A stretch of 64,000 nt of DNA, taken from Microbacterium hydrocarbonoxydans (GTDB lineage: Bacteria > Actinomycetota > Actinomycetes > Actinomycetales > Microbacteriaceae). Positions 1-64,000 of the stretch are shown here, one piece after another. Position 1 is the stretch's first letter. Each line of letters opens with the position of its first letter. The translations under genes and the position numbers were made by a program. Below the pieces are notes generated by a model, which saw nothing but the letters and a program-made list of their open reading frames with translations, did no database searches and was not told the origin of the DNA. The DNA lies in assembly GCF_023715885.1 (NCBI RefSeq), contig NZ_JAMBOY010000005.1:62001-126000 (forward strand), written 5' to 3'.

Positions 1-11
1 TCGCTGCGCGC

Positions 12-40
12 CTGAGTCGGCCATCGGTCCCACGACTCAG
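12..40. terminator. weak hairpin at the 3' end of the enoyl-CoA hydratase gene
   Basis: An 8-bp inverted repeat, CTGAGTCG at 12-19 and CGACTCAG at 33-40, overlaps the stop codon of the minus-strand gene. It could be a terminator, but there is no clear T-run and the sequence to the left is too short to judge. Confidence 0.3.
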
Positions 41-813
41 CGGTTCTGGAAGTCGGGAGCGCGCTTCTCGCGGAAGGCGGCCATGCCCTCCTTCTGGTCG
101 GCGGTGTCGAACAGCGCGGCGAACGCCCGCTTCTCAAGCGCGAGGCCGTCGGCGAGCGACGTCTCCATCGCGGCATCCAGGGCGGCCTTCGCCGCGTACA
201 GGGACGGCAGCGACTTCGAGGCGATGGTCTCGGCGAGCGCCGCGGCCTCATCGAGCAGATCGGATGCCGGGACCACGCGCGACACGAGACCGGACCGCTC
301 CGCCTCCTCGGCGCCCATGAAGCGACCGGAGAGGACGAGTTCGGCGGCCTTGTAGTAGCCCACCGCGCGGATGAGCCGCTGCGTGCCCCCCATCCCCGGG
401 ATGACGCCGAGGTTGATCTCCGGCTGACCGAACTTCGCGGTGTCGGCGGCGAGGATGATGTCGCACATCATCGCGAGCTCGCATCCGCCGCCGAGGGCGA
501 AGCCCGACACGGCCGCGATCACGGGCGTCTTCACCGCGGCGAACTCGTGCCAGATGCCGAAGTGGTCCGTCTCGAGCATCTCGTCGCCGGACATGCCCTC
601 CATCTCCTTGATGTCGGCTCCGGCGGCGAACGCCTTCTCCGAGCCGGTGACGACGATCGCCCCCACGCCGTCGTCGAGGTCGAACGCCTGAGCCGCGGCC
701 GTGATGTCCTCCGCGAGCTGGGAGTTCAGGGCGTTCAGCGCCTGCGGCCTGTTCAGGGTGATCCACCCGACCCGCCCGCGCTGCTCGACCAGGATCGTCT
801 CGTACTCGGTCAT
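37..813 (-). CDS. enoyl-CoA hydratase (crotonase family)
   Basis: Hydrates 2-enoyl-CoA esters; in this operon the likely substrate is methacrylyl-CoA from valine. The protein is 258 residues, the usual length for the family. The crotonase core is complete, with an oxyanion-hole region [10 protein letters not shown] near residue 64 and the two catalytic glutamates at E112 (GGGCELAMM) and E132 (GQPEINLG), spaced 20 apart as in the rat enzyme. The chosen start is the ATG at 813 (MTEYETI); longer in-frame readings run through the repeat upstream and show no homology. It is the last gene of the mmsA operon but is separated from mmsB by a repeat pair that may act as a terminator. A 3-hydroxyisobutyryl-CoA hydrolase is less likely, since those are longer. 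Confidence 0.93.
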
Positions 814-866
814 GAGGGCCCTCTCCGTCGTAGTCGTTCCAGTATCTCGGTGTCGGCGCACCCGAT

Positions 867-955
867 GGTCGTTGAGCGAGGGAGCGCAGCGACCGAGACG
901 AAACGTCGTAAGCCGCTCTCGCCGCGTTTCGTCTCGCTTCGCTCGCTCAACGACC
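867..955. repeat. extragenic palindromic repeat pair, GGTCGTTGAGCG family
   Basis: Two inverted copies: one on the plus strand from 868 to about 905, and one on the minus strand reading 955 to 925. Each runs from GGTCGTTGAGCG through a GAGCG/GAGACG stretch to GAAACG. The pair can form a long stem. The minus-strand copy provides the last two codons (GGT CGT) and the TGA stop of mmsB. Related copies lie near 20723, 22331, 25175 and 36214. Confidence 0.85.
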
Positions 956-1843
956 GGGGCTCCCGTCGCGAATGTCGGTGATGATGCCGGAGAAGTCCCG
1001 GCCGGCGCCTTCACCGGCGGCGAACGCGGCGTACAGCTCCTGCGCGAGGCGTCCCATACGAGCATCCGTCGAGGTCTGCTCGATCGCCTGCAGCGCGAGG
1101 CCGAGGTCCTTCGCCATGAGCGCCCCCGCGAACCCGGGCCGGTAGTCGCGGTTCGCGGGGCTCGTCGGCACGGGTCCCGGCACCGGGCAGTTCGTGGTGA
1201 TCGACCAGCACTGCCCGGAGGCCTGCGACACGACGTCGAACAGCGCCTGGTGCTCGAGTCCGAGCCGCTCTCCGAGCACGAACGCCTCCGCCACCGCGAT
1301 CTGCGACACCGCGAGCACCATGTTGTTGCAGACCTTCGCCGCCTGCCCGAGGCCCGGGCCGCCGCAGTGCACGATGCGCTTTCCCATGACCTCGAGCAGC
1401 GGCAGCGCGGCGGCATAGTCGTCGTCGGACCCGCCGACCATGAAGGCGAGCGTCCCGTTCTCGGCCCCGACGACACCACCCGAGACGGGGGCGTCGATGT
1501 TGCGGTGCCCCGCGGCGAGCGCGAGCGCATGGGCGGCCCGTGCCTCGTCGACGGCGATGGTCGACGACTCGATGAACAGCGTCCCGGGTCGTGCGGCGGC
1601 GAGCAGCTCGGTGCGATACGCGTCGAGCACGTGCTTCCCCGCGGGGAACATCGTGATGACGACGTCGGCGGAGGCGACGGCATCCGCTCCGCTGACGGCG
1701 ACGGGGATGCCGGCGGCTTCCGCGGCCGCGATCGCCGCCGGCACGACGTCGAAGCCGTGCACCCGGTGCCCGGCTGCGACGAGGTTGCGGGCCATCGGCA
1801 GGCCCATGTGCCCGAGCCCGAGGAACGCGATGCGCGTGCTCAC
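947..1843 (-). CDS. mmsB: 3-hydroxyisobutyrate dehydrogenase
   Basis: Oxidises 3-hydroxyisobutyrate to methylmalonate semialdehyde with NAD+, a late step of valine degradation. The 298-residue protein has an N-terminal Rossmann motif (GLGHMG, residues 9-14), the DAPVSGG substrate loop (117-123) and the catalytic lysine K170 in [10 protein letters not shown]. It starts with GTG at 1843, overlapping the acyl-CoA dehydrogenase stop as GTGA, which indicates translational coupling. The C-terminus is odd: the final Gly-Arg-stop is encoded by the extragenic repeat (GGT CGT TGA), so the native 3' end was probably replaced by the element. Function is well supported by motif and by mmsA next door. Confidence 0.94.
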
Positions 1844-3045
1844 GAGGCGCTCCGCGTCGCGTTCACGCCGCCGCGCTGCAGGGTCGCCGACCCCGAGGCC
1901 CGCAGCATCTCGCGTCCGACGATCAGCCGCATGATCTCGTTCGTGCCCTCGAGGATCTGGTGCACGCGCAGATCTCGCACGACCCGCTCGATGCCGTAGT
2001 CCTGCAGGTAGCCGTAGCCGCCGTGCAGCTGCAGTGCGCGGTTGGCGACGTCGAAACCGGCATCCGTCGCGAAGCGCTTGGCCATCGCGCAGCGCATGGT
2101 CGCATCGGGCGCGTGCTCGTCGACCGCGCGGGCGCCGTCGCGCACCATGAGGCGAGCGGCCTGCAGGTCGGTGCGCATGTCGGCGACCTGGAAGAGGATC
2201 GACTGCTTCTCGGCCAGCGGCTCACCGAACGCGACCCGCTCGTGCACGTACTGCACGGCTCGATCGAGCGCCCACTGCGCGCCACCCAGCGAGCACGCCG
2301 CGATGTTGAGGCGTCCGCCGTTGAGCGCCGACATCGCGATCGCGAAACCGCGTCCTTCCTCACCGAGGAGAGCGGATGCCGACACCCGCACCCCGTCGAG
2401 GATCACGGGCCTCGTGGGCTGGGCATGCCAGCCCATCTTCTTCTCGGGCGGTCCGAAGCTCAGCCCTGGCGCGTCGCCCGGCACGAGGAACGCGCTGATC
2501 CCGCGGGCTCCCGGCTCACCGGTGCGCGCCATGACGACGTACACCGCCGCCTCGCCCGCGCCGGAGATGAACTGCTTGACCCCCGTGAGCACGTAGTCGT
2601 CGCCGTCGCGCACAGCGCTCGTCGCGATGTTCGCGGCATCCGATCCCGCCCCCGGCTCGGTGAGGCAGTAGCCGCCGAACTCCTGCATGGCGGTGAGCTG
2701 CGGCAGCCAGGCCGCACGCTGCGTTCCATCGCCGTAGGTGTCGATCATCCACGCGACCATGTTGTGGATCGAGATGTAGGCCGCCACCGCGGGGTCGCCC
2801 TTCGCGAGCTCCTCGAAGATCGCGACGGTGTCGGCGCGGCTGAGCGCGGTGCCGCCGAACTCCTCGCGCACGTAGATGCCGCCGAGGCCGAGCTCACCCG
2901 CCTTCTGCAGCGACTCCCGCGGGAAGAGGTGCTTCTCGTCGCGTTCGGCGGCGAACGGCGCGAGCTCGGTGTCGGCGAACTCGCGGACGGCGCCGATGAT
3001 CGCCTCGCGCTCCTCGGCGGTGGTGACGGTGATGGTGTCGGTCAT
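1840..3045 (-). CDS. acyl-CoA dehydrogenase (isobutyryl-CoA dehydrogenase by context)
   Basis: FAD-dependent dehydrogenation of a short branched acyl-CoA; the neighbours (mmsA, mmsB, enoyl-CoA hydratase) point to isobutyryl-CoA to methacrylyl-CoA. The 401-residue protein has the usual order of helical N-domain, beta-domain (YCLTEPGAGSDA near 132) and C-terminal domain, with the catalytic base in the QILEGTNEIM motif (E366). The start is the ATG at 3045 (MTDTITV); upstream in-frame sequence lies within the mmsA region. It is 22 bp downstream of mmsA and overlaps mmsB by 4 bp. A 2-methylbutyryl-CoA preference cannot be excluded from sequence. Confidence 0.93.
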   Translation of the reverse strand: MTDTITVTTAEEREAIIGAVREFADTELAPFAAERDEKHLFPRESLQKAGELGLGGIYVREEFGGTALSRADTVAIFEELAKGDPAVAAYISIHNMVAWMIDTYGDGTQRAAWLPQLTAMQEFGGYCLTEPGAGSDAANIATSAVRDGDDYVLTGVKQFISGAGEAAVYVVMARTGEPGARGISAFLVPGDAPGLSFGPPEKKMGWHAQPTRPVILDGVRVSASALLGEEGRGFAIAMSALNGGRLNIAACSLGGAQWALDRAVQYVHERVAFGEPLAEKQSILFQVADMRTDLQAARLMVRDGARAVDEHAPDATMRCAMAKRFATDAGFDVANRALQLHGGYGYLQDYGIERVVRDLRVHQILEGTNEIMRLIVGREMLRASGSATLQRGGVNATRSAS

Positions 3046-3067
3046 GATCGTGTCCTCGTGCCGGTTG

Positions 3068-4570
<1,503 letters not shown>

Positions 4571-4592
4571 TGTGCGATGTCCCTTCGGGCCG

Positions 4593-4616
4593 TCATTGGC
4601 ACAATGCGAGTGTACT
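4593..4616 (-). promoter_or_regulatory. candidate promoter/operator of the mmsA operon
   Basis: On the minus strand TACACT (complement of 4611-4616) resembles a -10 box. The inverted repeat CATTG-GCA-CAATG (4593-4605) sits where transcription would start, 23 bp before the mmsA ATG, so it could be an operator. No regulator gene is adjacent, so the assignment is tentative. Confidence 0.4.
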
Positions 4617-4812
4617 TCGGCATCCGACCAATTACTAGGGCATCCATCTATCGCAGAGTCGGCTCTGGCGGGATTCCACGCTCGTTCACCGGCCGGACAC
4701 CTCGGTCGAGTACAACTGCAGATGCGCGGACACATCGACTCAGACCGGATCGGGTAGTCAGGTCATCCGCGCTCACGGTGAGCATCCGCTCCCGTCGCGG
4801 TGTCATCACCGC

Positions 4813-4848
4813 GAAGACCCCCGCCGAATCGGGTCGGCGGGGGTCTTC
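4813..4848 (+). terminator. rho-independent terminator hairpin with no upstream gene
   Basis: A 13-bp perfect stem (GAAGACCCCCGCC at 4813-4825 and its complement at 4836-4848) with a 10-nt loop, followed by TT. It points rightward, but no plus-strand gene lies between it and the divergent mmsA start. The 4617-4812 stretch holds no convincing ORF or tRNA, so the RNA it ends is unknown. Confidence 0.6.
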
Positions 4849-4872
4849 TTCATCCGGCGCTGGGACCGAGCT

Positions 4873-4895
4873 TTCGAATCGCCTGAATTGCAGTT
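4873..4895 (+). repeat. left flanking repeat, core TTCGAATCGC
   Basis: A 23-bp copy (TTCGAATCGCCTGAATTGCA plus GTT) that matches 5974-5996 at 22 of 23 positions in the same orientation. The two copies are 1101 bp apart and bracket the gene at 4989-5963. Confidence 0.8.
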
Positions 4896-4942
4896 TCCTG
4901 GCCTTGGATTCACTATTTGAGCGATGTGAAAAGACCGTGGCC

Positions 4943-4951
4943 TGTGGATAA
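4943..4951 (-). promoter_or_regulatory. TTATCCACA (DnaA-box-like) upstream of the winged-helix/nuclease-like gene
   Basis: TGTGGATAA at 4943-4951 is the exact complement of TTATCCACA and ends 37 bp before the ATG. The same nonamer lies 58 bp before the paralogue at 61972. Role unknown. Confidence 0.6.
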
Positions 4952-4988
4952 CCCCGCCACCACGAGAACGCCGTGCCAGCGTGCCGTT

Positions 4989-5963
4989 ATGAGTACTGAC
5001 GACGAACCTCTCGGCCCCCATGACGACGCCTTCTCCGTGCACATCGCACGGCTCGAGGGCGCCAGCCGCAGCGAGCTGCGACGTCGCGCACTGGCCGCGC
5101 CCTTCCACGGCGTGCGGATCGCGCGCGACGCACCGAACGCCTTCCACGACATCGAGGACCCGTACGAGCGGCAGCGCCTCTGCCGTGTGGAATGCGCGCG
5201 CATCTACGCGGTCCGCCTGCACTCCGGCCACTTCTTCAGCCATACGACCGCAGCATCGATCTGGGGCGCTCCGCTGCCGCTGGAGTTCGCGGACACCGGC
5301 GGCATCGCGGAGTACGCCGAGCTTCCCCTCCACGTCAGCGCGTCAGGACACGTGCCCTTCCCTCGCGCGGTCGGCGTCACCGGCCACCGGACGCTGTCGA
5401 GCATGACCGCCGTGCAGGAGCATCGGGGGCTCAGGGTGACGTCGCCGTCGGCGACCTGGGCATCGCTCGGCGCACTGTCCGTGCCGAACCTCGTCGCGCT
5501 CGGCGACTACTTCTGCAGAGTCTGGCGGGCGGGTCACGGTCGCAGAGACGTGGGTCGACCACCGCTCGCGGACGTCGAGCAACTGCAACGCGCGATGGAG
5601 GCGGGTCGTCGTCGCGGCGCCGCGCGGCTTCGGGCCGCCCTCGACCTCATTCGCACCGACGCGTGGTCGCCCCGCGAGAGCCTCGTCCGCTGCATCCTCA
5701 TCGACGCCGGACTTCCCGAGCCTCAGCTGAACGTCGACGTCTGCGTGGGCGGACGATTCCTCGCCTGCGTGGATATGGCATACCCCGCGCAGCGCGTCGC
5801 GATCGAGTACCTCGGCATGCTCCATGACGAGAGATGGGCGGCCGATGTCGAGCGCCTCGCCGCCCTGCGAGCCGCGGGGTGGACCGTGATCGAGGTCACC
5901 GCTCCCCTCCTGCGTTCCCCGGAGACTCTCGTGCGCCGGGTCGCCGCCGCACTCCGACGCTGA
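4989..5963 (+). CDS. AbiEi-type winged-helix protein with C-terminal PD-(D/E)XK/DUF559-like domain, copy A
   Basis: 324 residues, clearly homologous to copy B at 61972 along its length (shared FFSHTTA/FFSHQTA, LVALGDYxCRVWR, GRRDVGRPPL, DxWSPRES, AALRAAGWTVIEVT). The N-terminal ~150 residues look like the AbiEi antitoxin/winged-helix region; the last ~100 resemble Vsr/DUF559 nucleases, with an Asp in CVDMAYP and a Glu in VAIEYLG, although the usual E-x-K/D is E-Y-L. Start chosen at ATG 4989; an in-frame ATG at 4917 would place the DnaA-box-like site inside the gene. No toxin partner is adjacent. The gene stands alone, flanked on both sides by TTCGAATCGC repeats. Activity is unproven; it may be a DNA-binding protein only. 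Confidence 0.75.
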   Translation: MSTDDEPLGPHDDAFSVHIARLEGASRSELRRRALAAPFHGVRIARDAPNAFHDIEDPYERQRLCRVECARIYAVRLHSGHFFSHTTAASIWGAPLPLEFADTGGIAEYAELPLHVSASGHVPFPRAVGVTGHRTLSSMTAVQEHRGLRVTSPSATWASLGALSVPNLVALGDYFCRVWRAGHGRRDVGRPPLADVEQLQRAMEAGRRRGAARLRAALDLIRTDAWSPRESLVRCILIDAGLPEPQLNVDVCVGGRFLACVDMAYPAQRVAIEYLGMLHDERWAADVERLAALRAAGWTVIEVTAPLLRSPETLVRRVAAALRR

Positions 5964-5973
5964 GCCTTGACCG

Positions 5974-6032
5974 TTCGAATCGCGTGAATTGCAGTTCTGT
6001 CGGGTCGAAAGCTGCAAGTCAAGCGATTCGAA
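5974..6032. repeat. right flanking inverted repeat, core TTCGAATCGC
   Basis: A forward 23-mer at 5974-5996 and an inverted 23-mer at 6010-6032 match at 20 of 23 positions and can form a hairpin just after the copy A stop codon and just before the 3' end of the convergent thiolase gene (6048). It may double as a bidirectional terminator. Confidence 0.8.
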
Positions 6033-6047
6033 AGCGAAAGGCCGAGG

Positions 6048-7235
6048 CTAGAGACGTTCCACGATCATCGCGTTCGCCATGCCGCCGCCCTCGCACATGG
6101 TCTGCAGCCCGTAACGGCCACCGGTCGCGTCGAGATGATCCACAAGCGTGCCGAGCAGGCGCGTACCCGATGACCCCAGCGCGTGTCCCAGCGCGATCGC
6201 CCCGCCGCGAGGGTTGAGCTTCGCGGCATCCGCCCCGGTCTCGGCGGCCCATGCGAGCGGCACCGACGCGAACGCCTCGTTCACCTCGTATGCGTCGAGG
6301 TCGTCGATCGACAGCCCGGCGCGATCGAGGATCCGCCGCGTCGCGGGAATCGGCCCGGTCAGCATCATCAGCGGGTCGTCGCCCACCACGGCGAAGGCGT
6401 GGAACCGCGCCCGCGCCGTGAGTCCCAGCTGGTCGGCGCGCTCCGCGCTCATGAGCAGCGCCGCCGAGGCTCCGTCGGTGAGCGGCGAGGAGTTACCCGG
6501 CGTGATGCGCCAGTCGAGTTCAGGAAAGCGCTCGGCGAGGGCATCGGTGCGGAACGCCGGCGGAAGGCCGGCGAGAGCGGATGCCGTCGTCCCCGCTCGC
6601 ACGGTCTCGTCGCCGCGCGCCTCGGGCGCCTCGTCGACGGAGATCACGGTGCGGTCGAAGAACCCATCCTCCCAGGCGGCGGCCGCCCGGCGGTGCGACT
6701 CGGCCGCGTACGCGTCCAGTTCCTCACGGCGGAGCCCCCACCGTGCCGCGATGAGCTCGGCCGAGACGCCCTGATTGACGAGCCCGTCGGGATACCGGGC
6801 GCGCAGGCGCTGCGACATCGGGCTCCCGGCGACCGACGCCGACGATCCGAGCGGCACCCGGCTCATCGACTCCACGCCGCCGACGATCACCGCGTCGTAA
6901 GCTCCGGCCATGATGCCCTGCGCCGCGGCATGGACGGCCTGCTGACTCGACCCGCACTGCCGGTCGATCGTCGCCGCAGGGACCGTCTCGTCGAATCCGG
7001 CGGCGAGCACGGCCTGGCGCGCGATGTTCGACGACTGCTCTCCCACCTGGCTCACGCAGCCGAGCAGCACGTCGTCGATCTGACGCGACTCGAGGCCGCT
7101 GCGGTCGAGGATCGCGGCGAGTGCTCCGGCGGCGAGGTCGACGGGGTGCACGCCCGACAGCATCCCGCCGGGCTTGCCGCGGCCGACGGGCGTGCGGACG
7201 ACATCGATCAGGACGGCTTCGCTGCGCGTGCTCAT
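6048..7235 (-). CDS. acetyl-CoA C-acyltransferase (thiolase II family)
   Basis: Degradative or biosynthetic thiolase acting on 3-ketoacyl-CoA. 395 residues, normal length. The nucleophilic cysteine is C94 (DRQCGSSQQA), the second-domain histidine H351 is in GAIALGHALG, and the C-terminal cysteine C381 is in MCEGGGMAN; NEAF is present near residue 315. ATG start at 7235. It is a single-gene unit, convergent with the copy A gene, with no other beta-oxidation genes adjacent. Chain-length specificity cannot be read from the sequence. Confidence 0.93.
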   Translation of the reverse strand: MSTRSEAVLIDVVRTPVGRGKPGGMLSGVHPVDLAAGALAAILDRSGLESRQIDDVLLGCVSQVGEQSSNIARQAVLAAGFDETVPAATIDRQCGSSQQAVHAAAQGIMAGAYDAVIVGGVESMSRVPLGSSASVAGSPMSQRLRARYPDGLVNQGVSAELIAARWGLRREELDAYAAESHRRAAAAWEDGFFDRTVISVDEAPEARGDETVRAGTTASALAGLPPAFRTDALAERFPELDWRITPGNSSPLTDGASAALLMSAERADQLGLTARARFHAFAVVGDDPLMMLTGPIPATRRILDRAGLSIDDLDAYEVNEAFASVPLAWAAETGADAAKLNPRGGAIALGHALGSSGTRLLGTLVDHLDATGGRYGLQTMCEGGGMANAMIVERL

Positions 7236-7271
7236 GCCCTCATTCTCTCCCCGCCGGAGGGGCGCGGCGCC

Positions 7272-7430
7272 TCAGTCGGCGGGCAGCGGTGGGCGGGAGA
7301 AGATGTGGCGGGGCTTGACCGAGCGGGACCGCGAGGCCCTCGCCGGTTCGTCGGCCGACACGGACTCTTCCGTGCGGGAAAGGGTCGGGCGTCTGTCTGC
7401 GTCCTGGTCGGACGAGGGATGACTGCTCAT
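7272..7430 (-). CDS. possible small basic protein, 52 residues
   Basis: A short ORF (start MSSHPSSD at 7430, or MFDPYGRG at 7454) in the 360-bp gap between the thiolase and the monooxygenase-domain gene. It is Ser/Arg/Pro-rich with no recognisable domain and no strong ribosome-binding site. It could be spurious. Apart from this and a TAGAAT -10-like box at 7514-7519, the gap shows nothing else. Confidence 0.3.
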   Translation of the reverse strand: MSSHPSSDQDADRRPTLSRTEESVSADEPARASRSRSVKPRHIFSRPPLPAD

Positions 7431-7595
7431 GCCCCGACCGTACGGGTCGAACATGTACGCGCGTTCAGGTTCGCACATCCGAGGGTTCGGGCGGGGCGCC
7501 GCGGCATCCGAATTAGAATCGACGGGCGCCCGCACCCCGGCGCTCCCCCGTTCCGATGTGCCCGCGATCCGGGCCGCACCCTGCGAGGCTCCGTC

Positions 7596-8180
7596 ATGTC
7601 CAGTGAAGCGATCACCGTCTCCATCCGCCGCGAGGTCGACCCCGCGCGCATCAGCGAGACCACGGAGTGGGTGCAGCGCGGCGTCAACATGGCGAACACG
7701 TACCCGGGGTTCCTCGGATCCGGATGGGTGCGCGCCGGCGCCGATTCGCACGTGTGGCACATGCTGTACCGCTTCGCCGACGAGGAGACGCTGGTCGCAT
7801 GGGAGGACTCCGCCGAGCGCGCCGCCTGGCTGGCCACGGGCGAGGGCCTCGTGCTCAGCGAGCGCTCGCGCCGCCGCAGCGGCATCGAGGGATGGTTCGA
7901 CGAGCCGGCTACCGGATCGGTGACCGTGCAGACCGCCGAGGGCACGGCATCCGGAGCCATCGTGAAGGCTCCCCCGCGGTGGAAGCAGGCGGTGTCGATC
8001 TGGCTCGGCTTCTTCCCCGTGAACCTTCTCTTCACGTACGCCATGAGCCCGATCCCCGGCTGGAACGAGCTGCCGATCTGGCTGCGCGTGCTCGCGACGA
8101 CCCTCGTGCTCACGCCGATCATGACCTACTGGGTTCTGCCCTGGGTCACGCGCTCGCTGCGGCACTGGCTCGCACGCTGA
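7596..8180 (+). CDS. antibiotic biosynthesis monooxygenase-domain protein with two membrane segments
   Basis: 194 residues. Residues ~5-95 form an ABM ferredoxin-like domain (ISIRREVD-type start, PGFLGSGWVR, WHMLYRFADEE). The C-terminal half has two hydrophobic helices, near 147-165 and 172-192, so the protein is probably an inner-membrane protein with a cytoplasmic ABM domain. ATG at 7596 chosen because the longer open frame upstream is the antisense shadow of the thiolase. It converges on galM with a 19-bp gap. Proteins with this architecture are common in actinobacteria, but the substrate is unknown. Confidence 0.8.
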   Translation: MSSEAITVSIRREVDPARISETTEWVQRGVNMANTYPGFLGSGWVRAGADSHVWHMLYRFADEETLVAWEDSAERAAWLATGEGLVLSERSRRRSGIEGWFDEPATGSVTVQTAEGTASGAIVKAPPRWKQAVSIWLGFFPVNLLFTYAMSPIPGWNELPIWLRVLATTLVLTPIMTYWVLPWVTRSLRHWLAR

Positions 8181-8199
8181 CGCTCTCGCGTCACCGCTC

Positions 8200-9123
8200 T
8201 CAGAGGGCGCGGATGCGCCAGGATGCCGCGTGCGCAGCGCCCGGCTCGAGCACGACGAGGTCGGTGCCGGAGGTGAATGCGCCCGGCGGGCAGGTCATCG
8301 GCTCGACCGCGAGTCCGAGCCGGTGCGTCGACGGCACCTCGGGGGTGTCCGCCGTGTGCACCTGCACCCAGCGGCAGCGCTCGTCGAAGCTGATCGCGAC
8401 TCCCGAGCCGTCGTCGGTCGTGACCTGTACCTCGGCGATGCCGTCCGTGCGGGCGAGGCCGGTGAAGGCGTGGTCGATGAAGACGTCGTCGATGCGGTGT
8501 GCGATGCGGAAGTCCCACTCGGGATGCCGGGTCAGCTGTTCGACAGCCACGGGGCTCAGCCGGTCGGGCGTCACCGTGAGGACCTCGGATGCCGGAAGGC
8601 TGAGTGTCCAGTCGTCCACCCGCTCGGCGGGGCCGGCCACGAGGTACGGATGCGGTCCTGTGCCCCAGGGCGCGGCGTCCGCCCCGAGGTTCCGCGCCGT
8701 CACCGTCTGCTCCAGCCCGTCGGCATCGAGGCGGTACTCCACCTCGACCTCGACGCGGAACGGGTACCCCGCCTGCGGTTCGATCACGGCCGCGAGCACG
8801 ACTCGGTCGTCGATCACGAGCCGGTCTTCGAACTCCGTCCAGGCGAGGAGCCCGTGCAGCGCCTGCCCGCGCGCGGGCTCGGTGAGCGGCAGCTGGTGCT
8901 CGACGTCGCCGAAGCGGTAGCGGCCGTCGACGATGCGGTTGGGCCACGGGGCGAGCGTCGCACCGCGGTAGGCGGGCCGCACCTCGTCGGCCTCGAACGG
9001 CATGACGAGGTCGCGGCCGTCGAACGTCAGCGTGCGCAGCGTCGCTCCGACGCTCGCGACGTCGGCTTCGTAGCCGTGGGCGGCGAGGCGCAGCTGACGT
9101 CCCGACCTCGGTACGGTCGCCAT
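8200..9123 (-). CDS. galM: aldose 1-epimerase family protein
   Basis: Interconverts sugar anomers; here presumably alpha/beta-L-arabinose before isomerisation. 307 residues, slightly short for GalM but typical of the actinobacterial group. Family motifs are visible: LAPWPNRI near 66, HGLLAW, the catalytic histidine in GTGPHPYL and the catalytic glutamate in GLAVEPMTCPPGAF. Start at ATG 9123, overlapping the araA stop by one base (TGATG), so it is the last gene of the araDBA operon. The symbol is by family; arabinose specificity is inferred from the operon. Confidence 0.88.
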   Translation of the reverse strand: MATVPRSGRQLRLAAHGYEADVASVGATLRTLTFDGRDLVMPFEADEVRPAYRGATLAPWPNRIVDGRYRFGDVEHQLPLTEPARGQALHGLLAWTEFEDRLVIDDRVVLAAVIEPQAGYPFRVEVEVEYRLDADGLEQTVTARNLGADAAPWGTGPHPYLVAGPAERVDDWTLSLPASEVLTVTPDRLSPVAVEQLTRHPEWDFRIAHRIDDVFIDHAFTGLARTDGIAEVQVTTDDGSGVAISFDERCRWVQVHTADTPEVPSTHRLGLAVEPMTCPPGAFTSGTDLVVLEPGAAHAASWRIRAL

Positions 9124-10637
9124 CACAGCCCCTGCGCCAGTCGGTAGTACGCCTGGTTCCAACGAACCTGCTTCTGGAACTCGGGCAGCGTGGTGCTCTC
9201 GTCGATCACGAGCAGCTCGACCTCGGCCATCTCGGCGAAGTCGCGGAACGCCTCGATCCCCACGGCGGTGGACATGACGGTGTGGTGCGCCGCACCGGCG
9301 GTGAGCCAGGCGGCGGCGGACGTCGTGAAGTCGGGGGCGGGCTTCCAGACCGCGCGGCCCACGGGCAGCTTCGGCAGCGCGGCGCGCGGCGCGACGTTCT
9401 CGACGACGTTCGCGGTCAGGCGGAATCGATCGCGCATGTCGCTCAGCGCGACCACGACCGCGGGGCCGGGGTCGGCGGTGAACACGAGGCGCACCGGGTC
9501 GTCCTTGCCGCCGATGCCGAGGGGGTGGATCTCGAGCGTCGGCGTCGCCGTGGTCAGCGACGGCGACACCTCGAGCATGTGCGCTCCGAGGATCAGCTCG
9601 TCGCCGGGGGTCATGTCGTAGGTGTAGTCCTCCATGAGGCTGGCGCCGCCCGGGAGAGCCGCGCCCATGACGTTCGCGATGCGCACGAGCACGGCGGTCT
9701 TCCAGTCGCCTTCGGCGCCGAATCCGTAGCCCTCCGCCATGAGCCGCTGCACCGCGAGACCGGGCAGCTGCGTCAGCGCGCCCAGGTCTTCGAAGGAGGT
9801 CGTGAACGCGCCGAAGCCGCCCTCTTCCAGGAAGGACCGCAGACCGATCTCGATCGCCGCGCCGTCCCGCAGCGACGGATGCCGCTCCCCGCCGACGCGC
9901 AGCTCGGGCGCGACCTCGTAGAGCTCCTCGTACTCGGCGACGAGGGCGTCGATCGCGGATTCGGATGCCGCGGCGACGGCATCCGCCAGATCGTTCACGC
10001 CCCAGGTGTTGACCTGCACGCCGAACCGCAGCTCGGCCTCGGTCTTGTCGCCCTCGGTCACCGCGACGTAGCGCATGTTGTCGCCGAAACGCGCGAGCTT
10101 CAGGTTGCGCGACGCGGCGAGTCCGGCGGCCGCGCGCTGCCAGGTGCCGAGCTCGCGCTGCACGCGCGGGTCGGACGCGTGGCCCACGATCGTCTTGCGC
10201 GGCACGCCGAGGCGGGTCTGGATGTAGCCGAACTCACGGTCGCCGTGCGCGGCCTGGTTCAGGTTCATGAAGTCGAAGTCGATGTCGGCCCACGGCAGCT
10301 CGACGTTCGCCTGGGTGTGCAGGTGGGCGAGCGGCTTCTGCAGCGCGTCGAGCCCGGCGATCCACATCTTCGCCGGACTGAAGGTGTGCATCCAGGCGAT
10401 GAGGCCGATCACGCGGTCGTCCGCATTCGCCTCGAGCGCGATGCGCTTGATGGCGGCGGCATCCGTCAGCACCGGCTTCCAGACGATCCGCACGGGCACG
10501 TCGGCGGCGTCGTCGAGCAGTCGAGCGATCTCCTGCGACTGGTCGGCGACCTGGGCGAGCGTCTCGGGACCGTACAGGTGCTGGCTGCCGGTGAGGAACC
10601 AGACCTCGTAACCGTCGAGCGAGGTGGTGAGGGTCAT
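9123..10637 (-). CDS. araA: L-arabinose isomerase
   Basis: Isomerises L-arabinose to L-ribulose. 504 residues, matching the E. coli enzyme. Visible metal and active-site motifs are [27 protein letters not shown] and [14 protein letters not shown], plus the N-terminal [12 protein letters not shown] typical of AraA. ATG at 10637 chosen because the homology begins there; it is 13 bp from the araB stop. Central gene of the araD-araB-araA-galM operon. Confidence 0.98.
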
Positions 10638-10650
10638 GCGGTGCTGCCTT

Positions 10651-12234
10651 TCAGAGGGACGCGACGGCGGCGGCCTCGACGGCCAGCCCCGCCCGATAGC
10701 GGTCGAGATAGGTCGCGAAACCGGCGACGTCGGCCGGGTCGGGTTCGACGAGCGAGACGGATGCCGAGGCGAACACCGACTCGTCGAGGTACTCCCCCAG
10801 CGACCGGTGGTCGGCGTACGCGAGGTACGAGGCGAGCACCGCGATGCCCCAGGCACCGCCCTCCGAGGCGAGGTCGCCGACCGCGACGGGTGCCCCCAGC
10901 GCCCCGGCGAGGAAGCGCTGGGCCACGCCCGCGGTGCGGAACATACCCCCGTGCGCGAACATCCGATCCAGTTCGACGCCCTCGTCGCTCAGCACCTGCA
11001 TGCCCAGCGCGAGCGTGCCGAACACACCGTAGAGCTGCGCGCGCATGACGTTGGCGAGGGTCAGGGCGCTGTCGGGCGTGCGTACGAAGAGCGGGCGTCC
11101 GGCGTCGAGCCCCGCGATGGGCTCGCCGGCGAGGTGGTTGTAGGCGAGCAGTCCGCCGGCGTCCGCCGCACCGTCCAGGGCCTCGCGGAAGAGCAGGTCG
11201 AACACGGCGTCGTCGTCGAGGGGCTGTCCGGCGGCCGCGGTGAACCGCGTGAACAGTCCCGCCCAGGCGGCGAGCTCGCTGGCGCCGTTGTTGCAGTGCA
11301 CCATCGCCACGGCGTCGCCGGCCGGGGTGGTCACGAGGTCGAGCTCGTGATGCACCTCGGCGAGGGGTCGCTCCAGCACGACCATCGCGAAGATGCTCGT
11401 CCCCGCCGAGACGTTGCCGGTGCGCGGGGCGACCGCGTTGGTCGCCACCATCCCGGTTCCCGCGTCGCCCTCCGGCGGGCAGAGCGGGATGCCGGGGCGC
11501 AGCGCACCGGTCGGGTCGAGCAGCGCCGCCCCGTCGTCGGTCAGCACGCCTGCCGACGCTCCGGCTGGGCGGACCTCGGGCAGGATCTCGTCGAGCGGAC
11601 GGGGGAGCCGGTGGCCGGCGCGGGCGGCGTACGCGCGCAGCATCCGCTCGTCGTAGTCGCCGGTCGCGGAGTCGATGGGGAACATGCCCGAGGCGTCGCC
11701 CACCCCCAGCACCCGTTCGCCGGTGAGCCTCTCGTGCACGTATCCGGCGAGCGTGTTCACGCTCGCGATGCGCGGCACGTGCGACTCGTCGTCGAGCACG
11801 GCCTGATGCAGGTGGGCGATCGACCACCGCAACGGGATGTTGACGCCGAACAGCTCGCCGAGCTCGGCGGAGGCCGCGCCGGTGTTCGTGTTGCGCCAGG
11901 TGCGGAACGGCACGAGCAGCTCGCCCGCCTCGTCGAACGCGAGATAGCCGTGCATCATCGCGGAGATCCCGATCGCCCCGAACGCCGTGGGGCGGATGCC
12001 GTGCCGCTGCTCGGCATCGGCGATGACCTCTGTGTACGCGGCGCGCAGGCCCGCCCACACCTCGTCGAGCGGGTAGGTCCACAGCCCGTCCTCGAGGCTG
12101 TTCTCCCACGAGAACGAGCCGGTCGCGAGCACGGCGGTGGGATCGGCACCGATCAGGCACGCCTTGATGCGAGTCGATCCGAGCTCGATACCCAGGCTCG
12201 TCCGGCCATCGCGGAGGTCGTCGACGGCGCTCAT
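10651..12234 (-). CDS. araB: L-ribulokinase (FGGY family)
   Basis: Phosphorylates L-ribulose to L-ribulose 5-phosphate. 527 residues. The ATPase fold begins with [17 protein letters not shown], and the second domain carries [16 protein letters not shown] and SAGTSIFAM-type phosphate-binding loops. ATG start at 12234 overlaps the araD stop as ATGA. It is longer than xylulokinases and lies between araD and araA, which fixes the substrate with good confidence. Confidence 0.95.
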
Positions 12235-12950
12235 CGGCGCGCGTCCTCGCTCTGGCCGTACACGTTCTGGTAGCGGTCGAACAGGCTGTCGATCGCGGCC
12301 TGCGGGATCGGGATCAGGGGCCCGGCCTCGCGGGCGAGGTGCACGGTGCGGGCGACGTCCTCGACCATCACTGCGGCCTTCACCGCATCCTTCGGATCAG
12401 CCCCGATCGTGAACGGCCCGTGGTTCTGCATGAGCAATGCGCGGGAGCGGTGGCCGCGCAGCGTCTCGACGATGCCGCGGCCGATCGAGTCGTCGCCGAT
12501 GATCGCGAACGGGCCGACCGGGATCGGTCCCCCGAACTCATCGGCCATCGCGGTGATGACGCAGGGGATCTCCTCGCCCCGCGCCGCCCAGGCCACCGCG
12601 TACGTCGAATGCGTGTGCACGACACCGCCGACCTCGGGCATGTGCCGGTAGACGTAGGCGTGCGCGGCGGTGTCGCTCGACGGCGAGCGGTCGCTGCCGG
12701 GCGTGCCGGGCACGACCACGCCGTCGAGGTCGCAGAGGATCATGTTCTCGGGTGCGAGGTCGTCGTAGCTCACGCCGCTGGGCTTGATCACGAACAGATC
12801 GGCACCGGGGACGCGGCCCGAGACGTTGCCGCCGGTCCAGACGACGAGTCCGTAGCGGACCAGCTCGCCGTGCAGTCGGGCGACCTCTGCACGCACCACC
12901 GCGATGGCGGCGTCGACCTCGGCGGGAAAGGTGGGGGCTTCGTTGCTCAC
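12231..12950 (-). CDS. araD: L-ribulose-5-phosphate 4-epimerase
   Basis: Converts L-ribulose 5-phosphate to D-xylulose 5-phosphate for the pentose phosphate pathway. 239 residues from the GTG at 12950 (VSNEAPTF). The class II aldolase/AraD fold shows GGNVSGR, IKPSGVSYDD, the zinc ligands in VVHTHSTYA, and QNHGPFTIG. A longer reading from an ATG at 13004 would place the ara operator and promoter inside the gene, so the GTG is preferred. First gene of the operon. Confidence 0.95.
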   Translation of the reverse strand: MSNEAPTFPAEVDAAIAVVRAEVARLHGELVRYGLVVWTGGNVSGRVPGADLFVIKPSGVSYDDLAPENMILCDLDGVVVPGTPGSDRSPSSDTAAHAYVYRHMPEVGGVVHTHSTYAVAWAARGEEIPCVITAMADEFGGPIPVGPFAIIGDDSIGRGIVETLRGHRSRALLMQNHGPFTIGADPKDAVKAAVMVEDVARTVHLAREAGPLIPIPQAAIDSLFDRYQNVYGQSEDARR

Positions 12951-12977
12951 GGGACCTCGTGGTGTTCGGGACGGCGA

Positions 12978-13023
12978 CTGTGACCGGTCACAGAAGTGTG
13001 TCACGGGGGCGTTACGACGTCAA
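12978..13023 (-). promoter_or_regulatory. ara promoter with LacI-type operator CTGTGACCGGTCACAG
   Basis: On the minus strand TTGACG (complement of 13018-13023) and CACACT (complement of 12995-13000) are spaced by 17 bp. The 16-bp perfect palindrome CTGTGACCGGTCACAG (12978-12993) follows the -10 box, covering the start of transcription 28 bp before the araD GTG. The adjacent LacI gene at 13039-14049 is the obvious repressor. Confidence 0.75.
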
Positions 13024-13038
13024 GACACGCGAGGCGGG

Positions 13039-14049
13039 TCAGCGCGGCGGGGCGACGGAGTCGCGCCGCACCAGCACGGGGGCGACCGGCGACAGGTCGG
13101 GTGCCATCGCCTCTGCCCCGCCGATCACCGCGGCGACCGCGCGGCGGGCGAGCTCGTCGAAGTCCTGCCGCACCGTCGTCAGCTTCGGCCAGTAGAAGGC
13201 GGCGTCGGGGATGTCGTCGAACCCGACGACGCTGATGTCGCCGGGCACGGACAGACCGGCCTCGTGCAGGCCGCCCAGGAGGCCGAGCGCCATCTGGTCG
13301 TTCGCGGCGAACACCGCGGTGACGGCCGCGGCGCGAACGGGGTCGACGGCCGCGTACCCCGAACCCGCTGACCAGTCCCCCGCGATCACGGGCCCCGCGG
13401 GGAGTCCGCGCGCCGCGAGCTCCGCCGCGAATCCCTCGGCTCGCGATTCGGCCTCGAGCCAGTCGGCGGGGCCCGCCAGGTGCGCGATGCGCGTGTGCCC
13501 GGCATCGGCGAGCGCAGCCACGGCGAGACGGGCACCGGCGGCCTGATCGACGGAGAGACCCCGTGCTCCCCGGTCGGCCGAGTGCAGGGTGACGACCGGC
13601 ACGCCGATGCGCAGCTCGTCGAGCACCTCGAGGGTGCGCGCGTGCGGCGCGACGACGACGACGCCCTCCACACCCTGCGCGACGAGGTGGTCGACGGCGG
13701 CCGCGACCGCCTCGGCATCCCCCGCGTCGGCGAACGCCGCGCTCACCCAGTAGCCCGCACGTCGCGCCGACGCCTCGAGCGCCGCGATGCTGCGCGAGGG
13801 TCCGTACTGCAGGGCGTCGGATGCCAGGACGCCGAGCGTGCGCGACCGCCGGGTGCCGAGGGCGCGGGCGGCGTTGTTCATGCGGTAGCCGAGCTCGTCC
13901 ATCGCGGCGACGACGCGCTCGCGGGTCGACTCGGCCACCTCGGGGTGATCGTTCAGGACGCGCGAGACGGTCTGCCGGGAGACTCCGGCGAGTGTCGCCA
14001 CGTCGCGGACGCCCACGGTGCGTCGCCGCTCGCCGCTCGTGTCGCTCAC
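13039..14049 (-). CDS. LacI-family regulator of the ara operon
   Basis: 336 residues: an N-terminal helix-turn-helix (VRDVATLAGVSRQTVSRVLN, about residues 13-32) and hinge, followed by a periplasmic-binding-like sensor domain. It lies directly upstream of araD in the same direction, so it is best read as an arabinose repressor acting on the palindrome at 12978-12993. GTG at 14049 (VSDTSGE) is preferred; an ATG at 14097 would leave only 9 bp before the divergent gene at 14107. It is LacI-type, unlike the AraC regulator of enterics and the GntR-type AraR of Bacillus. Confidence 0.85.
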   Translation of the reverse strand: MSDTSGERRRTVGVRDVATLAGVSRQTVSRVLNDHPEVAESTRERVVAAMDELGYRMNNAARALGTRRSRTLGVLASDALQYGPSRSIAALEASARRAGYWVSAAFADAGDAEAVAAAVDHLVAQGVEGVVVVAPHARTLEVLDELRIGVPVVTLHSADRGARGLSVDQAAGARLAVAALADAGHTRIAHLAGPADWLEAESRAEGFAAELAARGLPAGPVIAGDWSAGSGYAAVDPVRAAAVTAVFAANDQMALGLLGGLHEAGLSVPGDISVVGFDDIPDAAFYWPKLTTVRQDFDELARRAVAAVIGGAEAMAPDLSPVAPVLVRRDSVAPPR

Positions 14050-14106
14050 GCCGACGAGTGTATGCCGCGCGGCCCTCGCCACCCGACGGCGTGCCACTCT
14101 GGAGAC

Positions 14107-14952
14107 ATGCGCATCGCACTCACCGGATCATCGGGCAAGCTCGGCAGCGTCGTCGCGCGGGAGCTCCGCGCCCACGGCTACGAGGTCATCGGCATGGACG
14201 TCACGGGGGTCCGCGGTCCGGGCTTCGTGCAGGTGGACCTCACGGACTACGGCCAGGTCGTCGACGCGCTCACCGCGGTCGGCGACCAGCACGACGGCAT
14301 CGACGCCGTCGTGCACCTCGGCGCCATCCCCGCCCCCGGCATCCGCAGCGACGTGGCGACCTTCCACAACAACATGCCCGCGACGTTCAACGTGTTCTGG
14401 GCGGCCGTGCGCCTCGGCATCCGGCGGATCGTCTACGCGTCGAGCGAGACGGTGCTCGGACTGCCGTTCGACGTGCCGCCGCCGTATGTGCCCGTCGACG
14501 AGGACTACCCGGCCCGGCCGGAATCCGTGTACTCGCTCGTGAAGACCCTCGAGGAGCAGCTCGCGACCGAGCTCGTGCGCTGGAACCCGGAGGTGTCGAT
14601 CACGGCACTCCGGTTCTCGAACGTGATGGTGCCGGAGGACTACGCCGAGTTCCCCTCGTTCGACGCCGATGCGCGTCTGCGCAAATGGAACCTCTGGGGC
14701 TACATCGACGCGCGCGACGGCGCCCAGGCCGTGCAGCGCGCGCTCGAGGTCGCGGCGCCCGGCTTCGACCGCTTCATCATCGCCGCGGCCGACACCGTGA
14801 TGTCGCGGCCGAACGACGAGCTGCTCGCCGAGGTGTTCCCCGACGTGCCGCGCAAGGGCCAGTTCGGGCCGAATGAGACCCTGCTCTCGATCGACAGGGC
14901 GCGCCGGGTGCTGGGCTTCGACCCGCAGCACTCCTGGCGCGACCACGTCTGA
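14107..14952 (+). CDS. NAD(P)-dependent epimerase/dehydratase family protein
   Basis: 281-residue atypical/extended SDR with a Rossmann motif close to the N-terminus (ALTGSSGKLGS, residues 4-14), a mid-protein VYASSE motif and the YSLVK catalytic pair (Y142, K146 approximately). It is divergent from the ara LacI gene with a 57-bp gap, so the two share a promoter region. The fold resembles uronate dehydrogenases and nucleotide-sugar epimerases; the substrate is not clear. The context suggests a sugar or sugar-lactone oxidoreductase. Confidence 0.8.
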   Translation: MRIALTGSSGKLGSVVARELRAHGYEVIGMDVTGVRGPGFVQVDLTDYGQVVDALTAVGDQHDGIDAVVHLGAIPAPGIRSDVATFHNNMPATFNVFWAAVRLGIRRIVYASSETVLGLPFDVPPPYVPVDEDYPARPESVYSLVKTLEEQLATELVRWNPEVSITALRFSNVMVPEDYAEFPSFDADARLRKWNLWGYIDARDGAQAVQRALEVAAPGFDRFIIAAADTVMSRPNDELLAEVFPDVPRKGQFGPNETLLSIDRARRVLGFDPQHSWRDHV

Positions 14953-14958
14953 CCCGTC

Positions 14959-15017
14959 TTCGAATCGCGCAAATGGTCACTTTTCGACCGGTGGCGTTAC
15001 CAGTTGCGCTCTTCGAA
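14959..15017. repeat. inverted repeat of the TTCGAATCGC family between convergent genes
   Basis: TTCGAATCGCGCAAATGG at 14959-14976 pairs with CCAGTTGCGCTCTTCGAA at 15000-15017 (15 of 18 positions). It shares the core with the repeats around 4873-6032 but has no adjacent nuclease-like gene. It may also serve as a terminator for both converging genes. Confidence 0.65.
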
Positions 15018-15021
15018 GGGA

Positions 15022-16281
15022 TCAGAGGCCGAGCCGCTCCAGGTAGGGGTTCACGAGCCGCCGCTCGGGGTCGAAGCGGGCGGTGAGATCGGCGAAGTCG
15101 CTCCAGCGCGGGTAGCGCGAGCGCACTTCCGCGCCGTCGAGCGTGAACACCTTGCCCCAGTGCGGGCGCGCGGTCGCGGGCAGCGCCGCCTCGAGCGTCG
15201 GCAGGAACGCGCGCACCGCCGCCTCGTCGGGCTTCCACGTGAAGTGGATGCCCACGGCATCCGTCCCGTGCGACGAGCTGAGCCACAGCTCGTCGGCGGC
15301 GACCGTGCGGATCTCGTTCACGAGGAGCAGGGGCGTGATCTGCCCGGCCAGGGTGCGCACCGCCTGGATCGCCGCGACCGCGTCGGAGCGCGGCACGAGG
15401 TACTCGCTCTGGATCTCGGCTCCCGCCGACGGCGTGAACTCCAAGCGGAAGTGCGGAAGGCGCTCGGACCACGGCCCCGGGACACCCAGCTGCTCCGTGC
15501 ACGCGACGGGGTCGACCCCGAGGATCGGATGCCGCTTCGCGGTCGCCGCCTCGCCGCCGAGGCGATCGAAGACGTCGGCTCTGGTGAGCTCACGGGCCTC
15601 CGGCAGCCGCTGCTTGACCCAGATCTGGTCGGCCTGATCGGTGCGCTGCCACGTCGAGAAGATGCTCACGCTCGTGCCGACGCCGGTCACGTCGTCGAAG
15701 TCGGCGAGGATCGCGTCCCACGACGGATGCTCGAACACGTGCTGCGCGACCTCGTAGGTCGGCTCGACGTCGAGCGTGAGGTCGACCACCGCGCCCAGCG
15801 CGCCGAGGCTCACGACCGCGCCGTCGAAGTTCGCATCGCCGCGCCGCAGTTCCCGGATCTCGCCCGAGGGAGTGACGATCGTGAGCGCCCGCACGGCGCT
15901 CGCGAGCGAACCGATCGCGTCGCCCGATCCGTGCGTGCCGGTGGCCACGGCTCCCGCGATCGAGATGTGCGGGAGCGAGGCCATGTTGGCGAGCGCGAGC
16001 CCCTCCGCGAGGAGTCGAGGCGCGAGATCTCCGTAGCGCAGGACGCCAGAGACGCGGACGGCGTCGCGCTCCTCGTTCACCTCGATCACCGACGGCATCC
16101 GGTCGAGCGCGATGAGCACGCCGTCGGTGTCGGCGATGTCGTTGAAGCAGTGGCGCGAGCCCAGCATCCGAGAGGAACCGTCCTGGGCGAGCACGGTCTG
16201 CAGCTCGTCGACCGACGACGGGTGCTCGATGCGCGATGCCCGGTATGTGACGTTGCCTGCCCAGTTGCGTTCGATCGTCAT
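15022..16281 (-). CDS. FAD-dependent alditol oxidase (AldO/xylitol oxidase type)
   Basis: Oxidises the terminal CH2OH of a polyol to the aldose with O2. 419 residues, almost exactly the length of Streptomyces AldO. The vanillyl-alcohol-oxidase fold is visible: the PP-loop GSRHCFND holds H44, which corresponds to the covalent-FAD histidine of AldO; the second FAD-binding stretch is LPHISIAGAVATGTHGSG; the C-terminus has ARPHWGK. ATG start at 16281. It is divergent from a LacI gene and shares that regulator's operator (16311). Lactone oxidases (GLO/ALO) are related, but the length and histidine favour alditol oxidase. Confidence 0.85.
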   Translation of the reverse strand: MTIERNWAGNVTYRASRIEHPSSVDELQTVLAQDGSSRMLGSRHCFNDIADTDGVLIALDRMPSVIEVNEERDAVRVSGVLRYGDLAPRLLAEGLALANMASLPHISIAGAVATGTHGSGDAIGSLASAVRALTIVTPSGEIRELRRGDANFDGAVVSLGALGAVVDLTLDVEPTYEVAQHVFEHPSWDAILADFDDVTGVGTSVSIFSTWQRTDQADQIWVKQRLPEARELTRADVFDRLGGEAATAKRHPILGVDPVACTEQLGVPGPWSERLPHFRLEFTPSAGAEIQSEYLVPRSDAVAAIQAVRTLAGQITPLLLVNEIRTVAADELWLSSSHGTDAVGIHFTWKPDEAAVRAFLPTLEAALPATARPHWGKVFTLDGAEVRSRYPRWSDFADLTARFDPERRLVNPYLERLGL

Positions 16282-16308
16282 GGCGCCATGATAGTCAGAG
16301 CGCTCGGA

Positions 16309-16323
16309 AGTACATCGTTGTAA
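16309..16323. promoter_or_regulatory. LacI operator TACATCGTTGTA between the alditol oxidase and lacI genes
   Basis: TACATCGTTGTA (16311-16322) is a one-mismatch version of the perfect palindrome at 17449-17464. It lies between the two divergent starts (16281 and 16360), placing both genes under the same repressor. Confidence 0.65.
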
Positions 16324-16359
16324 CCCCTCGTCCGCGGCGTGCACGGATAGGCTGACCGG

Positions 16360-17406
16360 ATGACCGCGATGCCGCCTCCCCGCGCCACGATGAAGGACGT
16401 CGCGGCGCTCGCCGGGGTCTCGCCGAAGACCGTCTCGAACGTCGTGACCGGCACGACGACCGTGAGCGACGAGACCCGCCGCAAGGTCGAGGCAGCGATG
16501 GGGCAGCTGGACTTCGTTCCCAACCTCAGTGCGCGCGGGTTGCGCAAGGGCCGGTCGGGCATCATCGCGGTGGCGCTCCCGGATCTCGCGACCGCGTTCT
16601 CGGCGGAGCTCATGCATCGCATCGTCGATGCCGCCCATGAACGCGGACTCGCCGTGCAGATCGAGGAGACGGCGGTCGACCCGGAGCGCGAACGCGAGCT
16701 CGTCTCGCGTGCTCGCGCGCATCTCGTCGACGGCCTGATCCTGAACCCGATCCGCCTCGAGGACAGCGTGCTGAGGTACGCCGACCGCCTGCCGCCGCTG
16801 GTCGTGCTCGGCGAGGTGGAGCAGAATCGGGCGGATCATGTGCGCATCGACAGCCGCAGGGCAGCGGCCGAAGTCGCCCGTCACGTCCTCGCGCGTGGCG
16901 CTCGACGCATCGCCGTGATCGGAGCCGATGACGACCCCGCCTTCGCCACCGCGACGAGCAGGCTGCGCCTCGAGGGCGTGCACGACGCCCTCCGCGAGGC
17001 CGGCATCCCCCGCGACACCGCCCTCGAGGTCAACCCGATGCCCTGGTCGATGACCGGCGGCGCGCGCGGCGTCGAGACGCTGTTCCGCCGCGGTGTCGCC
17101 TTCGACGCGATCATCGCATTCACCGACAGCCTCGCCCTCGGCGCCCTGCATGCGCTGCACGACCATGGGGTGCGGGTGCCGCACGACGTCGTCGTGACCG
17201 GTTTCGACGACGTGGAGTTCTCGCGGTACACCTCGCCCGCGCTCACGACCGTCGCGTTCGACCGCCGCGCGTTCGCCGATGCGGCGCTCGCCCTGCTGGA
17301 GTCGCGCATGGACGACCGCACGGCGCCACCGCGGGGGCTCACCCTCTCGCATCAGCTCCTCGAACGCGCGAGCACCGAGGGCAGTCCTGCCGGCTACCGC
17401 CCCTGA
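16360..17406 (+). CDS. LacI-family regulator of the arabino-oligosaccharide locus
   Basis: 348 residues: helix-turn-helix MKDVAALAGVSPKTVSNVVT (residues 11-30) followed by a sugar-binding sensor domain ending in the usual FDDVEFSRYTSPALTT motif. ATG at 16360. It sits between the alditol oxidase and the ABC operon, both preceded by TTACATCGATGTAA-like operators. The ligand is probably an arabinose-containing oligosaccharide or a derived polyol; this is inferred from the genes controlled. Confidence 0.85.
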   Translation: MTAMPPPRATMKDVAALAGVSPKTVSNVVTGTTTVSDETRRKVEAAMGQLDFVPNLSARGLRKGRSGIIAVALPDLATAFSAELMHRIVDAAHERGLAVQIEETAVDPERERELVSRARAHLVDGLILNPIRLEDSVLRYADRLPPLVVLGEVEQNRADHVRIDSRRAAAEVARHVLARGARRIAVIGADDDPAFATATSRLRLEGVHDALREAGIPRDTALEVNPMPWSMTGGARGVETLFRRGVAFDAIIAFTDSLALGALHALHDHGVRVPHDVVVTGFDDVEFSRYTSPALTTVAFDRRAFADAALALLESRMDDRTAPPRGLTLSHQLLERASTEGSPAGYRP

Positions 17407-17448
17407 TCCGGACGCCCTCGAGCTTCCGACATCACCTCTTGCCCTCCG

Positions 17449-17464
17449 ATTACATCGATGTAAT
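17449..17464 (+). promoter_or_regulatory. LacI operator ATTACATCGATGTAAT
   Basis: A 16-bp perfect palindrome 39 bp upstream of the solute-binding-protein gene, in the 96-bp gap after lacI. A weaker copy lies at 16311. Confidence 0.8.
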
Positions 17465-17502
17465 GATGTAGCGACCTTGACCGCAGTCACGAAGGAGTGA
17501 CG

Positions 17503-18840
17503 ATGACGCCCCCGCTCGATCTGTCCAGACGGCAGTTCCTCACCGCCGCCTCCGTCATGGCCGGTGCCGCCCTGCTCGCAGGGTGCGCACCGGGCACCGT
17601 CCCCGGTTCCACCGCGAAGACGCTGCAGTTCTGGCATCTGCTGTCCGGCGGCGACGGCGTCACGATGTCGCAGCTGCTCGACACGGCGAACGCCGCGCAG
17701 AGAGCGTACCGCGTGCGCCCCACAGTGCTGGCCTGGGGCACCCCGTACTACACGAAGCTCGCCATGGCCGGTGCGGGCGGTCGCGCCCCCGACGTGGCGA
17801 TCATGCACGCCACCCGCACGGTCGGCTGGGCACCCGGAGGCCTGCTCGACCCGTGGGATCTCGACGAGCTCGCCGCACTCGGCGTCGACTCCTCCGCCTT
17901 CCCGAAACCCATCTGGGAGAAGGGCTTCGTCGGCGACGACATGTACAGCGTCGCGCTCGACGCCCACCCATTCGTGGCGATGTTCAACACCGACATCTGC
18001 GATGCGGCAGGCGTGCTCGACAGCGACGGACGGCTGCTGCCGACCGCGTCGCCGGAGGAGTTCGTCGACCAGCTGCGCACGATCGGCGGCTCCGCCGAGG
18101 GGCACGCGCTCTCGTTCGGCTACCTGGGCGACGGCGCCCAGATGTGGCGCCTCTTCTACACCTTCTACTCGCAGCACGGCGCCCCGATGGAGCTGCCGGC
18201 CGGCGGCACGGCGGTGATCGACAAGGACGCCGCGGTCGAGTCGCTCACACTCATGACCACCCTGCTCGACGGCGAGATCGCCCTCGCCCAGGCCGACTAC
18301 GGCAGCGCGATCGCCGAGTTCGCGACGGGTAAGAGCGGGATGCTGTTCACCGGCGTCTGGGAGCTGCGCACCATGCAGAGCGCCGACCTGCCGTTCGACG
18401 CCACGATGATCCCCACGCTCTACGGCACGCCCGCTGTCTATGCCGACTCGCACTCCTTCGTCCTGCCGCACCAGAACAATGCCGATCCCGACAAACGCGC
18501 GCTGACGTACCGGTTCGTCGCCGACATGCTGAAGGGCTCGTTCGGCTGGGCCGAGGCCGGTCACATCCCCGCGTTCCTCCCCGTGACCGAGTCGCCGAAG
18601 TACGACGACCTCATCCCCCAGGCGCACTACGCGGAGGCGGCGCAGCACGTGGTCTACGATCCCACCGCCTGGTTCACCGGTTCCGGATCGAACTTCCAGA
18701 GCGAGTTCGGCGCGGCCGTGCAGGGCGTGCTGCTGTCGGGCGACGACCCGGCCGCGGCGGTCGACCGCTTCGAGGCGAGAGTGAACGCGCTGCTGCGACA
18801 GCCCAACCCTGCCGACCCGGAAGGGGCGTTCGCGTCATGA
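17503..18840 (+). CDS. extracellular sugar-binding lipoprotein, CUT1 ABC importer
   Basis: 445 residues. The N-terminus has a twin-arginine motif (SRRQFLTA) followed by a lipobox LLAGC, so the protein is probably exported by Tat and lipid-anchored. The mature part is a type 1 extracellular solute-binding protein (LQFWHLLSGGDG near 44). ATG at 17503 is preferred over an in-frame GTG at 17497 because GAAGGAG (17491-17497) is then well placed. It overlaps the first permease by 4 bp. Genes for two permeases and a GH51 enzyme follow; the ligand is probably an arabino-oligosaccharide. Confidence 0.9.
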   Translation: MTPPLDLSRRQFLTAASVMAGAALLAGCAPGTVPGSTAKTLQFWHLLSGGDGVTMSQLLDTANAAQRAYRVRPTVLAWGTPYYTKLAMAGAGGRAPDVAIMHATRTVGWAPGGLLDPWDLDELAALGVDSSAFPKPIWEKGFVGDDMYSVALDAHPFVAMFNTDICDAAGVLDSDGRLLPTASPEEFVDQLRTIGGSAEGHALSFGYLGDGAQMWRLFYTFYSQHGAPMELPAGGTAVIDKDAAVESLTLMTTLLDGEIALAQADYGSAIAEFATGKSGMLFTGVWELRTMQSADLPFDATMIPTLYGTPAVYADSHSFVLPHQNNADPDKRALTYRFVADMLKGSFGWAEAGHIPAFLPVTESPKYDDLIPQAHYAEAAQHVVYDPTAWFTGSGSNFQSEFGAAVQGVLLSGDDPAAAVDRFEARVNALLRQPNPADPEGAFAS

Positions 18841-19784
18841 CCGCCGTCACCGATTCCACACGCACGATCGTCACCGGCTCGCGAACCACTCCCCGCGGCC
18901 GTCGGGCCGGCTCCCGTCAGCGCGAGCAGCTCATCAGCTGGGCGTTCCTGGCCCCGTTCCTCGTCGCCTTCCTGCTCTTCCTCGTGTGGCCGATCATCCA
19001 CGGCATCATCCTCAGCTTCACCGACCAGTCCCTCACGGGCGCCGGCGGCGGGTTCGTCGGCTTCGCGAACTACGCCGAGGCGCTGGGCGACCCGAAGATG
19101 TGGCAGTCGATGGGCAACACCGTGTGGTTCACACTGCTCTCCACGGTGCCCCTGGTGGTCATCGCCCTCGTCATGGCGGCGCTCGTCGACCGCGGCATCC
19201 CCGGCCAGTGGCTGTGGCGCCTGTCGTTCTTCATGCCGTTCCTGCTCGCCTCGACGGTGATCTCGCAGATCTGGGTCTGGATCTTCAACCCTCAGGTCGG
19301 CGCGGCCAACAACATCCTCGAGTTCTTCGGTCTCGCGCCGATTGCCTGGCTGCAGAATCCCGACACGAACATGCTGTCCATCGTGATCGCCACGGTCTGG
19401 TGGACCGTCGGGTTCAACTTCCTGCTGTACCTCGCCGCGATGCAGAACATCCCGCCGCAGCAGTACGAGGCGGCATCCCTCGACGGGGCCGGCGCCTGGC
19501 GTCAGTTCTGGTCGATCACGCTCCCCCAGCTCGGGCCGGCGACGGTGCTCATCCTGATCCTGCAGATCCTCGCCTCGCTCAAGCTGTTCGACCAGGCGTA
19601 CCAGATGCTCGGCGGCGTCGCGAGCGACACCACACGCTCGATCGTCCAGTACATCTACGAGGCCGGCTTCGTGAGCTATCGGTTCGGCTACTCCGCGGCG
19701 ATCTCCTACGTCTTCTTCGCCCTCATCGTCATCATCGGCGTCGCCCAGGCACTCATCACGCGCCGCCGGAAGGAACAGCTCTGA
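18837..19784 (+). CDS. ABC sugar permease (MalF/UgpA type)
   Basis: 315-residue inner-membrane protein with about six hydrophobic segments and the EAA loop (EAASLDGAGAWRQFWSITLP near 218-237) that contacts the ATPase. ATG start overlaps the binding-protein stop as ATGA. It pairs with the following permease to form a heterodimeric CUT1 channel. No ATPase gene is in the operon; actinobacteria often use a shared MsiK-type ATPase encoded elsewhere. Confidence 0.93.
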   Translation: MTAVTDSTRTIVTGSRTTPRGRRAGSRQREQLISWAFLAPFLVAFLLFLVWPIIHGIILSFTDQSLTGAGGGFVGFANYAEALGDPKMWQSMGNTVWFTLLSTVPLVVIALVMAALVDRGIPGQWLWRLSFFMPFLLASTVISQIWVWIFNPQVGAANNILEFFGLAPIAWLQNPDTNMLSIVIATVWWTVGFNFLLYLAAMQNIPPQQYEAASLDGAGAWRQFWSITLPQLGPATVLILILQILASLKLFDQAYQMLGGVASDTTRSIVQYIYEAGFVSYRFGYSAAISYVFFALIVIIGVAQALITRRRKEQL

Positions 19785-20704
19785 TGTCCACCGCCACGAC
19801 CACCGCTCCCACCGCCACCGAGACGATCACGACCGCGGCCACCGGAGCGCCGCGCCGTACCCGCCTGCCCGGCCAGAAGCCGTTCGGACCACTGCGCATC
19901 ACGGCGTTCGTCGTGCTGCTCCTGCTCGCCGTCGGCTGGCTGCTGCCGTTCCTCTGGGCGGTCGCGACGGCCTTCAAGACCGAGACGGATGCCGCGTCCG
20001 GCGACCCGGGATGGATCGGCGCCTCCGGTCCGACCGTCGACGCGTTCGTCGCCATCCTGTCGCAGGGCAACGTGTACACCTGGGCGTTCAACAGCCTGTG
20101 GACATCGGCCGCGATCACCCTGATCACGCTCGCCATCTCCGCGCTGGCCGCGTACGCGCTCTCGCGTCTCGACTTCACCGGCCGCAGATGGCTGTTCGTC
20201 GTGATCATCGCCTCGATCGTCGTGCCCCCGCAGGTGCTGATCATCCCCCTGTTCTACGAGATGCTCGCGTTCAACCTGATCGACACGTACTGGGGACTCA
20301 TCCTCCCGCAGGTCGTCGCCCCGGCGATGGTGTTCATCCTGAAGCGGTTCTTCGACGCGGTCCCGATCGAGCTCGAGGACGCCGCACGCGTCGACGGAGC
20401 CGGACGCTTCCGCATCTTCTGGTCGATCGTGCTGCCGCTGTCGCGGCCGATCCTCGCCTCCGTCGCGATCTTCGTCTTCATCACGGCATGGAACAACTTC
20501 CTGTGGCCGTTCCTCGTCATCAACGACACCACGCTCATGACGTTGCCGGTGGGCCTGCAGACCGTGATCAGCGCCTACGGCGTGCAGTACGCGCAGGTCA
20601 TGGCGCAGGCCGTGCTCGCCGCCGTGCCGCTCATCGTCGTGTTCCTCATCTTCCAGAAGCAGATCGTCAAGGGAGTCGCGACGAGCGGCTTCGGCGGTCA
20701 GTAA
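19784..20704 (+). CDS. ABC sugar permease (MalG/UgpE type)
   Basis: 306 residues. A Thr/Ala-rich cytoplasmic N-terminus of ~35 residues precedes six membrane segments; the EAA loop reads LEDAARVDGAGRFRIFWSIV. ATG at 19784 overlaps the previous stop by one base. Last transporter gene of the operon; an extragenic repeat separates it from the arabinofuranosidase gene 86 bp downstream. Confidence 0.93.
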   Translation: MSTATTTAPTATETITTAATGAPRRTRLPGQKPFGPLRITAFVVLLLLAVGWLLPFLWAVATAFKTETDAASGDPGWIGASGPTVDAFVAILSQGNVYTWAFNSLWTSAAITLITLAISALAAYALSRLDFTGRRWLFVVIIASIVVPPQVLIIPLFYEMLAFNLIDTYWGLILPQVVAPAMVFILKRFFDAVPIELEDAARVDGAGRFRIFWSIVLPLSRPILASVAIFVFITAWNNFLWPFLVINDTTLMTLPVGLQTVISAYGVQYAQVMAQAVLAAVPLIVVFLIFQKQIVKGVATSGFGGQ

Positions 20705-20722
20705 TCCCGCATCCCCACCGTC

Positions 20723-20760
20723 GGTCGTTGAGCGCGGAGCGCAGCGACGAGACGAAACGC
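20723..20760 (+). repeat. single extragenic repeat, GGTCGTTGAGCG family
   Basis: A solo copy beginning GGTCGTTGAGCG and ending GAGACGAAACG, between the permease and abfA genes. Unlike other copies it supplies no stop codon (the permease stop is 18 bp before it). Confidence 0.8.
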
Positions 20761-20790
20761 CCCTTCCCCAGCCCAGACCCTAGGAGAGCA

Positions 20791-22314
20791 ATGTCTCAGG
20801 CCCGCATCACCATCGACCGCGACTTCACGATCGCCGACGTCCCCCGGAGGCTCTTCGGATCGTTCGTCGAGCACATGGGGCGCTGCGTCTACACCGGCAT
20901 CTACGAACCGGGTCACCCACAGGCCGACGAGCGCGGATTCCGTCAGGACGTCCTCGCGCTGGTGAAGGAGATGGGACCGACCGTCGTGCGCTACCCCGGC
21001 GGCAACTTCGTCTCGGGGTACCGCTGGGAGGACGGCGTCGGCCCGGCCGATGACCGCCCGGTGCGCATCGACGGCGCGTGGCACACCATCGAGACGAACG
21101 CCTTCGGCCTGCACGAGTTCATGGACTGGGCGAAGGATGCCGAGGTCGAGGTCATGGAGGCGATCAACCTCGGCACCCGCGGCGTCGAGGAGGCCAGGGC
21201 GCTCGTCGAGTACGCGAACCACCCCTCCGGCACCTACTGGTCGGACCTGCGGCGGAAGAACGGAGCGGAGCAGCCGTTCGACATCAAGCTGTGGTGCCTC
21301 GGCAACGAGCTCGACGGGCCGTGGCAGATCGGCGGCAAGACCGCCGGCGAGTACGGACGTCTGGCGCAGGAGGCCGCGAAGGCGATGCGTCTCGTGGACC
21401 CGTCGATCGAGCTGGTGGCCGTCGGGTCGTCCGGGCGCTCGATGCCGACCTTCGGCACCTGGGAGCACACGGTGCTCTCGCACGCCTACGACGAGGTCGA
21501 CTTCGTCTCGATGCACGCCTACTACCAGGAGCACGACGGCGACGCCGAGTCGTTCCTCGCCGAGTCGGTCGACATGGACGCCTTCATCGAGGGAGTCATC
21601 GCGACCGTCGACGCGGTCAAGGCCGCCGGCAAGCACACCAAGCAGATCGACATCTCGTTCGACGAGTGGAACGTGTGGGACCAGGTGAAGTACAACGACG
21701 TGGAGGCGAAGGAGATCGCGAAGGCCGGCTGGCGACAGCATCCGCGTCTCATCGAGGACACGTACAACGTGACGGATGCCGTCGTCGTCGGCACCCTGCT
21801 CAACAGCCTCCTGCGCCACGGCGACCGCGTGAAGATCGCCAACCAGGCCCAGCTCGTGAACGTGATCGCGCCGATCCGCTCGGAGGAGGGCGGTGCGGCG
21901 TGGCGCCAGACGAGCTTCTGGCCCTTCGAGCGCATGGCGCGGCTGGCCAAGGGGCGCATTCTTCGCCTCGCCGTCTCGGCTCCCCAGATCGAGACGAAGC
22001 GCTACGGCGGAGTGGATTCGGTCGACGCCGCCGCCACCTGGGACGAGGCGACCGGACGGGTCGTCGTCTTCGTGGCGAACCGCTCGCTCACCGAGGAGAG
22101 CGACCTCACGATCGACCTGCACGGACTCGGGGATCTGCGCGTCGAGAACGCCGAGACCCTGACGATCCCGGAGGGCGGCGACCGCCACACGTCGAACCTC
22201 GAGACGACCCCGGATGCCGTGCACATGGTGCCTCTCGGTGCCGCGGAGGTCGTCGACGGCGCTGTGCGCGCGACGCTGCCGCCGCTGTCGTGGTCGGTCA
22301 TCGAGCTCGGCTGA
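20791..22314 (+). CDS. abfA: alpha-L-arabinofuranosidase, GH51
   Basis: Removes terminal arabinofuranosyl residues from arabino-oligosaccharides. 507 residues, normal for bacterial GH51. The acid/base E173 is in CLGNELDGPW and the nucleophile E292 in SFDEWNVW, near the E175/E294 of the Geobacillus enzyme. There is no signal peptide, so it should act in the cytoplasm on imported oligosaccharides. ATG at 20791 is preceded by AGGAGAG. It follows the CUT1 importer and supplies arabinose to the araDBA operon about 8 kb away. Confidence 0.96.
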   Translation: MSQARITIDRDFTIADVPRRLFGSFVEHMGRCVYTGIYEPGHPQADERGFRQDVLALVKEMGPTVVRYPGGNFVSGYRWEDGVGPADDRPVRIDGAWHTIETNAFGLHEFMDWAKDAEVEVMEAINLGTRGVEEARALVEYANHPSGTYWSDLRRKNGAEQPFDIKLWCLGNELDGPWQIGGKTAGEYGRLAQEAAKAMRLVDPSIELVAVGSSGRSMPTFGTWEHTVLSHAYDEVDFVSMHAYYQEHDGDAESFLAESVDMDAFIEGVIATVDAVKAAGKHTKQIDISFDEWNVWDQVKYNDVEAKEIAKAGWRQHPRLIEDTYNVTDAVVVGTLLNSLLRHGDRVKIANQAQLVNVIAPIRSEEGGAAWRQTSFWPFERMARLAKGRILRLAVSAPQIETKRYGGVDSVDAAATWDEATGRVVVFVANRSLTEESDLTIDLHGLGDLRVENAETLTIPEGGDRHTSNLETTPDAVHMVPLGAAEVVDGAVRATLPPLSWSVIELG

Positions 22315-22330
22315 GTCGCGCGATCCTCAC

Positions 22331-22431
22331 CGCGTTTCGTCTCGGTGCTTCGCTCCTCGCTCAACCACCGGGATCCCACCGGTCGTTGAGCGAGCGGAGC
22401 GAGACGAAACGCGGCACCCTCGCTCAACGAC
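22331..22431. repeat. extragenic repeat cluster, GGTCGTTGAGCG family
   Basis: An inverted copy (22333-22369), a forward copy (22381-22412) and a half copy (22420-22431). The long inverted pair lies between the convergent abfA and MFS genes and could terminate both. The half copy encodes the last Gly-Arg and the TGA stop of the MFS gene. Confidence 0.85.
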
Positions 22432-23905
22432 CTCCGTCGTGGGTCACCGGCTTGTCTCCTGATTCGACGAGGGACAGCGGGTCGGCGATGTCCTCCAGGG
22501 ACTTGCCCGCCGCGCTCACGCCGAAGAGACCGCAGACGACCCCGCCGAAGATCATGATCCCCGAGCCGAGCACGTACCCCCAGAACAGCGGACCGCGGTC
22601 TCCGGTCTCGGCGCTCTGACCGATCAGCGAGCCGTAGAGCACCGGAGCGATCGCGCCGACGAGCTGACCGATCGAGAAGACGTAAGAGATGACCTGGCTG
22701 CGCAGCTCCAGCGGGAAGATCTCACTGACCGTGAGGTATGCCGCCGAGGCGCCGGCGGAGGCGAAGAAGAAGGACGCGCACCAGAACGCCGTGTGGGTGC
22801 CCGCGTTCAGGACTCCCGCGTTGAACAGGAACGCGCTGACGAGCAGGATCGACCCCGCGAGCACGTAGGTGAGGAACAGCATCCGCCGCCGTCCCCACGT
22901 GTCGAAGAAGTGTCCGAGCACGAGTGCGCCGGCGAGGTTGCCGACCGCGAAGATGATGAAGTACTGCGAGGCCGACGCCGGCGGGGTGTCGTAGAAGTTC
23001 TCGAGCACGAGCGCGTAGGTGAAGAAGATCGCGTTGTAGAGGAACGACTGCGTCACCATCATCGTGATCCCGACGAGGGTCCGCCGCGGATACTTCTTGA
23101 AGAGCACCTTCGCGATCACGAGGAACGGCACCTGACCGTACTCCTTCACCGTGATCGCCTTCGACTCGTCGACGGGCGGGATCTCCCTGCCCTCCTCGCG
23201 AATGCGCTGCTCGATGCCGTCGACGTTCCGCTCGGCCTCGTCCTCACGGCCGTGCGTCATCTGCCAGCGCGGGCTCTCGGGGATGTGACGGCGCAGCCAG
23301 ATGATCAGGATGCCGAGCACCGGCCCCAGGAAGAAGCTGAGGCGCCAGCCGAGGTCCTGCGGGAGGATGTCGGTGTTCAGGAAGAACAGGTTCGCGACGG
23401 CACCCAGGGCGGCACCGCCCCAGTAGGTGCCGTTGATCGCGATGTCGACGCGTCCCCGGTACTTCGCGGGGATGATCTCGTCGATCGCCGAGTTGATCGC
23501 GGCGTACTCGCCGCCGATGCCGGCGCCGGCGACGAAGCGCCAGATGTAGAAGAACCAGGGCGCGAATGCGAGACCGGCGACGGCGGAGCCGACGAGATAG
23601 ACAACCAGCGACAGGATGAAGAGCTTCTTGCGGCCGAGACGGTCGGTGAGGCGCCCGAACACGAGCGCGCCGAAGACCTGGCCGAGCAGGTAGCAGGTGC
23701 CGGCCAGACCGACCTCGGCCGGGCCCATGCCGAGGGTCGCCGCGTAGCCGTTCGCGGCGACGATCTGCACCTCGAGGCCGTCGAGGATCCAGGAGAACCC
23801 CAGTCCGACGACGATCATCCAGTGGAAACGCGCCCACGGGAGCCGGTCCATCCGGGCGGGAACGAGGGACCGGACCTTTTTCACCGGCACATCGGATGCG
23901 GACAT
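22424..23905 (-). CDS. MFS transporter, sugar/metabolite:H+ symporter type
   Basis: 493 residues, 12 predicted membrane helices with a long central cytoplasmic loop (~residues 215-265). Family motifs: GRLTDRLGRKK after helix 2, GIGGEYAAINSAIDEII in helix 4, and the RR-type second-half loop GHFFDTWGRRR. ATG at 23905 is preceded by a strong GAAGGAGG site; an upstream GTG/ATG reading begins in the ribosome-binding site. It follows prpC on the same strand after 112 bp, so it might carry an organic acid, but the substrate is not evident. The stop lies in an extragenic repeat. Confidence 0.85.
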   Translation of the reverse strand: MSASDVPVKKVRSLVPARMDRLPWARFHWMIVVGLGFSWILDGLEVQIVAANGYAATLGMGPAEVGLAGTCYLLGQVFGALVFGRLTDRLGRKKLFILSLVVYLVGSAVAGLAFAPWFFYIWRFVAGAGIGGEYAAINSAIDEIIPAKYRGRVDIAINGTYWGGAALGAVANLFFLNTDILPQDLGWRLSFFLGPVLGILIIWLRRHIPESPRWQMTHGREDEAERNVDGIEQRIREEGREIPPVDESKAITVKEYGQVPFLVIAKVLFKKYPRRTLVGITMMVTQSFLYNAIFFTYALVLENFYDTPPASASQYFIIFAVGNLAGALVLGHFFDTWGRRRMLFLTYVLAGSILLVSAFLFNAGVLNAGTHTAFWCASFFFASAGASAAYLTVSEIFPLELRSQVISYVFSIGQLVGAIAPVLYGSLIGQSAETGDRGPLFWGYVLGSGIMIFGGVVCGLFGVSAAGKSLEDIADPLSLVESGDKPVTHDGGR

Positions 23906-24017
23906 GGAGCCTCCTTCACACAGGACCACCGAGGTCCCGGATCAGTGATACTCCTCCGACGCGATTCGGCGCGACCGCTTGATTCCGGCATCCGATCGCG
24001 CTACGGCGTCCGTCGCG

Positions 24018-25151
24018 TCAGCCCTGGACGTGCCTCTCGTCGACGCCGTCGTAGTGCGAGAGCGGACGGATCAGCGCGTTCGCCCCCGCCTGCTCGATGA
24101 CGTGCGCGGTCCAGCCGGTGACCCGCGCGGCGACGAACAGCGGCGTGAACGTGAGCGTGTCGAAGCCGATGAGGTTGTACGCCGGTCCCGACGGGTAATC
24201 GAGGTTCGGGTAGATGCCCTTCCGCGCGACGAACTCCGATTCCAGGGCGTCGTACAGCGCGGCGACCTCGGGCCTGTCGTAGTGCTCGACCAGGGTGTCG
24301 AGCGCGGCCTTCATGGTCGGCACGCGCGAGTCGCCCTTCTTGTACACGCGGTGTCCGAAGCCCATGATCTTGCGCTTCTCGGCGAGCGCCTTGTCGAGCC
24401 ATGCCTCGACGTTCCCGGCATCCCCGATCTCGTCGAAGATGTGCAGCACGGCTTCGTTCGCGCCGCCGTGCAGCGGACCCTTGAGGGCGCCGATCGCGCC
24501 GACGACCGCAGAGTACAGGTCGCTGAGGGTCGAGGTGATCACGCGGGCGGTGAAGGTCGACGCGTTGAACGAGTGCTCCGCGTACAGGATCATCGAGCGG
24601 TTGAAGGCGTCGACGACCACGGGGTCCGGCTCCTCGCCGAACGTCATCCAGAGGAAGTTCGAGGAGTAGTCGAGGTCGTCGCGCGGCTCGACGATCGCGT
24701 GACCGCGACGGCGACGCTGACCGTAGGCGACGATCGCCGGAAGAGCGGCGAAGAGGCGGATGCTGCGCTCGAGGTTCTCCTCCGGGCTCCCGCCCGCGTT
24801 CAGCACCGATCCTCCGGCGCCGGGGTCGGAGGCGCCGATGACGCTGACGGCCGTGCGCACCTCGTCCATGGGGTGCGCCTCGAGCGGGACGAGGTCGATC
24901 GCCTGCTTCACGTTCTCGGCGAGCGCGCGGTGCGTTCGCTCCTCGTGGCGGAATGCGGCGAGCTCGTCGGGCGTCGGCAGCTCACCGTGCCACAGCAGGT
25001 AGGCGACGGCCTCGAACGGCTGGGTGTCGGCCAACTCCTGCACCGGGTACCCGCGATAGAGCAGGCTGTTCGTCTCGGGGTTGACCTTCGAGATCGCCGT
25101 GGTGTCGACGACGACCCCCGCGAGGCCCTTCCTGATGTCCGGTTCGCTCAT
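24018..25151 (-). CDS. prpC: 2-methylcitrate synthase
   Basis: Condenses propionyl-CoA with oxaloacetate. 377 residues, short like other PrpC/CitZ enzymes. Catalytic histidines are visible at H193 (AEHSFNASTF), H228 (GPLHGGANE) and H267 (GFGHRVYKKG), and the conserved aspartate follows in the LDYPSGPAY region. ATG at 25151 is preferred to an in-frame GTG at 25157, since the GAAGGAG site then has normal spacing. Its place after prpD and prpB distinguishes it from a housekeeping citrate synthase. Confidence 0.93.
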   Translation of the reverse strand: MSEPDIRKGLAGVVVDTTAISKVNPETNSLLYRGYPVQELADTQPFEAVAYLLWHGELPTPDELAAFRHEERTHRALAENVKQAIDLVPLEAHPMDEVRTAVSVIGASDPGAGGSVLNAGGSPEENLERSIRLFAALPAIVAYGQRRRRGHAIVEPRDDLDYSSNFLWMTFGEEPDPVVVDAFNRSMILYAEHSFNASTFTARVITSTLSDLYSAVVGAIGALKGPLHGGANEAVLHIFDEIGDAGNVEAWLDKALAEKRKIMGFGHRVYKKGDSRVPTMKAALDTLVEHYDRPEVAALYDALESEFVARKGIYPNLDYPSGPAYNLIGFDTLTFTPLFVAARVTGWTAHVIEQAGANALIRPLSHYDGVDERHVQG

Positions 25152-25174
25152 GCTCACTCCTTCGTGTACTTCGA

Positions 25175-25237
25175 CTCGTCGCTTCGCTCCTCGCTCAGCA
25201 ACCGGGTCGGATGTCCGCTTCGCTGCGCTCAGCGATC
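25175..25237 (-). repeat. degenerate extragenic repeats, GGTCGTTGAGCG family
   Basis: Two diverged minus-strand copies (about 25203-25175 and 25237-25216) between prpB and prpC. The second, reading GATCGCTGAGCG, encodes the final Asp-Arg and the TGA stop of prpB. Confidence 0.65.
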
Positions 25238-26137
25238 GGTGTTGTCGAGTGTGAAGTTGAAGACCCCGGAGTCGAAGTGGTTGTACGACTCGTAGTCGAT
25301 CAGGTCGTAGAGATCGGCGCGGTGCTGCATCTCGCCGAGCTTCGAGGTCAGGTGCCCCTCGTCGTTCAGCGTATCGAGAGCGCGGCCCGCCGCGCCCATC
25401 GCGATGCGCAGCAGCGAGACCGGCCAGATCACCATGCTCACCCCCGCCGCCTGCAGCTGCGTCGTCGAGAACAGGTCGCTCTTGCCGAACTCGGTCATGT
25501 TGGCCAGGATCGGCACGTCGAGCGCGTTCGCCATGACCTCGAACTCGGAGAGGTCGCGCATCGCCTCGGGGAAGATCGCATCGGCACCCGCATCCACCAG
25601 CGCCTTGGCGCGATCGATCGCGGCGTCCAGTCCGTCGATGGCGCGGATGTCGGTGCGGGCCATGATGAGGAAGTTCTCGTCGCGACGTGCGTCGGCGGCG
25701 GCGCGGACGCGCTTGATCGCCGTGCCCTCGTCGACCACGCTCTTGCCGTCGAGGTGGCCGCAGCGCTTGGGGTTGATCTGGTCCTCGATGTGGGTACCGG
25801 CGAGTCCGGCGTCTTCGAGCTCCTGAATCGTGCGGGCGACGTTCATCGGCTCGCCGAAGCCGGTGTCGGCGTCGACGATCGCGGGGATGTCGGTCATGCG
25901 GGCGATCTGATTCGCGCGCCCGGCGACCTCGGTCAGCGTCGTGAGGCCGATGTCGGGCAGGCCCAGGTCGGCAGACAGCACGGCGCCCGAGATGTAGACG
26001 CCGTCGAAACCCTTCTGCTCGATGAGCCTGGCGCTCAGCGGGTTGAACGCGCCGGGGAAGCGCAGCAGCTCCCCCGAGGCGATGCGCTCACGGAACAGCC
26101 GCCGCTTTTCGGCGGGCGTCGTCGTGGAGTACAGCAT
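25229..26137 (-). CDS. prpB: 2-methylisocitrate lyase
   Basis: Cleaves 2-methylisocitrate to pyruvate and succinate. 302 residues, a TIM barrel of the isocitrate-lyase superfamily. Metal-binding aspartates lie in IVDADTGFG (88-96) and the catalytic cysteine C126 in the PKRCGH loop, which marks methylisocitrate lyase. ATG at 26137 overlaps the prpD stop by one base (TGATG). The stop codon lies in a degenerate extragenic repeat. Confidence 0.97.
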   Translation of the reverse strand: MLYSTTTPAEKRRLFRERIASGELLRFPGAFNPLSARLIEQKGFDGVYISGAVLSADLGLPDIGLTTLTEVAGRANQIARMTDIPAIVDADTGFGEPMNVARTIQELEDAGLAGTHIEDQINPKRCGHLDGKSVVDEGTAIKRVRAAADARRDENFLIMARTDIRAIDGLDAAIDRAKALVDAGADAIFPEAMRDLSEFEVMANALDVPILANMTEFGKSDLFSTTQLQAAGVSMVIWPVSLLRIAMGAAGRALDTLNDEGHLTSKLGEMQHRADLYDLIDYESYNHFDSGVFNFTLDNTDR

Positions 26138-27663
26138 CAGAACAGCCCCTCCGGCGCCTCTGCTGCGTCGAGCAGCCCGGGCTTCGCGACGATCGACAAC
26201 TCGCCGACCTCCGCAGGGGTGAGTTCGGGCAGGCGCTGCACGAGCTCGAGGAAGCGCTCGATCTCGGCGGCCTCGAGCACCGGCCCCGCGAGCAGGCGGA
26301 ACTTCGCGATGTAGTTCTCGCGCGCGAACGGGCGGGCGCCGAGCGGATGCGCGTCGGCGACGGCGATCTCGTCGACGACGGTGGTGCCGTCGCTGAGGCG
26401 GAACTCCACGCGGCCTCCGAACGCCTTCACGTCGGGGTCCTCGGAGTGGTAGCGACGCGTCCACTCGGCATCCTCGGCCGTCGTGATCTTGTGCCACAGT
26501 GCAACCGTGTCGGCGCGGCCGGCCCGCTCCGGCGTGTAGGAGTCCACGTGGTGCCAGCCGCCGTCCTGCAGGGCGACCGCGAAGATGTACGGGATCGAGT
26601 GGTCCAACGTCTCGCGGGAGGCCGTCGGGTCGTACTTCTGCGGATCGCCGGCCCCCGAACCGATCACGTTGTGCGTGTGGTGGCTGGTGTGCAGCACGAT
26701 GCTCTCGATGTTCGCGGGGTCGCGCAGAGCCGGATTCGCGGTGCCCAGACGGCGGGCGAGGTCGATCCACGCCTGGGCCTGGTACTCGGCGGAGTGCTCC
26801 TTCGTGTACGAGTCGAGGATCGCGCGCTTCGGCTCGCCGGATGCCGGGAGCGGCACCTCGTACGCGGCGTCCTTGCCGTCGAGCATCCAGGCGATCACGC
26901 CGTCCTCACCCTCGTAGATCGGGGCGGGGCTGGTCTGGCCGCGCATCGCGCGGTCGACGGCCTCGACCGCCATCTTGCCCGCGAACGCCGGGGCATGCGC
27001 CTTCCAGGTCGAGATCTCGCCCTTGCGGCTCTGCCGGGTCGCCGTGGTCGTGTGCAGCGCCTGGCCGACGGCCTGGTAGATGGTCTCGACATCGAGTCCG
27101 AGCAGGGCGCCGATGCCGGCGGCCGCCGACGGTCCGAGGTGCGCCACGTGGTCGATCTTGTGCCTGTGCAGGCAGATCGCTCGCACGAGGTCCATCTGGA
27201 TCTCGTAACCGGTCGCGATGCCGCGCACGAGCGCCCGGCCGTCCTTGCCTGTGTGCTGGGCCACCGCGAGGATCGGCGGAATGTTGTCGCCGGGGTGGGA
27301 GTACTCGGCCGCGAGGAACGTGTCGTGATAGTCCAGCTCACGCACGGCGACCCCGTTCGCCCACGCCGCCCATTCGGGACTCGTGCGGTCGTCGAGCGAG
27401 GCGCCGAAGAGGTTCGCCCCGGCCCCGCCGGTCGAGACGGGGTGACTGAACGCCTGCGCACGAGCGGCGACGATCGGCGCACGTGTGAGGGATGCCGCGG
27501 CGACCGAGGCGTTGTCGATGATGCGGTTGATGATCATGTCGACGACCGTCCGCTCGATCTCCGCCGGGTCGGCGGCGACCTCGGCGATCTTCCAGGCGAG
27601 CTGGTCCTCGCGCGCGAGGTTCTCGGAGCTCGGGTGGACGCGGACGTGATGCGTGACGGTCAT
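26137..27663 (-). CDS. prpD: 2-methylcitrate dehydratase (MmgE/PrpD family)
   Basis: Dehydrates 2-methylcitrate to 2-methylaconitate. 508 residues, the full PrpD length. Recognisable stretches are [40 protein letters not shown] and [16 protein letters not shown] at 27663 overlaps the gntR stop as ATGA. Second gene of the gntR-prpDBC operon, which removes the propionyl-CoA that mmsA and odd-chain catabolism generate. Confidence 0.97.
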
Positions 27664-28322
27664 TTCTCTCCTTCGTTCAGTGTCTCGAGGATGCCGGTGA
27701 GCGCGTTGTGCAGGTGCACGTGCGTCGCGTGAGCGGCGAGGTCGCCGTCGCGCGCCGCCAGCGCTTCGGCGATCGTGCGGTGCTCGGCGGCCGAGGCGGC
27801 GAGCCGCGCAGGCTTGTCCTTCGCCATGCGCCGGACCCGCACCAGGTGGGTGCGCACGGTGCGCAGAGCTGACGCGATGTAGTCGTTGGCGACGGCCGCG
27901 TCGAGGGCCGCGTCGAAGCGGGCGATGAGCGCGTAGTAGTCCTCGCGTCCCGCGGGAGCGTCGAGCTCGACCTGCGCGAACTCCTGCACGAGGGCGGCGA
28001 ACAGCTCGGCATCCCCGCGCTGCGCGGCGAGCCGCGCCGAGGTCTCCTCCAGGGCCCGACGGATCTCGAAGAGCGCGCGGATGTCGTCGGCGTCCAGGTC
28101 CGCCACGACGGTGACGCGAGGTGACTGCTGCACGACGAGCCCGTCGGACGCGAGTCGGCGGAGCGCCTCCCGCATCGGGGTGCGGCTGACGCCGAGCCGG
28201 GCGGCCTGCTCGACCTCGCCGAGCACGGATCCCGACGGAAGGTCCCCGGACTGGATCTCGTCGAGCAGCGTCGCGTAGGCGCGACGACTCGCGCTCAGAC
28301 GTTCGGTCGAGACCGCGGACAT
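27660..28322 (-). CDS. GntR-family (FCD) regulator of the methylcitrate operon
   Basis: 220 residues: N-terminal winged helix ([20 protein letters not shown], about 41-60) and an alpha-helical FCD ligand domain. It is the first gene of the operon and overlaps prpD, so it is co-transcribed and likely autoregulatory. ATG at 28322 lies only 6 bp from a TACACT -10-like box (complement of 28329-28334), so the mRNA may be leaderless. Two GTATACAC motifs upstream are the probable operators. Confidence 0.88.
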
Positions 28323-28328
28323 GCCCTC

Positions 28329-28391
28329 AGTGTATACACAAAGCGCACCCGTCGTCTCAGACTGTCCTCCCGAGGCACCTCACGTATACAC
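28329..28391 (-). promoter_or_regulatory. prp promoter with two GTATACAC operators
   Basis: GTGTATACAC (28330-28339) is a perfect 10-bp palindrome overlapping the -10 box TACACT; ACGTATACAC (28382-28391) is a near copy 52 bp upstream. The form fits FCD-type GntR sites. The -35 box is not clear. Confidence 0.6.
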
Positions 28392-28416
28392 ACGCTTCGG
28401 TGGGCACCAGTTGCGG

Positions 28417-29406
28417 CTACTCGTCGCGGATTCCGGCAGCAGGCGCCAACCGAACGGCGGGGAGAGCCGCATCCGTCGGCGCCGGCTCTCCCAGCTTCAC
28501 CACCACGACGCCGACCAGCACGAGCGCCCCGCCGAGCGCCTGCAGCAGATCGGGGAGCTGGCCGAGCAGCAGCCAGCCGAACAGCAGCGCCGCCACGACC
28601 TCCGACAGGGCGATGAACGAGGCGAGGCGCGACCCCAGCATCCTGGTCGACGCGATGCCGAGCAGGTAGGCGAGCGCCGTTGCGATGAGGCCGATCGCGA
28701 GCACCGGGACGAACCACGGCACGGTGCCGAAGCGGTAGGCGATGTCGTCGGTAGTCCAGGCGAGGGGAAGGATGCCGACGGCGCCGGCGACCGTGAGCCC
28801 CACCGCTCCGAGCAGCAGGCCCCCACCGGCGAGCGCGATGGGCGGCAGCCCGGTGTCGGCTTTCGCCGAGAGCAGGAAGTAGGTCGCGGCCCCGACCATC
28901 GCGGCGAGCGCCCAGAGGATGCCGGGCACGTTGACCTCGGCGCCCGTGACGATGTCGAGCATGAGGACGAGTCCGGCGAAGGCGATCACCGCTCCGATCA
29001 CGCTGCGCCGGCTCGGCTTCTCGCCCCGGCGCAGCCACAACCAGAGGATGACGGCGATCGGCGCCGTGTACTCGATGAGCAGGGCGATGCCGACGTCCAT
29101 CACGGCAACGGCCTGGAAGTAGCAGAGCTGTGTCGCTGCGACGGCGAGGAGTCCGTACGCGGCCACCATCCCGGCGTTCTTGCGCAGCGCACCCCATCGG
29201 CCACGGAGCGACAGGACCGCGGGGATCAGCAGCACCAGCGCCGCAACCCACACACGCACGGTGACGGCCGCGCCGGGCGACCACCCGGCGTCGATGAGTC
29301 CGCGCGCCCAGGCACCCGACATGCCGAACGAGAAGGCCGCCGCGACCGCCAGCGGCAAGCCGAGGCGCACGCCCGCGACCTTCCGGTCATCGGTGACAGT
29401 GCTCAT
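28417..29406 (-). CDS. EamA/DMT-superfamily transporter
   Basis: 329 residues with ten predicted membrane helices in two EamA repeats, the first starting at GLPLAVAAAFSFGMSGAWAR. These proteins usually export amino acids or small metabolites. ATG at 29406 (MSTVTDD) is preferred to an in-frame GTG at 29418, which overlaps the promoter. It is divergent from the CGNR-domain gene, with only 39 bp between starts, so the two are probably co-regulated. Confidence 0.88.
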   Translation of the reverse strand: MSTVTDDRKVAGVRLGLPLAVAAAFSFGMSGAWARGLIDAGWSPGAAVTVRVWVAALVLLIPAVLSLRGRWGALRKNAGMVAAYGLLAVAATQLCYFQAVAVMDVGIALLIEYTAPIAVILWLWLRRGEKPSRRSVIGAVIAFAGLVLMLDIVTGAEVNVPGILWALAAMVGAATYFLLSAKADTGLPPIALAGGGLLLGAVGLTVAGAVGILPLAWTTDDIAYRFGTVPWFVPVLAIGLIATALAYLLGIASTRMLGSRLASFIALSEVVAALLFGWLLLGQLPDLLQALGGALVLVGVVVVKLGEPAPTDAALPAVRLAPAAGIRDE

Positions 29407-29411
29407 GAGAA

Positions 29412-29445
29412 GTGACACTACTCATGCACGGAGTAAGGTGTCAAT
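29412..29445. promoter_or_regulatory. overlapping divergent promoters, EamA and CGNR genes
   Basis: Leftward: TTGACA and TAGTGT on the minus strand, about 18 bp apart. Rightward: GTGACA (29412-29417) and TAAGGT (29434-29439), 16 bp apart, leaving 6 nt before the ATG at 29446. The TGACAC/GTGTCA inverted half-sites at 29413-29418 and 29438-29443 could bind a regulator. Confidence 0.55.
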
Positions 29446-29982
29446 ATGATCTTCACCGATGACACCGAAGAGGCGCTCCGCGCGGCCGTCTGGCTCGTCA
29501 ACTCGGCCGAAGACCCCGAGACCCTGCAGACCCCCGACGACGAGCACCGCTTCCTCGCCGAGTTCCCCTATTCCGGCAGGCTCGACCGCGACGACGCCGA
29601 GCTCGCCGCACTGCGCGGCATCCGCCCTCAGCTGCGCGCCATGCTGCTCGCGCCCCGCGATGACATGGCCGAGCATGTGAACGCCGCCCTCGCCGAGGCG
29701 CGGCTCACCCCGCGCCTCGTGCGCCACGACGAGGCCGACTGGCACCTGCACGCCGTCGCCGACGACCGCCCGCTGGCCGAGCGCGTGCTCATCGAGACCG
29801 CGATGGCGCTGATCGACGTGATCCGCGCAGACGAGGGATCGCGCATCTCGGTCTGCGACGACGAGACATGCGAGGCGCTCGCGCTCGACCTCTCGCGCAA
29901 CCGCTCGAAGCGCTTCTGCTCGCCGACCTGCACGAACCGCAATGCGGTCGCCGCGTACCGGGCCCGGCGGGCCCACGCCTGA
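29446..29982 (+). CDS. CGNR zinc-finger (ABATE-domain) protein
   Basis: 178 residues. The C-terminal CGNR finger has two cysteine pairs (VCDDETCEAL and FCSPTCTNR) followed by the usual AAYRARR tail; the N-terminal ~120 residues are the ABATE-type domain. These proteins are taken to be stress-linked transcription factors. The ATG is preceded by a -10 box so closely that translation is probably leaderless. Placed divergent from an exporter, it may control that gene. Confidence 0.88.
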   Translation: MIFTDDTEEALRAAVWLVNSAEDPETLQTPDDEHRFLAEFPYSGRLDRDDAELAALRGIRPQLRAMLLAPRDDMAEHVNAALAEARLTPRLVRHDEADWHLHAVADDRPLAERVLIETAMALIDVIRADEGSRISVCDDETCEALALDLSRNRSKRFCSPTCTNRNAVAAYRARRAHA

Positions 29983-30019
29983 GCCGTCTCCGCCCCTCCC
30001 CTCTCTCCCGCTCCCTCCT

Positions 30020-30096
30020 GAGATCAGGAACCTCGCCCGACATCAGGAACATCCGCGCCACGCCGTCCTGATCTCGGGCGAACATCCTGATCTCGG
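30020..30096. repeat. nested inverted repeats, core GAGATCAGGA
   Basis: Two forward units (30020-30035, 30039-30055) followed by two inverted units (30064-30080, 30080-30096), all variants of GAGATCAGGANNTTCG, between the CGNR and esterase genes. The core occurs nowhere else noticed in the window. The layout is the same as at 36638 and 61681. Confidence 0.75.
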
Positions 30097-30128
30097 CGCG
30101 CCCGGCCTCGGGTAACGTCGACCAGGCC

Positions 30129-31109
30129 ATGCCCTTCCCCGCGCCCTACGATTCCTGGTTCCCGGATGCCGCGTTCGACGGCACCTACGGCTTCGACGAG
30201 CACGCACTGCGGCAGGTTGCCCCCGTCGCGCCGCCGACCGACCTCGCCGAGATGTGGCGCCGCTGGCGAGCGGAGGCGAGGACGGTGGATGCCGCGCCGC
30301 AAACCCTCTCGACCGCGGCCGTCGACGGGCGGAGCGTCTCGATCGTCGAGCACGCCGGCGCCGACGGCATCCGCCTCCGCTCCTGGCTGGTCGGTCCGGC
30401 GACCGAACCGGCCCGCGTGGGCATCGTGCACTCGCACGGCTACGGCGGCCGTGACGCGATCGACCTTTCGCGGGTGCCGGATGACGCGGCGGCGATCTTC
30501 CCCGTCGCCAGGGGCCTGCCGACGCTGAACCCCGGCGTCGGCGCTCCGGAGCCGGTGGAGCAGCACGTGCTCGCCGGGCTCGACGACCGCGACCGGTACG
30601 TCCTCGGGCTGTGCGCGCGGGACCTGTGGCTCGCCGCCGACACGCTCCTCGCCCTCGCCGGAGACCTGCCGCTGTACTACGTCGGTGAGAGCTTCGGCGG
30701 CGGCATCGGCGCGCTCGGCGTCCCGTGGGACGATCGCTACGTGGGTGCGACGCTCATCGTGCCGAGCTTCGGGCAGTACGACGAACGCCTGGCAGTGCCG
30801 TGCCTCGGCAGCGGCGAGGTGATCCGCGCCCACGTCGCGGAGCATCCGGAGGCGAGGGAGCAGCTGCGCCCGTTCGACGCATCCAGCACCCTGGGCTTCG
30901 CGGAGATCCCGGTGCGGGTCGAGGCCGCGCTGTGGGACCAGTATGTGCCGCCGCCCGGGCAGTTCGGCGTCGCGAACGCGGCGGGCGACCTCGAGCTCGC
31001 GGTGCTGCCCGCCGGGCACGCCGAATACCCCGGCTGGGATGCCGTGCTCGCCGATGCCGTCCGTCACGGACGCGCGCATCTCGCGCGGGCGCTGCGCGCG
31101 GCATCCTGA
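30129..31109 (+). CDS. acetylxylan esterase-like alpha/beta hydrolase
   Basis: 326 residues, AXE1/cephalosporin-C deacetylase family. The nucleophile elbow is GESFGGG (serine near 189), and a C-terminal GHAEYPG carries the likely catalytic histidine. The N-terminus (YDSWFPDAAFDGTYGFDEHAL) is typical of the family. No signal peptide, so a cytoplasmic esterase of imported acetylated sugars or a small ester. ATG at 30129. The context does not fix the substrate. Confidence 0.75.
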   Translation: MPFPAPYDSWFPDAAFDGTYGFDEHALRQVAPVAPPTDLAEMWRRWRAEARTVDAAPQTLSTAAVDGRSVSIVEHAGADGIRLRSWLVGPATEPARVGIVHSHGYGGRDAIDLSRVPDDAAAIFPVARGLPTLNPGVGAPEPVEQHVLAGLDDRDRYVLGLCARDLWLAADTLLALAGDLPLYYVGESFGGGIGALGVPWDDRYVGATLIVPSFGQYDERLAVPCLGSGEVIRAHVAEHPEAREQLRPFDASSTLGFAEIPVRVEAALWDQYVPPPGQFGVANAAGDLELAVLPAGHAEYPGWDAVLADAVRHGRAHLARALRAAS

Positions 31110-31153
31110 CGCGATCCCGCACATCTGTGCTCGCCCCACCGCGCAGATGAGCG

Positions 31154-31200
31154 TTGGACAGCACTTGTCATTACAGGTACACTCGACCTGTCATTACAGG
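31154..31200 (+). promoter_or_regulatory. promoter with two CTTGTCATTACAGG operators
   Basis: TTGGAC (31154-31159) and TACACT (31178-31183) are 18 bp apart. CTTGTCATTACAGG (31164-31177) fills the spacer, and CCTGTCATTACAGG (31187-31200) covers the expected start of transcription. A third copy, CCTGTAATAACAAG, lies upstream of the ABC operon at 40537-40550. The pattern suggests a GntR- or DeoR-type repressor that is not encoded nearby. Confidence 0.75.
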
Positions 31201-31237
31201 CTGCGATGCACTGCAGCATCCGCGACGAGGAGCACCG

Positions 31238-31840
31238 ATGCCCGAGTTCCACACCCCGCCGATCGAGCCGATGGCGATCGCCTTCGACGCCGAGAAGCTC
31301 ACGCTCTCGCCGGAGGGCCCGACGCTCACGCGTCGCATGTCCGACCTCGAAGGGCTCTTCCTGGATCACGGCGCCTGGCAGGCGGCAGCCGACGGTGAGA
31401 ACCCCGTCGTCTACACCGTCACGAGCTCGCCCGTGCCCGAGATCGGCCGCGAGCTTCCGCAGTCGATCACGACGATCATGTCCGGGGACACCTCGGGCGA
31501 GCTCTGGATGACGAAGGGGCACCAGCACCCCGACCACCAGGGCGAGATCTACCTCGCTCTGAAGGGCCGCGGCGGGCTCCTCATGTTCGACGGCGAGCGC
31601 ACCGAATGGCTCGACATGCTCCCGGGCACGATCGGCTACATCCCGCCCGGATGGGCGCACCGCTCGGTGAACACCGGTGACGAGCCCTACGCGTTCCTCG
31701 CGGTCTACCCGGGCGGCGCCGGCCACGACTACGGATGGGTGCTCGAGCACGGCATGGGCTCCCGGGCCTACCGCGCGGCCGACGGCGTCGAGCTGCGACC
31801 GTACGACACGACCGCGACCGCCCCCGAGACCGCCGAATAG
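31238..31840 (+). CDS. cupin-type phosphoglucose isomerase family protein
   Basis: 200 residues, the archaeal-type (cupin) glucose-6-phosphate isomerase family. Metal ligands are H95 and H97 in KGHQHPD, E103 in GEIY and H141 in GWAHRSVN. ATG at 31238 preceded by GACGAGGAG; an in-frame upstream ATG (31154) would lie in the promoter. First gene of a co-directional cluster, 9 bp before the FGGY kinase. In this setting it more likely isomerises the sugar phosphate of the pathway than glucose 6-phosphate itself. Confidence 0.85.
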   Translation: MPEFHTPPIEPMAIAFDAEKLTLSPEGPTLTRRMSDLEGLFLDHGAWQAAADGENPVVYTVTSSPVPEIGRELPQSITTIMSGDTSGELWMTKGHQHPDHQGEIYLALKGRGGLLMFDGERTEWLDMLPGTIGYIPPGWAHRSVNTGDEPYAFLAVYPGGAGHDYGWVLEHGMGSRAYRAADGVELRPYDTTATAPETAE

Positions 31841-31849
31841 GCTCCGGGC

Positions 31850-33352
31850 ATGATCATCGCGCACGATCTGGGCACCACGGGCGACAAGGCCTCGCTGCAC
31901 CATGACGACGGGCGCCTCGTCACCGCGGTCACCGTCCCGTACCCCGCCCACTTTGCCGCGGGCGGCATCGCCGAGCAGGACCCGGCGGACTGGTGGGGCG
32001 CGGTCGTCGAAGCCACCCGGCAGCTGATCGCGAAAGCCGATGCATCCCCCGAGACGGTCGTCGGCCTCGTCGTGAGCGGGCAGATGATGGGCACGGTGCT
32101 GTTGGATGGGCGCGGCGACCCGGTGCGACCGGCGATCATCTGGGCCGACACCCGCTCGGGCGCGCAGACCCGTGCCCTCGAGCAGCGCCTCGGCGCCGAG
32201 CCCGCCTACCGGGCGCTCGGGCACCGCCTCAACCCGACGTACTCGGTCGAAAAGATCATGTGGGTGCGCGACAACGAGCCCGACGTCTGGGCGCAGGTGC
32301 GTCACTTCTGCGTCGCGAAGGACTACATCGTCTACCGGCTCACCGGCCGCTTGGCGACCGAGCGCTCCGACGCGTCGGGCACGAACGCCTACGACCAGGT
32401 CGCGGGCACCTGGTCGGCCGACGTGCTCGGTGCCGCCGGCCTCGACCCGGCTCTGTTCCCCGCGATCCTCGAGTCGACGACGGTCGCCGGCACGCTCACG
32501 GCCGAGGCGGCCGGCGCCCTCGGCCTCCCCCGCACCGTCCGCGTCGTGATGGGCGGCGGTGACGGACCGCTCGCCGCGGTGGGCTCCGGTGTCGTCGCGC
32601 CCGAGGACGGCGCGTACGTCTGCCTCGGCACCTCGTCGTGGATATCGTTCGCGAGCCCCACCCCGTTGCACGATCCGCTGATGCGAACCATGACCTTCGA
32701 CAACGTCGTGCCGGGGTCCTTCGTACCGACCGCGACCATGCAGGCCGGCGGAGCATCGGTGCAGTGGATCGCCGAGGCCCTCTCCCCCGACCCCGCGCGC
32801 CCCGAGACCGCCCGGCTCACGGCAGACGCCGGCGGCGACCTCGACACCGAGGACCTCTACTTCCTCCCCTACCTGCTCGGCGAGCGGTCGCCGCTCTGGA
32901 ACCCGTCCGCCCGCGGCGCCTTCGTCGGGATCGGTCGCCACCATACGAGGGCGCACCTCACCCGCGCCGTGCTCGAGGGCGTCGCGTTCAACCTGCTCAC
33001 CTGCATCCACGCGTTCCGCGAGTCGGGTGCCGCGATCGACCGCATCGACGCCGTCGGCGGCGGCGCGCAGAGCGACGTGTGGCTCGGCATCCTCGCCGAC
33101 ATCTGGGGCGTGCCCGTCCGCCGCCGCACGATCGTCGAGGAGGCGAACAGCCTCGGTGCGGCCGTGACCGGCGCCGTCGGACTCGGTCTCGCCGACTTCT
33201 CGGCCGCCCGCGCGCTCAGCGAGGTCACCGCCGAGTTCACTCCGGATGCCGGGCGCCACGCCGTCTACGCGCAGCGCCACGGCCGCTTCACCGCCGCCTA
33301 CGACGCGCTCGCGCCGTGGTTCGCCGCCGCCCCGTCGGCAGGGAGCGTCTGA
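31850..33352 (+). CDS. FGGY-family carbohydrate kinase (xylulokinase-like)
   Basis: 500 residues. The N-terminal nucleotide-binding motif is HDLGTTGDKASL (5-16), and the catalytic base is D238 in GGGDGPLAAVGSG. The C-terminal DAVGGGAQSDVWLGILADI is standard. The closest named type is xylulokinase, but autoinducer-2 kinase is also related, and the neighbours (LsrG-like protein, ribose-type transporter) make the substrate uncertain. ATG 9 bp after the isomerase; its stop overlaps the next start (TGATG). Confidence 0.9.
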   Translation: MIIAHDLGTTGDKASLHHDDGRLVTAVTVPYPAHFAAGGIAEQDPADWWGAVVEATRQLIAKADASPETVVGLVVSGQMMGTVLLDGRGDPVRPAIIWADTRSGAQTRALEQRLGAEPAYRALGHRLNPTYSVEKIMWVRDNEPDVWAQVRHFCVAKDYIVYRLTGRLATERSDASGTNAYDQVAGTWSADVLGAAGLDPALFPAILESTTVAGTLTAEAAGALGLPRTVRVVMGGGDGPLAAVGSGVVAPEDGAYVCLGTSSWISFASPTPLHDPLMRTMTFDNVVPGSFVPTATMQAGGASVQWIAEALSPDPARPETARLTADAGGDLDTEDLYFLPYLLGERSPLWNPSARGAFVGIGRHHTRAHLTRAVLEGVAFNLLTCIHAFRESGAAIDRIDAVGGGAQSDVWLGILADIWGVPVRRRTIVEEANSLGAAVTGAVGLGLADFSAARALSEVTAEFTPDAGRHAVYAQRHGRFTAAYDALAPWFAAAPSAGSV

Positions 33353-34308
33353 TGGGCGTGATCCTCGCCACCAGCAGATCTTTCTCCGACGGCGACCTCG
33401 ACCTCGTCGCGCGCGCCAGGGAGGCCGGGCACGAGATCGTGCGCGGCCCAGCGCACCATGGACTCACCGAGCTCGGCCCGCTGCTCGCGGCGGCAGACGG
33501 CTGGATCGCCGGAACCGGACCCGTCACCGACGCGCACCTCGACGCCGCTCCGAACCTGAAGGTCATCGCACGCTACGGCGTGGGGACCGAGGCGGTCGAC
33601 GTCGCGGCGGCCGAGCGACGCGGCATCCCGATCACGAACACCCCCGGCGCGAACGCCGACGCCGTCGCCGACCACACGGTGGGGCTCATGCTCGCCGCGC
33701 TGCGGTGCATCGCCGACGGCGATCGTCGCGTGCGCCGGGGCGACTGGAGCGTCCGCCGCGGACGCGAACTGGGCGCGGCGACCGTCGGGATCGTCGGTTT
33801 CGGTCGCATCGGCCAGGGAGTCGCCCGCCGCCTGACCGGCTTCGGCTGCGCGGTGCTCGCCGCCGATCCGTTCCTCGCGCCGGAGCGCATCGTCGCGCTC
33901 GGCACCGTGCCGATCGCGCTCGACGACCTCTTCCGCACGTCCGACGTCATCACGCTGCACGCCCCCGGCGGGCAGATGCTCGTGGATGCGGCGCGGCTGG
34001 ACGGCATCCGTCCGGGCATCGTGCTGGTGAACACCGCCCGTCCGGATCTCATTGACGAGGATGCCGTGGCCGCGGCGCTCCGCGACGGGCGCCTCGGCGC
34101 GTATGCGGCCGACACCCTGTCCGGCGACACGGCCGCGAGCGACAGCCCCCTCCTGGCCGCCGACCTGGCCGAGCGCGTCACCGTCACCCCGCACCTCGGC
34201 GCACAGACCACGCAGGCCGTCGACAACATGGGCTCGATGTCTCTCGACGACGTCCTCGCCGTCCTCGCGGGCTCGACTCCCGCCCACCTCGTCTCCCCCC
34301 GACCCTGA
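33352..34308 (+). CDS. D-isomer-specific 2-hydroxyacid dehydrogenase
   Basis: 318 residues, phosphoglycerate-dehydrogenase-like. Rossmann motif VGIVGFGRIGQGVA (145-158); catalytic R230 (VNTARPD) and H281 (TPHLGAQ). The usual glutamate of the DVFxxEP motif is an aspartate here (D259 in ADTLSGD), a conservative but uncommon change that may tune substrate choice. Coupled to the kinase by TGATG. Probably oxidises a 2-hydroxy acid or reduces a 2-keto acid of the pathway. Confidence 0.88.
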   Translation: MGVILATSRSFSDGDLDLVARAREAGHEIVRGPAHHGLTELGPLLAAADGWIAGTGPVTDAHLDAAPNLKVIARYGVGTEAVDVAAAERRGIPITNTPGANADAVADHTVGLMLAALRCIADGDRRVRRGDWSVRRGRELGAATVGIVGFGRIGQGVARRLTGFGCAVLAADPFLAPERIVALGTVPIALDDLFRTSDVITLHAPGGQMLVDAARLDGIRPGIVLVNTARPDLIDEDAVAAALRDGRLGAYAADTLSGDTAASDSPLLAADLAERVTVTPHLGAQTTQAVDNMGSMSLDDVLAVLAGSTPAHLVSPRP

Positions 34309-34319
34309 AGGGCCCGACC

Positions 34320-35264
34320 ATGACCATCACCGAGAACGCCACCACGACCGGCGGCTACATGGGCTTCGTCGGCGTGAGCACCGGCTCGTCGTCGATCATG
34401 CAGGTGTTCCCCCGATGGGCTGAGGTGCTGGGGCTGCCCACCACCGAACTCGTCGGACACGACCTCCCGATGGACGCCGGGCCCGCCCAGTACCGGGCCA
34501 TGGTCGAGCAGATCCGCGACGACCCCCACCACCGCGGGGCCCTCGTGACGACCCACAAGATGAACGTGTTCGCCGCGGCATCCGACCTGTTCGACGAGCT
34601 CGACCCGTTCGCGGTGTCGTGCGCCGAGATCTCGAGCATCTCGAAGCGCGGCGACCGTCTGATCGGCCGCGCGAAGGACCCGATCACGGTCGACCTGGCG
34701 TTGAACGACTTCCTGCCCGCCGACCACTTCGCTCGCACGGGGGCCGAGGTCGTCATCCTCGGCGCCGGCGGATCGGGCACCGCGCTCAGCTGGGCGCTCG
34801 CCGAGCGGGCCGACGCTCCGGCGAAGGTGACCGTGACCGCGCGCGACGACGGCAAGCTCACGCATCTGCGCGACGTGCACCGACAGCACGGCACGCGCGA
34901 CGGGTTCATCGAGTACGTGCGCACCGACTCGGTCGAGCAGGCGGCTGCCCTCGTCGCCGCCGCCCCGGCCGGATCGCTCATCGTGAACGCGACGGGTCTC
35001 GGCAAGGACCGCCCCGGTTCACCCCTGCCCGACGACGTCGTCTTCCCCGAGGACGCCTGGGTCTGGGAGTTCAACTACCGCGGGTCGCTGGAGTTCCTGC
35101 ATCAGGCCCGTGCTCAGGAGGCCGCGCGCGGACTGCACGTGGTCGACGGGTGGCGCTACTTCATCCACGGCTGGTCGCAGGTGGTCGCCGACGTCTTCGA
35201 GCTCGACCTCACCCCCGAGATCGTCGAGCGTCTCGCCGAGGCGGCGGAGTCGGCGCGGCGATGA
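34320..35264 (+). CDS. shikimate dehydrogenase-like oxidoreductase, divergent
   Basis: 314 residues with the AroE layout: N-terminal substrate domain, a Rossmann motif EVVILGAGGSGTALSWAL (143-160), and C-terminal helices. The catalytic lysine is present (K80 in ALVTTHKMNVF), but the family motifs NVTxPxK, SPxxHN and GxNTDxxG are changed (VTTHK, TGSSSIM, AKDPITVD). True shikimate or quinate is therefore unlikely as substrate. ATG at 34320, 11 bp after the previous gene; it overlaps the next gene as ATGA. No aromatic-pathway genes are near. Confidence 0.8.
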   Translation: MTITENATTTGGYMGFVGVSTGSSSIMQVFPRWAEVLGLPTTELVGHDLPMDAGPAQYRAMVEQIRDDPHHRGALVTTHKMNVFAAASDLFDELDPFAVSCAEISSISKRGDRLIGRAKDPITVDLALNDFLPADHFARTGAEVVILGAGGSGTALSWALAERADAPAKVTVTARDDGKLTHLRDVHRQHGTRDGFIEYVRTDSVEQAAALVAAAPAGSLIVNATGLGKDRPGSPLPDDVVFPEDAWVWEFNYRGSLEFLHQARAQEAARGLHVVDGWRYFIHGWSQVVADVFELDLTPEIVERLAEAAESARR

Positions 35265-36223
35265 TCCGCACCGTCCTCGGCGACGTCTCGCCGACCGAGC
35301 TCGGCCCGACGAACTATCACGAGCACCTGTTCCAGGTCTCACCGCTGCTGCCGGGCGACGAGCTCGACGACGAGGAGCGCTCGGGCGCCGAAGCGGCGAT
35401 GCTGCGCGACAGCGGCTTCGCGGCGATGGTCGATGCGACGCCGTTCGGTCTCGGCCGCGATCCCGCGGCACTCGCCCGGATCAGTGCGTCGACCGGACTG
35501 CGCATCGTCGCCACGACCGGACGCCATCGCGAGGCCCACTACGCCGCCGACCACCCGACACGATCGACGGATGCCGAGACGCTCGCCGCGCGGTTCATCC
35601 GCGAGATCGGCGACGGGATGCCGCTGGCCGACGGCGACCCCGACGGGGAGCGCGCCTGCGGCCCCGACGGCTCCCCCGTGCGCGCCGGTCTGCTCAAGGG
35701 CGGCATCGACTACTGGCGCATCAGCGGGTTCGAACACACGACGCTGCTCGCCCTCGCCGCGGCGCATCGCGCCACGGGCGCTGCGATCATGGTGCACCTG
35801 GAGTTCTGCACCGCCGCGCACGAGGTGCTCGACCTGCTCGGCGCCGAGGGGGTCTCGGCCGACCGAGTCGTGCTGGCGCATGCCGATCGCGATCCGGACG
35901 CCGGCCTGCATGCCTCCCTCGCGGAGCGCGGCGCCTACCTCGGGTACGACGGGTTCGCGCGGCCGCGCACCCGATCGGATGCCGAGCTGCTCGCCCTGAC
36001 CGAGGCGGTCATCGCGGCAGGCGCCGTCGATCGCGTGGTTCTCGGCGGCGACGTCGCCCGCCGCACCCGTTACATCGCGTACGGCGGCATGCCGGGCCTC
36101 GCCTACCTGGGCGAGCGATATCTGCCCCGCCTGCGTGCGGCGGTCGGCGAGGACGCCGTCGATCGGATGCTGCGCGCGAACCCCGCCCGACTCCTCGCCC
36201 TCCCGTCCCCCACGGGTCGTTGA
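35261..36223 (+). CDS. phosphotriesterase-family hydrolase (probable lactonase)
   Basis: 320-residue amidohydrolase TIM barrel. All binuclear metal ligands are visible: H20 and H22 (NYHEHLF), bridging K146 (LLKGG), H179 (MVHLEF), H207 (LAHAD) and D264 (LGGDVARR). Family members in sugar clusters are usually lactonases or phosphodiesterases rather than phosphotriesterases. ATG overlaps the previous stop (ATGA). The C-terminal Gly-Arg and TGA stop come from an extragenic repeat, so the original end may have been altered. Confidence 0.88.
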   Translation: MIRTVLGDVSPTELGPTNYHEHLFQVSPLLPGDELDDEERSGAEAAMLRDSGFAAMVDATPFGLGRDPAALARISASTGLRIVATTGRHREAHYAADHPTRSTDAETLAARFIREIGDGMPLADGDPDGERACGPDGSPVRAGLLKGGIDYWRISGFEHTTLLALAAAHRATGAAIMVHLEFCTAAHEVLDLLGAEGVSADRVVLAHADRDPDAGLHASLAERGAYLGYDGFARPRTRSDAELLALTEAVIAAGAVDRVVLGGDVARRTRYIAYGGMPGLAYLGERYLPRLRAAVGEDAVDRMLRANPARLLALPSPTGR

Positions 36224-36273
36224 GCGCCCGCCCCTCCCGCGGGTCGTCGAGCGAACGAAGTGAGACGAAACGC
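36214..36273 (+). repeat. extragenic repeats, GGTCGTTGAGCG family
   Basis: A half copy (from 36215) and a full copy (about 36241-36273, GGGTCGTCGAGCG to GAAACGCG) in the same orientation. The half copy supplies the stop codon (36221-36223) of the phosphotriesterase-family gene. Confidence 0.8.
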
Positions 36274-36323
36274 GCCAGACCCCGCACGACCCCGCCCCGC
36301 ATAACCCCCTGAAGGAGCCCCGC

Positions 36324-36620
36324 ATGACCGAGCCGACCATCCTGCACGCGACCTTCACCGCGCGTCCCGGCGAGGGCGATCGCGTCGCCGCGCTCCTCGC
36401 CGACTTCGCGGAGCACGTGCGGGAAGAGGAGGGCAACGTCGTGTTCGACGCGACCCGCCTCGTCGACGACCCCGACCGGTTCTTCGTGTACGAGGTGTAC
36501 CGCGACGAGGCCGCGTTCCAGGCGCACCTCTCCTCCCCCGCCGGCGGCCCGTTCAACGCGGCGCTGCAAGACCTCATCGTCGAGCCGTCGTCGCAGCTCA
36601 CGTTCCTGCGCCGCATCTGA
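36324..36620 (+). CDS. putative quinol monooxygenase/LsrG-like ABM protein
   Basis: 98 residues, one ABM domain (ILHATFTARPGEGDRVAALL; FVYEVYRDEAAFQAHL). The family includes YgiN quinol monooxygenases and LsrG, which isomerises a phosphorylated diketone in autoinducer-2 breakdown. Preceded by GAAGGAG. It is 100 bp after the phosphotriesterase gene across a repeat, so it probably belongs to the same pathway. The combination with an FGGY kinase and ribose-type transporter recalls lsr, but LsrF is absent. Confidence 0.8.
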   Translation: MTEPTILHATFTARPGEGDRVAALLADFAEHVREEEGNVVFDATRLVDDPDRFFVYEVYRDEAAFQAHLSSPAGGPFNAALQDLIVEPSSQLTFLRRI

Positions 36621-36637
36621 CGGCATCCCTCTCCTCC

Positions 36638-36722
36638 GCGAACCACCCCTCTCCGCCCGAGCCACCCCTCTGCATGCACGACGCAGAGGGGTGGCTCGCG
36701 CGAAAGGGGGTGGCTCGCGCGA
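36638..36722. repeat. nested inverted repeats, core GCCACCCCTCT
   Basis: Two forward units (36638-36652, 36659-36673) followed by two inverted units (36683-36703, 36705-36722) between the convergent ABM and binding-protein genes. This is the same two-forward, two-inverted layout as at 30020 but with an unrelated core. Confidence 0.75.
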
Positions 36723-36746
36723 GGCGCAGCGGCACGGACACACGAA

Positions 36747-36776
36747 AGGGCCCCTCACCCGCGGGTGAGGGGCCCT
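36747..36776 (-). terminator. rho-independent terminator of the ribose-type ABC operon
   Basis: A 14-bp perfect stem (36747-36760 with 36763-36776) followed on the minus strand by TTTCGTG, 12 bp beyond the stop of the binding-protein gene. Confidence 0.8.
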
Positions 36777-36788
36777 CGCGTCAGATGA

Positions 36789-37787
36789 TCACTCGTACAG
36801 GACCGCGGCGATCTTCTCGTCCTCCAGGTTCGTCTTGTCGTACCAGTACGAACCCGTGTCGTAGAACTCGTCGACCGAGTCGCCGTTGGCCGCGTCGTAC
36901 GCCGCCTGCACGACCTGAGCGCCGATGCCGATCGGATCCTGCGTGATCGCGCCGGCCATCGTGCCGTCCTTGATGGCGTTGATCTGCGCGGCGCCGGAGT
37001 CGAAGCCGACGATCGTGATCTTGCCCTTCTCGAGGCCGAGCTCGTTCACGGCGTTGACGACACCGATCGCGGAGCCCTCGTTCGTGCCGTAGATGCCCTT
37101 GAGGTCGGGATGCGCCGCGATGAGGGTCTTCGCGATGTCGGCCGACTTCAGGTGGTCGCCGTCGCCGTACTGGATGTCGACGATCTCGATGTCGGGGTAG
37201 TCCGCCTCGATCTTCTCGACGAATCCGTCACGACGCTCGACACCGGTCGAGTTGATCTGCGAGTGACCGACGATCGCGACCTCTCCCGATCCGCCGATCA
37301 GCTCGGCCATGTGCTCGGCGGCCAGCGCGCCGGCGACCTTGCTGTCGGTGGCGGCGAGGCTCAGGCCCACGTCGCCGTTGCAGGGTGCGTCGAAGTAGAC
37401 GACCGGGATGTCCTTCGACTTCGCCTGCTCGAGCGGGGCGACGCACGCCTCGGGGTCGAGCGCCGCGTACGCGATGGCGTTCGGGTTCTTGTCGATGGCG
37501 CTGGTCAGCATCTCGAGCTGCTGCGCGATCTCGGTCTCGGCCGCGGGGCCTTCGAACGTGATCCGAACGCCGAGCTCCTCGGCCTTCTGCTCGGCGCCCT
37601 TTTTGACGGCCTGCCAGAACTGGTGCTGGAAGCCCTTGGACACCAGCGCGATGTACATCTCGCCGTCGCCGCTGCCCGCGTCGCCGCCGCCTTCTTCGAT
37701 GACGTCACCGCCGCCGGCGCAGCCGGCGAACACGAGGGCGGATGCGGCCACGAGTGCCGCGAATGCGGTCTTCTTGCCGAATTTCAT
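36789..37787 (-). CDS. sugar-binding lipoprotein, ribose/xylose-type (CUT2) ABC importer
   Basis: 332 residues. Signal peptide with lipobox VFAGC (Cys23), a Gly/Asp/Glu-rich linker, then a periplasmic-binding domain of the RbsB type (YIALVSKGFQHQFWQAVKKG). ATG at 37787. Last gene of the ATPase-permease-binding protein operon. The ligand is probably the substrate of the kinase cluster at 31-36 kb, because the operon carries the same operator. Confidence 0.93.
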   Translation of the reverse strand: MKFGKKTAFAALVAASALVFAGCAGGGDVIEEGGGDAGSGDGEMYIALVSKGFQHQFWQAVKKGAEQKAEELGVRITFEGPAAETEIAQQLEMLTSAIDKNPNAIAYAALDPEACVAPLEQAKSKDIPVVYFDAPCNGDVGLSLAATDSKVAGALAAEHMAELIGGSGEVAIVGHSQINSTGVERRDGFVEKIEADYPDIEIVDIQYGDGDHLKSADIAKTLIAAHPDLKGIYGTNEGSAIGVVNAVNELGLEKGKITIVGFDSGAAQINAIKDGTMAGAITQDPIGIGAQVVQAAYDAANGDSVDEFYDTGSYWYDKTNLEDEKIAAVLYE

Positions 37788-37863
37788 GGAAACTCCATTG
37801 TTCTCTGTGGTGGGTGGTACTCGGGATGGGTCATGCAGTGGTGCGTGGTGCTGCGAGGGATCG

Positions 37864-38895
37864 TCAGGTGTGCTGGCGATTGCGCAGCGAGTCGAGGAAC
37901 ACCGCGAGCAGCACGACGATGCCGACGACGATGTTCTGCCACTCGGTCTGGATCGACATGATGCGCAGTCCGTTGACGAGCACGCTCATGATGAGAGCGC
38001 CGATCACGGTGCCGAGGATCGACCCGCGGCCGCCGAGCAGCGAGGTGCCGCCGATGATGACGGCGGCGATGGCCTGCAGCTCGTAGCCCATGCCGATCTG
38101 CGGCTGGGCGGAGTCGAGCCGGGAGGCGATGACGATGCCCGCGATACCCGTGAAGGCGCCGGCGAACATGTAGATGAAGATCGTCCAGCGACGCGTGTTC
38201 ACTCCCGAGAGGCGGGTGGCCTCTTCGTTCGAGCCGATCGCGAAGGTGTACCGGCCGAGCAGCGTCTTCGAGAGCACGAGCCACGCCACGATCGCGAGAG
38301 CGGCCGTGATGAGCACGGCGTTCGGGATGCCGGGGATGATCACGCCGAGTGCGATCTTCTTGAAGTCCGGGGCGGAGGTCGAGAAGTAGATCGGCGCGAC
38401 GTTGGAGATCACGAGCGCCAGACCGCCGGCGATCATCATCATCGCGAGGGTCGCGATGAACGGCGGGAGGCGCAGGAACGTGATGTTGATGCCGTTCACG
38501 AGCCCCATGAGCACACCGGTCAGCACGCCGCCGATGACGCCGACCCAGACGGGGAGCCCCATGTTGGTCACGATCACACCGGTCATGACGGCGCACAGCG
38601 CCATACCGGTTCCGATCGAGAGGTCGATGCCGCCGGTGATGATGACGAACGTGGTGCCGAGGGCGAGGATGCCGATCACGGCAGTCGAGAGCAGCACCGT
38701 CGCGATGTTGCTGAAGGTGAAGAAGTTCGGGCTGGCGATCGAGAAGAAGATCACGAGCACGATCAGCGTGCCGAACGCGAGCGACTGCTGGACCTGGCGC
38801 TTGAGGAACCCGACGACGTCTCGCTTGTCGGTGTTCTCGTCGATGGCCGTCTGGATGATCGTCGTCGTGGACGATCCGTTCTGCGGAGCGCTCAT
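37864..38895 (-). CDS. ribose-type ABC permease (RbsC family)
   Basis: 343 residues with about ten hydrophobic segments and the family motif GGIDLSIGTGMAL (near 100-112) and NGLRIM towards the C-terminus. ATG at 38895 overlaps the ATPase stop by one base. Being the only permease in the operon, it presumably forms a homodimer. Confidence 0.94.
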   Translation of the reverse strand: MSAPQNGSSTTTIIQTAIDENTDKRDVVGFLKRQVQQSLAFGTLIVLVIFFSIASPNFFTFSNIATVLLSTAVIGILALGTTFVIITGGIDLSIGTGMALCAVMTGVIVTNMGLPVWVGVIGGVLTGVLMGLVNGINITFLRLPPFIATLAMMMIAGGLALVISNVAPIYFSTSAPDFKKIALGVIIPGIPNAVLITAALAIVAWLVLSKTLLGRYTFAIGSNEEATRLSGVNTRRWTIFIYMFAGAFTGIAGIVIASRLDSAQPQIGMGYELQAIAAVIIGGTSLLGGRGSILGTVIGALIMSVLVNGLRIMSIQTEWQNIVVGIVVLLAVFLDSLRNRQHT

Positions 38896-40397
38896 CAGTC
38901 TTCCTCTCCGTGTGCTGCGAGTTGCATGATCTTCTCCTGGCTGGCGTCCTCGTTGCGGAGGGTTCCGGTGATGCGGCCGTTCGCGAAGACCGCGATGCGG
39001 TTCGCGACGCGGAGGATCTCCGGCAGCTCCGACGAGATGACGATGATGGACTTGCCCGCGTCAGCGAGCTGCTGCATGAGGCGGTAGATCTCTTCCTTCG
39101 CGCCGACGTCGATGCCTCGGGTCGGCTCGTCGAAGATGAGGATGTCGCAGTCGCGCATCAGCCACCGGGCGATGACGACCTTCTGCTGGTTGCCTCCGGA
39201 GAGGAGCTTGACGACCTGGTTGACCGATGGGGTCTTCACGCGCAGCTGCTGGACGTAGTCCTTGGTGCGGTTCTTCGCCTTGCCGTCGCCCATCCACCCG
39301 ATCGCGTTCGCGTACGAGCCGAGCGAGGCGAGCACGGTGTTGAACGTCACGTCCTGCTCGAGCATGAGGCCGAGCAGCTTGCGGTCCTCGGAGAGGTACC
39401 CGACGCCGTGCCGCACGGCATCCGACGGCTGGGAGATGCGCGCTGTACGCCCGGCGATCGTGATGGCGCCGCCGTCGCGGCGGTCGGCCCCGATGACCGC
39501 TCGGGCGGTCTCGGTGCGTCCCGCACCCATGAGCCCGGCAAAGCCGAGGATCTCGCCCCGGTGCAGCTGGAATGAGACGTCCTTGAGCAGGCTCTTGGTC
39601 GACAGCCCCTGCACGTCGAGGACCACCGGGTCGTTCGCGTGTTCGCGCGCCTGCGGGCGGGTCCCCTCGTCGATCGCGCGGCCGACCATCATCTCGATGA
39701 TCTTCGGGATGCTCACCTCGGATTTCTCCAGTGATCCGATGTATGCGCCGTCGCGGAGCACGGTGACCCGGTCTGCGAGGCGGCGCAGCTCGTCCATGCG
39801 GTGCGAGATGTAGACGATTCCGGTGCCGGATGCCTTGAGCTGCTCGATGAGCACGAACAGCGTCTCGACCTCCGAGTCGGTCAGGGCCGAGGTGGGCTCG
39901 TCCATGATGAGCACCTTGGCGTTGAACGACAGCGCCTTGGCGATCTCGACCATCTGCTGCTCGGCGACCGTGAGCTCGCCGACCTTCTGGCGGGGGTCGA
40001 GGCGGATGTCGAGACGCTTCAGCAGTTCGGCGGTTTGCGAGTTGAGCCGTCGCTCCGACAGGAATGGTCCGGTCTTCGGCTCCCTGCCCACGAAGATGTT
40101 CTGCGCCACGGTGAGGTCGGGCATCAGGTTGAGTTCCTGATGGATGATCGTGACGCCGAGCTGCTGCGCCTGCAACGGACTGGTCAGCTCGACCTCTCGG
40201 CCCTCGAACGTGATCGTGCCCTCGTCCTTGGTGTAGATCCCGGAGAGGATCTTCATGAGCGTCGACTTGCCCGCGCCGTTCTCTCCGACGAGGACGAGGA
40301 CCTCACCGGGACGCACCTCGAGGTGTACGTCCTTGAGCGCCTGCACGCCGGGGAATCCCTTGCTGATCCCCTCGACTCTGAGGATGGGCTCACCCAT
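38895..40397 (-). CDS. ribose-type ABC transporter ATPase, two fused domains (RbsA family)
   Basis: 500 residues. First domain: Walker A GENGAGKST, signature LTVAEQQ, Walker B LIMDEPTSAL. Second domain: degenerate Walker A (GLMGAGRTE), signature LSGGNQQK and an intact Walker B glutamate in IFDEPTRGIDVGAK. ATG at 40397 (MGEPILRV) chosen by homology; a longer in-frame reading to 40457 lacks similarity and lies in the leader. First gene of the transporter operon. Confidence 0.94.
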   Translation of the reverse strand: MGEPILRVEGISKGFPGVQALKDVHLEVRPGEVLVLVGENGAGKSTLMKILSGIYTKDEGTITFEGREVELTSPLQAQQLGVTIIHQELNLMPDLTVAQNIFVGREPKTGPFLSERRLNSQTAELLKRLDIRLDPRQKVGELTVAEQQMVEIAKALSFNAKVLIMDEPTSALTDSEVETLFVLIEQLKASGTGIVYISHRMDELRRLADRVTVLRDGAYIGSLEKSEVSIPKIIEMMVGRAIDEGTRPQAREHANDPVVLDVQGLSTKSLLKDVSFQLHRGEILGFAGLMGAGRTETARAVIGADRRDGGAITIAGRTARISQPSDAVRHGVGYLSEDRKLLGLMLEQDVTFNTVLASLGSYANAIGWMGDGKAKNRTKDYVQQLRVKTPSVNQVVKLLSGGNQQKVVIARWLMRDCDILIFDEPTRGIDVGAKEEIYRLMQQLADAGKSIIVISSELPEILRVANRIAVFANGRITGTLRNEDASQEKIMQLAAHGEED

Positions 40398-40495
40398 GTG
40401 CTCACCTGCTTCCTTGAAGGTCGTCTCTCCGATGACTCCGGTCGGGTCCGGAAACATCGGATCAATTCTGCGTCCTGCGATGTCTCCACCGCAAG

Positions 40496-40550
40496 ATGTA
40501 TCTAAATGTATCTAGTCCACGTCCGAAACGGAACAGCCTGTAATAACAAG
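40496..40550 (-). promoter_or_regulatory. upstream region of the CUT2 operon: shared operator and a 10-bp-spaced direct repeat
   Basis: CCTGTAATAACAAG (40537-40550) is the complement of CTTGTTATTACAGG, matching the two sites upstream of the cupin/kinase operon. Between it and the gene, ATGTATCTA occurs twice (40496-40504 and 40506-40514), one helical turn apart, which suggests a second DNA-binding protein. The rest of the 229-bp gap shows no clear promoter boxes. Confidence 0.7.
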
Positions 40551-40626
40551 TCGGACACGTCCTGCGCTTGATGCCGCCAGTCTATGTGAAATCGATTTCA
40601 GGTCGGAACGCGGCGATTACGGTGCG

Positions 40627-41496
40627 TCAGTGCAGCCGGATCGAGTCCACGGCCGTCAGCTTGTCGCGGATGAACGCGTTCGCGTGCGCCCCGAGCTCGT
40701 CGTTGTCGCTCCACAGATTGCGCCAGATCCCCAACATCCGGCTGAGATCCGGTGCCACGACCGCCGACGAGAAGGACTCGAAGACGATCGGCCCGTCGTA
40801 GCCGATCCGTCCGAGCGCCTTGAAGAAGGTGTCGAAGTCGACCGTGCCGGTGCCGAGGTAGCCGCGATGGCTCTCGCCGATGTGCACGTACCGCAGAGCG
40901 GGGGCGGCGTCCAGCACCGGCGCGAACATATCCGACTCCTCGATGTTCATGTGGTACGTGTCGAGGTGGATGCCGAGGTTCGGCCGGTCGACCTCGGCGA
41001 GGTAGCCGAGCGCCTGCCGCGCCGTGTTCAGCACGTTGGTCTCATAGCGGTTCACGACCTCGAGCGACACGGTGATGCCGCGCTCCGCGGCGTGGTCCGC
41101 GACGCGGGCGATCGTGCGTCGGCTGCTCTCGAGCCCCTCGACGGTGACGGGTTCCATGTACTTCTTCATGGCGCTGTAGACGACACCGCAGAAGTTCTCA
41201 CCGCCGAGGTCGGCGACCACGTCCACCGCACGGAGCAGCAGCTCCTCCCCCGCCTTCACGACGGCAGGATCGGCGCCGGTGATGTCGGTCGCCTCCGACA
41301 GCCCCAGCGAGGCGCTGACCGCGAGCTCGTGCTCGGCGAGGGCGCTCTTCGCCGCATCGACGTCGAAGGCGAACGGGTCCATGAGGGGGAACTCGATGAG
41401 GTCGAAACCGGCCTGCTTCGTCCTCTCGACCGACAGGCGGATGCCCTCGGCGTCGAAGCGCCCCGTCCAGACCAGCCCATGGCATCCGATGTTCAT
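40627..41496 (-). CDS. D-tagatose/D-psicose 3-epimerase family ketose epimerase
   Basis: 289 residues, the typical length. Metal ligands E146 (VSLEVVNRYE), D179 (IHLDTYHMNIEE), H205 (YVHIGESHRGY) and E240 (VFESFSS) have the same spacing (33, 26, 35) as E152/D185/H211/E246 of Pseudomonas cichorii D-tagatose 3-epimerase. It epimerises a ketohexose or ketopentose at C3, possibly L-ribulose. ATG at 41496. It has its own LacI-type promoter, and the repressor gene is divergent at 41689. Confidence 0.92.
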   Translation of the reverse strand: MNIGCHGLVWTGRFDAEGIRLSVERTKQAGFDLIEFPLMDPFAFDVDAAKSALAEHELAVSASLGLSEATDITGADPAVVKAGEELLLRAVDVVADLGGENFCGVVYSAMKKYMEPVTVEGLESSRRTIARVADHAAERGITVSLEVVNRYETNVLNTARQALGYLAEVDRPNLGIHLDTYHMNIEESDMFAPVLDAAPALRYVHIGESHRGYLGTGTVDFDTFFKALGRIGYDGPIVFESFSSAVVAPDLSRMLGIWRNLWSDNDELGAHANAFIRDKLTAVDSIRLH

Positions 41497-41541
41497 GCGA
41501 CCCCTCGGAGGCGGGTGTGCGGCACCGTCGCCTCGAACGAT

Positions 41542-41637
41542 TTGGCACGTGCCAATTCGATCCGGAGGCCAACGCTACGTTCGGTCGACGAGCGTGTCAA
41601 GAACTTTCTTGGCACGTGCCAATCGCCACAGTAGGCT
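41542..41637. promoter_or_regulatory. divergent promoters with two TTGGCACGTGCCAA operators
   Basis: Identical perfect 14-bp palindromes at 41542-41555 and 41609-41622, 67 bp apart. The leftward promoter TTGACA (complement of 41595-41600) and TAGCGT (complement of 41572-41577), 17-bp spacer, lies between them. The rightward promoter TTGGCA (41609-41614) and TAGGCT (41632-41637), also 17 bp, overlaps the second operator. This fits loop-type repression and autoregulation by the LacI protein at 41689. Confidence 0.85.
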
Positions 41638-41688
41638 GGTCCGGCCGCCGTCGGATGCCGTGCGCCGGCGCATCCGAGGAGGACCCCC

Positions 41689-42684
41689 ATGCCCGCCAGC
41701 GTCAAAGACGTCGCCGCCCTCGCCGGCGTGTCCTCGTCGACGGTCTCGAACTACCTCAACCACCCGCACGTGCTCGGCGCGCAGAGCTCGGAGAGGGTGC
41801 GCGCCGCGATCGAGCAGCTCGGGTACGTGCCCAACGAGTCGGCTCGCCAACTGCGCGCCGGCGCGAGTCGCACCCTCGCGCTGATCCTGCTCGACGCGTG
41901 GATCCCCTACTTCCAGGAGCTCTCCCGCGGTGTCGAGGATGTCGCGAGGGAGGGCGGCTGGTCGCTGTTCTTCAGCAACAGCAGTCGCGACGGCGAGCTC
42001 GAGCGCCGCAACATCGACATGTTCGAGGCCCACCGGGTGCAGGGGATCGTGATCTACCCGCTCGGCGACGTCGTGCCCCGCCTGGAGCAGCTCGCGGAGC
42101 GCGGCATCCGCTCGGTCGTCGTCGGACCGATCCGCGAGTCGGAGACCGTGGGATCCGTGCTCTTCGACGACCGGGGCGGCGGCCGCCTCGCGGGTGAGCA
42201 CCTGCTGAGCATCGGACGACGACGTCTGCTGTTCGTCGGCGCGCCGACCGTGAGCCAGTCGAACGATCGCCTGCAGGGGCTCCGCGACGCGGTCGAGGGC
42301 AGCGACGCCTCGGTCGAGGTCGTCGACGTGGTGCACCTCGCCACCGAGGACGGCCTAGAGGTCGGCGCGCGCCTCGCCGCCCTGCCTGCGACCGAACGAC
42401 CGGATGCCGTGTTCGCCGCCAACGACATGGTCGCGATCGGCGTGATGACGCAGTTGCTGCGCCACGGCATCCGTGTGCCGGACGACATCGCGCTCGTCGG
42501 GTTCGACGACGTCACCCAGGCACACCAGACCGTCGTACCGCTGACCAGCGTGCGGCAGCCGGGGTACGAGATCGGCCGCGCCGCGGGGGCTGCGCTACTG
42601 CAGCAGCTCGCCGATCCCACGGCCGACCTGCCAGAGCCGACACCGTTCGCCGCGGAGCTCGTGGTGCGGGAGTCGACCGCCTGA
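41689..42684 (+). CDS. LacI-family regulator of the ketose 3-epimerase
   Basis: 331 residues: helix-turn-helix VKDVAALAGVSSSTVSNYLN (5-24) and sensor domain with VGFDDVTQAHQTVVPLTSV near the C-terminus. ATG at 41689. Divergent from the epimerase gene and flanked by its two operators. It converges with another lacI gene only 5 bp away, so no terminator separates them. Confidence 0.88.
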   Translation: MPASVKDVAALAGVSSSTVSNYLNHPHVLGAQSSERVRAAIEQLGYVPNESARQLRAGASRTLALILLDAWIPYFQELSRGVEDVAREGGWSLFFSNSSRDGELERRNIDMFEAHRVQGIVIYPLGDVVPRLEQLAERGIRSVVVGPIRESETVGSVLFDDRGGGRLAGEHLLSIGRRRLLFVGAPTVSQSNDRLQGLRDAVEGSDASVEVVDVVHLATEDGLEVGARLAALPATERPDAVFAANDMVAIGVMTQLLRHGIRVPDDIALVGFDDVTQAHQTVVPLTSVRQPGYEIGRAAGAALLQQLADPTADLPEPTPFAAELVVRESTA

Positions 42685-42689
42685 CGCCG

Positions 42690-43697
42690 TCAGCGACGGC
42701 GCGCGGTCGTCGTCCCGACCCGAAGGCTGACGGGCGGCGCCGTAGCGGGTGCAGCCACGGGTTCGGGAGCGGCGATGAAGCGCGCAGCGAGCGTCCCGAG
42801 TTCCACCAGGGGCAGGGTCATGGTCGTGAGATCGAAGACCTCACCACCGGCCGTGCCGCCGATCCCGGCGACGGAGACGTCGTCCGGCGCCCGCAACCCC
42901 GCCCGCCAGAGCCCCGCGAGCGCGCCGATCGCGACTTCGTCGTTGCTGCAGATGACCGCATCCGGCATCCGGTCTGACCCGATCAGCGCCTCGATCGACT
43001 GACTGCCCGCTGCCTGGCTCATGCCGGTGGGGTCGGCGACCCGTGGCGCGAGGCCTGCGTCGAACATCGTCTTCCGGTAGCCGATGAGTCTCTGTTCCGA
43101 GGCCGTGAGCCCCGGGATGCCGCCGATGAAGGCGATGTCGCGGTGCCCCAGCCCGAGCAGGTACGAGGTGAGCTCCGCCGCGGCCGCCGCGTTGTCGACG
43201 ACGATGCTGGTGGCGGCGAATCCGCGGGGCGCGAGTGCCACGACGCTGGTGCCCTGCTGCACGGCGGCATTCACCTCCTTCGCGAGCTGTCCGGTACCCG
43301 GCGAGCCCTCGATGTCGCTTCCGCAGAACACGATGCCCGACGCCTGATGCTCGCGCAGCGCGCGGAACCGCGCCAGCTCCTGCAGCGGGTCGCGGTTGGC
43401 GTTGGCGAGCACGGTCACGTACCCCCGGCTGGTCGCCTCGACCTCGATGCCGCGGGTCATCTCCGCGAAGTACGGGTCGAGGATGTCGCTCGCGATCACG
43501 CCGATGATGCGGCTGCGCTTCTGCTGAAGGGCGCGAGCCGTGGCGCTCGCGGTGTACCCCAGCGTCGCGGCGGCGGCGCGGACGGCCTGTTGCACGGACT
43601 CGGAAACGGGATGATTGCTCGCGGACCCGTTCAGCACCCTGGAGGCCGTGGCCACCGAGACGGATGCGAGCTCCGCGACATCGCGCAGCGTCGCCAT
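42690..43697 (-). CDS. LacI-family regulator of the flavoprotein/Gfo operon
   Basis: 335 residues: helix-turn-helix LRDVAELASVSVATASRVLN (4-23) and sensor domain. The sensor has IGGTAGGEVFDLTTMTLPL where most relatives have a FDD motif. ATG at 43697 (MATLRDV) is preferred over 43712 because homology starts there and GAGAGGGG precedes it. Divergent from the gene at 43868, with two AAACGTTT operators between. Confidence 0.87.
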   Translation of the reverse strand: MATLRDVAELASVSVATASRVLNGSASNHPVSESVQQAVRAAAATLGYTASATARALQQKRSRIIGVIASDILDPYFAEMTRGIEVEATSRGYVTVLANANRDPLQELARFRALREHQASGIVFCGSDIEGSPGTGQLAKEVNAAVQQGTSVVALAPRGFAATSIVVDNAAAAAELTSYLLGLGHRDIAFIGGIPGLTASEQRLIGYRKTMFDAGLAPRVADPTGMSQAAGSQSIEALIGSDRMPDAVICSNDEVAIGALAGLWRAGLRAPDDVSVAGIGGTAGGEVFDLTTMTLPLVELGTLAARFIAAPEPVAAPATAPPVSLRVGTTTARRR

Positions 43698-43751
43698 CGC
43701 CACCCCTCTCATCGATCACCCCACATTACCGTCGAGGCCGCCGCGTGCTGT

Positions 43752-43840
43752 TTGACAACGGCACAGTGACCGTCCTAGCATGTGGCAAACGTTATCCATA
43801 AGCATATCAGTGTGCTCGATCGCAACGGCAAACGTTTACC
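43752..43840 (+). promoter_or_regulatory. promoter with two AAACGTT-centred LacI operators
   Basis: TTGACA (43752-43757) and TAGCAT (43776-43781), 18 bp apart. Operator 1, TGGCAAACGTTATCCA (43783-43798), covers the start site; operator 2, GGCAAACGTTTACC (43827-43840), is 43 bp downstream. Both lie between the divergent LacI gene and the flavoprotein gene. Confidence 0.8.
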
Positions 43841-43867
43841 TGCATGACCGCCTCGAAGGAGAAGCAC

Positions 43868-45226
43868 GTGTCAGTTCAAGAGAAGCCTTTCGACCTCATC
43901 GTGATCGGAGCCGGCGCCTCCGGTCTCGCGACCGCCAACCGCGCCGCCGACCTCGGTGCGCGAGTACTGCTCCTCGAGAAGGGCTCGGCCGTCGGGGGCT
44001 CCGCCGCACTGTCGGCGGGCATCCTGTGGACGGCGCCGAGCATCGAGGTGCTCGACCGCATCCAGCCCGATGCCGACCCCGTGCTCGGGCCGCTCGTGGT
44101 GCAGGGGTACGAGCAGGCGGTCGCCGATGTGCGCGCCGCAGGGGTCGCTGTCAGCGACGAATGGCTCGACCACCTCGAGTGGGGCAGAGCGTGCAAGATC
44201 GACATCCCTGGCCTGTTCGCCGCGTGGTCGGCGAAGGTCGTCGACAGCGGAGGCGAAGTGGTGACGCATGTCCGCGACGTCGAACTGGAACGCGACGACC
44301 GCCGGGTCACGGGAGTGACGTACTCCCACGGAGGAGCGAGGCAGCGGGCGACCGCGCGGGCCGTCGTGCTCGCGACCGGCGGCTTCCAGGGCGACCCTCA
44401 GCTCACTCAGCAGTTCATCGGCAACGGCGCCGACGACATCGCGGTGCGCAGCAACCCCAACTCGGTCGGCGACGGCTTCCGTCTCGCTGCCTCCGCGGGT
44501 GCGGGGGCGAGCCGGCACCTCTCCGGGTTCTACGGGCACACACTGCCGAGCCCTCTCGCCGTATCTCCCCAAGTGTTCCTGCGTCTCACCCTCTACTTCT
44601 CGGCGTACGGCGTGATCGTCAACCGGCTGGGCCGTCGGTTCACCGACGAGTCCCTCGGCGACGAGGTCTCCAACCAGTTCCTCGTCCGACAGCCGGGGCG
44701 GCGCGGCGTGCTCATCTGGGACGACGAGGTGCAGCAGAACCGCGCCTTGGCGGTGCCCTATCCGAGCGGCATGGCGCTCGACCGGCACGCCGAGGCGACG
44801 GCGGCGGGCGCCCGCACGGCCGAGACCGAGACCCTCGAGGAGCTCGTCGAGGTCGTCGCCGGATGGGGTGTCGACCGCGCCGGGCTCGCCGACACGCTCG
44901 ACGGCTACCGCCGCGCCGCCTCGGGCGAGGGCGTGGCCCTCGACGCCCCGCTCCCCGAGCGGCCCAGCCCTCTCCGCACCGGCCCCTTCCGCGCGGTCGA
45001 GATCCAACCCTGCATCACGATCCCGTTCGGCGGGATCCGGGTCGACGGCGACAGCCGCGCGCTCGACAGAGACGGCCAGCCGATCGACGGGCTCTTCGCC
45101 GTCGGAGCGGATGCCGGGGGCGCCCAGGATCTGCGTTACATCGGCGGCATCGTGTTCGGATTCGTCTTCGGCCGACGCGCCGCGGACGCGGCGCTGGCCG
45201 GCGTCACGGCGGGAGCACGCGCGTGA
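43868..45226 (+). CDS. FAD-dependent dehydrogenase, fumarate reductase/3-ketosteroid dehydrogenase superfamily
   Basis: 452 residues. N-terminal dinucleotide motif DLIVIGAGASGLATANRAAD and a C-terminal FAD motif GLFAVGADAGGAQDLRYIGG; the middle contains the capping domain. Start at GTG 43868, since AAGGAG at 43856-43861 is 6 nt away; the ATG at 43844 lacks such a site. First gene of a four-gene operon with Gfo/Idh/MocA, TIM-barrel and DUF993 genes, which suggests oxidation of a sugar-like alcohol or its enolic derivative. Steroid activity has no contextual support. Confidence 0.82.
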   Translation: MSVQEKPFDLIVIGAGASGLATANRAADLGARVLLLEKGSAVGGSAALSAGILWTAPSIEVLDRIQPDADPVLGPLVVQGYEQAVADVRAAGVAVSDEWLDHLEWGRACKIDIPGLFAAWSAKVVDSGGEVVTHVRDVELERDDRRVTGVTYSHGGARQRATARAVVLATGGFQGDPQLTQQFIGNGADDIAVRSNPNSVGDGFRLAASAGAGASRHLSGFYGHTLPSPLAVSPQVFLRLTLYFSAYGVIVNRLGRRFTDESLGDEVSNQFLVRQPGRRGVLIWDDEVQQNRALAVPYPSGMALDRHAEATAAGARTAETETLEELVEVVAGWGVDRAGLADTLDGYRRAASGEGVALDAPLPERPSPLRTGPFRAVEIQPCITIPFGGIRVDGDSRALDRDGQPIDGLFAVGADAGGAQDLRYIGGIVFGFVFGRRAADAALAGVTAGARA

Positions 45227-46335
45227 GCGCCACCCTCCGCATCGGCATCGTCGGCTGCGGCAACATCTCCGACAACCACTTCCAGGCGTACGCGGCACTC
45301 CCGAACGTCGAGGTCGTGGCGGTCTGCGACATCGACCCCGAGCGCGCGCGCGTCTTCGCCGATGCGCGGGGGATCCCGCACGCCGTCTCGTCGGTCGCCG
45401 AGCTGGCCGCACTCGGCGTCGATGCCCTGAGCGTCTGCACACCGCATCCGACCCACGAGGCCGTCGTGCGCGAGGCGGCCGCCTGCGGCATCCACATCCT
45501 CTGCGAGAAACCGATCGCCGCGGACTCCGCTGCCGCCGCCCGCATGGTCGAGGCCGCGCATGCGAACGACGTCACGCTGGGCATCGTCTTCCAGAAGCGG
45601 TTCTGGGAAGGGGCGAGGAAAATTCGCGCGGCGATCGACGAGGGCCGCCTCGGCACGCCGATGCTCGGGCACTGCCGCGTGCTGCTGCACCGAGGTCGTG
45701 ACTACTATGACGCCGCGGCCTGGCGGGGCACGTGGGCCGCGGACGGCGGCGGCGTGCTGATGACCCAGGCGATCCACTACATCGACCTGCTGCAGTGGTT
45801 CATGGGCGAGCCGGTCGAGGTGAGCGCCAAAGCGGGCACCTTCGTCTATGGCGACGCGATCGAGGTGGAGGACACCGCTGCGGCCCTCATCACGTTCGCC
45901 TCCGGTGCGATCGCCACCCTGTCGGCGACCGTGGCGGCCAGCCCGAACCTCGGCACGGCCATCACCGTCACGGGAACCACGGGCGCGACCGTCTCGCTCA
46001 CCGAGTACCCGGAGGGGACGGATGCCGTGAACGACCTGTGGGCGGTGCAGGGCGAGGAGCGCGCCGGCTCGCTCTTCGAGCACGGCCTCTCGGGCGACAT
46101 CCCCGTCGAGGAGGTCAACGCACGCCTGATGCCCATGCACCGCCAGCAGGTGGCCGACTTCGTGACCGCCGTGCGCACGGGCGGCTCCCCCGCCGTGACC
46201 GGGGAAGAGGCGCTCGCCTCGCTCCGGATCGTCGAGGCCGTGTACGAGTCCGCGCGCACCGGGCGGCCGGTTCGCCTCGCGGAGCACTCGACGTCACGCG
46301 CGCTCGCCCACCTGCCCGCCACCGTCATCGTCTGA
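45223..46335 (+). CDS. Gfo/Idh/MocA-family oxidoreductase
   Basis: 370 residues. N-terminal Rossmann domain (RIGIVGCGNISDNHFQAY), the EKPIA motif near 97-101 and the HYIDLLQW catalytic-domain motif. Acts on a sugar or inositol hydroxyl with NAD(P). GTG start overlaps the flavoprotein stop as GTGA; an ATG is not available at this point. Members next to TIM-barrel isomerases often oxidise or reduce 3-keto-sugars; this is inference here. Confidence 0.9.
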   Translation: MSATLRIGIVGCGNISDNHFQAYAALPNVEVVAVCDIDPERARVFADARGIPHAVSSVAELAALGVDALSVCTPHPTHEAVVREAAACGIHILCEKPIAADSAAAARMVEAAHANDVTLGIVFQKRFWEGARKIRAAIDEGRLGTPMLGHCRVLLHRGRDYYDAAAWRGTWAADGGGVLMTQAIHYIDLLQWFMGEPVEVSAKAGTFVYGDAIEVEDTAAALITFASGAIATLSATVAASPNLGTAITVTGTTGATVSLTEYPEGTDAVNDLWAVQGEERAGSLFEHGLSGDIPVEEVNARLMPMHRQQVADFVTAVRTGGSPAVTGEEALASLRIVEAVYESARTGRPVRLAEHSTSRALAHLPATVIV

Positions 46336-46370
46336 GCGATCAGAGCAGATCAGAGAAGAGGAGCCATCCG

Positions 46371-47207
46371 ATGGAACTCAGCCTCAACCAGGCGACGACC
46401 CGCCCCTACGGTCTCGCCGAGACCGCCGCCGCCGCCGAGCGCGCCGGCATCCGTCACCTGGGTCTCTGGGTCGAGCCGGTCGAGCAGACCGGCCTCGCCG
46501 AGACCCGCCGCATCCTGTCGGATCACGGTCTCGGCGTCAGCTCCGTGTGCCGCGTCGGCTTCGTCGCCGACAAGGACGGCGCCGAGCTGCGTGGCGCGCT
46601 CGACGGCGTGAAGCGCGGACTCGAGCTCTCGCACGAGGTCGGCGCGCCGATGCTGACGTTCATCGCGGGCGGCCTGCCGTCCGGCGATCGCGACATCGTA
46701 CGCGCCGGGCAGCGGGTGCGCGACGCGCTGGAGACCCTGGTCCCGTTCGCGGAGGACGCCGGCGTCCGCCTCGCGCTCGAGCCGCTGCACCCGCTGTTCG
46801 TGACCAGTCGCAGCGTCGTCACGTCGATCGCCCAGGCACTCGACATGATCCGCGATCTCCCGGTCACGGCAATCGGAATCCTCATCGACGCGTACGCGAC
46901 CTTCTGGGATCCCCGCTTCGCCGAGAGCGCCGCCGCGGCGGGCGAGCGGATCGCCGGCTATCAGATCAGCGACTTCGCTCTCCCCCTCCCCGAGCCCGAG
47001 AACATGAACGGCCGCCTGTTCCCCGGCGACGGCGAGATCGACTTCGCTCCGCTCAACGGGGCCGTGCGGGCTGCCGGGTTCTCCGGTCCCACCGAGGTCG
47101 AGATCTTCAACGACGATATCTGGGCGCTCGATCTGGACACGATCGTCGATCGCACCGTCCGCGGCTTCGCGCAGGCGACCCGCTCGGCCGAGGCGGTGAC
47201 CCGATGA
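46371..47207 (+). CDS. sugar phosphate isomerase/epimerase (AP endonuclease 2-like TIM barrel)
   Basis: 278 residues. Expected metal ligands are in LALEPLHPLF, LIDAYATFWDP, YQISDFALP and TEVEIFND. Preceded by AAGAGGAG; ATG at 46371. Similar to inosose isomerase/dehydratase-like proteins, but the exact reaction is unknown. It overlaps the DUF993 gene as ATGA, so the two products are probably made in equal amounts. Confidence 0.85.
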   Translation: MELSLNQATTRPYGLAETAAAAERAGIRHLGLWVEPVEQTGLAETRRILSDHGLGVSSVCRVGFVADKDGAELRGALDGVKRGLELSHEVGAPMLTFIAGGLPSGDRDIVRAGQRVRDALETLVPFAEDAGVRLALEPLHPLFVTSRSVVTSIAQALDMIRDLPVTAIGILIDAYATFWDPRFAESAAAAGERIAGYQISDFALPLPEPENMNGRLFPGDGEIDFAPLNGAVRAAGFSGPTEVEIFNDDIWALDLDTIVDRTVRGFAQATRSAEAVTR

Positions 47208-48358
47208 GCTCGACCGTCTTCCGGCTGCCCTCCGCCGACGGACTTCGAGTCGTCGAGCTCAATCCTCCCGCGCCGCTGCGCACCTCGAGCACTCCGTCGA
47301 CCTCGCGGATCGCGTACGCGGCGGGTCACGTCGTCGCCGATCCGATGCGCGCTGCAGCCGGAGGCCCGACCGTCGTGGACTGGGAGGCGACGATGGCCCT
47401 GCGGCACTCCCTCTGGGATCTGGGGCTCGGCATCGCGGAGAGCATGGACACCGCGCAGCGCGGGATGGGTCTCGACGCTGCGACCGCACTCGACCTGGCA
47501 CGACGCACGCTGCGCGAGGCCGCCGGACGACGCGGGTCGGTCGTCGTCGGCATCGCGACGGACCAGCTCGACGACGGCCCTCACACGCTGCCCGAGATCG
47601 CGGACGCGTACATCGCGCAGCTCGAGGACATCGAGGCCGCCGGCGGGTCGGTCGTGATGATGGCGAGCAGGCACCTCGCCCGCGCCGCGCGCAGCGCCGA
47701 CGACTACCTCGCGGTGTACGACCGCGTGCTGACCGCGGCCGGTCGCCCCATCGTCCTGCATTGGCTCGGCGAGATGTTCGACCCGGCACTCTCCGGGTAC
47801 TGGGGCACGAACGACGTCGCCACGGCATCCGACACCGTGCTCGCCCTCATCGGCGCGCACGCGACGAAGGTCGCGGGGATCAAGCTGTCGCTGCTCGACC
47901 GCGACCACGAGATCTCGTTCCGACGCCGTCTGCCGTCAGGCGTGCGGCTGTTCACGGGAGATGACTTCAACTACTCGGAACTCGTCGCCGGCGACGACCA
48001 CGGCCACAGCGATGCCCTTCTCGGCGCCTTCGCCGCCGTGCCGCGGTTCGCGTCCGCGGCGCTCGCCCGACTCGACGACGGCGACAAGCAGGGATTCCGC
48101 TCGATCCTGGATCCGACGGTGCCGCTGAGCCGCCTCGTCTTCGAGGCGCCCACCCGCTACTACAAGGTCGGTGTCGTGTGGCTGAGCTACCTCGACGGCG
48201 CGCAGAGCCACTTCCGTATGGTCGCTGGTCTCGAATCCGGCCGGAGTATCCTGCACCTCGCGGAGCTGTTCGCCGCAGCGAACGGGATCGGCCTCTTCGC
48301 CGATCCCGACGCGGCGGCCGCGCGGGCGTCCGCGTACTTCCGCGCGCAGGGGATCTGA
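47204..48358 (+). CDS. DUF993 family protein (DapA-like TIM barrel)
   Basis: 384 residues. The family resembles dihydrodipicolinate synthase; a candidate Schiff-base lysine lies in KVAGIKLSLLDRD near residue 226, and IVLHWLGEMFDP is typical. No function has been established for the family as far as I know. The tight coupling with a Gfo/Idh/MocA and a TIM-barrel isomerase suggests an aldolase- or lyase-type step on a keto-sugar. Last gene of the operon. Confidence 0.85.
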   Translation: MSSTVFRLPSADGLRVVELNPPAPLRTSSTPSTSRIAYAAGHVVADPMRAAAGGPTVVDWEATMALRHSLWDLGLGIAESMDTAQRGMGLDAATALDLARRTLREAAGRRGSVVVGIATDQLDDGPHTLPEIADAYIAQLEDIEAAGGSVVMMASRHLARAARSADDYLAVYDRVLTAAGRPIVLHWLGEMFDPALSGYWGTNDVATASDTVLALIGAHATKVAGIKLSLLDRDHEISFRRRLPSGVRLFTGDDFNYSELVAGDDHGHSDALLGAFAAVPRFASAALARLDDGDKQGFRSILDPTVPLSRLVFEAPTRYYKVGVVWLSYLDGAQSHFRMVAGLESGRSILHLAELFAAANGIGLFADPDAAAARASAYFRAQGI

Positions 48359-48385
48359 TCCGACCGGCGAACACGACCGCGCTAG

Positions 48386-48396
48386 CAAGCGCTTTC
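48386..48396 (+). promoter_or_regulatory. LacI operator CAAGCGCTTTC upstream of the GMC oxidoreductase gene
   Basis: Matches the AGTAAGCGCTTTCT-type sites at 51608, 52831 and 52907 and lies 30 bp before the GMC start. This places the gene in the regulon of the LacI protein at 51776 rather than in the upstream operon. Confidence 0.65.
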
Positions 48397-48425
48397 GGGC
48401 AACGATGCAGAAAGCAAGGAGAGAG

Positions 48426-50036
48426 ATGTCACACGAGAACACCTACGACTACGTCATCGCCGGAGGAGGCACGGCAGGCTGCGTGCTGGCCGGGCGCCTG
48501 AGCGAGGACCCGAGCGTGCGAGTCCTGCTGCTGGAAGCCGGTCGGAGCGACCGGCATCCGTTCATCCACGTTCCCGCCGGATTCGCCAAGCTCACCGCCG
48601 GGCCGTTCCAGTGGGGGTTCGTGAGCGAACCGCAGCGGCACGGCAACGACCGCCGGATCCCGCTACCCCAGGGCCGTGTGCTGGGCGGAGGCGGGTCCAT
48701 CAACGCCCAGGTCTTCACCCGCGGTGTTGCGCAGGACTACGACGACTGGGCGACCGTGCACGGCTGCGAGGGATGGTCGGCGGAAGAGGTGCAGCCGTAC
48801 TTCATCCGATCCGAGCGCAACGCGCGCCTCTCGGCACCGCTGCACGGCACCGCCGGGCCACTCGGGGTGTCCGACCTCGCGGATCCGCATCCGCTGTCGC
48901 GCGCGTTCGTGCATGCCGGCCAGGAGTACGGACTCCCCTACAACTCCGACTTCAACGGCGCCGACCAGTGGGGCGTCGGCTTCTACCAGACCACGACACT
49001 GAACGGTCGCCGCTGCAGCGCCGCCGTGGCCTACGTGAAGCCGGCCAGGCGCCGTCCCAACCTCGACGTGCGCGTGCACGCCACCGTGTCGCGCGTCGTG
49101 ATCGAGGGCGGCCGAGCCACCGGCGTCGAGACCATCGAGCGAGGCACCGCCCACAGCTACCGCGCCACCCGCGAGGTCATCGTCGCCGCCGGCGCGTACG
49201 GGTCTCCCCAGATCCTGCAGCTGTCTGGAATCGGCGACCCCGCCGACCTCAAGGCCGCCGGCGTCGACGTCGTGCATGCCCTTCCCGGCGTCGGGAAGAA
49301 CCTGCAGGACCACTGCGACCTCGACATCATCTACGAGCTCAACGCGTATCAGAGCCTCGACCGGCTCGGCAGCCCGAAGCCGGCGACCGTTCTCGCGGGC
49401 GTCGAGTACATGGCTTTCCGCTCGGGTCCGCTGGCGTCGACCGTAGTCGAGGCCGGAGCTTTCACGTACGGCAACAAGGACGAGAAGACGCCCGACCTGC
49501 AGTTCCACTTCCTGCCGGCCGCCGGTGTCGAGGCGGGCATCGCGGCCGTGCGGCCGGGTTACGGGGCGACGCTCAACTCGTACTTCCTACGTCCGCGCAG
49601 TCGAGGCACGGTGACGATCGCGGATGCCGATCCGCAGCGCGCCCCGCGCATCGATCCGAACTACCTGGCCGACGACTACGACCTCGAGCTGGGCGTCGAG
49701 GGGCTGCGGCAGAGCCGCGAGATCATGGCTCAGCCGTCGATGGCCGCGCTCGTGAAGAAGGAGCACCTGGCCGGCGGGGAGAAGATCTCCACGCAGGACG
49801 ACTACGTGCGCTACGTGCGTCAGTACGGTCGCACGTCGTATCACCCGGTGGGCACGTGCGCGATGGGCGTCTCCGACGAGTCGGTCGTGTCGCCGCGGCT
49901 CGACGTGCACGGGCTCTCCGGGCTGCGCGTCGTCGACTCGTCGATCATGCCCCGCATCGTGAGCTCGAACACGCAGGCGCCGACGGTCATGATCGCCGAG
50001 AAGGCCGTCGACATGATCCGGGAGGACGCCCGCTGA
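48426..50036 (+). CDS. GMC-family FAD oxidoreductase (choline dehydrogenase-like)
   Basis: 536 residues. N-terminal FAD motif DYVIAGGGTAGCVLAGRLSE, the GMC signature GRVLGGGGSINAQVF near 79-93, and the catalytic histidine in SYHPVGTCAMG with the C-terminal Asn in SSNTQAPTVM. ATG at 48426 preceded by AAGGAG. Oxidises an alcohol or sugar hydroxyl. The convergent ALDH gene, under the same type of operator, would oxidise the aldehyde product. Sugar C3-oxidases of Microbacterium that act on C-glycosides also belong to this family. Confidence 0.9.
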   Translation: MSHENTYDYVIAGGGTAGCVLAGRLSEDPSVRVLLLEAGRSDRHPFIHVPAGFAKLTAGPFQWGFVSEPQRHGNDRRIPLPQGRVLGGGGSINAQVFTRGVAQDYDDWATVHGCEGWSAEEVQPYFIRSERNARLSAPLHGTAGPLGVSDLADPHPLSRAFVHAGQEYGLPYNSDFNGADQWGVGFYQTTTLNGRRCSAAVAYVKPARRRPNLDVRVHATVSRVVIEGGRATGVETIERGTAHSYRATREVIVAAGAYGSPQILQLSGIGDPADLKAAGVDVVHALPGVGKNLQDHCDLDIIYELNAYQSLDRLGSPKPATVLAGVEYMAFRSGPLASTVVEAGAFTYGNKDEKTPDLQFHFLPAAGVEAGIAAVRPGYGATLNSYFLRPRSRGTVTIADADPQRAPRIDPNYLADDYDLELGVEGLRQSREIMAQPSMAALVKKEHLAGGEKISTQDDYVRYVRQYGRTSYHPVGTCAMGVSDESVVSPRLDVHGLSGLRVVDSSIMPRIVSSNTQAPTVMIAEKAVDMIREDAR

Positions 50037-50045
50037 CCCGAGGGC

Positions 50046-50091
50046 GCGAACGACGAAGGCCCGCTCCTCGGAGCGGGCCTTCGTCGTTCGC
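50046..50091. terminator. bidirectional terminator between GMC and ALDH genes
   Basis: A 22-bp perfect stem (50046-50067 and 50070-50091) with a minimal loop between two convergent stop codons. It could act on both strands. Confidence 0.85.
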
Positions 50092-50115
50092 GGGTTCGGG
50101 CTCGGGTGCGCCCGT

Positions 50116-51594
50116 TCAGACGGACGTGCGGATCTGGATGGTCTTCACCTCGGTGAACTCCTCGAAGCCGACCTTGCCCATCTCACGGCCGTAGCCGCTC
50201 TGCTTCACCCCGCCGCCGGGGAGCTGCGGTGCTCCGTCGATCGTAGTGTTGACCCACACCGTGCCGCTCTGCAGTCGTCGGCTGACGGTGAGGGCCGTGT
50301 CGATGTCGGTCGACCACACGGAGTTCGCGAGACCGTACTGCACGGCGTTCGCGAGCTCGATCGCCTCGTCGATCGACGAGAACCGGGTCACCGCGAGCAC
50401 CGGCCCGAAGACCTCATCGCAGAACAGCGCCGACCCCGGGGCGACCCGATCGACGATCGTCGGCGGCACGAAGTAACCGTCGGCGAGGGCCCCGCCCGTG
50501 AGCCGCTCACCGCCCGTGACGACCTCGGCGCCCGCCGCTCGCGCGTCGTCGACGAAGCCGAGGACCTGGTTCAGATGGTCTTCGTGGATCATGGCGCCGA
50601 GGTCGGCGGACTCGTCGGTCGACGGTCCCACCGTCAACGACGCCGCCTTCTCGGCGACCCTCCGCACGAACTCGTCGGCGATGTCCTCGTGCACGAGCAG
50701 GCGCGCGCCGGAGACGCAGCATTCGCCCTGATTGAAGGTCACGCCGAACAGCACGCCGTCGGCCGCCTTGTCGAGGTCGGCGTCCGGGAAGACGATGCTC
50801 GCGGCCTTGCCGCCGAGCTCCATCGAGAGACGCTTCAGCGTGCCGGCCGACGCCTCGACGATCGAGCGACCGACGGCCGTGCTCCCGGTGAACGAGAGGA
50901 AGTCGACGTCCGCGGACCGCGCGAGGTGGTCTCCCACCACGCTGCCGGCGCCGGTGACGACGTTGAAGGCGCCGTCGGGCAGCCCGGCCTCGGTGAGGAG
51001 CCGGGCGATCTCGAGCGTGGTGCCGGCCGTCAGCTCCGAGGGCTTGCAGACCGCGGTGCACCCGGCGGCGAGCGCGAAGGGCAGCTTCTGCATGAGCAGC
51101 AGCAGCGGGAAGTTCCAGGGTGTGACCATGGCGACGACTCCGCACGGCTCGCGGGTGACGAGGCCGAGGAAACCGTCGCCGAGGTTGGTGTGCACCTCTC
51201 CGCTCGTCGTGAGTGCGAGTGCGGCGGCGTACTCGGTGAGCCCAATGCTGCCCTGCACGTCGCCGCGGGCCAGCCGGATCGGCTTTCCCGTCTCATCCGC
51301 CTCGATGCGGGCGAGCTTCTCGCTGTCGCGCCGCATGAGCTGGGCCAGTCGAAGCAGGATGCGGGCGCGATGCTGGCCGCTCGTCGTCGACCAGGACCCC
51401 TCGTCGAAGAGGCGTCGGGCGCTGGCGGTCGCAGCTGCCGCTGTCGCCTCGTCTCCGCGGTCGAACTCGGCGACGAGATCGCCGGTTCCGGGATTCTCGC
51501 GTCGGAACACGTTCTCGCCCGGTCGGGTCATCGTGCCGTCGATGTAGGCGCCGTAGCGGCGCACGTCCGCCGTGGTCGCGCGGGTCACTGTCAT
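50116..51594 (-). CDS. aldehyde dehydrogenase (NAD(P)+)
   Basis: 492 residues. Motifs: MVTPWNFPLLLL, FTGSTAVGRSI, the general base in MELGGKAASIVF, the catalytic cysteine in FNQGECCVSGARL and the C-terminal GYGREMGKVGFEEFTEVK, which is typical of betaine- or phenylacetaldehyde-type ALDHs. ATG at 51594 with GAAGGAG upstream. Convergent with the GMC gene and preceded by a GAAAGCGCTTAC operator, so the pair probably converts an alcohol to a carboxylate. Confidence 0.93.
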   Translation of the reverse strand: MTVTRATTADVRRYGAYIDGTMTRPGENVFRRENPGTGDLVAEFDRGDEATAAAATASARRLFDEGSWSTTSGQHRARILLRLAQLMRRDSEKLARIEADETGKPIRLARGDVQGSIGLTEYAAALALTTSGEVHTNLGDGFLGLVTREPCGVVAMVTPWNFPLLLLMQKLPFALAAGCTAVCKPSELTAGTTLEIARLLTEAGLPDGAFNVVTGAGSVVGDHLARSADVDFLSFTGSTAVGRSIVEASAGTLKRLSMELGGKAASIVFPDADLDKAADGVLFGVTFNQGECCVSGARLLVHEDIADEFVRRVAEKAASLTVGPSTDESADLGAMIHEDHLNQVLGFVDDARAAGAEVVTGGERLTGGALADGYFVPPTIVDRVAPGSALFCDEVFGPVLAVTRFSSIDEAIELANAVQYGLANSVWSTDIDTALTVSRRLQSGTVWVNTTIDGAPQLPGGGVKQSGYGREMGKVGFEEFTEVKTIQIRTSV

Positions 51595-51607
51595 AGGAAC
51601 TCCTTCG

Positions 51608-51685
51608 AGAAAGCGCTTACTCGAAAGGTAGCATCGCAATCGCTCGCCGGCAAGGGTGGACAAAGAAGACCAGAAACCGCTTACT
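51608..51685. promoter_or_regulatory. two AAGCGCTT-type LacI operators between ALDH and lacI
   Basis: AGAAAGCGCTTACT (51608-51621), 13 bp before the ALDH start, and AGAAACCGCTTACT (51672-51685), a weaker form 64 bp further on. They could control ALDH and the lacI gene at 51776. Confidence 0.75.
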
Positions 51686-51775
51686 CTGGTCCTCAGCATG
51701 CAGCACGCTCCCCGGTGCGCGTCCGGTCCCCTGCTGACGGGGGTGGGGGCGGGGTGACAGGACGGAGTCCCTTTC

Positions 51776-52780
51776 GTGAAGAACTCGACAGGTCGCGTGA
51801 CGATCCAGCACGTCGCCGATGCCGCCGGCGTGTCCATCGCCACCGTGTCGCGGGTGCTCAACGGCGACCAGCGGGTGTCGCCGGAGCTGGCGGACAAGGT
51901 GAAGGACGTCGCGACCCGCCTCGGGTACCGCCCCTTCGGCGCCGCCAGGGATCTCGCGAGCGGCAACCACCGCAGCATCGGCGTGATCGTCCCCGACCTC
52001 GGCAACCCGTACTTCCATGACGTCATCAAGGCCGCGAACGTGGGTGCCAGCCGCGACGGATACCGGATGGTGATCTCCGACTCCGGCGACGACGCCGAGG
52101 TCGAGCTGAGCATCGCCCAGGAGCGCCTCTCGCAGGTCGACGGACTGCTGATCCTTTCGTCGCGCATCGATACGGCCGGCCTCCGTGCGCTGTCTCGGCA
52201 GCCGACGCCGATCGTGCTCGTCAACCGGGTGGAGCCCGGAATCGACCTCCCCATGGTCGCCGTCGACAACTTCACTGCGATGCTCGATCTGTGCGGCTCG
52301 CTCGCCGCCCTCGGCCACCGACGCGTCGTGTACATCGCCGGTTCGGAGAGCGCCTGGCAGAACCGCGAACGGTGGCGCGCTATCCGGCAGGCGCGCATAC
52401 TCGGCCTCGAAGCCACCATGCTGCCCGCCGCGACATCGTCGATCGAGGGCGGCTACGCCGCGACGGATGCCGCGCTCGAGAGTGCTCCGACGGCGATCAT
52501 CGCGTTCAACGACCTGGTGGCGTGCGGCGTGCTCGGGCGCCTGCGCGAGCGCGGCATCCGCGTTCCGGACGACATGTCGGTCACGGGTTTCGACGACATC
52601 GTGTTCGCCCAGCACACCCTGCCCCCGCTGACCACGGCGGTGAGCCCGCGCGCCGAGCTGGGAGCCAAGGCCTGGGAGATCCTCCGAGCACGGCTGGCGG
52701 GCGTCGAGCCGGATCTCCCCCCCCTGCTCGCCGCGACCCTCGTCGTCCGCGATTCCACGGGCCCCGCCGCCACGGCCTGA
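51776..52780 (+). CDS. LacI-family regulator of the GMC/ALDH/CUT2 regulon
   Basis: 334 residues: helix-turn-helix IQHVADAAGVSIATVSRVLN (10-29) and a sensor domain ending in TGFDDIVFAQHTLPPLTT. Start at GTG 51776; no nearby ATG fits. The recognition helix is of the CcpA/MalR-like SIATVSRVLN type, in keeping with the AAGCGCTT operators around it. It lies between the ALDH gene and the ABC operon, both preceded by these sites. Confidence 0.88.
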   Translation: MKNSTGRVTIQHVADAAGVSIATVSRVLNGDQRVSPELADKVKDVATRLGYRPFGAARDLASGNHRSIGVIVPDLGNPYFHDVIKAANVGASRDGYRMVISDSGDDAEVELSIAQERLSQVDGLLILSSRIDTAGLRALSRQPTPIVLVNRVEPGIDLPMVAVDNFTAMLDLCGSLAALGHRRVVYIAGSESAWQNRERWRAIRQARILGLEATMLPAATSSIEGGYAATDAALESAPTAIIAFNDLVACGVLGRLRERGIRVPDDMSVTGFDDIVFAQHTLPPLTTAVSPRAELGAKAWEILRARLAGVEPDLPPLLAATLVVRDSTGPAATA

Positions 52781-52830
52781 CGGATCCCGATCTCGCTCTT
52801 GCGCGAGCCCGACGGGGTGTGTACATTTCC

Positions 52831-52920
52831 AGAAAGCGCTTACACAGTGGACGAAGACGTTCCCGACTCCGGCCCGTAGCGCAACCAGCAGCACACCCGT
52901 AGCATCTGTAAGCGCTTTCT
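52831..52920 (+). promoter_or_regulatory. two AAGCGCTT LacI operators upstream of the second CUT2 operon
   Basis: AGAAAGCGCTTACA (52831-52844) and its inverse TGTAAGCGCTTTCT (52907-52920), 76 bp apart and in mirror orientation, in the 198-bp gap before the binding-protein gene. The arrangement suits DNA looping. No clear -35/-10 pair was identified. Confidence 0.8.
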
Positions 52921-52978
52921 CAGATCGCTCCCCTCCGGACCGACGAGCGGGCCATCAGTTCCAGAAGGAGATTCGAAG

Positions 52979-54082
52979 ATGAACTCACGCACTCGTGCAG
53001 CGGCCATCGCCGCAGGCGCCGTCGCGGTCATGCTCGGCATGAGCGGATGCAGCGGCGCGATCAGCTCGGGATCCGGGGGCACGGCCTCCGGCGAATGCGC
53101 CCCCGAAGACGTCACGCTCGTGCAGTCCGGCCGCGGGCTCGAGAACGAGTACTACGTGTCGGTCGACGCGGCCGCCAAGGCCTTCGCCGAGTCCAAGGGG
53201 CTTGCGGACAACTACCAGTGGATCGCGAGCGACGGCGACTCCTCGAAGCAGCTCGGCCAGATCAAGTCGATCCTCGCCAAGGGCGGGGAATGCGTGGTCC
53301 TCAACATCGACGCCAACGAGTCGAGCCTGGTCCCCGCCATCGTGAAGGAGGCCGAGAAGTCCGGCGCCTGGCTCGTGACGCAGTGGAACCGCCCCGACGG
53401 CACCTCGCCCGAGTCGGGCGACTCCGCACACTGGGTCGCGCACATGTCGATCGACGGCGTGCCGGAGGGGTACGAGACAGCGAAGGCCCTGTTCGAGTCG
53501 ATGGGCGGCGAAGGATCGGTGGTGGCCCTGCAGGGCATCCTCGACAACCCGCCGGCCAAGGAGCGCTTCGCAGGCCTGCAGCAGGCTCTCGAGGAGTACC
53601 CGGGCATCACGCTGCTCGAGGACCAGACGGCCGAGTGGGACCGCACCAAGGCGCAGGACATCACGCAGACCTTCCTCACGAAGTACCCCGGCGAGATCGG
53701 CGGGGTGTGGGCCGCGAGCGACTCCATGGCCCTCGGCGCGTTGGAGGCGATCAAGAACGCGGGCCAGGGTGGTCAGATCAAGGTCACGGGCGTCGACGGC
53801 CTCGCTGAAGCGGTCGATCTCGTGAAGGACCCGAGCAGCGGCTACGTCGCGACGACCCAGTCGAGGGCTGCGGCCCAGGGCGCCTTCGGACTCGCGATCG
53901 GGCTCGCGGCCGCCACCGGCGAGTTCGACCCGGAGGAGGAGGCGGCAGGCCACCGCTCCTTCTACCTCAAGCCCGTCCCGATCATCACGGCGGAGAATGC
54001 GGGCGACGCACCCGACCCGGCCGCCATCGACGACTTCGACCTCTCCGACATCTGGTCCGAGGTCGGAGACCCGATCAAGTGA
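52979..54082 (+). CDS. sugar-binding lipoprotein, CUT2-type ABC importer
   Basis: 367 residues. Signal peptide with lipobox GMSGC (Cys24), a Ser/Gly-rich linker, then a periplasmic-binding domain (AKAFAESKGLADNYQW; GVWAASDSMALGALEAI). ATG at 52979 preceded by AGAAGGAG. First gene of a five-protein-domain operon: binding protein, permease, ATPase, permease. Two cysteines, C39 and C105, remain in the mature protein, which could form a disulphide. The ligand is unknown. Confidence 0.92.
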   Translation: MNSRTRAAAIAAGAVAVMLGMSGCSGAISSGSGGTASGECAPEDVTLVQSGRGLENEYYVSVDAAAKAFAESKGLADNYQWIASDGDSSKQLGQIKSILAKGGECVVLNIDANESSLVPAIVKEAEKSGAWLVTQWNRPDGTSPESGDSAHWVAHMSIDGVPEGYETAKALFESMGGEGSVVALQGILDNPPAKERFAGLQQALEEYPGITLLEDQTAEWDRTKAQDITQTFLTKYPGEIGGVWAASDSMALGALEAIKNAGQGGQIKVTGVDGLAEAVDLVKDPSSGYVATTQSRAAAQGAFGLAIGLAAATGEFDPEEEAAGHRSFYLKPVPIITAENAGDAPDPAAIDDFDLSDIWSEVGDPIK

Positions 54083-55116
54083 GCGCCGCGACGCGTACCG
54101 CGGGCCCCGGAGGGAACGACACCCTCCGCGGCTCGCGGTCCCCCGCCGGCCGCTGGCCGCTGCTCCGCTCGGAGCGGATCCCGGTGCCTGCACTCCTCGT
54201 GCTCCTGGCGATCTGCGTCGTCATGGCGTTCGTGAATCCGGTGTTCCTCTCCGGCGGCAACCTGCTCGCGATCGCCGAGCAGAGCGCCGTGCCGATCGTC
54301 GTCGCGGTCGGCCTCACCTTCGTCATCCTGATGGGCGGCATCGACCTGTCGCTGGCCGGAGTGATGGCGGCGGTCTCGCTCACCACCGCACTACTGCTGC
54401 GCAACGATCGCAACGACCTCGACCTCGGCATCTGGGCCGCCCCGATCGCCGTCGCCGTGGGCGCGGCCCTGGGGCTCGTCGCCGGCGTCTCCGTCGCACG
54501 ACTCCGCGTGCCGTCGTTCATCGTCACGATCGGCACATGGCAGATCGGCCTCGGGATCGGGCTGCTGCTCTTCGGCGGCAAGCCCCCGCGTATCGAGGAC
54601 GACGGCTTCCGGGCCCTCCTCGGCGGCAGCCTCGTCGGACTCCCCGGAATGGTCTGGATCTCGCTCGCCGCGGTCATCGTCGGACTGCTCGTGCAGATGC
54701 GCACCCGCTTCGGCCGCTACGCGTACGTGATCGGCGGCAGCGAGGAGATCGCGCGGCTCTCCGGCATCCCCGTGTCGCGCTATCGCATGCTGTCGTTCGT
54801 CGTCGCGGGCGCCACGGCCGGGCTGGCCGCCGTGCTCGCGACCGCCCGCATCGGGGTCGGCGACGTCGGCATCGGTGGCGATCTCCTCTTCACCACCATC
54901 GCCGGCGTGGTCATCGGAGGCACCTTCCTCACCGGCGGACGCGGAGGCGTGCTGCACTCCGTGGTCGGCGTGATCGTGATCGTCGTCATCGCCAACGCCA
55001 TGGTGCTCGGCGGAGTCAGCTCCTACGTGCAGCAGGCCGTGCAGGGCGCGGTCGTCATCGTCGCCGCCTCGATCGCACTGTGGCGATCGCGCGAGAGATT
55101 GCGAGTCATCAAATGA
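54079..55116 (+). CDS. ribose-type ABC permease, first of two
   Basis: 345 residues, about ten membrane segments, with the RbsC-type motif LMGGIDLSLAGVMAA and TGGRGGVLHSVVGV. GTG start at 54079 overlaps the binding-protein stop. A second permease follows the ATPase, so the channel is probably a heterodimer. Confidence 0.92.
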   Translation: MSAATRTAGPGGNDTLRGSRSPAGRWPLLRSERIPVPALLVLLAICVVMAFVNPVFLSGGNLLAIAEQSAVPIVVAVGLTFVILMGGIDLSLAGVMAAVSLTTALLLRNDRNDLDLGIWAAPIAVAVGAALGLVAGVSVARLRVPSFIVTIGTWQIGLGIGLLLFGGKPPRIEDDGFRALLGGSLVGLPGMVWISLAAVIVGLLVQMRTRFGRYAYVIGGSEEIARLSGIPVSRYRMLSFVVAGATAGLAAVLATARIGVGDVGIGGDLLFTTIAGVVIGGTFLTGGRGGVLHSVVGVIVIVVIANAMVLGGVSSYVQQAVQGAVVIVAASIALWRSRERLRVIK

Positions 55117-56630
55117 GCACGGATGCCGTCCTCGAGCTTCGCGGGGTCTCGAAGAGCTTCCCCGGCGTGCGGGCGCTGTCGGACATCGATCTCGAGATCC
55201 GGCCCAACGAGGTCCTGGGGCTGATCGGCGAGAACGGTGCAGGCAAGTCGACGCTGCTCAAGGTGCTGACCGGAGTCGAGCGGCCCGACAGCGGCGAGCT
55301 CGTGCTGCGCGGCGACAGCGTCACGCTGCGCGGCGTGACCGACGCCAACGACCACGGCATCGCGATGGTGTTCCAGGAGCAGTCGCTGCTCGAGAACATC
55401 ACCGTCGGCGAGAACGTGCTGCTCGGCAACGAGGGCACCAGTGTGCGCTTCGGCCTCTACCGCTGGGGCGAGTTCCACGAACGCGCGCAGCGCTACCTCG
55501 ACCTGGTCGGCGGCGGGCTGTCGACCAGGACGCCCACCAGCCACCTCTCGTTCGCGAAGCGGCAGATGGTCGAGGTCGCGAAGGCTCTGGCATCCGGCGA
55601 GCGCAGTCGACACCAGCCCATCATCCTGCTCGACGAGCCGACGTCGGTGCTCGAGGACGAGGAGATCCAGACGCTCTTCCGCATCGTGCGCGAGCTCCGC
55701 AAGCGCGCGAGCGTCGTGTTCGTGTCGCACCGGATGGAGGAGGTGCTGGAGATCTGCGATCGCGTGTACGTCATGCGCGACGGCGAGGTCGTCGGCGAGT
55801 GCACTCCCGAGGAGGCCACGATGGACGACCTCTTCGGCCTCATGGTGGGGCACGACATGAGCGCGGGCTACTACCACGAGGACGCCCAGACCGACCCGCA
55901 GTCGGCACCGGGACTCGAGGTGCGCGGCCTGTCGGCACGATCCTTCGACGACGTGTCGTTCACGGTCGCGCGCGGCGAGGTGCTCGCGGTGATGGGCGTG
56001 CAGGAGAGCGGTCGCGAAGACCTCGGCCGCGCCCTATTCGGCGCCATCCCGATCACTTCCGGCTCGATCTCCCTCGACGGCGAGCCGCTGCGCATCGGGA
56101 CACCGTCCGGTGCGGTGACACGCGGGATCGGATACATCCCGTCCGAGCGCAAAGTGGACGGCGCGGTGCTGGGCATGGGGGTCGACGAGAACCTCACCAT
56201 GGCGCACCCCGATCAGGTCAGCCTCGGACCGCTCCTGAGCAGGAGGCGCGAACGATCGGCGGTGGACGGCTGGATCGAGACCCTACGCGTCAAGACGCCC
56301 GCGCGGGACACCCCGATGCGCAATCTCTCCGGCGGCAACCAGCAGAAAGTCGTGCTGGCGAAGTGGCTGATCGACCCGGATCTGCGTCTGCTGATCCTCG
56401 ATACTCCGACCCGCGGCCTCGACGTCGGCGCCAAGGCCGACGTGTACCGGCTCATCCGAGAGCTCGCGGCGCGAGGGCTCTCGGTCCTGCTCATCGCGGA
56501 CAGCCTCGAGGAGGGCATAGCGATGAGCCACCGTATCCTCACCATGCGCGACGGCCGGATCACCGGGGAGTTCCCCTCCGCACCCGGCGCCCGCCCCGAG
56601 CGTGCCGACGTCCTCGAAAGGATGGTGTGA
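55113..56630 (+). CDS. ribose-type ABC ATPase, two fused domains
   Basis: 505 residues. First domain: Walker A GENGAGKST, altered signature LSFAKRQ, Walker B LLDEPTSVL. Second domain: strongly degenerate Walker A (GVQESGREDL), intact signature LSGGNQQK, but Walker B reads LILDTPTRGLDVGAK, with Thr in place of the catalytic glutamate. The second site is therefore likely not hydrolytic. ATG at 55113 overlaps the permease stop as ATGA. Confidence 0.92.
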   Translation: MSTDAVLELRGVSKSFPGVRALSDIDLEIRPNEVLGLIGENGAGKSTLLKVLTGVERPDSGELVLRGDSVTLRGVTDANDHGIAMVFQEQSLLENITVGENVLLGNEGTSVRFGLYRWGEFHERAQRYLDLVGGGLSTRTPTSHLSFAKRQMVEVAKALASGERSRHQPIILLDEPTSVLEDEEIQTLFRIVRELRKRASVVFVSHRMEEVLEICDRVYVMRDGEVVGECTPEEATMDDLFGLMVGHDMSAGYYHEDAQTDPQSAPGLEVRGLSARSFDDVSFTVARGEVLAVMGVQESGREDLGRALFGAIPITSGSISLDGEPLRIGTPSGAVTRGIGYIPSERKVDGAVLGMGVDENLTMAHPDQVSLGPLLSRRRERSAVDGWIETLRVKTPARDTPMRNLSGGNQQKVVLAKWLIDPDLRLLILDTPTRGLDVGAKADVYRLIRELAARGLSVLLIADSLEEGIAMSHRILTMRDGRITGEFPSAPGARPERADVLERMV

Positions 56631-56632
56631 CG

Positions 56633-57637
56633 ATGAGTGCGACCGCACCCGCGTCCGAAAAGGTCCCGTCGATCGAGACGACAGCCCCCCGCCGCTCCCG
56701 GTGGCGGCGGCTGCACGAGTCGGGTTACGCACCCGCCGTGCTCTTCGTGCTGCTGGCGATCGTCGTCGGGGTCTACGACACGTCGTTCTTCCGCATCCCG
56801 AGCCTGATGTCGCTGCTCGAGCAGTCGGCACCGCTGATCATGCTCGCCCTGGCGCAGGGTCTCGTCGTGCTGACCGGGCGCATCACGCTCGCGCACGCCG
56901 CGCTCGCGAGTCTCGCCGGTGTCGCGCTCGCCAAAGCGCTCCCCCTGCTCGGCGGTATGGCCGTGCCGGCGGTGCTCGTCGCCGCCGCGGCCTGCGGCGT
57001 GATCGTCGGCGTCCTGCACGTGTTCACCCAGGTGCCGTCGTTCATCGTGACCCTCGGCTTCCTCGGCATCTTCACGGGGCTGTCGCTGTGGATCAGCGGC
57101 GCGGACTCCGTCTTCGTGCAGTCGGGCTACGAGAACGTGGAGTGGCTGTCGCTGAGGCTCTTCGGGGTGCCGATCAGCTTCCTCTTCGTCCTCGCGGTCG
57201 CGGGGATCCTGATGGTCTTCATGACCTTCACCTCGTTCGGCCGGCGCGTGCGCGCGATAGGCCTGAACGAGCGCGCCGCGGCGTTCAGCGGCATCCCGAC
57301 CACCCGGATCGTCGTGATCGTGTTCGCCGTCTCTGGGGCCCTCTCCGGTCTCGCCGCGATGCTGCAGGTCGCCCAGCTGCAGTCCGCGGGGGCGACCACG
57401 TCGGACTCCCTGCTGCTGCCGAGCATCGCCGCGGTCATCGTGGGCGGCTGCTCGATCTCCGGCGGAGTCGGCGGCGTCGGCCGCATGGTCATGGGCGCCC
57501 TGGTGATCGCCCTGCTGCGCGTCGGCCTCGACCTCGTCGGCATCGACTCCGCGTACCAGCCGATCCTCTACGGCGTGATCGTCATCCTCGCGATCGCCGC
57601 CACCGTCGACCGCCGTCGGGGCACCGCCGTGGCCTGA
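56633..57637 (+). CDS. ribose-type ABC permease, second of two
   Basis: 334 residues, about ten membrane segments after a 30-residue basic N-terminus. The usual GGIDLS stretch reads LTGRITLAHAALAS, a diverged form. ATG at 56633 with GAAAGGATGG upstream; an in-frame GTG at 56627 is also possible. Ends 15 bp from the convergent aldo/keto reductase gene, with no terminator visible between. Confidence 0.9.
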   Translation: MSATAPASEKVPSIETTAPRRSRWRRLHESGYAPAVLFVLLAIVVGVYDTSFFRIPSLMSLLEQSAPLIMLALAQGLVVLTGRITLAHAALASLAGVALAKALPLLGGMAVPAVLVAAAACGVIVGVLHVFTQVPSFIVTLGFLGIFTGLSLWISGADSVFVQSGYENVEWLSLRLFGVPISFLFVLAVAGILMVFMTFTSFGRRVRAIGLNERAAAFSGIPTTRIVVIVFAVSGALSGLAAMLQVAQLQSAGATTSDSLLLPSIAAVIVGGCSISGGVGGVGRMVMGALVIALLRVGLDLVGIDSAYQPILYGVIVILAIAATVDRRRGTAVA

Positions 57638-57652
57638 CCGGCCTGTCAGCGA

Positions 57653-58618
57653 TCAGCCGGGTATCAGTCCCTCCGCCGCGAGCTCCTCCCAGAGCGCCTG
57701 GGGGACGTCGACCGCAGCGAACTGCGCGTTCTGCCGCAGTTGCTCCGGTCGGCTCCCGCCGACGACGACCGAGCGCACGACATCGGCCCGCAGCGGGAAC
57801 TGCACGGCCGCGGCGGGCAGCGGCACATCGTGGTTCGCGCAGACGGCCGCGATGCGCACGACCCGATCCCAGAGCTCGTCGGGCGCCTGTCCGTACTCGT
57901 ACCGGCCGTCGCGCCGCGGCTCGCTGGACGCGAGCAGGCCGGAGTTGAAGACGGATGCCGCGACGATGCCGGTTCCGTGCTCCCGGCACGCCGGAAGCAC
58001 GTCCGCCGCGGCCGGCTGCTCGAGCAGCGTGTAGCGCCCGGCGACCATCACGAGGTCGAGGTCGGCCGCGCGGACCGCCGTGGCGAGGGCATCCGACACC
58101 ATCGAGCCGATCCCGATCGCCGCCACCGCTCCGTCTGCCCGCAGCTGCTCCAGCGCGGGGAGCGCCTCGGCGACCGCGAGGTCGAGGTCGTGCCGCTCCG
58201 GGTCGTGCAGGTAGACGAGGTCGATGCGCTCGATGCCCAGCCGTTCGCGCGACTCGTCGAGGCTCGTGCGAATGCCGTCGGTCGAGAAATCCCACACCCG
58301 CTGCAGGTCGTCGGGGACGTGGAAGTCGTTGGCCGTGTCGAGTCCACCGGCGTACTCGGGGTTGGGCCGCAGCAGGCGCCCGACCTTGGTCGACAGCACG
58401 TACTCGTCGCGCGGCTTGGTCTGCAGGAAGGCGCCGAGGCGCCGCTCAGAGAGGCCGAGCCCGTAGTGCGGCGCGGTGTCGAAGTAGCGGATGCCGCTGT
58501 CCCACGCCGCGTTCAGCACGGCCAGGGCCTCATCATCGCTGAGCTCGCGGAACAGGTTGCCGACGTTCGCGGCCCCGTAGCCGAGCGCGGGAACGGTCAG
58601 CCGATCAGACCGTGACAT
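57653..58618 (-). CDS. aldo/keto reductase, L-fucose (aldose) 1-dehydrogenase type
   Basis: 321 residues. AKR tetrad visible: D47 and Y52 (YFDTAPHYG), a lysine in LSTKVGR and a histidine in [10 protein letters not shown]. The group includes D-threo-aldose/L-fucose 1-dehydrogenase and pyridoxal 4-dehydrogenase; adjacency to L-fuconate dehydratase favours L-fucose to L-fuconolactone. ATG at 58618 overlaps the upstream gene by 14 bp, so the two are translationally coupled. Confidence 0.87.
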
Positions 58619-59900
58619 GCTCGCCCGTCCAGGTGTAGGCCTCGATGCTGCCGGCCTTCATCTCCATGCCGGCTCCCGGCGCGGTCGGCGCCATGTAGGA
58701 GCCGCCCTGGATGTCGGTGGGCACGACGAAATGCTCATGCAGGTGATCGACGAACTCGATCATGCGTCCCTCGCGCGTGCCGGTGACGGCGACGAAGTCG
58801 AACATCGACAGGTGCTGCACGGCCTCGCACAGACCGACTCCACCGGCGTGCGGACAGACCGGCACCCCGAACTTCGCGGCCAGCAGCAGGTTGGCGATGT
58901 TCTCGTTGACGCCCGCGACCCGCACCGCATCGATCTGCATGACCGAGATGGCCTCGGCCTGCAGCAGCTGCTTGAAGATCACGCGATTCTGCGCGTGCTC
59001 ACCCGTCGCCACGCGGATGGGTGCGACGCCGCGAGCGATCTCGGCGTGGCCGAGCACGTCGTCGGGACTCGTGGGCTCCTCGATCCAGGCGGGGTGGAAC
59101 TCGGCGAGGGCGTTCACCCATTCGATCGCCTCGGATACCTCCCAGCGCTGGTTCGCGTCGATCGCGATGGGGAAATCCGGTCCGCACACCTCACGTGCCT
59201 TGCGGAACCGGCGGATGTCGTCGTCGAGGTCGGCGCCGACCTTGAGCTTGATCTGCGTGAACCCGTCGGCCATCGCCTCGCGGGCGAGCCGTTCGAGCTT
59301 CTCGTCGGAGTAGCCGAGCCAGCCGGGGCTGGTGGTGTAACCGGGGTAGCCGGTGGCGAGCAGTTCCTGCTCCCGCTCGGCACGGCCGGGCTCTGCGGCT
59401 CGGAGGATCTCGAGCGCCTCGGCCGGCGTGAGCGCGTTGGTGAGATAGCGGAAGTCGACGAGGCCGACGAGCTCCTCCGGGGTCATCCGGGCGAGCAGCT
59501 GCCACAGCGGCAGCCCCGCCCGCTTGGCCTTGATGTCCCACAGCGCATTGATGACCGCGCCGATGGCCATGTGCATGACGCCCTTCTCGGGGCCGAGCCA
59601 GCGCAGCTGCGAGTCGCCGATGATGTCGCGGAACGTGCCGCCCATGTCGTCGAGCAGCGGCTCGATCTCGCGTCCGACGAGGTGTCCGGCGAGCGCATCG
59701 ATCGCGGCCACCTGCACGTCGTTGCCGCGGCCGATCGTGAAGACGAACGCGTGGCCGTCGATGCCGTCCGCGGCGTCGGTGCGCACGATCACGTACGCCG
59801 CCGAGTAGTCGGGGTCGGGGTTCATGGCATCCGACCCGTCCAGGCTGAGCGAGGTGGGGAAGCGGACGTCGGTGGTGTCGAGGGCGACGATGCGGCTCAC
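58605..59900 (-). CDS. L-fuconate dehydratase (enolase superfamily)
   Basis: Dehydrates L-fuconate to 2-keto-3-deoxy-L-fuconate. 431 residues. Catalytic residues fall at K220 (KLKVGAD), D248 (IDANQRW), E274 (IEEPTSP), E301 (ATGEHAQ), D324 (QIDAVR) and H351 ([11 protein letters not shown]), which to my recollection are the same numbers as in the characterised Xanthomonas enzyme. GTG start at 59900. It is divergent from the FAH-family gene with an operator-like inverted repeat between them. Confidence 0.95.
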
Positions 59901-59941
59901 GGGTTCCTCTCAGGCACGGCAGGGGAGTCCGCGCAGATCCC

Positions 59942-59975
59942 TTGGAGTGTAAACATCCGATGTCTATACTGTCAA
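59942..59975. promoter_or_regulatory. overlapping divergent promoters with operator-like inverted repeat, L-fucose genes
   Basis: Leftward: TTGACA (complement of 59970-59975) and TACACT (complement of 59946-59951), spacer 18. Rightward: TTGGAG (59942-59947) and TATACT (59965-59970), spacer 17. GTAAACATC-C-GATGTCTAT (59949-59967) is an inverted repeat covering both spacers, so one repressor could shut both directions. No regulator gene is near. Confidence 0.75.
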
Positions 59976-60034
59976 CGAGGCGGGCCACCGCGACGTGGTC
60001 CGGGCCGACGACGATCCGACCGAGCAGGAGAGAC

Positions 60035-60895
60035 ATGAAGTTCGCACGCCTAGGCGCCCCCGGAGCCGAGATCCCCGTCCTCGTCGAGGGCGACCGGTAC
60101 TTCGACCTGCGGTCCGTGACATCCGATGTGGACGGCGCATTCCTCGCCGGCGACGTGCGCGCCCAGGTGGAGGCCGCGCTCGCCGACGGCGGTCTGCCCG
60201 AGCTCGAGGATGCCGCGTCGATGCGCGTCGGCGCCCCGATCGCGCGCCCGAGCGCCGTCATCTGCATCGGCCAGAACTACGCAGCTCACGCCCGCGAGTC
60301 CGGCGCGGAGCCACCCACCGTGCCGATCATGTTCCTGAAGACCCCGAACACCGTGGTCGGACCGAATGACGCGGTCACCATTCCGCGCGGCAGCGAGAAG
60401 ACGGACTGGGAGGTCGAGCTCGGCGTCGTGATCGGCGCTCGCGCGGCGTACCTCGATTCGCTCGAGGAGGCCGACGCGCACATCGCCGGATACGTGACGG
60501 CCAACGACGTCTCGGAGCGGGCGTTCCAGATGGAGGTCTCCGGTGGTCAGTGGTCGAAGGGCAAGATCGCTCCGGGCTTCAATCCGACCGGCCCGTGGCT
60601 CGTCACGCCAGACGAGGTCGAGGTCGGCAGCCTGCGGCTGCGCAGCTGGGTCAACGGCGATCCCCGGCAGGACTCGAACACCAACGACATGATCTTCGAC
60701 GTCCGCACGATCGTGCACCATCTGTCGCAGTACGTCACGCTCGAGCCGGGCGACCTCATCCTCACCGGCACCCCGCAGGGCGTCGCGTTCGGCGGGAAGT
60801 TCCCCTACCTGACGGCGGGCGACGTCGTCGACATCGAGATCGAGGGACTCGGGCATCAACGCCAGGAGTTCGTGGCCTGGGAGGCACAGAAATGA
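60035..60895 (+). CDS. fumarylacetoacetate hydrolase family protein (2,4-diketo-3-deoxy-L-fuconate hydrolase by context)
   Basis: 286 residues. Metal-binding motif TDWEVELGVVIG (two glutamates, near 123-134) and the TANDVSERAFQ aspartate; ITGTPQGVAFG-type C-terminal loop (LTGTPQGVAFG). In the fucose pathway it would split 2,4-diketo-3-deoxy-L-fuconate into pyruvate and L-lactate. ATG at 60035 preceded by AGGAGAG; it overlaps the SDR gene as ATGA. Confidence 0.88.
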   Translation: MKFARLGAPGAEIPVLVEGDRYFDLRSVTSDVDGAFLAGDVRAQVEAALADGGLPELEDAASMRVGAPIARPSAVICIGQNYAAHARESGAEPPTVPIMFLKTPNTVVGPNDAVTIPRGSEKTDWEVELGVVIGARAAYLDSLEEADAHIAGYVTANDVSERAFQMEVSGGQWSKGKIAPGFNPTGPWLVTPDEVEVGSLRLRSWVNGDPRQDSNTNDMIFDVRTIVHHLSQYVTLEPGDLILTGTPQGVAFGGKFPYLTAGDVVDIEIEGLGHQRQEFVAWEAQK

Positions 60896-61650
60896 GCGGA
60901 GCTCTGGACGAACTGGTGGCGATCGTCACGGGCGGGGCCTCGGGGCTCGGCGCCGCGATCGCCGCCCGCCTGCACGCCGACGGGGCGCAGATCGCGGTGC
61001 TCGACCGCGACACCTCGGGGGCGGATGCCGCGTTCGCCGCGTTCACGGCCGACGTCTCCGATCGCGCGTCGGTGGATGCCGCGGTGGCGGCGGTCGGCCA
61101 GCGCTTCGGCCGCATCGACATCGTCGTCAACAACGCGGGCATCGGCGCTCAGGGCGATGTCACCGCGAACGACGACGACGAGTGGGCACGTGTGCTGTCG
61201 ATCAACGTCACGGGTATCGCCCGCGTCACGACGGCGGCGCTGCCGTGGCTGCGGAAGTCGCCGAATGCGTCGATCTGTAACACCGCCTCGATCGCGTCGA
61301 CCACCGGTCTTCCGCAGCGAGCGCTGTACAGCGCATCGAAGGGCGCGGTCGAAGCGCTCACCCGCGCGATGGCGACCGACCACCTGCGCGAGGGGATCCG
61401 CGTCAACGCGGTGAACCCCGGCACGGCCGACACACCGTGGGTGGGCCGACTGCTCGATACCGCGGCCGATCCCGAGGCCGAGCGGGCGGCGCTCGAGGCC
61501 CGGCAGCCGCACGGACGCCTCGTGTCGCCCACCGAGGTCGCGGCCGCTGTCGCCTACCTCGTCTCGCCCGACGCCGGGTCGACGACGGGCACGTTCATCG
61601 AGGTCGACGGCGGCATGGCGCGACTGCGCCTCCGGCCCGTCGGCAGCTGA
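60892..61650 (+). CDS. SDR-family dehydrogenase (2-keto-3-deoxy-L-fuconate dehydrogenase by context)
   Basis: 252 residues, classical SDR: TGGASGLG (13-20), NNAG (80-83), S133 and the YSASK pair Y146/K150. In the pathway it would oxidise the C4 hydroxyl of 2-keto-3-deoxy-L-fuconate, feeding the FAH-family hydrolase encoded just before it. The specific substrate is inferred from neighbours. Confidence 0.88.
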   Translation: MSGALDELVAIVTGGASGLGAAIAARLHADGAQIAVLDRDTSGADAAFAAFTADVSDRASVDAAVAAVGQRFGRIDIVVNNAGIGAQGDVTANDDDEWARVLSINVTGIARVTTAALPWLRKSPNASICNTASIASTTGLPQRALYSASKGAVEALTRAMATDHLREGIRVNAVNPGTADTPWVGRLLDTAADPEAERAALEARQPHGRLVSPTEVAAAVAYLVSPDAGSTTGTFIEVDGGMARLRLRPVGS

Positions 61651-61680
61651 TCGGTCGGGCAGGCGCGCCGCGCCCCGGCC

Positions 61681-61893
61681 GCGCTTCCGGTCGCACTTCG
61701 AGCCGCGCCCGCCCCAAACCTCGCTTCCGGTCGCACTTCGTGCCGCTCGCGCGCGCGTTCGACGGGCCCAACTGCGACCGGAAGCGCCGGGCACCGACTC
61801 GGTCCGGCACCAACTGCGACCGGAAGCGCCGGGCACCGACTCGGTCCGGCACCAACTGCGACCGGAAGCGCCGGGCACCGACTCCCTGCATCG
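61681..61893. repeat. left flanking repeat cluster, core TTCCGGTCGCA, with 42-bp tandem repeats
   Basis: Two forward units (61681-61700, 61721-61740) followed by inverted units arranged as a 42-bp tandem repeat: 61768-61809, 61810-61851 and a partial third from 61852. Each contains AACTGCGACCGGAAGCG. It fills most of the 321-bp gap before the copy B gene; nothing else is visible there except the DnaA-box-like site. Confidence 0.85.
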
Positions 61894-61904
61894 GTTCCGC
61901 GGGC

Positions 61905-61913
61905 TGTGGATAA
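61905..61913 (-). promoter_or_regulatory. TTATCCACA (DnaA-box-like) upstream of copy B
   Basis: TGTGGATAA at 61905-61913, the exact complement of TTATCCACA, 58 bp before the ATG. A partial second copy, TGTGGAGA, starts at 61927. The same nonamer precedes copy A. Confidence 0.6.
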
Positions 61914-61971
61914 CGCCGAAACTGCCTGTGGAGAGCGCCCGCCAGCCGAACACTCCTGCGACGGTTGCACG

Positions 61972-62943
61972 ATGGGACGACCACGACCGCTCCCCGAGGG
62001 CCTCGGGCACAGCTTCTCCGTTCAGGATGCCGCGGCCGCCGGCGTGAACCGTGGGCGGCTTCGGCGTTCCGACCTCGACGTCCCCTTCCGCGGCATCCGC
62101 GTCCCCGCAGGAACCGATGAGGTCGATCCCGACCTCGACCCGTACGAACGTCAGGCGCTGGGCCGCCGCATCCGGGCTCGCCGGTACGCACCGCGGCTGC
62201 GGGATGGACAGTTCTTCAGCCACCAGACCGCGATCGCGCTGCTCGGCGGACCGCAGCCCCTCATCACGCGAGACGGTCGCGTCGTCGACGGACTCTCCTT
62301 GCCGGTGCACGTCGCTACCGCGGGCGCCGGCCCCCTGGTCAGAGCGGTCGGCGTCCGCGCGCACCGCGCCCCCGAGGCCAGCGAGACCTTCACCGGTCGG
62401 GACGGATCCCGCATCGCGACACCCGCCACGGCGTGGGCGCAATCGGGCACTATGAGTCTGCTCGACCTTGTGGCCCTCGGCGACTACCTCTGCCGGGTAT
62501 GGCGCGAAGGCACGGGACGGCGCGATGTCGGACGGCCGCCTCTCACCACCCGGGAGCAGCTGCGCTCAGTGCTCACTGACACGCGTCGCGTCGGCATCCC
62601 CCGTCTTCGTGCAGCGCTGGAGCTGATTCGCGAGGACTCCTGGTCTCCGCGCGAGTCCCAGTTACGCTGCCACCTCGTCTTCGCGGGACTGCCCGAACCG
62701 GCACTGAACCACGACGTCTATGACGAGTTCGGCCGCTTCCTCGGGTGCGTCGACCTGGCGTACCCGGCGAAGCGGGTCGCCATCGAGTATCAGAGCATGC
62801 TCCACCATTCCCACTACGCGGCCGATGTCGAGCGGATCGCCGCCCTGCGCGCAGCGGGCTGGACGGTGATCGAGGTGACGTCCGAACTGCTCGCGCGGCC
62901 CGACGTACTGGTCGACCGCGTGCGGCGCGCTCTCGCCGGATGA
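61972..62943 (+). CDS. AbiEi-type winged-helix protein with C-terminal PD-(D/E)XK/DUF559-like domain, copy B
   Basis: 323 residues, paralogue of copy A at 4989. Shared blocks: FRGIRV/FHGVRI, DPYERQ, FFSHQTA, VALGDYLCRVWR, GRRDVGRPPL, SWSPRES, CVDLAYPAKRVAIEYQSMLH and the C-terminal AALRAAGWTVIEVT. The putative nuclease residues are an Asp (CVDLAYP) and a Glu (IEYQS); the third position is Gln rather than Lys. ATG at 61972 chosen so that the start matches copy A; an ATG at 61906 lies in the DnaA-box-like site. It interrupts the L-fucose genes, which suggests insertion. Confidence 0.75.
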   Translation: MGRPRPLPEGLGHSFSVQDAAAAGVNRGRLRRSDLDVPFRGIRVPAGTDEVDPDLDPYERQALGRRIRARRYAPRLRDGQFFSHQTAIALLGGPQPLITRDGRVVDGLSLPVHVATAGAGPLVRAVGVRAHRAPEASETFTGRDGSRIATPATAWAQSGTMSLLDLVALGDYLCRVWREGTGRRDVGRPPLTTREQLRSVLTDTRRVGIPRLRAALELIREDSWSPRESQLRCHLVFAGLPEPALNHDVYDEFGRFLGCVDLAYPAKRVAIEYQSMLHHSHYAADVERIAALRAAGWTVIEVTSELLARPDVLVDRVRRALAG

Positions 62944-62983
62944 CGCTCGTGTCGCCCGTCTGGCCCCACGGAGACGCGGGTCC

Positions 62984-63048
62984 GACGCTCCGGTCGCAGT
63001 TGAGGTCGCCGGAACCCGATGTCGGGCGGCACGAAGTGCGACCGGAAC
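62984..63048. repeat. right flanking inverted repeat, core TTCCGGTCGCA
   Basis: GACGCTCCGGTCGCAGTT (62984-63001) and the inverted unit CGAAGTGCGACCGGAAC (63032-63048), 41 bp after the copy B stop. The core is the one found on the left side of the gene and nowhere else noticed. Confidence 0.8.
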
Positions 63049-63103
63049 GGTCGGACACGCGACCCACCGCGCAACAGGTGCCAGCGCCACGGTGCCGCCC
63101 GGG

Positions 63104-64000
63104 TCAGTCTCCTCGGAGCCAGCCCAGGATGCCGCGGCGCGGCGATTCGTCGGCATCCTGCGCCCTGCGGCGGCCGAGGCCGTAGAACTCCTCGGCGTTG
63201 CGCCAGAACAGGGCATCGAGGTCGTGGCCGCGTGCACGCGCCCAGTCCATCACCGTCTCAGCCCACCGATCACGCGCGTGCGGCTGATAAGTCGCCGAGC
63301 CGTCGTCGGGGGCGTGCGGGTCGCCGTCCTCGGCGGGCCCGATGACCGAGACGGGCCAGTCGCTCCCCCACATCAGGCGGTCCCCGCCGAAGGCGTCGGC
63401 CGCGGCGTCGAGGAACGGCACCAGCTGCTCGGCCGTCCAGTCGCCGCCTGCTTCGGCCGGCAGCCCGGAGAGCTTGCAGAAGACCTGAGGATGCCGAGCG
63501 AGGTCGCCGAGGTCGCGCACCCACTCGGGGCTCGGCCCCACCGGCGCGTCCGCGAGACCGACAGCGGGCTTGCCGAGGTGATCGAGCACGATCCGGAGCT
63601 CGGGCACGGCCGCGGCGAGGCGCGAGATGTCGGGCAGCTGCGCCTCTCGGATGCAGGCGTCGAAGGTCCAGCCGCGGGCCGCGACCTCGCGGGCGCCGGT
63701 GATGAATCCCGCGGAGACGGCGAGCCCGTCGGCCTCATCCTGCAGGATGTGCCGCACCCCGACCACGAGCGGCTCGGTCTCGAGACCCTCGAGGTGCGCG
63801 GTCGTGTCGGTGCCGCGGTCGAGCCGGGCACCGGCGACGATGCCGCTCACCCCGATCGCCGGGGCGAGGCTCGCCACCCACTGCACCTCGGCGAGGAAGT
63901 CCTCGTCGTCGGTGCCCGCCTGCACGAAGACGGCGTTCTCAGCGGTGGCACGGGTGATCCGCGCGTGGTCGATCTCGGTGTCCGCGAACCTCCAGGCGAG
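63104..64000 (-). CDS. amidohydrolase family protein, L-fuconolactonase type (partial, 5' end outside window)
   Basis: The frame is open to the right edge, so the N-terminus is missing; at least 298 residues are encoded here. Motifs of the amidohydrolase-2 lactonase group: VGVRHILQDE, FDACIREAQL, IVLDHLGKPAVG and MWGSDWPVSVIGP. It would hydrolyse L-fuconolactone to L-fuconate, completing the pathway between the AKR and the dehydratase. The copy B element separates it from the other pathway genes. A GTG at 63925 is in frame but is internal to the family homology. Confidence 0.87.
   Translation of the reverse strand, partial: LAWRFADTEIDHARITRATAENAVFVQAGTDDEDFLAEVQWVASLAPAIGVSGIVAGARLDRGTDTTAHLEGLETEPLVVGVRHILQDEADGLAVSAGFITGAREVAARGWTFDACIREAQLPDISRLAAAVPELRIVLDHLGKPAVGLADAPVGPSPEWVRDLGDLARHPQVFCKLSGLPAEAGGDWTAEQLVPFLDAAADAFGGDRLMWGSDWPVSVIGPAEDGDPHAPDDGSATYQPHARDRWAETVMDWARARGHDLDALFWRNAEEFYGLGRRRAQDADESPRRGILGWLRGD

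Follow-up and report, generated by a model that had tools for sequence, protein, structure and literature searches.

Gene A, gene B and their flanking palindromes

The window, by which we mean the whole 64-kb stretch of DNA analysed here, contains two paralogous genes that each lie between repeats (Table 1). Direct copies of the 23-bp sequence TTCGAATCGC(C/G)TGAATTGCAGTT begin at 4873 and 5974 on either side of gene A. They are identical at 22 of 23 positions, their starts are 1101 bp apart and an inverted copy occupies 6012–6032 to the right of the gene, all of which confirms the initial annotation. The different core that it had reported on both sides of the paralogue at 61972 was found as well: the half-site TTCCGGTCGCANTT occurs five times upstream of gene B (61685–61867) and twice downstream (62988 and 63034). 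The repeats of both genes are arms of imperfect palindromes of about 59 bp (arms of about 21 nt, loop of 17 nt), termed core-1 at gene A and core-2 at gene B. Upstream of gene B (61661–61888) the half-sites are arranged in tandem arrays with periods of 40 and 42 bp and not in simple palindromes.

Table 1. Genes and palindromes in the window.
Feature	Position	Strand	Remarks
Gene A	4989..5963	+	324 aa; AbiEi-like N-terminal part (predicted, ~2–222), Vsr/EDxHD-type nuclease domain (predicted, ~224–324)
Upstream core-1 palindrome of gene A	4873..4931		right arm decayed; ~58 bp 5' of the start codon
Downstream core-1 palindrome of gene A	5974..6032		59 bp; starts ~10 bp past the stop codon
Gene B	61972..62943	+	323 aa; paralogue, 54% identity to A
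Two direct core-2 half-sites	61685..61745	+	40 bp apart; 5' of gene B
Core-2 palindrome	61725..61783		59 bp; 5' of gene B
Two further core-2 half-sites	61812..61867	-	42-bp tandem array; 5' of gene B
Core-2 palindrome	62988..63047		60 bp; 3' of gene B
Solo core-1-like palindrome	14959..15017		distant from any gene copy

The half-site pattern of gene A has three matches in the 64-kb window at up to three mismatches (mean of shuffled sequences 0.01), and that of gene B has seven at up to two mismatches (shuffled mean 1.07). Genome-wide, 13 core-1 half-sites were counted at up to three mismatches (reversed control 0) and 21 core-2 half-sites at up to one mismatch (control 5). When folded as single-stranded DNA, the right palindrome of gene A was equalled by none of 200 shuffled sequences, the left one (4873–4931) by 55 of 200 and the gene B palindrome at 61725–61783 by 21 of 200, which is not clearly better than chance; overall, two of five palindromes showed no clear improvement on shuffles. 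At the site of the decayed upstream palindrome of gene A, genome G216 has an intact 59-mer.

Proteins A and B are the only two family members in their genome at E ≤ 1e-5. The genome also contains two remoter genes of the MTES_1575 type, L335 (C21:351825) and L336 (C20:711122), with flank match scores of 15 and 26.5, respectively; their repeat sequences differ again from cores 1 and 2. Gene A is neighboured by genes for an aldehyde dehydrogenase and a thiolase, gene B by those for a dehydrogenase and an amidohydrolase. No toxin (nucleotidyltransferase) gene adjoins either of these two loci, in line with what had been noted before. Rfam intron models gave no match at E ≤ 1 between 4000 and 7000, and an Rfam scan returned a sub-threshold sodF_sRNA match over a terminator at 4812–4868. 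A promoter scan of 4780–6100 found nothing, which says little for Microbacterium. The sole PADLOC match was a weak ZorE2 hit for P0002 (E 0.037), and PHROGs gave nothing useful.

Two other repeat types occur in the window. The dispersed repeat GGTCGTTGAGCGAGCG forms inverted pairs at 867–955 and 22381–22432, with six matches in the window at up to two mismatches against a shuffled mean of 0.35. A 60-bp palindrome with ACCACCCC arms lies at 36639–36698 and similar ones at G000:C23:54500 and 56730; the short pattern ACCACCCC by itself is no more frequent in the window than expected by chance.

Predicted structure of the protein

An AlphaFold2 model of protein A, calculated from an alignment of 59 homologues, had a pLDDT of 92.5 and a pTM of 0.89. 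In comparisons with VIA-align, residues 224–324 matched the catalytic domain of I-Bth0305I (PDB-entry 3r3p) with a Z-score of 12.1 (2.3 Å, 91 residues), 3hrl with 11.1 and Vsr (1cw0) with 10.1. Residues 2–222 matched AbiEi (6y8q) with a Z-score of 10.2 and an r.m.s.d. of 6.0 Å for 176 residues, and the AbiEi-like part gave a Z-score of 6.2 with 1zel. Foldseek returned no match against the PDB at E ≤ 0.001; a profile search of PDB sequences returned 3hrl (E 0.0023) and 3r3p (E 0.059). The protein is predicted from the model to be an AbiEi-like part joined to a nuclease resembling Vsr and I-Bth0305I, which agrees with the earlier reading as AbiEi-like with a PD-(D/E)XK-like domain.

Residues E230, E273, H279 and D286 are invariant in all 59 members and D262 is conserved in 58 of them. 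These residues fit the E-D-x-H-D pattern and, judging by their conservation and by the name of the motif, would be catalytic. Pfam searches at E ≤ 0.01 found DUF559 in 51 and MTES_1575 in 27 of the 59 members, and AbiEi_4 in only two. P0001 scored 19.3 bits against DUF559, under the cut-off of 20.6. None of P0001, P0002 and the 59 members matched a Y1 transposase in Pfam at the thresholds applied.

Flanking repeats across the family

Scanning genome contigs yielded 40 loci, including some from Microbacterium and other Microbacteriaceae; the Microbacterium set comprised 366 genomes, 325 of which had a match at E ≤ 1e-20. With 80 further stretches added and 24 duplicates removed, 127 distinct proteins were available. 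For 123 of these (four were dropped for short flanks) the 300 bp upstream of the gene were compared with the 300 bp downstream. A common repeat with a score of at least 16 was present in 100 of the 123, and scores below 14 were found in 14. Windows of the same size shifted within the same loci reached a score of 16 in only 3 of 179 cases and flanks of different homologues paired with each other in 62 of 1819, a figure inflated by related homologues with a common core. The association of this gene with flanking repeats, first proposed from gene A and its paralogue, thus extends to homologues.

A palindrome finder with stricter requirements (arms of 18 nt, of which 16 had to pair) detected a palindrome upstream in 67, downstream in 69 and on both sides in 37 of the 123 homologues. 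For 79 of 126 loci, chosen for matching palindromes on both sides, the median distance from the end of the upstream palindrome to the start codon is 68 bp and that from the stop codon to the downstream palindrome 14 bp.

Forty distant loci were hand-picked from the PF18741 listing of the class Actinomycetes, the choice depending on the length of the reading frame and on how far it lay from the ends of the contig. Flank scores of at least 16 were obtained for 32 of the 40, compared with 15 of 780 mismatched pairs. The arrangement of a gene between repeats predates the genus Microbacterium. One distant homologue, L318 (genome G502), has a tandem GCACGGTCAACGGTTTGGGAC-like array upstream and related units in opposite orientation past the gene.

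The core goes with the protein lineage

Fourteen genomes contain two or three paralogues. At a score of 15, the two flanks of the same gene matched in 27 of 30 cases, whereas the upstream flank of one paralogue matched the downstream flank of another in none of 36; a genome-wide dialect is therefore excluded as the cause. The crossed paralogues and the shifted windows also rule out chance or plain terminators as the origin of the matches.

At the 79 loci with palindromes on both sides, the distance between arms tracks the distance between proteins (Mantel r 0.60, p 0.001). Such a correlation could come from linked inheritance by itself, which does not account for why the two flanks of one gene are alike. 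Taken by part, the correlation is 0.55 for the nuclease domain and 0.58 for residues 61–150. Since the nuclease domain correlates with the arms about equally, the residues that read the repeat cannot be located by correlation.

Of the 21 genomes in which the gene is flanked by core 1, 18 contain core-1 palindromes (mean 12.7 per genome), compared with 20 of 74 other genomes with a close protein (mean 1.6); a perfect core-1 palindrome is absent from three of the 21. Core-2 palindromes were found in 16 of 31 core-2-flanked genomes (mean 2.6) compared with 17 of 64 others (mean 0.66, p 0.009). The core co-varies with the protein, as had been suggested. Neither of the two outcomes that the initial annotation had named as refuting its idea was obtained, since homologues have flanking repeats and the cores are linked to the protein. 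The initial description of the core as private holds as far as each core is tied to a protein lineage, but dispersed copies of the cores are also frequent at a distance from the genes.

Dispersed palindromes

We found the core-1 palindrome, TTCGAATCGC-N(37-41)-GCGATTCGAA, in 67 of 366 genomes with up to 34 copies each, and the equivalent core-2 palindrome in 41 of 366 congeneric genomes. The reversed control for both cores was zero among the entries listed. With a range of 0–34 per genome, the copy number is low for a mobile repeat. In the fetched loci, 69 of 71 core-1 pairs span exactly 59 bp. Core-2 pairs span 59 bp in 22 cases, 58 bp in one and 90–141 bp in 20, which we take to be pairs across arrays or genes.

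The inner arm positions 11–21 are complementary in a fraction of 0.74 of the cells, compared with 0.53 after shuffling. When shuffling was confined to copies of the same genome, complementarity was 0.653 against an observed 0.715, a value reached in none of 2000 shuffles; this sample consisted of copies among the matches listed (first per genome, genomes up to G122), with 57-, 58- and 60-mers excluded. At C20:589757 a paired double change is seen, from G-C in G000 to T-A in G216 and G301. Inner arms that are complementary and yet differ between copies suggest that the substrate or copying intermediate is a hairpin or a cruciform. The concerted change of both flanks and of the dispersed copies in turn points to copying or conversion between palindromes. 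Complementarity was similar in genomes with a close protein (0.730, 38 copies) and in those lacking one (0.709, 40 copies; p 0.76), and a decay of the palindromes where the close protein is missing was thus not borne out.

A crude gene caller placed 38 of 48 copies between genes, and many lie 9–20 bp past a stop codon. Across the 366 genomes, 51 have both a close protein and the palindrome, 31 only the protein, 32 only the palindrome and 252 neither (p 1.3e-19). Here a close protein means a best E ≤ 1e-85, which holds for 82 genomes; at most six candidates were scored per genome, and the class with no close protein may miss some. One of the 32 genomes with the palindrome only, G103, contains 22 copies.

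We also searched for the transposase that mobilizes comparable repeats elsewhere. The Y1 transposase PF01797 (E ≤ 0.001) was absent from 12 of 12 genomes, which have up to 34 core-1 palindromes each, and present in 5 of 14 control genomes. RAYT was rejected as the mobilizer on this ground, the search covering the Y1 class.

Our analysis shows a family of proteins of about 320 aa encoded between two copies of a lineage-specific palindrome that is also dispersed, for the most part between genes.

Empty sites and mobility

At the locus of gene A, genomes G188 and G000 have both neighbours in common at 93–94% identity, and in G188 the gene and its palindromes are replaced by 69 bp. G188, a near relative that has no close protein, contains no perfect-core palindrome genome-wide. 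Both dispersed sites examined in it also lack the palindrome that is common to G000, G216 and G301. Over 13–19 kb, identity is highest between G000 and G188 (91.9%; G000 and G301, 90.9%), and loss of the gene and palindromes in G188 would therefore be the simpler history, which for four taxa with no outgroup is not proof.

Of 20 fetched stretches with the left neighbour of gene A, eight contain both neighbours. Six of these (G188, G174, G120, G158, G308 and G147) have a gene-free gap of 26–552 bp, and G053 and G054 have 1.9 kb between the neighbours. The empty orthologous sites envisaged by the initial annotation do exist in these gaps, but no clean insertion was seen. The empty locus of G174 keeps a short palindrome, as judged by eye.

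On contig C23 we compared 12 palindrome copies, some of which represent the same site; several of them aligned on one side only or had no counterpart sequence to hand, and the clear results are as follows. Two sites are common to G000, G216 and G301 and one to G216 and G301. One copy of G301 is missing in G000 and G188, another is missing in G188, and at one site the palindrome is replaced in G000 by another palindrome type. No fresh insertion was caught, the dispersed sites being mostly common to near relatives, and inspection by eye revealed no target-site duplication at the compared sites. Genomes G016 and G017, which are near-identical, showed no insertion difference, as both contain the copy tested.

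Some sites carry other elements. A GGTCGTTGAGCGAGCG-type copy occupies a G000 site where G301 has a 59-bp palindrome. In a comparison with L005, the hairpin GAAGAGCCGC...GCGGCTCTTC stands at locus L271 of G188 between two convergent genes, where relatives have the 59-bp palindrome instead. This spot looks as if it needed a terminator.

The family was found in four plasmid records and one phage record, none covering 80% of the query, and we rejected a plasmid- or phage-borne element.

Comparison with known systems

A REPIN consists of two inverted REPs and a spacer, forms a hairpin and shows compensating changes; REPINs are duplicated by RAYTs, which are single-copy genes with vertical inheritance, and are commoner in RAYT-bearing genomes, as described in PMC3116915 and PMC8049555. 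The loci described here resemble REPIN/RAYT, as portrayed in PMC3116915, PMC8049555, PMC3733652 and PMC8266576, in several respects. A chromosomal gene is flanked by its own palindromic repeats. These are inverted doublets with fixed spacing and compensating changes, dispersed and intergenic, and their copy number is tied to the gene, with little carriage on plasmids. There are also differences. The protein is not a HUH Y1 transposase, and GTAG, the tag of the first REP superfamily, adjoins none of 158 flanking palindromes. Copy numbers are 0–34, unlike those of E. coli, for which PMC8049555 gives 69 or more REPINs per genome. Transposition was not seen, the comparisons revealing presence or absence at orthologous sites. 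In form the loci match REPIN/RAYT, but we have not filed them as REPIN/RAYT because their enzyme does not belong to the HUH transposases.

With AbiE, a type IV toxin–antitoxin system, the protein shares a predicted AbiEi-like fold in its N-terminal two thirds. In Rv2827c, inverted repeats likewise lie 5' of the gene with a 23+13+23 geometry (PMC7319586); promoter binding by the protein studied here is a prediction. Unlike AbiE, genes A and B have no toxin neighbour, a nuclease domain is added, a second palindrome follows the gene on the 3' side and copies are dispersed. An AbiE toxin–antitoxin system was ruled out, no toxin adjoining gene A or gene B.

The predicted nuclease domain has the fold of I-Bth0305I and Vsr with the conserved E-D-x-H-D pattern, and I-Bth0305I is reported to use a long target, of nearly 60 bp (PMC3943268). 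Unlike in that system, the gene is flanked by its presumed target and does not lie inside it, and the DNA-binding part would be AbiEi-like. The absence of Rfam intron matches at E ≤ 1 in 4000–7000 leaves room for a free-standing form; the family is not a demonstrated homing endonuclease. The C-terminal domain matches DUF559 and REase_MTES_1575 in Pfam, but neither of these names is linked to repeats. A description of this gene–repeat pairing was not found in open-access PMC texts.

Proposed partnership and alternative explanations

Based on these results, we propose that gene and repeats form a partnership that works like REPIN/RAYT with an unrelated enzyme, a reading to which we give an even chance. 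It would represent, with the same balanced confidence, a second, independently evolved class of gene–REPIN pairs across the Actinomycetes, in which AbiEi–EDxHD lineages each bind, cut and disperse their own co-evolving palindrome. Binding, cutting and the mobility of the unit are steps that we infer.

The mechanism could be as follows. The AbiEi-like parts of two protein molecules would bind the two arms of one 59-bp palindrome, and the two nuclease domains would be held over its middle. According to PMC7319586, AbiEi binds two inverted repeats of 23 bp with 3 bp between them, and Rv2827c binds two pairs, in each of which the two 23-bp repeats are separated by 13 bp. I-Bth0305I dimerizes on a target nearly 60 bp long (PMC3943268). 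As the 23+13+23 bp of an Rv2827c pair add up to 59 bp, the length of the palindromes here, and the target of the I-Bth0305I dimer is of nearly 60 bp, two molecules per palindrome are the simplest picture. The upstream palindrome, which ends about 60–110 bp before the start codon, may serve as an operator for self-repression. The EDxHD/Vsr-type nuclease would nick or cut the palindromes, be they in duplex, cruciform or hairpin form. Once cut, the sites would be repaired or copied, and this could slowly spread the palindromes and keep the copies of one lineage alike, while the gene itself would mostly be inherited vertically, as RAYTs are.

A simpler explanation, which we consider possible but doubtful, is that the palindromes are only operators. 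They would be autorepressor sites of the AbiEi type, the dispersed copies would form a regulon and the nuclease would act elsewhere or rarely. AbiEi and Rv2827c repress their own promoters via 23-bp inverted repeats, as reported in PMC7319586 and PMC3985639, the 59-bp geometry is that of the Rv2827c pairs described there, and the palindrome finder frequently detects an upstream palindrome (67 of 123). However, it detects a downstream one equally often (69 of 123), shortly past the stop codon, and many dispersed copies lie past stop codons or between convergent genes and not at promoters, as far as crude gene calls tell. Moreover, the inner arms vary within a genome and yet are complementary above the level of shuffles, which a reading of the sequence alone would not require.

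We regard it as improbable that the gene is a selfish element of the homing type, whose protein cuts solo palindromes so that the gene, together with the palindrome on either side, is copied into the break. The gene itself would then be the mobile unit and the solo palindromes its targets or leftovers. In its predicted nuclease fold the protein matches the EDxHD homing endonuclease I-Bth0305I, whose target is nearly 60 bp long (PMC3943268), and the short palindrome at the empty locus of G174 would fit such a history. With comparable loops, the two palindromes are direct in 11 loci and inverted in none, as a product of recombination would be, but a wider comparison gave three loci (L042, L047 and L060) with stronger inverted matches. 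At five of the six empty sites there is no clean solo palindrome, the gene occupies the same locus in several species, it is rare on plasmids and phages and no intron model matched in the interval searched around gene A, all of which argues against homing.

Finally, we consider it very improbable that the palindromes are spread by other machinery or act as terminator hairpins with the gene merely lying between two of them: dispersed copies do lie at gene ends and some sites have a different hairpin in a relative, but each paralogue has lineage-specific cores on both sides, the link to the core holds across genomes, the same arrangement recurs in 32 of 40 distant relatives and the 12 genomes searched have no transposase of the Y1 class.

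If the proposed partnership of an AbiEi–EDxHD protein with its palindrome is true, REPIN/RAYT-like partnerships would have arisen more than once from unrelated enzymes, and general rules for them would become testable. It would also give a role to a very common group of DUF559/AbiEi-like genes of actinobacteria. The family would then provide a large natural series, dozens of protein–target pairs, from which to learn how AbiEi-type proteins read long DNA sites.
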